Shown here in pieces: positions 1 through 23,611 of a stretch of 23,611 nt of DNA. The stretch covers positions 1 to 23,611 of the IMG/VR virus record IMGVR_UViG_3300037961_000748, one strand, 5' to 3'. Origin of the DNA: a virus. Both the position numbers and the translations under genes were made by a program. The stretch's first letter is position 1, and each line of letters opens with the position of its first letter. The notes under the pieces were generated by a model. That model searched no databases. It worked only from the letters and a program-made list of their open reading frames with translations, and was not told the origin of the DNA.

Positions 1-173
1 ATGCGAACTCGTAGCTGTTTACAAGACCACTTCTTGTCGAAATCTGTGGTGTGTCCAACATTGCGTTTTATTTTGCGCCTTATGTTCAAGCACTCTGATA
101 GGTTTTGGTATGGGGTGTACTCAACTCGTTCATCGCCTATCATCAGCAGTAAAACAAAACTAAGTTCAATCAT
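1..173 (-). CDS. Partial gene, short Cys-containing exported-type protein
   Basis: The minus strand opens an ATG at 173, eight bases before the end of the 130-aa gene, and stays open to the window edge (57 codons, stop not reached). The translation begins MIELSFVLLLMIGDERVEYT, then PYQNLSECLNIRRKIKRN and later FDKKWSCKQLRVR. It has a short hydrophobic start, a basic middle and two Cys about 23 residues apart. Resembles small marine phage proteins with a hydrophobic N-terminus and two conserved Cys, and the 73-aa protein one gene upstream. The true C-terminus lies outside. In T7 the terminase genes come next, so they may lie beyond the edge. Confidence 0.7.
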   Translation of the reverse strand, partial: MIELSFVLLLMIGDERVEYTPYQNLSECLNIRRKIKRNVGHTTDFDKKWSCKQLRVR

Positions 174-558
174 GGTTCGTTAGCTTTTCGATATTGTCTT
201 CGATTTTCGTCAGCCGCCGATCATAAAACTCAAGCACTAGCTTTTGCTGTTGATCGTGCGGAGCGTTGCCACTTTCTATATTTTGAGCCAGCTTTTCTAA
301 TTCACTAGCCAGATGCTCAATCATCATGAATTGCTCTGAGTCAGCTGGCAGACTGCCCATTTCTCCACGCGGCCATTTGATGCGAAACTCAGTATTCATA
401 GCCAAGTCTGTTTCCATCAAAATAAGTTTGTTCTCGATGGTGTTGAGCCTTTCGATCACACCAAAGTACGCCCAAGTGCCAAGTGTTGCAGCCGCAATCA
501 ACGCAATCAGATTGCGGATTGGCATCGCTAATTCAGTGTTTTCGTTTAGCTTCGGCAT
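166..558 (-). CDS. Single-pass coiled-coil membrane protein, spanin-like (130 aa)
   Basis: The N-terminal 13 residues are polar, then comes one membrane helix (about 14-34, RNLIALIAAATLGTWAYFG), followed by a long helical ectodomain with heptad pattern (IERLNTIENKLILMETDL). A distinctive conserved-looking block KWPRGEMGSLPADSEQF lies at 61-77. A second helical stretch at 80-130 ends in KIEDNIEKLT. An N-in topology with a periplasmic coiled coil is the layout of inner-membrane spanins (Rz), and T7 has Rz in this part of its map. No outer-membrane lipoprotein partner is recognised, so the role is tentative. The gene is coupled to both neighbours (TGATG upstream, 8-base overlap downstream). Confidence 0.82.
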   Translation of the reverse strand: MPKLNENTELAMPIRNLIALIAAATLGTWAYFGVIERLNTIENKLILMETDLAMNTEFRIKWPRGEMGSLPADSEQFMMIEHLASELEKLAQNIESGNAPHDQQQKLVLEFYDRRLTKIEDNIEKLTNHD

Positions 559-779
559 CAGCTACATTTATCTGTATGAGCGCAATCAACCGGGTAGCAT
601 TGTGGAATCATAAAATAGAACTCGTTGTTGACAGAGTGCGCCCACAATCCATCAGAGATGAGCCACTGGCATTGATCCTCTGTCATAGGCTGCTGCAATG
701 TCACATGGCCGATTGGGTGATTAGTAACGCCATCGTTGCCCCACATACTAATGACAAGAACGAAAAGCGCTTCGTTCAT
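558..779 (-). CDS. Short Cys-containing, possibly exported protein (73 aa)
   Basis: The start is placed at the ATG at 779 because it overlaps the EF-hand stop as ATGA; an in-frame ATG at 794 would add five residues. The N-terminus is hydrophobic (ALFVLVISMWG), like a short signal or anchor. The rest is polar with four Cys (DQCQWLI, PQCYPVDCAHTDKC). It has the same general layout as the partial protein at 1-173 (hydrophobic start, M-x-G, a polar stretch, then Cys residues spaced along the chain), so the two may be relatives. Probably acts in the periplasm or envelope. No lipobox is seen at the N-terminus. The stop shares one base with the next ATG (TGATG). Confidence 0.75.
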   Translation of the reverse strand: MNEALFVLVISMWGNDGVTNHPIGHVTLQQPMTEDQCQWLISDGLWAHSVNNEFYFMIPQCYPVDCAHTDKCS

Positions 780-1090
780 TTGCGTGACATCCAAGCGCTG
801 GTTCCCATATAAGCGCCCACAATACCAGCGCCTGATATGTAAAATAGATTGCTGATGTCAGATAGAGCTGCAACCCGGTCAAGCGGAACAAAGAACATTG
901 CGGCTGTAAAAACGCCCATCGCAATCAAGGTAAACCGCGCCATGCGTAACTGAGCCAGATGCTTCCGCAATTCTGTCTCTGTTTTCTTAATATCTTTTAT
1001 GTGTGACAGCTCTTCATCGCTGACAATGCCATCGCCGTCCTCATCGTAGTCGGCAAACTTGCTTTGTTTTTGTAGCTTTTTTTGTGTCAT
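776..1090 (-). CDS. EF-hand two-pass membrane protein (104 aa)
   Basis: It contains a canonical calcium-binding EF-hand loop at residues 16-27 (DEDGDGIVSDEE): Asp at loop positions 1, 3 and 5, Gly at 6, Val at 8 and Glu at 12. A charged helix (about 30-50) and two membrane helices (about 53-69 and 82-100, the second Gly-rich with FYISGAGIVGAYMGTSAWM) follow. Similar proteins are frequent in marine phages near the lysis region (from memory), with no assigned function. The two-helix layout fits a holin-like protein, and the loop would make it responsive to Ca2+ or another divalent ion; both are inferences. Its start overlaps the preceding stop and its stop overlaps the next start, both as ATGA. 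Confidence 0.85.
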   Translation of the reverse strand: MTQKKLQKQSKFADYDEDGDGIVSDEELSHIKDIKKTETELRKHLAQLRMARFTLIAMGVFTAAMFFVPLDRVAALSDISNLFYISGAGIVGAYMGTSAWMSRK

Positions 1091-1590
1091 AAAATGATCA
1101 CCTCAGCTTGGCTTTTTGCTACAGAAATAAACAAAATGACAAAAAGCGTTACGGCTACAGCTATGATCGCACCGGCGATTGCCGCGCTTTTAATCGTGCT
1201 TTCAAGCTCAGCAGCTTTTCTGGCTTTCTCTTTGGCCGCCGCCTGTGCAGCTTCTTTGGCGGCACGCTCAGCAGCAGTCTTCTTTTGGATGATCTCATTC
1301 CACGCATCCACGCCGAAACGCATCTGAATCATTGTCCGAACTTCTGCCATCATTTCGGCATGGAGCCGATTTTCAATTACAGAGCTGGCAGCATCTTTAA
1401 AGCCATCAAGCGCACCAACTTTTGCATTGGCATTCCGTTTTTGTTGATGCTGCTTGTCTGCTAAAAAAACTTGATCAAGAAAACCGGCAATGTCTTTGAC
1501 ATCATTCGCTGTACCAATGGCGCTCTTCAATCCAGCCACAGCAGATTTTAGCAGCGCAGCTCCAGCCAGCGCCGTGGTGATAGGCTCCAT
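1087..1590 (-). CDS. Membrane-anchored helical protein (167 aa)
   Basis: A predicted C-terminally anchored protein. Residues 1-30 are hydrophobic and Ala/Gly-rich (ALAGAALLKSAVAGLKSAIG), possibly membrane-active. Residues 40-100 are amphipathic helices including AEMMAEVRTMIQMRFGVDAW. Residues 101-130 are a highly charged Ala/Lys/Glu helix. Residues 136-158 are a clear membrane helix (AAIAGAIIAVAVTLFVILFI), followed by a short tail. The start lies 14 bases after the preceding 54-aa gene, and its stop overlaps the EF-hand gene (ATGA). The family is unknown to me. Helix plus tail anchor next to other membrane proteins suggests a role in lysis or in late envelope interaction. Confidence 0.8.
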   Translation of the reverse strand: MEPITTALAGAALLKSAVAGLKSAIGTANDVKDIAGFLDQVFLADKQHQQKRNANAKVGALDGFKDAASSVIENRLHAEMMAEVRTMIQMRFGVDAWNEIIQKKTAAERAAKEAAQAAAKEKARKAAELESTIKSAAIAGAIIAVAVTLFVILFISVAKSQAEVIIL

Positions 1591-1604
1591 GATATGTCTC
1601 TGAT

Positions 1605-1769
1605 CTAAAAGCGGTCTGCTAGTAACAGCAGGATGATAGCGGCTGCTTGTCCGATTAGAATATGCTCCACCCGCTTGATTCTTGTGATCGATTCAAGCCA
1701 GCGCTCATCTGTCACCGCGATGTGCTTTTCAAGCTCAACATGAATTGATAGCAGGGTTGGTTTAGCCAT
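1605..1769 (-). CDS. XhlA-like small membrane protein (54 aa)
   Basis: A short gene between the last fibre gene and the 167-aa gene. Reading the minus strand from the ATG at 1769 gives an open frame to TAG at 1605. The protein begins MAKPTLLSIHVELEKHI, continues with a charged helix TDERWLESITRIKRVEHI, and ends with one membrane helix IGQAAAIILLLLADRF. A charged coiled-coil helix followed by a C-terminal membrane segment is the layout of haemolysin XhlA-like phage proteins, which assist lysis. The start overlaps the upstream stop (TGATG). Taken with its position right after the fibre genes, where T7 has the holin gene 17.5, a lysis role is reasonable but unproven. Confidence 0.75.
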   Translation of the reverse strand: MAKPTLLSIHVELEKHIAVTDERWLESITRIKRVEHILIGQAAAIILLLLADRF

Positions 1770-2329
1770 CAGCCAGCTATTTCCATTGCGCTAATAAAAG
1801 AAACCATACGCTCATGAATATTAGAATTTGAATCATTTACATTATGATTTAGATTGTAGTTAATGGTTGAATTTGGTGTAAAAAATGTAACCTTATATGT
1901 TACTTGAGATGTGGTTGATGGCTCATCAAAATAACTATATGTTACACCCTCTGGCGTAGAAGCATTATCACTTTCATGTGAAATATAACCAATAGCAATA
2001 CCGCAAGTACGACCACCTAACCCAGCAGATGGATGCCGCAAAGAAGTAGTTCCATCGCGTCTAAAATACCACAAACCATTCCAGTTAGCTGTCCTGTTAG
2101 CAAATTCACCCATTACTTGTGCTTGCAGTAATATCTTACTGTTTGTTGCGCTTGGTGTTATATTTACAGCTAAATCAGCAAACTCAACTTCTGTATTTTG
2201 CGTAAGTGTTACATCTGATGTACTATTAAATTGTGTGTACTGAACTTGCAAAATTCTTCCGCTATTAACAGCAGATGGCAACGCAGTGATGTTGGTTATA
2301 GACTGATTGTTTAATCGTATAAGTGCCAT
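1769..2329 (-). CDS. Fibre/tip protein with TPS-SSKI module (186 aa)
   Basis: Last of the beta-rich adsorption genes. The N-terminus MALIRLNNQSITNITALPSA is a short tag familiar from marine phage fibre-associated proteins. The module begins with ILQVQYTQFNSTSDVTLT, continues with NITPSATNSKILLQAQV (56-72) and ends with SFISAMEIAG. The ribosome binding site AGGAGG lies six bases before the ATG. The coding DNA is the AT-richest seen here: positions 1801-1920 have 33 G/C in 120, whereas 17581-17700 in tail tubular B have 69 in 120. That suggests recent exchange or faster evolution. The TGA shares one base with the next ATG (TGATG). Confidence 0.85.
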   Translation of the reverse strand: MALIRLNNQSITNITALPSAVNSGRILQVQYTQFNSTSDVTLTQNTEVEFADLAVNITPSATNSKILLQAQVMGEFANRTANWNGLWYFRRDGTTSLRHPSAGLGGRTCGIAIGYISHESDNASTPEGVTYSYFDEPSTTSQVTYKVTFFTPNSTINYNLNHNVNDSNSNIHERMVSFISAMEIAG

Positions 2330-2338
2330 ATCAGCCTC

Positions 2339-3175
2339 CTAGTTTGATACCTCAGTAAATATGACAGATGATGGAGAACCTGTGTTACTGTTCGAAGCGC
2401 TTCTGTTAATATAAAGAGTGCCGCTATTTACGGCTCCCTGACATTTGACAGTGATTGCGCTGCCATCTGTATTAGCATAGCTGGTCATAATAGTGGATGG
2501 CATAAAGCCAGTATCATTAAGCGAAGTGCTACTATAAAAGGCGTGTGTCTGAATTGGAGTTGTGCCAGTTGTTGAAAGATAGGCTGATCCATTAATAAGC
2601 CATTTGTAATAAAGGTATTTGTTAGACGCACTATCCAGATTAGCAACACCTTGAATAAAAATGGTGCTAGAAGTAGCTGATGGTGTGAATGAACCAAAAT
2701 CTAAATCGTCAGCAAAAGATGTTGCAGAAGATCTTGTGCTATTTGCAGTGATTTCACTGATAGCCATTTTCAAAACTTTACCACCAGCACCAGACGGTAA
2801 CGTGACAGTTTTGCTAGATAGATCAAGTGTGCTTGCTAGTTTATCAGCAGTAACAGCACCGTTACCAATTTTAGCCGTGGAGACTGTGCCGTCTGAAGGT
2901 GTGCCTACTGAGTGTACATCGCCCAATGCCATAATAAAATCTATGCTGTCTGAGCTTGTTAGTGCGCTAGCAAATACAATGTTACTGCCGCTAACTGTGA
3001 AGCTGTCCTGCGGCGCTTGAATAACGCCATTAAGTGAAACCAATAATTGGTTTGCAGTTTCAGGGAAGTATGCCGCTGAGTTTAGCGTAAGAGCGTAAGT
3101 GGCTGTGGCTGATGCGGCTGGGTGGCCTAATTTGTGGAAGCCGCCGCTTGTGGGGGATGTTCCTATGTATGGCAT
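2339..3175 (-). CDS. Fibre/tip protein with MPYIG adaptor and TPS module (278 aa)
   Basis: It combines the two module types of the region. The N-terminus MPYIGTSPTSGGFHKLGHPA leads into the adaptor hairpin LLVSLNGVIQAPQDSFTVSG (44-63), an IMALGDVHSVGTPSDGTVST strand and linker (81-100), and KIGNGAVTADKLA. The C-terminal module (about 140-278) has GSFTPSATSSTIFIQGVANL (161-180) and ends SSVIFTEVSN. AAGGAAAGATAG precedes the ATG. The pattern VSTAKI...AVTADKLA corresponds to VSTAKI...AITMAKLA in the 310-aa protein. Probably a distal tail fibre or tip subunit; the receptor is unknown. Confidence 0.85.
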   Translation of the reverse strand: MPYIGTSPTSGGFHKLGHPAASATATYALTLNSAAYFPETANQLLVSLNGVIQAPQDSFTVSGSNIVFASALTSSDSIDFIMALGDVHSVGTPSDGTVSTAKIGNGAVTADKLASTLDLSSKTVTLPSGAGGKVLKMAISEITANSTRSSATSFADDLDFGSFTPSATSSTIFIQGVANLDSASNKYLYYKWLINGSAYLSTTGTTPIQTHAFYSSTSLNDTGFMPSTIMTSYANTDGSAITVKCQGAVNSGTLYINRSASNSNTGSPSSVIFTEVSN

Positions 3176-3190
3176 CTATCTTTCCTTACA

Positions 3191-3766
3191 CTATGTTGTC
3201 TCAAGAATGGTCATAAAAGTTTGGTTGACCGCATCTGTGCCACCGAATGCGCTACCACTGGCTGTAAAGAGTCCAGCATTTCCTGCTAGATATTGACCGT
3301 TTATTATTGTTCCAGAACTATGACCATCACATCGCAGCATAATAACTAGGTCACTACCGCTAGTATTATTAAACTCTCTCATAAAATGAAATTCAGCAAA
3401 ATCACCATTGCCTGAATCTGTGTAAGAGTTTTCAGACCTTACTTGAACACAAGTGCCGTTAAAGAACATTGCGGCTGCAAACCTGTTTTCAACATTTGCT
3501 GTTTCTTGTTGTTGAAACACTGCGGTTACAAAAATTTTAGATGATGAAACTGCTGGCGTATATGTGTGTGATATAACTTCGATACCCTCAGTTGATGTTG
3601 GGAGTGTGTTGTCTCTTGGAATTAAAGCTGCACTACCAGAACTGCTTTTTGGCGGGATTGGAACTTTTGTAAATTTGTGAACAGAACCAGCCCCAGTTAC
3701 AGTGCCAGTAAACGCAAATGTGTCGGCAAGGTTAATGCTTTCGGATTGTATTACAGATTTTGCCAT
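3191..3766 (-). CDS. Fibre/tip protein with TPS-SSKI module (191 aa)
   Basis: A beta-rich protein with a polar N-terminal part (residues 1-60) and a jelly-roll-like C-terminal module opening with TYTPAVSSSKIFVTAVFQQQ (68-87) and ending NQTFMTILETT. The opening motif matches the modules in the genes at 1769-2329 and 2339-3175, so the three look like relatives. The ribosome binding site is AGGT six bases from the ATG, almost abutting the upstream stop. It lacks the MPYIG adaptor domain of its neighbours, which suggests that it binds another fibre protein rather than the tail directly. Receptor-binding tip is an inference. Confidence 0.8.
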   Translation of the reverse strand: MAKSVIQSESINLADTFAFTGTVTGAGSVHKFTKVPIPPKSSSGSAALIPRDNTLPTSTEGIEVISHTYTPAVSSSKIFVTAVFQQQETANVENRFAAAMFFNGTCVQVRSENSYTDSGNGDFAEFHFMREFNNTSGSDLVIMLRCDGHSSGTIINGQYLAGNAGLFTASGSAFGGTDAVNQTFMTILETT

Positions 3767-3767
3767 A

Positions 3768-4700
3768 TCAACCTACCTTCAAAATGCCGCAGTAAGTGCC
3801 GCGCTTCATCGCACTGTTATCTGAAGCGGTGTTTGGATAAAAAGCATGACTCTCGCCGTTTGCCGCTGCACTGAAAACATCATATGGATTAGATGCTGTA
3901 TCATTTAGATAAGTGCGAAATACTACCTCATCATTCGCTTGCAGACTTTCTATTACACTCAGGAAATGAGCCATTTGACCAATGTCATTATTATTGTCTT
4001 GGTATCTACCATGCGCCGATGCAATAACTGTTTCTGTTCCACCACTGTATTTAGAAATCATAGAACCAGAATCTCTAACAGTTCCATCCTGCCCATCAAC
4101 GCCTAAACAACAATGAAAATAAACTTGATAATACCCAGTCACAGGAACCAAAAAACCAGCCCCTGATTGTACGCCTGAAGTTTTTGCAACATTTGCAGTT
4201 GAAGCGTAATTGTCAAAATCTATGACATCGAATGCTGCACGATTCCATTGCTGTTCTGTAAGATTGTTGTCATCAGCCGACATCGACAGTTGAGCAATTA
4301 CCTGTGCGTTGCCAACTACGCTAGTAAGTGCAGAACCGTTCAACGCTGGCAGTGTTCCTGATGTAGCCAGCTTTGCCATCGTAATAGCATTGTCTGCAAT
4401 CTTTGCCGTAGATACGGAATCATCAACAGGAACAGAGCTTAACTGTGTTAGCCCATTATAAAGCACATAGATGTCATCGCTTGCCGCAACCGTATAGCCT
4501 TGAAGCGTCACCGTAGTACCTGTGGCAGTATAGCTTGTAGTAGGCTCCTGACGCACATTATTAATAAACAGAGATATATCCTCTGGCCCACTGACCGCGT
4601 GTGTAAGCGTTAATGTGCTGCCAGTAGCGCCTGTGAGATCTTGCTTGCTTGGCTGGTTTACAAAGCCAGCAACAGATCCCTGATTTCCGATATAAGGCAT
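3768..4700 (-). CDS. Fibre/tip protein with C1q-like C-terminus (310 aa)
   Basis: A probable receptor-binding or fibre-tip protein. The N-terminus MPYIGNQGSVAGFVNQPSKQ begins a beta module with the hairpin pattern LFINNVRQEPTTSYTATGTT (residues 44-63) used as an adaptor in phage fibres. VSTAKIADNAITMAKLA (about 96-112) follows as a linker. The C-terminal half (about 140-310) looks like a C1q/TNF-type jelly roll, including GFLVPVTGYYQVYFHCCLG and a last strand GTYCGILKVG. AGGTGACACA before the ATG supports the start. The N-terminal module is shared with the gene at 2339-3175, so the two are paralogous there, while the C-terminal halves differ. Confidence 0.85.
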   Translation of the reverse strand: MPYIGNQGSVAGFVNQPSKQDLTGATGSTLTLTHAVSGPEDISLFINNVRQEPTTSYTATGTTVTLQGYTVAASDDIYVLYNGLTQLSSVPVDDSVSTAKIADNAITMAKLATSGTLPALNGSALTSVVGNAQVIAQLSMSADDNNLTEQQWNRAAFDVIDFDNYASTANVAKTSGVQSGAGFLVPVTGYYQVYFHCCLGVDGQDGTVRDSGSMISKYSGGTETVIASAHGRYQDNNNDIGQMAHFLSVIESLQANDEVVFRTYLNDTASNPYDVFSAAANGESHAFYPNTASDNSAMKRGTYCGILKVG

Positions 4701-4708
4701 TGTGTCAC

Positions 4709-5044
4709 CTATGTGCTAATTGCGTCTACCGCGCTGACCCAAACATCCACGCTGCTATTTACAGATGATTTGACATACATCCTGTCACCCGACTGAACGA
4801 CTACTTTTGCGCCGCCATCAAGAACCTGAAGCGCACCGCCAGCCGGTATAGGTGCGTCTTTGATAAGATGAATGTCGTTGGTTCCATCGTTTATATAGAC
4901 CTCAACGGTCACTCCAGTTGCTGTCACATTAGCTAAATGGATTCCGACAATCGTGTCGAAACTGTCAAAGTTGGCACCGTCTGGTATGTCAGCAGCCGAT
5001 GTGCCTACTGCATTAAGTGTGTATCTGCGAAAATTCTGCGCCAT
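4709..5044 (-). CDS. Small beta-rich tail/fibre-associated protein (111 aa)
   Basis: A compact beta-strand protein with a strong ribosome binding site (GGAGGGAATC before the ATG), 9 bases after the tail fibre gene. Pattern: MAQNFRRYTLNAVGTSAADI, then a strand FDTIVGIHLANVTATGVTVE, a VYINDGTNDIHLIKDAPIP hairpin and a C-terminal pair GDRMYVKSSVNSSVDVWVSA. Similar small proteins occur next to fibre genes in both podoviruses and myoviruses of marine bacteria (from memory). It is likely a virion component at the tail periphery. There are no cysteines and no signal peptide. Its exact job is unknown. Confidence 0.82.
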   Translation of the reverse strand: MAQNFRRYTLNAVGTSAADIPDGANFDSFDTIVGIHLANVTATGVTVEVYINDGTNDIHLIKDAPIPAGGALQVLDGGAKVVVQSGDRMYVKSSVNSSVDVWVSAVDAIST

Positions 5045-5053
5045 GATTCCCTC

Positions 5054-6403
5054 CTATAACGCAATCGACATGGCTATAGAAAAGCCAGCAGTAGCAAAGC
5101 CACTTGTGCTAACGACAGCATCTTCCCACGCGCTGCCATTATAAACTCTCAAAGTTGTGCTAGTTGTGTTGTAGTATAAATCCCCAGCATTCAGCGCATC
5201 ACCGTCATTGTCCTGCGTGGGGTCTGATGATTTTGCACCAAGATAAACATCATCGAAACTATCTGCGCTTGCGGCAGCTTGCTCTGCATAATATTTAGCT
5301 GAGTAAACACCACCAGCAACTGGTGTATTTGTAGCAAACGATCCACCGCCACCAATCGCCCACTGCTTTGCAGAACCTACAGATTGTTGCACACCGATAG
5401 CGTACTCTTTCGCACTAAACTCAGTACCGTCAACACCGTCAGCAGTCTGGTCAACAGCCCATTGTTTTGCCGCACCAGCGCCAGCCGTGTCAGTGACACC
5501 AGTGCCACCAACCGCCCATGCCTTAGATGAATGATCAGATGTAGATGGAACTGCGCCATCAACTTTGACAGCATAGTTTTCTGCCTTTGTAGCTGATGCG
5601 GATGCTTCACTGGCTTTTGTTGTCGCTGTGTCTTTATGACCACTCGCTGTGGTAGCACTCGCAGCCGCATTAGTCGCTGCTTGAGCTGCCGTGACAGCGT
5701 CTACGATTAACGCCCAGTATGTAGTGTTTGTGAGGCTAGTACCTATTGGTGAGGCTTGTAGCGCGATATAGACATTATTGAGCTGCGCTGTAGTCGTGGA
5801 TTTAACAAGATCCCTTGCATCATAAGCACTTGTGGTCACAGTTGTATCTGTGCCTTTGAATACGCCCAGCTCTTGCGATGCAATCAAGTTACCGCTGCCA
5901 TCGAAGCCAAGCACTTTGTTTGCCCGGCTGGTAGCATCAGCGGTAAATTCAGCCGTAGCGATAGTGTTGGTTTGCGATACCTTAAATGTACGATCAAGCT
6001 GTTCTTGCTGTTGCTGTGTGATAAAGGTCAGACGATCTAGCGCAGTCTCATGGCTTTCTGCTGGGAATGGGTCATTTGCAACATAGTCAGTACCTTGTGT
6101 AAGCGTCAGGACGCGCTTGATAACAACTGTCTCACCGTTTGCCGGGCGCTGATCTGTATTGCTAAAATGCGCGTCTGATGCGTTGCCAGTGTTGAATTTG
6201 AATAGAACATTGCCACCGCTGTCGCTGCCAGCCCCGGTCACAACATAATGGGTGTTAAGTGTCTTTGTCGTTTCTGTGCCGGTTGCAGATCTAATGATGA
6301 CCAAAAGATCAGTGTCAGCGAAAATCTTAAAACCATACGCAAAGCTGTGCGCGGTTCCATTTGCCGACAAGCTGGCTTTTGTGGTGGTGCTAGATACTGT
6401 CAT
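5054..6403 (-). CDS. Tail fibre protein, T7-type N-terminus
   Basis: Tail fibre with the T7 gp17-like tail-attachment domain at residues 1-145 (FAYGFKIFADTDLLVIIRSA, then TLNTHYVVTGAG, GETVVIKRVLTLTQGTDYVA and the helix DRLTFITQQQQEQLDRTFKV). An Ala/Thr-rich trimeric shaft follows (about 235-285). Next come degenerate repeats of (S/A)K-x-(W/Y)A at 293, 312, 331, 345 and 369. A beta module at about 384-432 (DVYLGAKSSDPTQDNDGDAL to YNGSAWEDAV) is common in marine phage fibres. It is shorter than T7 gp17 (553 aa) and lacks an obvious receptor-binding tip, ending in the hydrophobic GFSIAMSIAL. The five small genes downstream may supply the tip. The start overlaps the preceding stop (ATGA). Confidence 0.92.
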   Translation of the reverse strand: MTVSSTTTKASLSANGTAHSFAYGFKIFADTDLLVIIRSATGTETTKTLNTHYVVTGAGSDSGGNVLFKFNTGNASDAHFSNTDQRPANGETVVIKRVLTLTQGTDYVANDPFPAESHETALDRLTFITQQQQEQLDRTFKVSQTNTIATAEFTADATSRANKVLGFDGSGNLIASQELGVFKGTDTTVTTSAYDARDLVKSTTTAQLNNVYIALQASPIGTSLTNTTYWALIVDAVTAAQAATNAAASATTASGHKDTATTKASEASASATKAENYAVKVDGAVPSTSDHSSKAWAVGGTGVTDTAGAGAAKQWAVDQTADGVDGTEFSAKEYAIGVQQSVGSAKQWAIGGGGSFATNTPVAGGVYSAKYYAEQAAASADSFDDVYLGAKSSDPTQDNDGDALNAGDLYYNTTSTTLRVYNGSAWEDAVVSTSGFATAGFSIAMSIAL

Positions 6404-9400
6404 CTCATACCCCTATCTTTAAGCATCTGTATAGCCCTCGCTGCGCGTGGCAATCTGTCATTTTCAGGTATGCTCATCAGGCGAGGCCATGCCGCCTCAA
6501 AAAATTTATCGTTGAGAGATCTAATCAATAAGCGTTTTTCTTTGTTATTTGCCTTGCGATACCTTGGATTAGTTGGCCGCATCAGTGCTTCTAACGCTTG
6601 GTTATATGTCACAAAACCCATGCCCGGCATTTTGACCCTGACAGGGTTTTTATCTAAGCCTTCAAGATTCATCGGCATATCATCTTTGTTGCCTTTAGCA
6701 AGCCAGACAAAATTGCTTTGTTGCAATGGTGTAAGGGCAACACCTTTGTATTCCTTTGGCGCTTGTGGGATAGGCCAATCAAGCCGTATCAGCTCTTTTA
6801 CATAGTCGGGTTGCTCTGCTGATGAACCAATAGTGATTGGTGAAAATGCATTATAAAGACGCAACATTGGTGCTTCATTATAACTTGGGCCGTCAGTAAC
6901 AAGTCTGCCAAGCGTATCGTATCGCGGTATTTCAGCGTTTGGGTCATCAACAAATGGATTTGTTGCAATAGCTTGATAACGCCAGTTGCTCATCAATTCT
7001 GCAAATTTAAGGCTAGCCTCTGTTTTCGGCTTACCAACCAGATCAAATGGGTAGCTACCATCTTGGTTTGGTTTCAAAACTTTCTGGTCAGTTAATGTAC
7101 GCACCTCATCAATCGTGTAAATTTCGTAGTCTGCACCAGCTTTTGTAACCGTATTATCACCAATGCGCTCAATAGTTCTTGTAAGCGCTGATGCTGGGTT
7201 TGGCACACCCGGCACAAGGTTCATTGACCCCATTGGCCCTGATGTTAAATAATTTGGATCGCCTTTGGTCATAGCCGACAAAACATCAGCCATGCCTTTT
7301 AAAAATGGCAGCTCTCTAAAATATCCCATGGCAGCTAAGACAGCGCCGTAGTAGACATACTGTCTTTCTTCAGCAGATGTTGCTAAAGCTGAATGCTGCA
7401 TAGCAGCGGCTGTGATGCCAATAACGCTTGTTAAAGGGCCAAGACCAGCGTAACTAACATAATTTAATGGGCCATTCGGTGCGCCAAAATCATCGAAAAG
7501 AGGCAGCGGCTCACCGTCTTCATCAGTCGGAAAATTATCACCCCTAAAAACAAATGAGTATGGTTGCCAGCCCGGTGGCAATTTTTCTACTTTTCTTTTG
7601 TCTCTAAAGCCTGATTGCGCTTGCGGAATGCCACCAGTGATATGACCCATGCCAGCAAACATAGCTACTTGTGACATAAGCACGCCAGTGAACGCCATCC
7701 TAGCCATGCGTATCTGTCGCTTACCAGCGTCTTTGCCAATCATTTCTTTGTGCAAAAGACCCAGTGGTGTGCGCTCAAAAGTTCTTATTATGTCATTTGT
7801 TGGCGCGGTTGCGAATGGCAATATATATCTGCCGTACCAAGTATTTTGGAAATTGCTTGCAGCCTGACCGATTGCGCCGGTATCGGACATCAGCGTGTCA
7901 TATCTGCTTTTTACATCCAGCTCTTCAGCAAACTGCCGTGGGCTGACAATAACCATGTTTGCTTCATCTCTAGCTTGTTTTGCATTCATTCCAGCAGCAA
8001 GCGCTGCTTTTCTCTGCCGGTTTGCTATCGCATGCAGCTCACCGTTTTGAGACAAAACTTTGTAAAAATCATCGCCAGCTAGTAGCAATCGTGTCGGTAT
8101 GCCGGTTACATTGTGCAAATAAATCATTGCATTTGCGAACACATTGTCTACGGCAGTCGATCTTCCCCCAGTAACAGCGCCAATATTGCCAGTTCGATAT
8201 GTGTTGAACTCAGCTTTATTTACAGCATCTCCAGCTTGGCCAGTTACAAAAGCCTCTCTTGCAGCCCTCATTGCATCAACAAAAGAAACTGAATAGCCAG
8301 TAAAACGATGGGCAACATCGCTCATGTAAACTTGTTTTGTGTAGTCAATTTCTTTGCCAGCAGCGCGCATGATGGCGCGCTCACCAGTGCCATAAATACC
8401 AGCGATAAATTCCTCTGGCACTTGCATCGCCATGAACAAAAAGTTGCCGACAACATTTTTAAATTGTGTTTTCGGGCCTGACAGCAACCCATTGATGTAT
8501 AAATGCTCCACACCATTTTTAAATTTGCTCATTATGCCTTTTTGGGCAGCTTCATTAAATGCAGCATCGCCGCCATTTTTCTTTGCTAGAAGCAAACCTT
8601 TAGCAGCTTGCTTCATAGTTTCTGCACCACCAGATATTTCTATGACATCTGCATTTATGAGAGCGCTGGCTTCTTTACTCATGCCCTCAGACACCGGGAT
8701 ATTGAAAGATTGCAATATCCGGGCAGCTTCTGTTTGCGCGCCCTTTATTTGTAATTGGATACCATTATGGATCGCTAGCTGACGGCGAAACTGCAACATG
8801 TCACGATTGTTTGCGTCACCCTGCGCCACGCGTGTTGCCAGCTCTTCAAGCTTTGTAGCGCTATCAACAAGCAACATTCTTGCAGCCGTAGCATCAGCCG
8901 CATTTTTAAACGATGTGCCAACTTGTCTTTTCAGTATGTTGCGCGTAACGCCGATAGTGTCACTGAGCTGACCAATAGCAGCGTCAATGGTTTCTTCATT
9001 AGTAACAACGCCTCTGGTTGCCGCTTGCTGTTGATCAGGCAAACTTTCAGAAACTGCATTGATCAAGGTTTTTACATCGTCTGGCGTTCTGAGATTATCC
9101 CAGTTAAACGGCGCACCGTCTTTAATACTTTTTAAATAACTTGCGCCAAGGTTGACATTCTCAAGCACCTCAGCAGCTTGGCCTTCACTAGCAAGCCCCG
9201 GCGCGTCCTCTGTTACTTTATCGCCTCTTTGGTCTGCTGCTACGCCGCGCCTTGCGTCAACCACTGTTGCTTTTAACTGGTCTTCGGCTGATGCCTCTAG
9301 TGCTTCGTCTGCATCAGCCAAAGCAGCAGCTTGTCGCTGCCCAGCCGGACTAAGGTCAGATGCTTGGTTGCCTTGGGCTTGAAATTTTGCCAGACCTTCT

Positions 9401-9702
9401 CGTGACAAAGTTTTTTTTGCCGCTTTAGTCTGTGTCTTTTTATAATTTATATCCGGGCTTTCAATGTTGCCCTCAGCCAATACGCGTGGTTTGTCACCGA
9501 TCTCACCAGTTGGCCGTCTGGTGCTTTTTCCAGTAAACACACTCAAAAGCGCGTTTAATGCAGCTTGTGGTATTTTGCCAGCTACTTGCATAGCCGGATC
9601 TGTTGCCATTTCAGTGACACCGCCGGTTGCTACATCGCGCATAGCTCTTTCGTTGAGCTGAGCTAGTTGCTCTTGCTCAGATGGCGGCATCTGAATTGAC
9701 AT
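6400..9702 (-). CDS. Giant internal virion protein, LPD38-like, gp16 position (1100 aa)
   Basis: A very large protein just before the tail fibre gene, the position of T7 gp16. Residues 1-200 are polar and Ala/Gln-rich, likely disordered. Residues 200-395 are helical. Residues 395-760 resemble the large polyvalent-protein-associated domain 38 type, with YINGLLSGPKTQFKNVVGN (402-420), TRLLLAGDDFYKVL (537-550) and WYGRYILPFATAPTNDIIRT (622-641). Hydrophobic helices occur near 418-436, 671-693 and 750-768, suggesting membrane insertion. I see no soluble lytic transglycosylase motif of the kind found at the N-terminus of T7 gp16. The ribosome binding site is weak (GGGTAAA). The start at 9702 lies just after a terminator T-run. 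The stop overlaps the tail fibre start (ATGA). Ejection role inferred. Confidence 0.85.
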   Translation of the reverse strand: MSIQMPPSEQEQLAQLNERAMRDVATGGVTEMATDPAMQVAGKIPQAALNALLSVFTGKSTRRPTGEIGDKPRVLAEGNIESPDINYKKTQTKAAKKTLSREGLAKFQAQGNQASDLSPAGQRQAAALADADEALEASAEDQLKATVVDARRGVAADQRGDKVTEDAPGLASEGQAAEVLENVNLGASYLKSIKDGAPFNWDNLRTPDDVKTLINAVSESLPDQQQAATRGVVTNEETIDAAIGQLSDTIGVTRNILKRQVGTSFKNAADATAARMLLVDSATKLEELATRVAQGDANNRDMLQFRRQLAIHNGIQLQIKGAQTEAARILQSFNIPVSEGMSKEASALINADVIEISGGAETMKQAAKGLLLAKKNGGDAAFNEAAQKGIMSKFKNGVEHLYINGLLSGPKTQFKNVVGNFLFMAMQVPEEFIAGIYGTGERAIMRAAGKEIDYTKQVYMSDVAHRFTGYSVSFVDAMRAAREAFVTGQAGDAVNKAEFNTYRTGNIGAVTGGRSTAVDNVFANAMIYLHNVTGIPTRLLLAGDDFYKVLSQNGELHAIANRQRKAALAAGMNAKQARDEANMVIVSPRQFAEELDVKSRYDTLMSDTGAIGQAASNFQNTWYGRYILPFATAPTNDIIRTFERTPLGLLHKEMIGKDAGKRQIRMARMAFTGVLMSQVAMFAGMGHITGGIPQAQSGFRDKRKVEKLPPGWQPYSFVFRGDNFPTDEDGEPLPLFDDFGAPNGPLNYVSYAGLGPLTSVIGITAAAMQHSALATSAEERQYVYYGAVLAAMGYFRELPFLKGMADVLSAMTKGDPNYLTSGPMGSMNLVPGVPNPASALTRTIERIGDNTVTKAGADYEIYTIDEVRTLTDQKVLKPNQDGSYPFDLVGKPKTEASLKFAELMSNWRYQAIATNPFVDDPNAEIPRYDTLGRLVTDGPSYNEAPMLRLYNAFSPITIGSSAEQPDYVKELIRLDWPIPQAPKEYKGVALTPLQQSNFVWLAKGNKDDMPMNLEGLDKNPVRVKMPGMGFVTYNQALEALMRPTNPRYRKANNKEKRLLIRSLNDKFFEAAWPRLMSIPENDRLPRAARAIQMLKDRGMR

Positions 9703-9715
9703 GAATTTTACCCAT

Positions 9716-9738
9716 AAAAAAAGGGCGCGATTGCGCCC
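9716..9738 (-). terminator. Intrinsic terminator between the two giant genes
   Basis: The minus strand reads GGGCGC AATC GCGCCC and then seven T. It is a perfect 6-bp all-GC stem (plus 9723-9728 with 9733-9738), a 4-base loop, and a T-run opposite 9716-9722. This is a textbook rho-independent terminator. Only 13 bases separate the T-run from the ATG of the downstream 1100-aa gene, so it sits inside that gene's leader. Confidence 0.85.
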
Positions 9739-9787
9739 ATGTTATAAAAACCCTACACGATTTAGATGCATTCGTGAAGCTTATTAT
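9739..9787. other. AT-rich spacer before terminator
   Basis: A short AT-rich gap between the stop of the 61-aa gene and the terminator hairpin. I see stop codons in several frames and no gene. No phage or sigma-70 promoter is convincing. Confidence 0.3.
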
Positions 9788-9973
9788 TTAAGATGTGTTA
9801 GTCGACTGTTTATAACTACCAGTGACATAAAGATCTTGGCTAGTTTGCCCGGACTGCTTGGCTGCTATTTGCCGCCGCAATTGCTTTACCAAAAAACTTT
9901 CTTCGGTTTTGCCGTTGGCTAATGCGTCACTCAGCAGATTTTCCAAGCTGTTGTTCATAGCTTGTTCCACCAT
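9788..9973 (-). CDS. Small helical protein (61 aa)
   Basis: A short gene overlapping the end of the 1088-aa gene by 47 bases. GGAG seven bases before the ATG at 9973 supports that start. A second in-frame ATG at 9958, preceded by GGTGGA, would give 56 aa and is nearly as good. The protein is predicted helical (NSLENLLSDALANGKTEESF, then a basic amphipathic helix LVKQLRRQIAAKQSG) and ends in a polar tail. There is no signal peptide, Cys or membrane helix. Two features argue that it is real: a protein-like composition, and placement between two virion genes with a terminator directly after it. Function unknown; a small virion or assembly factor for the neighbouring ejection proteins is one guess. 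Confidence 0.65.
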   Translation of the reverse strand: MVEQAMNNSLENLLSDALANGKTEESFLVKQLRRQIAAKQSGQTSQDLYVTGSYKQSTNTS

Positions 9974-12900
9974 CTATCCACTCCGCCCCTTCACGGTCTG
10001 TGTTTTTAAAGACTTTAGTGTCATAGAACACTACATCACCATAGGTCACGCCGTCAAGTTTGCCGATCTCATCCATAACATTGCTATATTCTTTTGCACG
10101 ATCTATTAATATTTGTTGAAGGTTTGGATCTGTTGCTGTTCCATCAAACTCAGGCACATATTGGAATCTGACCCCAACATATTGGGCTTCAAGCTCTGGC
10201 GTTGTATTATCTGTTGTAAAGGTTCCAGAAACCTCGCTAAATTTTTGTTGCGGCTCAACCGCTTGCACATCAACACGGTCACTTTGACGCGCATCGGTCA
10301 CAAAAGTATAACCATCCATTCCCTTTTCGCGTAATATTCTGGTGACAGCTTGGACAAGGCCATCACCACCATGTTTCCATCGTCTACTGTCAAAATACAT
10401 TTCGACACCGGGCCTTGCATTTGGAGTACCATCAGCAACCACTTTTGACACAAACACAGCATCTTGATCATATTTGCGGCCAGCTTCAACAATGCCGTTT
10501 ATCATTGCGGTTGGGTCAAAATCAATTTGAGTAACAACCTCAAAATTAATAGACCGCTCTGGCACATCATCAAATTCGCCATATGTGCTATTAGCTTGCA
10601 CACCAATCATTTTTTCATCTTTTAAAACTGGCGCTAATATTTCTTGCGCTAGTTCATTTTGCTCTATATTTGTCGGCACCGCGCCCGGACGCTCTCTTGA
10701 AATCCCAGCGACAAACCGTTGCGGCTCACCTTTTAATGTTTCTAGCTCTGTCTTAGCATCTGCTATTTGAGCTGGCGTACTGCCTTTTTTGTTAATAATA
10801 GAACGCAATTCGGCAACCCTGTTTCGATCAACAGAACCACCGTAAACAGATTCATAATCTAGTGATCCACCCTCTCCGGCTTTGCTTGTCCAACCATTCT
10901 TAGTCCACTTTTCTTTTTCAAGAAACCACACAATAGCCTGTAAATCATCTGCGCCAATTTCGCCCAACTCAGGATTTACTTCTTTTATAATACCACTGTC
11001 ATTTATTTGTTTAGCGGCCGCTGCAAACACTTTTTGACCAAATCCAAATTCTGCACCAATTCTTGGATCTTCTAATGTGCTACCAGTAAGATGTTTGCCA
11101 GACACAGCTTTTTCTGCTGGCGGCGGTATGCGTGGCAAATCAGCAGCGTCACGCAAGAACCTAGCGGCCCACACATCAATAGTTGCCTCATTGCCAAATC
11201 CAATAAGATTTCCAGTAAAGTTAATAGTTTTTGGCGCTTTGCCTACTTTGACTTGTCTAAACATATTTAACAAAGCTTCAGTAGCCGCCGGGCTATTAGT
11301 ATTGAACAATGATCCTGACGCTTTTGTAATTAACCTAAATGGGCTGTTTTCATCTTTATGTAACGCATTAAGTTCAGCGCTGCCCATAGGTTTACCAGCG
11401 TCAATTCTAGCTTGATAAATAGCAATTTCTTCATCAAATTCACCGCGCGTAAATCTTCGCAACACTTGCAACGCATTTTCATAATTTTGTTGCACATTTG
11501 TTTGCGCTGATGTTGCCCCAATAATATCGGCAAAAATATCTGCTAAACCGCCAAATTCTCTGCGTAACCGTGTACGCATTGATCTATACCAATTTGCTTG
11601 ATTAATAATTTCAATAGCTGCTTGGTCACCGCTTTTTGCGCGTTCAACAATAGCTGAGACTTCATCAATTGTAACATCAACAAGTTTTTCTAGATGTGCT
11701 TGGCGTTGCGCTTTCCCAGCCGCACCTTTAAGTTTTTCGCCCGGTGGATTATGGAATGCATAAGCTGGTTGCTCCCAGCGTATTTCTAAGCCGCCGTCTT
11801 TATCTACTTTGAAAACAGGGTTGCGCTTTGATTGGTCTTTTAAATTACGGCCAGTTTGCACATAAATTGGCAACCAACCGTTTTCTGGTGGGTATTCATT
11901 TTTAATTCTTTCCACTTCATTAACCACATTTTTCAAATCAACTGGCTCTTGTCCATCTTTTAGTTTTTGATTTGCAATGTCTGTTTTAATTATTTCTCGT
12001 TCTTCACGATTAATACGCCGTCTTCTAACAGCCTTGCCAGCAGCGGATATTGCAGCATCAACGGCTGGCATAGGGTCAACGCCAGCTCCAAGCGTTACGC
12101 CAGTATCAGCCGCGCGCTCAGCTATCCTAGCATCAGCCGCCTCACCAGCCCGGCCTATGGCGCGCTTGCTTGCATCAGCTATTTCTTGGAATGGTATCAT
12201 TCGGGCAACTTTGATTGCACCCTCAACAACAGTTCCGATAACGCCACCTTCCATTGCCATTTTGGCGCGTTTCACCAATTCGCTATCAGTTTCGTATTTT
12301 TCCATTACAGACAAGAATGACTGCAACACCGGCATTTGCTCTTCTGGCGGCAATGATTGCAAATGATTTATAATTCCATTGGCTAGTGTTGGATCATTAG
12401 GATCAAACGCTGTAAAATCAGCTATAGCGCCCCACACAAAGCCTCTAGCGGCTGCATTGTAGGTTGTCATAGCTTTTACAAGTTTGGCCGCTGGCACCGC
12501 TGCTACGCCGAATTGTGTGATGCCTTCAACAAGACCGCCAAGTATTTCATTGTCATATGGCTGGCTAGCCCAATCACGCACAGATTCTGGCACCGGGATC
12601 GCTTCATTGACAGCGTTTTGGTAAGCGCCAACTACGGTTCGCATGCTGTCTATATCACCAAATGCGTTTTTGATTGGCTCCATTCCAACAGCTTCTAAGC
12701 CAACATTAATTACATTTTTTGCCGCCTCAACTGGTGCGCCAGCAAGAAACGCAAATGAATCCATCAGCTCCCGGCCACCTTGATCAAGACCTTTAAAAAT
12801 AGCTTGACCGACTTGGCCTGATATTGACCGCCCATCTGACTGTGCTTCGCCGCTTGGCCCGGCAAGCATCATGTCATCTGGTGACTGTGTTGGCTCAGGA

Positions 12901-13193
12901 AATGGCTCAACGCCAATAGAGCGTAGCTGAGATGCAAGCAGATACTTGCCGTACTCAGCATCAGCATCGATGGCATCTTCTGCCAATGTCACAAAAGGAT
13001 GCGCCAAGCTTGGCATGCGTTGATTCGGTTCTGCCTCAACTGGCGCTGTGCCGGGTTCTCTTGTCTCTGCGCCAGCGCTAAACAGATCTGCATCAGTTTC
13101 TGACACTGGATCCATTGTGACGCGCATGCGTCCTTGGTTATCCATAGTCACAGCTTCTTCAGCCGGTGTGGCAAACTTTATTGGTTGCTCCAT
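9927..13193 (-). CDS. Giant virion/ejection protein with HhH-GPD-like domain (1088 aa)
   Basis: A large multi-domain protein between gp15-like and gp16-like genes, so probably packaged and ejected with the DNA. Residues 1-110 are acidic and disordered. Residues 120-370 are helical with hydrophobic Gly/Ala stretches (possible membrane-active helices near 215-240 and 310-325). A basic patch AVRRRRINREERE follows at 388-400. Residues 535-765 look like a DNA glycosylase fold of the endonuclease III (HhH-GPD) superfamily: IGATSAQTNVQQNYENAL at 558-575 matches the first hallmark (Nth ...LSAQATDVSVNKA), and K655 with D673 and R678 match Nth K120, D138 and R143 in spacing. No iron-sulfur Cys cluster follows. 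Residues 840-1088 form a separate alpha/beta region I do not recognise. The start is supported by GGAAGG and TAATG coupling. The glycosylase call is by eye only. Confidence 0.85.
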   Translation of the reverse strand: MEQPIKFATPAEEAVTMDNQGRMRVTMDPVSETDADLFSAGAETREPGTAPVEAEPNQRMPSLAHPFVTLAEDAIDADAEYGKYLLASQLRSIGVEPFPEPTQSPDDMMLAGPSGEAQSDGRSISGQVGQAIFKGLDQGGRELMDSFAFLAGAPVEAAKNVINVGLEAVGMEPIKNAFGDIDSMRTVVGAYQNAVNEAIPVPESVRDWASQPYDNEILGGLVEGITQFGVAAVPAAKLVKAMTTYNAAARGFVWGAIADFTAFDPNDPTLANGIINHLQSLPPEEQMPVLQSFLSVMEKYETDSELVKRAKMAMEGGVIGTVVEGAIKVARMIPFQEIADASKRAIGRAGEAADARIAERAADTGVTLGAGVDPMPAVDAAISAAGKAVRRRRINREEREIIKTDIANQKLKDGQEPVDLKNVVNEVERIKNEYPPENGWLPIYVQTGRNLKDQSKRNPVFKVDKDGGLEIRWEQPAYAFHNPPGEKLKGAAGKAQRQAHLEKLVDVTIDEVSAIVERAKSGDQAAIEIINQANWYRSMRTRLRREFGGLADIFADIIGATSAQTNVQQNYENALQVLRRFTRGEFDEEIAIYQARIDAGKPMGSAELNALHKDENSPFRLITKASGSLFNTNSPAATEALLNMFRQVKVGKAPKTINFTGNLIGFGNEATIDVWAARFLRDAADLPRIPPPAEKAVSGKHLTGSTLEDPRIGAEFGFGQKVFAAAAKQINDSGIIKEVNPELGEIGADDLQAIVWFLEKEKWTKNGWTSKAGEGGSLDYESVYGGSVDRNRVAELRSIINKKGSTPAQIADAKTELETLKGEPQRFVAGISRERPGAVPTNIEQNELAQEILAPVLKDEKMIGVQANSTYGEFDDVPERSINFEVVTQIDFDPTAMINGIVEAGRKYDQDAVFVSKVVADGTPNARPGVEMYFDSRRWKHGGDGLVQAVTRILREKGMDGYTFVTDARQSDRVDVQAVEPQQKFSEVSGTFTTDNTTPELEAQYVGVRFQYVPEFDGTATDPNLQQILIDRAKEYSNVMDEIGKLDGVTYGDVVFYDTKVFKNTDREGAEWIDGGTSYEQQLGKSAE

Positions 13194-14908
13194 TAGCGAC
13201 CTTCCATCATATCCAGATAATAACGCACCATATCTAAATCTAAGGCCAACAAGGATTGGCCTGTTGTTTCTATGTGATTAGATAGTGTGTTTAACACCTG
13301 ACCTAAATCAAAAGTGCCGTCTGCATTTCTTGGGAATGTTAATCTTGTTTGCACTTGCGTTTGTGGGTCAGTATAGGTGCCGTTCTCTTCAAGCAGCTTT
13401 AGTGTGTTTCGCAGCTCTATCTTTATGACTTGATCAAGTTTCTCGCGTTCTGCCTCGACAATCCTGTTGTATTCATTTTGCATGTCAATAGCACTGGCTC
13501 TTGGATTTTCAAGCTTGTACCTTCGCCACAATCGCCGCGCTTGCTGATATGATTGCTTGGCTTGCTGTTCATACTCTTCGATGTCATTGCCTTGCTCTTC
13601 AGCATAGCCAAACTCGTAGCGAAACCCTTTTTCTATTTCTGACCATTTGTCTTTTCGTATTGTGCCGACATCGTTCATCAACGAGCGAAATGTTTCTTGT
13701 GTCAATTCGTCTGCATTTTCTGCTAAAATGTCGTATGTGAGAGCGCCGAAAGGTACTAGACCATCTAAGGCTTGTAAGACAGCCTCATTATCACCCTCTT
13801 CTTGTGTGCGGAAAACAGCGTTAGCTGACATACTAGTTTCAAGTTTTGCGATTAAATTTTGCATGGATGGCGTAATAAAATTTTGATCGCGTAATATTTT
13901 GAGGTTTGCTTTTATTTGTTCATCACTAGTGTCAGGCTCAAAAATTTCATTAATTAGTTTTTGATTACCGCGTTTGATTGCATCAAGTTCATCTTTTTCG
14001 CGTTTTTTGCTGTTGTCATATTCTTGGAACGCGCGTTTTTCCAAAGAATCAAGCAACGCTATACGATCAGCAGGATTTGACTGTTCAAGCAGTTTGAGCA
14101 TATGCATAGCAAAAGCACCGTTTGGGTGCTTTAGCGACAGCATCTCAGCCTCTTCTGGGTCACCAGAGGTTAGCATTTCATATGCTACCAAAGCGTTTGG
14201 CTGTTCGTTCAAAAAAAGCGTCAAAGAGTTTTCTGCAACATCTTTAACAATTTTTAGCAAATTTGCTTGGTGTTGATCCATCAACAACTTGCCCTCATAG
14301 ACAAGTTTTAATCCATTGTTTGTGTGATCTGCTATTGCATTTGTAAAACTACGCAACATTTCTTCGCCGTTAGGATAGGCATCAGTATTGTTTATGTTTG
14401 AAAACGACATGATCAAGTTAGCGCTATTAGTGTCATGCAATGCTATTTGCGCGTTGACTACTCGCTCATCAATTGCAGTTCGCAGCTTTGCCCGGTGTTG
14501 CGCTGCTTTTGCGGCAAACTTTGTATTAAATTGTTTTCGCGCATATGAACTCAAACCCTGAGAAGCGCTTGTTCGCACATCTTCCACAGCGCCAAACCAA
14601 CTATCGTCATTTGTAAGATCAGCGCCAAACACAGCGGCTGGGTTCCTAGATCTCTGTAATCTACTCACCTCGCCTTCAAGTGCAGCATCAGCCCCGGCAA
14701 GCGCTGTATCAGCTTGCAGATCCCCCTCTGACCTGATGCGGCCATCTATAAAATTAGAAATTAGTGACGCGGCTGTGCCAGCTACCTCGCCTTTTGCAAG
14801 CGCCGCTTGTATAAATGGGCGGCTGTCTTTTTGAGCGCGTGTGTAGCTGACCATCCCGGTATCGGTAGTTGGTGCAGCTTGGCTGGCATAAACCGGCACT
14901 TTAGGCAT
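13193..14908 (-). CDS. Internal virion protein, gp15-like (571 aa)
   Basis: A soluble, mostly alpha-helical protein with no obvious catalytic motif. It holds the place of T7 gp15 (747 aa), one of the core proteins ejected into the cell. N-terminal residues 1-60 include the block TRAQKDSRPFIQAALAKGE. Several helical stretches follow (for example RKQFNTKFAAKAAQHRAKLR near residue 125), then a highly charged helix rich in Lys/Glu/Asp around 290-330 and a Gln/Arg-rich helix near 440-470 (EQQAKQSYQQARRLWRRYK). GGAG seven bases upstream supports the start, and the TAA shares its A with the next ATG (TAATG). The assignment rests on position, size and helix content rather than on a recognised domain. 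Confidence 0.8.
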   Translation of the reverse strand: MPKVPVYASQAAPTTDTGMVSYTRAQKDSRPFIQAALAKGEVAGTAASLISNFIDGRIRSEGDLQADTALAGADAALEGEVSRLQRSRNPAAVFGADLTNDDSWFGAVEDVRTSASQGLSSYARKQFNTKFAAKAAQHRAKLRTAIDERVVNAQIALHDTNSANLIMSFSNINNTDAYPNGEEMLRSFTNAIADHTNNGLKLVYEGKLLMDQHQANLLKIVKDVAENSLTLFLNEQPNALVAYEMLTSGDPEEAEMLSLKHPNGAFAMHMLKLLEQSNPADRIALLDSLEKRAFQEYDNSKKREKDELDAIKRGNQKLINEIFEPDTSDEQIKANLKILRDQNFITPSMQNLIAKLETSMSANAVFRTQEEGDNEAVLQALDGLVPFGALTYDILAENADELTQETFRSLMNDVGTIRKDKWSEIEKGFRYEFGYAEEQGNDIEEYEQQAKQSYQQARRLWRRYKLENPRASAIDMQNEYNRIVEAEREKLDQVIKIELRNTLKLLEENGTYTDPQTQVQTRLTFPRNADGTFDLGQVLNTLSNHIETTGQSLLALDLDMVRYYLDMMEGR

Positions 14909-14920
14909 TAAGCAACTCCA

Positions 14921-15469
14921 TTATGTAAAAAAGTTTTGCCAATAAGATTTTGTGAACATGCCATAGTCATCAGCCTGTCCAATGCCAGCGCCAACGCCTG
15001 TTATAAGCGCTGTTGTGCCTTGCGCTTTGTAAGCTGATGCTTGCGCCTGACCACCCATGCGGCTGACCTTGGCGCGCATAGCTGTTTCAATTTTGCGGTC
15101 TTCTTGCTCTAAAATAGCGATAGATGTGTTGTACGCATCAACCTCTAGTTCATATTCAAATTCAGCAGCGGATCGTAATGCTACTGATACCGGCGCACCT
15201 CGGCTTAGCTCTATGCCACCGCCGCCGTATATTGATCTGCCACGCCCTTGAAATTCCTCAAACAGTGATGTTTTACGCCGATTTGATACATCAAGATTAC
15301 GCTGCAATATTTCGATTTGACGATCTGCAATATCAATGTCGCGCTCAATAATTTTGGCATTTTCTTCACCAATTGCTAATGCAAAAGCAGCCGCATTGTC
15401 ACCGGCTTTTTTGTTTTGATATGCGCCGTAAATACCAAGGCCAACAGATGCTATTTGCCACCAGCTCAT
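14921..15469 (-). CDS. Internal virion protein, gp14-like (182 aa)
   Basis: A small ejection protein of the T7 gp14 type. The order is a hydrophobic, Gly-rich N-terminus (ASVGLGIYGAYQNKKAG), a long helix of about residues 28-70 with heptad character (IERDIDIADRQIEILQR), a Gly patch with GRGRSIYGGGGIELSRG, a second long helix (about 95-140) and a hydrophobic Gly/Ala C-terminal part (LITGVGAGIG). In T7, gp14 leaves the capsid first and forms the outer-membrane pore; that role is inferred from gene order and architecture. GAGG lies six bases before the ATG, and the gene follows tail tubular B by eight bases. Its 182 aa compare with about 196 in T7. Confidence 0.85.
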   Translation of the reverse strand: MSWWQIASVGLGIYGAYQNKKAGDNAAAFALAIGEENAKIIERDIDIADRQIEILQRNLDVSNRRKTSLFEEFQGRGRSIYGGGGIELSRGAPVSVALRSAAEFEYELEVDAYNTSIAILEQEDRKIETAMRAKVSRMGGQAQASAYKAQGTTALITGVGAGIGQADDYGMFTKSYWQNFFT

Positions 15470-15477
15470 CGCTTACC

Positions 15478-17733
15478 TCAACTGTCAAAAGTATTCATGC
15501 GTGGATAAATTGCCAAAACAGTCAGCGGCAATGGCTGTGTTTGTTGAATGACAATCTGATCGTCTTCCTCAAAGCCGCCGCGAAACTCAATTTCTTTATC
15601 GCCAGTAAATAGCGACACAGCAGAACCCATAGCCATGGAGCTGTCTCTAAATGGTATGCGGTCAACATCAGTCACATCGCTGCCAACCTCGACACCCAGC
15701 GTTTTATGCAAACGCAAAGTTATTTCATGTATGCGTTTAATTTTGCCTTGGCTTGTGCCATCTGAGCTACCAGCCTCAAGGCGTAGTGTTTTTAATCTGC
15801 TTGTATAGTTCAAACCAACAGCCGCTTTTGTCGTTGCCGGTGACACGGTCACACCGCCAGCAGTCACAGTGGCATCAGGGTGTGATGCACCGTTGTTCAA
15901 AATGCTGACCGTTTGCCCGGCAAGATGATACAACCCGGTCAGGCTAGTCGTTGAGCTGCCAGAGTATGACAAACCGCTATCTACAAAAAACGCTGTTGTC
16001 GCATCTGTGCCGAAATCAAAGGGCTTCATTCGCTCAAGGTATCGTTTTGTTACGCCGCCAATAGTGCGCTTTACAATCATGTAAAGTTCGTCTTCTGACA
16101 CTTCTGTCGGCAAAACAGCGATGCTCTCCACCATGCCATAGTCATAAGTTGCAGATGCCAGTGACCCATGTGTGCCGGTGTAAGTGCCACCAATTTTATG
16201 CTGGTGCCACGCAACCACTTCTTCTTCCCGGCGATATGTCATACCCAGCAACTGCCCATCAGCTCGTATAAGCCAGACGATGCTGTCGGGTTCTTGCTGA
16301 TACGCAACATCAGTTATGCCACCAAGCGTGATATGCTCTGACAATATCGACATATCAGCCGCCGCATAGCCGCTAGCGTTGATCTCGCCAGCATATTTAA
16401 ATTCACGAAACTTGCGCTTTGCTCGTTGCAAGAACAGGGTGACATCAGCAACTTGCACCGGCTCGACATTTGCCGTGCCATAGTTGCTGTATTTACGAAT
16501 CTGTGCATTTGTTGGTGTTATCGGGCCATCATTCGTTGTCGATAGCACATATTCGCCGCCGCTGGTGCCAATGGTCAAAACCCTTGTTGCGGCTAAATAC
16601 CTGATGCTATTGACGCGGTTTGATGCAATCTGAAATATGATTGCGCTATCGTCAGCCGTACCGGCTGTGAAGTTTTCAAAATCACCAGACTTTGACATAA
16701 ACAAGCTTTGCGGCTCGTTTGTTGTAGCGCCAAAAATAAGGCGTTGCTCAAAAAATGTTACAACAGATGGAAACCCTGTTGTGTTAGAGAACGCGCCAAG
16801 CGCCCAGTTTGTTGTCGCTGTGGTTGCCGACAGCGTGTCATTTATTGTCACCGTCACATTTTGCGCGTCTGTAAATGCCGTGATAGTCGCATTACCCCCC
16901 GGCAAACTAACTAGCCGCCCAACATCTGTTGCAGCAAAAAGATTAGTTGATGCCACAAGCGCAACGCCAGTGCCAGTGTCGGCATTTGGATTCAGGGTTG
17001 TTGTGGTTGTGTTTACATCAAGGTAAGGCCCATCAATGAAAGTGATAGTGCTAAATGTCCACGCTGTATGATCAGTCCGGGTAAGCTTTCTTGGCTCATG
17101 CGATGGATGCACAATGAACATTGTGTCGGCAGATTGCACAAATCTAAGATCTGCCAACACAGCTTCTGGGTACGGCGTGGCTATATTGAATATTTCTTCA
17201 GCCGTGCCGCCGGATGTGTATGCCGTAAAATTAGTTGTATCGATAGCAGCGCCAAACAAATCTGTCAGCGTAAATGTGTCAGTTGTTACATTGGCGAGGC
17301 GATAGTTTCTTGTGTTAAGCTCTGTCATACCGCCAACAGACGATATAAATATTTCATCACCGTTGCTAAGACCATGACCGGCGCTAGTAATAACACCGGG
17401 ATTTGCTTTGGTAATCGCTGTGATGTTCTTTGCAGCATCTAAGACATATTCACCATTACGCACAACGCGCATGGTTTGATCGCCAAACTCTAAGATGTAT
17501 GTGTCGCTTGTTTTAAACTCAAACGGTATCAGCCGCCCTTTAACAGAGCTTGATTTGATCTCGCCAATATATTCTGTACCCGGTCTGCGTGATGCGCCGC
17601 CATGCGGATGCACCACCATATTAAGCAGCTCAGCCGCGCCTGATCTGTATTTATCAAGGTCAACCCTGCCTTCTAGACGCGGCGAGATTTCGCCAGCTAC
17701 AAAGCTGGTTAGTGATGGAGCTGAACGCGGCAT
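15478..17733 (-). CDS. Tail tubular protein B (nozzle)
   Basis: T7 gp12-type nozzle protein, which forms the tip of the short tail and gates DNA release. It has 751 aa against 794 in T7. Diagnostic N-terminal pattern: SFVAGEISPRLEGRVDLDKY, then GAAELLNMVVHPHGGASRRP and the strand LIPFEFKTSDTYILEFGDQT. The middle is beta-propeller-like, with many short strands, a VVTFFEQRLIFGATTNEPQ motif near residue 330 and a VWLIRADGQLLGMTYRREEE strand near 480. The C-terminus has IHEITLRLHKTLGVEVG followed by a final beta module ending in TVLAIYPRMNTFDS. The gene starts three bases after tail tubular A, with a weak GAGAG further upstream, so coupling probably matters. Confidence 0.94.
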   Translation of the reverse strand: MPRSAPSLTSFVAGEISPRLEGRVDLDKYRSGAAELLNMVVHPHGGASRRPGTEYIGEIKSSSVKGRLIPFEFKTSDTYILEFGDQTMRVVRNGEYVLDAAKNITAITKANPGVITSAGHGLSNGDEIFISSVGGMTELNTRNYRLANVTTDTFTLTDLFGAAIDTTNFTAYTSGGTAEEIFNIATPYPEAVLADLRFVQSADTMFIVHPSHEPRKLTRTDHTAWTFSTITFIDGPYLDVNTTTTTLNPNADTGTGVALVASTNLFAATDVGRLVSLPGGNATITAFTDAQNVTVTINDTLSATTATTNWALGAFSNTTGFPSVVTFFEQRLIFGATTNEPQSLFMSKSGDFENFTAGTADDSAIIFQIASNRVNSIRYLAATRVLTIGTSGGEYVLSTTNDGPITPTNAQIRKYSNYGTANVEPVQVADVTLFLQRAKRKFREFKYAGEINASGYAAADMSILSEHITLGGITDVAYQQEPDSIVWLIRADGQLLGMTYRREEEVVAWHQHKIGGTYTGTHGSLASATYDYGMVESIAVLPTEVSEDELYMIVKRTIGGVTKRYLERMKPFDFGTDATTAFFVDSGLSYSGSSTTSLTGLYHLAGQTVSILNNGASHPDATVTAGGVTVSPATTKAAVGLNYTSRLKTLRLEAGSSDGTSQGKIKRIHEITLRLHKTLGVEVGSDVTDVDRIPFRDSSMAMGSAVSLFTGDKEIEFRGGFEEDDQIVIQQTQPLPLTVLAIYPRMNTFDS

Positions 17734-17736
17734 CGA

Positions 17737-18336
17737 TTAAAACCGGCTCTCTATAAGGTCTGACGCTTCAAACTTAGCAGCCGCACCCTCTGTTGCATCA
17801 ACAAACCGCGCTTCTTTGATCTTTTCATCATACAGCGCTTTCGTTGTTGCAATCATCGCGTTACTGCCGGTGATTGCATAACAGATCTCAAATGCTAGCC
17901 GGGCTGCAATCGTATCAACAAGAAGTGTGTCATAAAGGTTTGGATCTTCGATACGCGCAATATACTTGATAAAGACCGTGCCTTCATCAGTTAACAAATC
18001 ACGCCCTTCAATGACATAGACCGGCCCACCAGTGTTGTCGGTCATGTTGTCTTGTGGATACATCAAAGTGCCGTTGGAGAACTCTAGAACGCGCAGACAG
18101 TCCCCCGGCAGTGGATATTTGAATGTATACCCAAATGCTGGCGCAACGCTGTCCTGTGACAGCTCTGAGCGCTTTATGAGGCTATTCCAGTTGTGAGAGC
18201 GAAACACCGCGTCACGCACCAGCTCGTAGCGCTGATTGATTAGACGGCCAGCTTTGGAGTCTTCAGTCAGACTAATGATGTTCGTTGCGCCAAGCGTGTT
18301 GAGCGCAGCGTTAGAAATATCCACCGCTGATGGCAT
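17737..18336 (-). CDS. Tail tubular protein A (adaptor)
   Basis: T7 gp11-type adaptor that forms the ring between portal and nozzle and carries the tail fibres. Its length of 199 aa is close to T7 gp11 (196). Typical features are the N-terminal DISNAALNTLGATNIISLTE, the block RYELVRDAVFRSHNWNSLIK, the strand FKYPLPGDCLRVLEF, a DEGTVFIKYIARIEDP strand and a C-terminal helical part with AARLAFEICYAITGS. GAGG seven bases upstream of the ATG supports the start. The gene begins just after the capsid-module terminator, and the tail tubular B gene follows after three bases. Confidence 0.94.
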   Translation of the reverse strand: MPSAVDISNAALNTLGATNIISLTEDSKAGRLINQRYELVRDAVFRSHNWNSLIKRSELSQDSVAPAFGYTFKYPLPGDCLRVLEFSNGTLMYPQDNMTDNTGGPVYVIEGRDLLTDEGTVFIKYIARIEDPNLYDTLLVDTIAARLAFEICYAITGSNAMIATTKALYDEKIKEARFVDATEGAAAKFEASDLIESRF

Positions 18337-18352
18337 GGCAATACCTCACAAT

Positions 18353-18396
18353 AAAAAGGGATGGGTCAGGCTAGGAAGCATCAAAAGCCTGACCCA
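18353..18396 (-). terminator. Intrinsic terminator after capsid module
   Basis: The minus strand has an 11-bp perfect stem (TGGGTCAGGCT at plus positions 18362-18372 pairing with AGCCTGACCCA at 18386-18396) around a 13-base loop. A run of five T follows (opposite 18353-18357) after a four-base spacer. It lies 7 bases past the stop of the 152-aa gene and upstream of tail tubular A, the place where T7 has T-phi. The spacer before the T-run suggests partial rather than full termination. Confidence 0.75.
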
Positions 18397-18403
18397 AACT
18401 GGT

Positions 18404-18862
18404 TTAGTCAATCGCGTAGGTCATTGTGAGTTCGATCAAACCAGTGCCGTTAGCACCAGCAAGGCTCACAGTAACCGGGATACCATCAGCATCTGCATCG
18501 ACCACTGAGTTTAGACCCAGCGCTGCTGTTAAACAGCAACCAACAGTCGTGATAGATGTTGAGGCAGCAGCCGCCTTGAACTCATCAACATCTGCTGCAA
18601 CAGTTGTACCGGCTGCGTTTTTGTACTCAGCATGGCCGACTGACAGTGTTGTTGATGAACCAAGTGCCGCATGGACAAGCTGACCGCTAAGGATCCGCGC
18701 ACCATTTGGCAGATTGAACATGTGGATGTCTGATTGCTCAGCAGAAGCTGTGTAGCTACCGTAAGCAATACGAACACGACCACCAAGCTCATTTGGCTTG
18801 ATTTTTTCAGTGGGGTTGTTTTGATCCCACTTGGTCTTCTGGTCAGAATAAACTGTACCCAT
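18404..18862 (-). CDS. Probable capsid-associated/decoration protein (152 aa)
   Basis: A small beta-rich protein encoded immediately after the capsid gene with a strong ribosome binding site (AAAGGAG, seven bases before the ATG). It begins MGTVYSDQKTKWDQNNPTEK, followed by alternating hydrophobic strands such as VRIAYGSY, ARILSGQLVHAA and TTLSVGHAEY, and ends with a strand reading LIELTMTYAID. Similar proteins sit after the capsid gene in marine phages (from memory). A decoration or capsid-stabilising role is inferred from position, size and beta content; it is not demonstrated. No enzyme motif, signal peptide or membrane segment is present. A hairpin plus T-run follows directly. Confidence 0.85.
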   Translation of the reverse strand: MGTVYSDQKTKWDQNNPTEKIKPNELGGRVRIAYGSYTASAEQSDIHMFNLPNGARILSGQLVHAALGSSTTLSVGHAEYKNAAGTTVAADVDEFKAAAASTSITTVGCCLTAALGLNSVVDADADGIPVTVSLAGANGTGLIELTMTYAID

Positions 18863-18897
18863 CTCTAGTCTCCTTTAATTTACTGTAATGAAACAGT

Positions 18898-19755
18898 TTA
18901 CTCGTTACAAAGCACCTGAATAACCTTAGCTTCCTCCATCCTCGTTGCACCAAATGAGGCACAATAATAGACTTGGGTTGCGTAAGATTTATCAGCCCGT
19001 TGGGTGATTTCCGCTTTGACATCTTTGCCAATAGCCAATTTCATCCCATCTTGCGCCCATGCATAACACTGGCGAGATGTGCCATCGTCCTTTAACCTAT
19101 TGGAAACTATAAACTTAAATCCTACGAAGGAATCTACATTTCCAGTTGCCAAGGCTTTGACGGTGTTGAAATCGCTGCTGGTGACTGATGTTGTGTTTAG
19201 CAGATCTTCGATTTGCTCTGGTGACACAACGATATAGCGTTGGATCGATGGATCTACACTACCAGCATCAAGCAGTTTTTTGGCAGAGATCAGCTTTGCC
19301 ACAGTCAAACCAGCAGAACCATGGGCAATCACATTGCCAGCCGGTAGTGCTGTGTTTGTTGTGCCAGCTTTGCCTGTCTTAGCAGTTGCATTGAATGCAG
19401 CAATAATTGCGTCATCCATTGCACGGCCCATGGCAAAACTTGCTGCCTTTGCATAGTTGCTCTCAGGAGAAGCAAGCATTCTGATTTTATCCTGATCATC
19501 AATGAGGTCAGCATACTCATAGTCATTGAGCGTAACCATCCGGCGGTCATGTGGTGTTTCCATCAATGGTGTATCACCATGCCGTGTGGTTCTAATAGCT
19601 GCCGCTGCTGATCCGATTTGATCAAAAAACGCCTTCTCGCCATTTACAGTTTCTGTATCCACAGTAGCGCGCAGAAGACTGCCCTGCTGCTGTGAAAGCA
19701 TTGTCACATTTGCTGAAAACTGGTTCACAAATGCGGTTGTAATTTGAGTTGACAT
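18898..19755 (-). CDS. Major capsid protein
   Basis: HK97-fold major capsid protein of the Phage_capsid_2-like type seen in many marine podoviruses, 285 aa from the chosen ATG (beginning MSTQITTAFV). Family features visible are the N-terminal segment FVNQFSANVTMLSQQQGSLL, a GEKAFFDQIG strand, the run RHGDTPLMETPHDRRMV, the helix with FAMGRAMDDAIIAAFNATA (spine-helix region) and a C-terminal strand pair with TQVYYCASFGATR. It is shorter than T7 gp10A (about 345 aa) and not obviously close to it. It lies directly after the scaffold, has the strongest ribosome binding site nearby, and is followed by a small capsid-associated gene and then a terminator, all consistent with very high expression. 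There is no slippery heptamer at its 3' end, so a T7-like 10A/10B frameshift is not supported. Confidence 0.93.
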   Translation of the reverse strand: MSTQITTAFVNQFSANVTMLSQQQGSLLRATVDTETVNGEKAFFDQIGSAAAAIRTTRHGDTPLMETPHDRRMVTLNDYEYADLIDDQDKIRMLASPESNYAKAASFAMGRAMDDAIIAAFNATAKTGKAGTTNTALPAGNVIAHGSAGLTVAKLISAKKLLDAGSVDPSIQRYIVVSPEQIEDLLNTTSVTSSDFNTVKALATGNVDSFVGFKFIVSNRLKDDGTSRQCYAWAQDGMKLAIGKDVKAEITQRADKSYATQVYYCASFGATRMEEAKVIQVLCNE

Positions 19756-19856
19756 ATCGTCACCCTCCACATTTTAGGTTGATATTAAGTGAATTTTCGT
19801 TCCAGTTATCCAGCAATGCCGGGCTGTAACTTAGTAGGCGTCAGGGGCTGTAAAGC
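19756..19856 (-). other. Intergenic gap before capsid gene
   Basis: About 100 bases between scaffold and capsid genes, unusually long for this compact operon. On the plus strand the nine bases GGGCTGTAA occur twice (19821-19829 and 19845-19853, 24 bases apart). A weak short inverted repeat lies near 19811-19824. T7 has a phage promoter in this position, so a promoter or RNA-processing site is plausible, but I see no consensus I can name. The capsid ribosome binding site occupies the capsid-proximal end. Confidence 0.4.
19763..19768 (-). promoter_or_regulatory. Ribosome binding site of capsid gene
   Basis: The minus strand reads GGAGGG, seven bases before the ATG at 19755. A GTG at 19770 is in frame and would add five residues, but it lies upstream of this site and would bury it inside the coding region, so the ATG at 19755 is the better start. 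Confidence 0.8.
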
Positions 19857-20675
19857 TTATCCTGTTTCTCGCATATCAGGGGTTTCATATTCCCTGAGCT
19901 GCAATACATCAGCGACAGTTTGCTCATGGGCTGGGTGTGTCTTATCCCAGTATGGCGTTCCCGGCGCTGTTAGTTCTGCAATCTTTCGACTAGCTTCTTG
20001 TGGTGTCATCGCCATTTCTGATGTGGCACCTTCAAGCGTGTCTTCACCAAGCTGGTCAGCTAGATTTGCAAACAGCTTGATTATCATTGGGTGATCGCCT
20101 AGCGGCAGACCATTATCCAAAATTATGTTATCCCAAACCTCTGGAGCTATACCCATAGCCTTACCAGCCGCTGCTGCGCGCTGAAGCTTGTCTTCGTAGG
20201 CTCGTCCAAATTCTTTGTGCAATTCGTCTTCATATTGCTGCGATACTTGCTCTTGCTCAGCCGCAAACAGCCTCTCGCCTTCAGCAACATCTTGTTGAAT
20301 CCAATCAATCACATTTTGTGCATGACGCGGTATGATGCCCTTTTCAGCAGCCATGGCTTTGAAGCCTTGCATTGTGTCTGCATCAAGATCGCTGTTTGTG
20401 ATCTCATACCCATCTGCATTGATTGGCGCGCCAAGCTTTTGAAAAATTGGCATCCAATCATCGTCATTTGATCCATGGCCGGGCAGAGCTATTTTGTCAG
20501 CCCCGATCATGCGTTGTGCGTGGACATGGCTTTTTGCTAGCTGTCCAACATCAGTAAAATTTTTCAGTGACGGCTCATGCCGTAATTCTTCCGGCAATGT
20601 ATCTATAAAGCTTACCGGCGCTGCTTCTTGAGATCCGCTATCATCAACCGGGGTTGTCTCAACTTGGTCTTCCAT
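19857..20675 (-). CDS. Capsid assembly scaffolding protein
   Basis: Scaffold of the T7 gp9 type, which guides capsid subunits into a procapsid and then leaves. The evidence is placement between portal and major capsid genes, a strongly acidic and helical composition, and a size of 272 aa against about 307 for T7 gp9. An N-terminal acidic disordered stretch (residues 1-22) precedes a conserved-looking block with IDTLPEELRHEPSLKNF and a following VGQLAKS. A coiled-coil-like helix rich in Glu/Gln covers about residues 125-170. The C-terminal block has PYWDKTHPAHEQTV and a final helix, as in many podovirus scaffolds where the C-terminus binds capsid protein. A GAGG lies just upstream of the ATG, inside the preceding gene. 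A 101-base gap follows before the capsid start. Confidence 0.9.
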   Translation of the reverse strand: MEDQVETTPVDDSGSQEAAPVSFIDTLPEELRHEPSLKNFTDVGQLAKSHVHAQRMIGADKIALPGHGSNDDDWMPIFQKLGAPINADGYEITNSDLDADTMQGFKAMAAEKGIIPRHAQNVIDWIQQDVAEGERLFAAEQEQVSQQYEDELHKEFGRAYEDKLQRAAAAGKAMGIAPEVWDNIILDNGLPLGDHPMIIKLFANLADQLGEDTLEGATSEMAMTPQEASRKIAELTAPGTPYWDKTHPAHEQTVADVLQLREYETPDMRETG

Positions 20676-20678
20676 TTT

Positions 20679-20909
20679 TTATTCCTCTTGTTGTGTGAGC
20701 TTCCTATCTGCAATCATTCGCATAATCGTCAACACAACTGAGCGCTGCCCCTCTAGGAACGCTGAAAAATGCGGATCACCGCGTTCAAAGGTTGTATTGT
20801 TGATGTTGAAACGCGCTTGCAAATCATCCAAAACTGCCGTGCCTTCTTCAGACAAAAAAACTTCGCGGTATTTGGTTTGCAACATTTCTAGATGGTTGTT
20901 CTCGCTCAT
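20679..20909 (-). CDS. Small Bbp19-like accessory protein (76 aa)
   Basis: A 76-aa soluble, acidic and largely helical protein between portal and scaffold. The start overlaps the portal stop (ATGA), and the stop lies three bases before the scaffold ATG. Near the C-terminus the pattern FLEGQRSVVLTIMRMIAD resembles the small phage proteins (Bbp19-like) often encoded beside podovirus portals, in which a conserved EG.R.v...I segment is the hallmark. The function of that family is not known to me; position suggests a head-assembly or virion role. No cysteines, membrane helix or catalytic motif are seen. Confidence 0.75.
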   Translation of the reverse strand: MSENNHLEMLQTKYREVFLSEEGTAVLDDLQARFNINNTTFERGDPHFSAFLEGQRSVVLTIMRMIADRKLTQQEE

Positions 20910-22519
20910 ATGTTAGGCACCTCGCCGGTTGCCTTAATGTATGGCGCAATCTGTCCAGCTTGCTCAGCATTAGCCGCTCGCTGCGCTGCTTCTGCTTGTG
21001 CCTCAGCCGCTTGCTGCTGCTGGCGGCGTACCATCATTACTTCTTCATCAGAGCGTATAACTCTCGCCGGTAGGCCAAGAACATCGACAAGATATTTAAT
21101 CATCTTGTCGCTATCCAAATAATCCATGACCGGGGCCATTTCGCCAAACTGCGACAACACCTCAATGCCTCGCAAAGTCGATTGCAGCTCAGCCATCTTC
21201 TGCGACTTGGCTAGTGGGCTGACATATTCGATGTCGATGTCCAAGCCTTGCAGCTCTTCTGGCGGCTCTGGGAACGCACCCTGTCTTAATAGTATAGCAA
21301 AGGTTCGATCTATAAGAGGTTGTAATAATTCATTTTGCATCCTGCCCATGACCGGGCCAAGCAGTCTCATCTTCTCTTCATTGCGCTGCAACACCTCTGT
21401 CGCAGTCATGTTTTGACCTTGGCCCATCAGAAGCTGATCAACAAAGAATGCTTCGCGTATCGCTTGGCGGCGTTGCTCTTCCATGTTGAGGCCAAGCGCG
21501 TTGTTTGCGCCAACTTGCAGCGGCTCAAGCCTGTCTCTGGTGCCGGTACGGTAAAAGTTCAAGCTGCCCGGCGTTGTTCTGACCGGCAGTAGAAACCCAT
21601 CATCAGGCACCATCAATGGTGGATCTAGCTGCTTTTGCGCTGATCTAATGGTGATCTCTGACATTTTGTTCAGCATCTTTGTATCGCTGAGGCATGTCAT
21701 GCCGGGGCTGCGCCCATAAACTGATACGCTGTCTTTGTTGAAACGCGGTATCAGCATCGGCATTTCCTCAAAGCCGCCCTCGCCCAACACCATTTTTGTT
21801 TCGGCGCAGTAGTAGACTGAGCCGATAGCTTTATCTAATTTTGCGAACAGATCTGTCTTCATGCCTTCTTTCGGGAAGATTGCATGCACAACCGGGTGTT
21901 CTTTGAATGGATCTTCTTTGAGGCTTTTATCTATTTTTTGCGGCAGATTGTCTTCGCCAAACCGGCTGGCAATCGCTCTGGCTGTCAACTCAAACTTGCG
22001 ATAAACAGTGTCCACCTTGCCCAGCGCGTTTTCTGAGATGTAAATCTCTGCGATATGTCGGCAGCTAAATCTAACGCCATCGCCGTCACCCTCGACAAAC
22101 ATAGCCGCCGTGCCAAACACAACAAGATCATAATAAAGCTCATGAATCTCTTGCTGAAAGTTTGACCGATTAAACGCCATGTACATTTGATCGGTTGTAG
22201 CTTCTAGCCATTCGTTGGCTTCATCGCTTTCTTGTAAGATCGGATCTCTGTATCGCAGCGAAAACCATGGCGCTGATGCGCCGGTCAGCATGCCATGCAA
22301 GCTCGCTGACAGCAGCTCGACAGCGTGAATGGCTGTGCCGTCATAGATCAGCTCTGTGCGTTTATCGCCTTGTGCGCGTTTTTTTGTAATGTCAGCCCGG
22401 CGTGGCAGCATATAGTCTGCCAGCTCTTGCCAGTGGCTTTCCCAGTTAGCGCGCTGTGTCTCAAGCGTTTTTAGCCGCCGGTCAAGCGCAGCAACCTCTT
22501 TGCGGATCGGTTCTGCCAT
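20906..22519 (-). CDS. Head-tail connector (portal) protein
   Basis: Podovirus portal of the T7 gp8 type (bacteriophage head-to-tail connecting protein family). It forms the dodecameric ring at one capsid vertex that nucleates procapsid assembly, lets DNA through and binds the tail tubular proteins. At 537 aa it is almost exactly the length of T7 gp8. Family features visible are the N-terminal helix ending in ESHWQELADYMLPRR, then YDGTAIHAVELLSASLHGML and the WFSLRYRD strand, the FGTAAMFVEGDGDG segment near residue 150, and the long central helix region with RRQAIREAFFVDQLL. The C-terminus is a Gln/Ala-rich helix (about residues 495-520) ending in a short tail. It overlaps the next gene by ATGA. 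Identification is strong from sequence, length and position before the scaffold and capsid genes. Confidence 0.95.
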   Translation of the reverse strand: MAEPIRKEVAALDRRLKTLETQRANWESHWQELADYMLPRRADITKKRAQGDKRTELIYDGTAIHAVELLSASLHGMLTGASAPWFSLRYRDPILQESDEANEWLEATTDQMYMAFNRSNFQQEIHELYYDLVVFGTAAMFVEGDGDGVRFSCRHIAEIYISENALGKVDTVYRKFELTARAIASRFGEDNLPQKIDKSLKEDPFKEHPVVHAIFPKEGMKTDLFAKLDKAIGSVYYCAETKMVLGEGGFEEMPMLIPRFNKDSVSVYGRSPGMTCLSDTKMLNKMSEITIRSAQKQLDPPLMVPDDGFLLPVRTTPGSLNFYRTGTRDRLEPLQVGANNALGLNMEEQRRQAIREAFFVDQLLMGQGQNMTATEVLQRNEEKMRLLGPVMGRMQNELLQPLIDRTFAILLRQGAFPEPPEELQGLDIDIEYVSPLAKSQKMAELQSTLRGIEVLSQFGEMAPVMDYLDSDKMIKYLVDVLGLPARVIRSDEEVMMVRRQQQQAAEAQAEAAQRAANAEQAGQIAPYIKATGEVPNI

Positions 22520-22716
22520 TAGTACATACCCCCGGCCATTTTCGATGGTTTGTCTCTTTTTACGCCAGCAATTGATCTGCCACGGCTTTTACCGGCAGAC
22601 TTTTGCAGCAGCCGTTCTAGTGGGTTTACATTCATTGCACCGCTAAAATTCATTGGTTGTGGTGCAGACATGCCCATCCTACCGGCAAGGTTCTTTTTGC
22701 CGCGTAAATCCATCAT
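22519..22716 (-). CDS. Small basic Gly/Met-rich protein (65 aa)
   Basis: A short basic protein rich in Gly, Met, Lys and Arg, with no membrane segment. It starts with two Met codons; the first overlaps the stop of the upstream gene (ATGA) and is chosen for that reason. Its own TAA shares one base with the portal ATG (TAATG), so it is locked between two real genes by translational coupling. The sequence looks disordered apart from a possible short helix around NPLERLLQKSAG. I do not recognise a family. The location just before the portal matches T7 gene 7.3, which encodes a small tail-assembly/ejected protein, but only position supports that comparison. Confidence 0.7.
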   Translation of the reverse strand: MMDLRGKKNLAGRMGMSAPQPMNFSGAMNVNPLERLLQKSAGKSRGRSIAGVKRDKPSKMAGGMY

Positions 22717-23591
22717 GTTAGTAGACCTGACATCAGTGACCGCCGCCGGGTTCTAGCACCAGACAGCAAGCCTTGTGCGCTTGTGCCTATGGTAGATTCC
22801 TGACCTAAGCTGGATTTTTTCTTTGCTTCTTCGGTTTGATCGCCATCACCAACATCACCGGGTGTGTCTGGCGCATCAGGCAATTCAAGATTTACGCCGT
22901 CTTTTTGATCTTCTGATAGTTTGCCGCCGCCATAATCTTGGACGATCTTTGCTTGCACTCTGTCATCTTTATCAGACCCTGTCGGGTCTTGGGCCACAAT
23001 GTTGGCATATTTGCCAGTGTACCCAGCTATTTGCTTGCCGGTGTAAACATTAGTGCCAAACAAGCCTTTCGTCACATTTCCTACATATTTACCTTGGTCA
23101 TCAAAAATGACATCAACTAGATTCGGGTCATCAAGCTGTTTGCCCATATAGGTACGCATAGCTTTGTTGCCGAAATTTATTGCCATTCCCATAGGCGTGT
23201 AAGCCCCAACCCCTGTTATATTTTTGTTTTTGATCCTGTCTTGTAGTTGTTTTTTTGCTTTGGCAATGTTGTCGGCTTTTTCTTTGGCCTTGCTAGCTGC
23301 TAGATCAGCTTGCGCTTTCGCTAATGTTTGTCGATCTCTTCTTCTACCCGCATCTCTATCGCTTTCGTCTTTGCTCATTTGAGCCATGTCATCGCCAGTT
23401 TGATCGCCACCCGGCCCACTATAGTCATCGCCCTCATCATAGTATGTCGGAATGCCGCTAGGGCCGGGCTTACCAGAGCCGCCCATGCGCCGTAACATCC
23501 GCGCTTCACTTTTATTGATGTAGGCTAGTGTGTGTTCTTGCCCAGCAACATTCACTTTCTTTGCCGGTGGCTTCATCATCTTAGAAGGCAT
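22713..23591 (-). CDS. Hypothetical protein upstream of portal (292 aa)
   Basis: First gene of the visible operon. Its start is well fixed by an AAGGAG at 23598-23603, six bases before the ATG. The protein is hydrophilic and low in complexity. It has a short basic N-terminus, then a segment reading GQEHTLAYINKSEARMLRRM, a Gly/Pro/Asp-rich linker (about residues 37-70), a charged Ala/Lys/Arg helix (about 80-120), a Gly-rich middle, an acidic Asp/Pro stretch (about 235-260) and a basic tail ending in RRRSLMSGLL. There is no signal peptide, membrane helix or enzyme motif. From memory, similar N-terminal and C-terminal tags occur in marine podovirus proteins encoded just before the portal. The position corresponds to the T7 gene 7 region, so a minor virion or assembly role is an inference. 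Its stop overlaps the next start (ATGA). Confidence 0.8.
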   Translation of the reverse strand: MPSKMMKPPAKKVNVAGQEHTLAYINKSEARMLRRMGGSGKPGPSGIPTYYDEGDDYSGPGGDQTGDDMAQMSKDESDRDAGRRRDRQTLAKAQADLAASKAKEKADNIAKAKKQLQDRIKNKNITGVGAYTPMGMAINFGNKAMRTYMGKQLDDPNLVDVIFDDQGKYVGNVTKGLFGTNVYTGKQIAGYTGKYANIVAQDPTGSDKDDRVQAKIVQDYGGGKLSEDQKDGVNLELPDAPDTPGDVGDGDQTEEAKKKSSLGQESTIGTSAQGLLSGARTRRRSLMSGLLT

Positions 23592-23611
23592 GATATTCTC
23601 CTTAGTTTGCA

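Follow-up and report, generated by a model that had tools for sequence, protein, structure and literature searches.

The stretch of DNA analysed here (the window) is a 23.6-kb virus record, and all of its evident genes are coded on the minus strand. Head-tail genes at the right are followed by tail-fibre genes and then by a series of small genes at the left edge; the window is a podovirus-like late region. The ORF of interest is one of the small genes. The features at the locus are as follows.

776..1090, minus strand: EF-hand/two-TM protein of 104 aa, putative class II-type holin or holin subunit (ORF, conservation and lysis-cassette synteny of relatives)
1010..1045, minus strand: EF-hand loop DEDGDGIVSDEE, aa 16-27 (ligands near-invariant in 72 relatives; profile match to EF-hand structures, E=5e-9)
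896..1018, minus strand: EF-hand exit helix running into TM1, aa 25-65 (AlphaFold2 model, one continuous predicted helix)
782..883, minus strand: predicted second helix, aa 70-103, with TM2 and a short cytosolic C-terminus (AlphaFold2 model and positive-inside charge pattern)
1087..1590, minus strand: upstream partner of 167 aa (cluster c0, phrog_32327-like), helical, with an N-terminal hydrophobic helix and a predicted C-terminal tail anchor
1605..1769, minus strand: protein of 54 aa (cluster c36) that has a C-terminal TM, resembles XhlA and may be an accessory lysis protein
558..794, minus strand: small protein of 78 aa (cluster c41), conserved in the operon, 51% identical to its counterpart in locus L089
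166..558, minus strand: protein of 130 aa (phrog_20984) with an N-terminal TM and a coiled region, possible inner-membrane spanin
3..173, minus strand: truncated gene (cluster c28), the last before the window edge, 91% identical to c28 of locus L103

The ORF starts with ATG at 1090, has its stop at 776 and is placed between co-oriented genes. It shares 4 nt (1087-1090) with the upstream 167-aa gene and 19 nt with the downstream 78-aa ORF, which begins with TTG. The start is preceded by GAGGTGATCATTTT, directly adjoining the ATG and including the Shine-Dalgarno-like AGGTGA, which is a plausible ribosome-binding site. Comparison with close relatives gives a dN of about 0.08-0.11, and the synonymous sites are saturated; of the changes in the codons of the EF-hand loop, 5-9 are synonymous and 0-1 nonsynonymous. 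Purifying selection on the gene is strong.

A preliminary description of the ORF, made from the sequence, had proposed a canonical EF-hand followed by a charged helix and two membrane helices, and both parts were confirmed. The 12-residue loop DEDGDGIVSDEE has Asp at position 1, residues of the D/N/S type at positions 3 and 5, Gly at position 6, a hydrophobic residue at position 8 and Glu at position 12; D16, D18, D20, V23, S24 and E27 are its residues at the canonical positions. Over all six frames (47,218 residues) the window has no other PROSITE-type EF-hand match, and about 6e-5 strict loops are expected by composition. Among 72 dereplicated relatives, D16 is kept in 71, D18 in 69 (Asn in the other three), D20 in all, G21 in 70 and E27 in 71, and the neighbouring N-terminal positions are freely variable; the pattern of the family is the canonical D-x-D-x-D-G-x-I/V-S/T-x-x-E. 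A query blind to the EF-hand, made up of the last 82 aa of the CRP-9 protein, gave the loop in 78 of 80 loci among the matches listed, and the other two loci end at a contig end. The C-terminal halves aligned alone are highly divergent. The window protein itself matches Pfam EF-hand_1 with E=0.0045, under the gathering cut-off, and columns 9-35 of the family profile match EF-hand and calmodulin structures at the E value given above. A chance match was ruled out by the ligand conservation, the loop-blind query, the composition expectation and the profile match to structures. The hand is single, with none further in the chain. Glu at position 12 of an EF-hand is typical of Ca2+ sites and not of Mg2+ sites, and Ca2+ binding by the protein is predicted from the sequence and profile match.

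The charged helix after the loop and the two membrane helices are seen both in the hydropathy profile, with hydrophobic segments at about aa 50-68 and 73-97, and in an AlphaFold2 model computed from an alignment of 60 relatives. The mean pLDDT of the model is 80 overall and 81-93 over aa 31-70. The entry helix of the EF-hand is modelled at aa 11-15 only, with pLDDT 55-72, and the exit helix is confident. In 99/102 relatives the charges are distributed such that, by the positive-inside rule, both ends would be cytosolic, and an N-in/C-in topology with a cytosolic EF-hand is therefore the probable one. A hand placed there could respond only to Ca2+ inside the cell, as after a breach of the membrane, and not directly to ambient divalent ions. 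The structure search with this protein reached a best E of 2.6 in the PDB, which is not significant, and gave nothing with the fold of a known holin. Viral structure neighbours are weak; the second of them, a 'transmembrane protein' of Sinorhizobium phage phiM9, is probably a homologue.

Relatives in viral contigs number at least hundreds, since searches with three query lineages gave very many matches. They occur in podoviruses, HMO-2011-type phages and T4-like phages, many of them marine. The named members are CRP-1, CRP-9 and CRP-207 (Roseobacter-group phages), Sinorhizobium phages phiN3, phiM12, phiM7 and phiM19, Melnitz, Stenotrophomonas phage DLP6 and Limnohabitans phage DC31, and in every one the protein is annotated as hypothetical. 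The DLP6 query revealed a broader superfamily with the arrangement (W/F)KNRRRMAW - TM - short loop - TM, in which some members have the EF-hand and others do not; the core of the superfamily is thus the hairpin, with the EF-hand as an add-on. At least one locus scored as EF-less, L239, has a degenerate loop rather than none. Among PHROGs, phrog_27150 matches the window protein with E=1e-8 and the phiN3 member with 1e-95, and the EF-less core gives weaker matches. PHROGs spreads the superfamily over several families without a function, phrog_27150, phrog_22774 and phrog_14936, which are homologous and are linked here into one superfamily and to lysis. No holin family in Pfam, PHROGs or NCBIfam was matched at significance. 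Membership in PF11351 or in T4 holin families was rejected, as there is no match and the protein has two TMs and PF11351 three. A Motura match overlapping a cell wall hydrolase was also rejected, being weak (E=2) and not aligning. Matches among genome contigs are mostly MAG-binned. A large alphaproteobacterial contig from a SAR116 single cell (L237, 263 kb) has a family member beside a GH24 lysozyme, either as a host clue or as a prophage, and this member hints at alphaproteobacterial hosts.

The gene order of the window is shared with related phages. In the window-like phages (L001/L089, L119, L134), the 167-aa partner is followed by the EF-hand protein, small genes, a 3TM holin of the PF11351 type and an endolysin. 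The window keeps this order as far as the truncated gene at 3-173 and ends before the holin. Beyond this last gene, relatives have a 3TM holin and often an endolysin as well, and in L089/L001 the order is c28, GTA_holin_3TM and GH24 lysozyme. As the window ends before any endolysin, the placement in a lysis cassette rests for this phage on its relatives. The 167-aa partner c0 is the commonest neighbour in the family (35/104 representatives). The protein at 1605-1769 has 34-72% identity to c36 members upstream of c0 and the EF-hand gene in L019, L145, L057, L074, L140 and L134, with no Pfam match and no significant PHROG match. The protein at 166-558 has a hydrophobic segment at about aa 8-36 and 69-95% identity to c24 members.

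Complete lysis cassettes are found in several relatives. In CRP-1 and CRP-9, the EF-hand/two-TM gene is directly followed by an M15-type endolysin and then by a protein that combines a lipobox with a C-terminal TM; the genes abut or share 1 nt. The last-named proteins, CRP-1 gp54 (L407, 4722-5063) and CRP-9 gp70 (L081, 2365-2739), lie directly after the endolysin and are annotated as hypothetical; by their sequence features both look like u-spanins. In DC31 the order is c0, EF-hand/two-TM protein, Rz-like spanin and L-Ala-D-Glu peptidase. EF-less hairpins in L376, L382, L383, L393, L403 and Limnohabitans phage DC33 are followed by an Rz-like spanin and an endolysin of GH108, GH19 or M15 type. 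Endolysin types unrelated to each other are exchanged beside a constant two-TM gene. No PF11351 holin was found in 12 records with cassettes of these kinds, and no T4-type holin (PF11031) in the eight named phage records among them. By gene order, the EF-hairpin or the plain hairpin fills the holin slot of complete lysis cassettes having no other recognisable holin. In DC33 and L403 a small membrane-associated protein is coded upstream of the hairpin and is also a possible lysis partner, which counts against the hairpin as the holin. The hairpin ORF of DC33 (L405, PQ492659.1, 17898-18098) is unannotated. The DC33 record is classed in Inoviridae, yet its 39-kb genome has an endolysin, a spanin and gene sizes of tailed phages.

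A late membrane protein linked to lysis had been suggested in the preliminary description together with a survey of gene neighbourhoods in marine phages, and the cassettes of relatives support this suggestion. The neighbourhoods were counted in 83 dereplicated non-T4 representatives over a span of 2.5 kb, with the 'putative lysozyme' of CRP-207 left out as a seed. An endolysin, spanin or 3TM holin lies within this span in 46/83 representatives, and a hydrolase in 37/83. A peptidoglycan hydrolase lies at a median distance of 834 bp, compared with 2,915 bp when genes are drawn at random from these loci; the lowest of 5,000 such draws was 1,083 bp, and none was as low as the observed value. No recognised lysis gene was found within 2.5 kb in 25 of the 52 non-T4 representatives with full flanks, and these neighbourhoods may in part reflect unrecognised endolysins. 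A cassette with endolysin or spanin, as characteristic of class II holins, is thus present around relatives, in about half of the well-flanked non-T4 representatives. The CRP-207 protein left out (CRP207_gp73, L082, 3292-3873) is a coiled-coil protein with a TM at the N-terminus; it has neither a Pfam nor a hydrolase domain, and the lysozyme annotation is likely wrong.

Class II holins, such as S21 of phage 21 and T7 gp17.5, are the closest known counterparts. Like them, the protein is a small late two-TM hairpin, likely N-in/C-in, and the family adjoins endolysin and spanin genes. In T7 the holin gene comes after the tail-fibre gene, and the order here is similar. Two-TM holins are a known class and usually have 65-95 aa (PMC12283622). 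The EF-less core of the superfamily has about 65-100 aa; the window protein reaches 104 aa through the added N-terminal EF-hand and, unlike the class II holins, has no sequence match to holin families. GTA_holin_3TM (PF11351) shares an operon with the EF-hand/two-TM gene in the window-like relatives but is a separate family with three TMs and no EF-hand, and it is absent from many cassettes with EF-hand or plain two-TM proteins. With calmodulin and similar EF-hand proteins the loop and its flanking residues agree, but here a single hand is joined to a membrane hairpin. For Melnitz no holin was named, and a CsgGF curli pore was proposed as a pinholin analogue (PMC9004378). Both this pore and the present family could supply the membrane step that is missing from the lysis of a marine T4-like phage; CsgG is an outer-membrane-type pore, whereas the family member QZI95058.1 would be the more conventional choice for a holin. 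Searches of open-licence literature turned up no EF-hand holin, in agreement with the earlier statement that no characterised phage protein of this design was known, and an EF-hand-bearing holin seems not to have been described before.

We regard it as an even call that the protein is a class II-type holin or a subunit of a holin complex, coded in a late operon and carrying a cytosolic EF-hand whose exit helix is continuous with TM1. The holin function is suggested by the gene position. Ca2+-dependent triggering is deduced from the anatomy of the protein, and the control of lysis timing or permeability by calcium that the preliminary description put forward is conjectural. In such a system, the N-in/C-in hairpin of two TM helices would sit in the inner membrane. 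At low cytosolic Ca2+ the EF-hand would be empty or weakly loaded with Mg2+, and hairpins would build up harmlessly. When the membrane fails, Ca2+ would enter (seawater contains about 10 mM) and fill the loop, and the EF-hands of adjoining subunits would reorient or pair. Single EF-hands tend to pair up, and a pair formed by two subunits would couple ion binding to oligomerisation. Assembly of hairpins and hole formation would be sped up, and lysis by endolysin and spanin would follow immediately. That such a calcium-gated holin, in which an EF-hand acts mechanically on a pore-forming hairpin and Ca2+ entry triggers or synchronises lysis, is widespread in ocean phages is a tentative proposal, which we hold as possible but doubtful.

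In the window-like phages the EF-hand protein may not be the hole-former, because a 3TM holin (PF11351) is coded in the same operon. Phages with several holins are known, e.g. P1 (PMC9025707). An antiholin or a holin regulator, where the 3TM holin is the hole-former and the EF-hand protein together with the tail-anchored partner at 1087-1590 binds it and delays or synchronises it upon Ca2+, is unlikely in our opinion, and it concerns phages of the window type. Regulation would suit the PF11351-type holin found no further than 2.5 kb away in 27/83 non-T4 representatives. It would also suit the partner c0, found with EF-bearing members only (20/40 EF loci versus 0/12 scored non-EF loci within 2.5 kb; Fisher P=0.0016, with a small sample, kinship ignored and L239 with its degenerate loop among the twelve), and it would suit L103, where two divergent EF-hand/two-TM paralogues (4269-4589 and 5982-6296) flank a 3TM holin gene and could possibly be a holin/antiholin pair. 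As a general role, though, regulation of a 3TM holin is untenable, since 18 representatives have the two-TM protein and an endolysin with no recognised 3TM holin.

A hairpin holin could also carry a purely structural EF-hand, in which the ion would keep the N-terminus stable or favour oligomerisation and changes in calcium would not be sensed. Near-invariant ligands would suit a structural ion equally well, and EF-less members manage without the hand. From general knowledge of EF-hands, Glu at position 12 and a cytosolic site would make constant occupancy improbable at resting bacterial Ca2+, and we consider this explanation quite unlikely. In 21 T4-like representatives, the gene lies beside gp26/gp51 homologues among baseplate genes and before a large protein, which has a GH108 domain and is lysozyme-like in DLP6 but not in others. 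This location, with gp51 on one side and a large protein resembling a hub or tape measure on the other, would fit a membrane protein of the virion or of its assembly, for instance one connected with the tail, baseplate or ejection, that is found near lysis genes by coincidence. The podovirus, siphovirus-type and other cassettes have lysis neighbours in common and not baseplate genes, and a virion role is improbable. The class II-type holin or holin-complex subunit remains the reading we favour.

Holins act as the clocks that time phage lysis, and the question of their trigger is an old one. A holin-like hairpin with a conserved canonical calcium sensor would offer a trigger that can be tested directly. 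If it is calcium-gated, lysis could possibly start early upon a membrane breach, e.g. by a competing phage. The family supplies holin candidates for marine phages with no recognised holin, such as Melnitz, and gives hundreds of 'hypothetical' proteins a candidate function.
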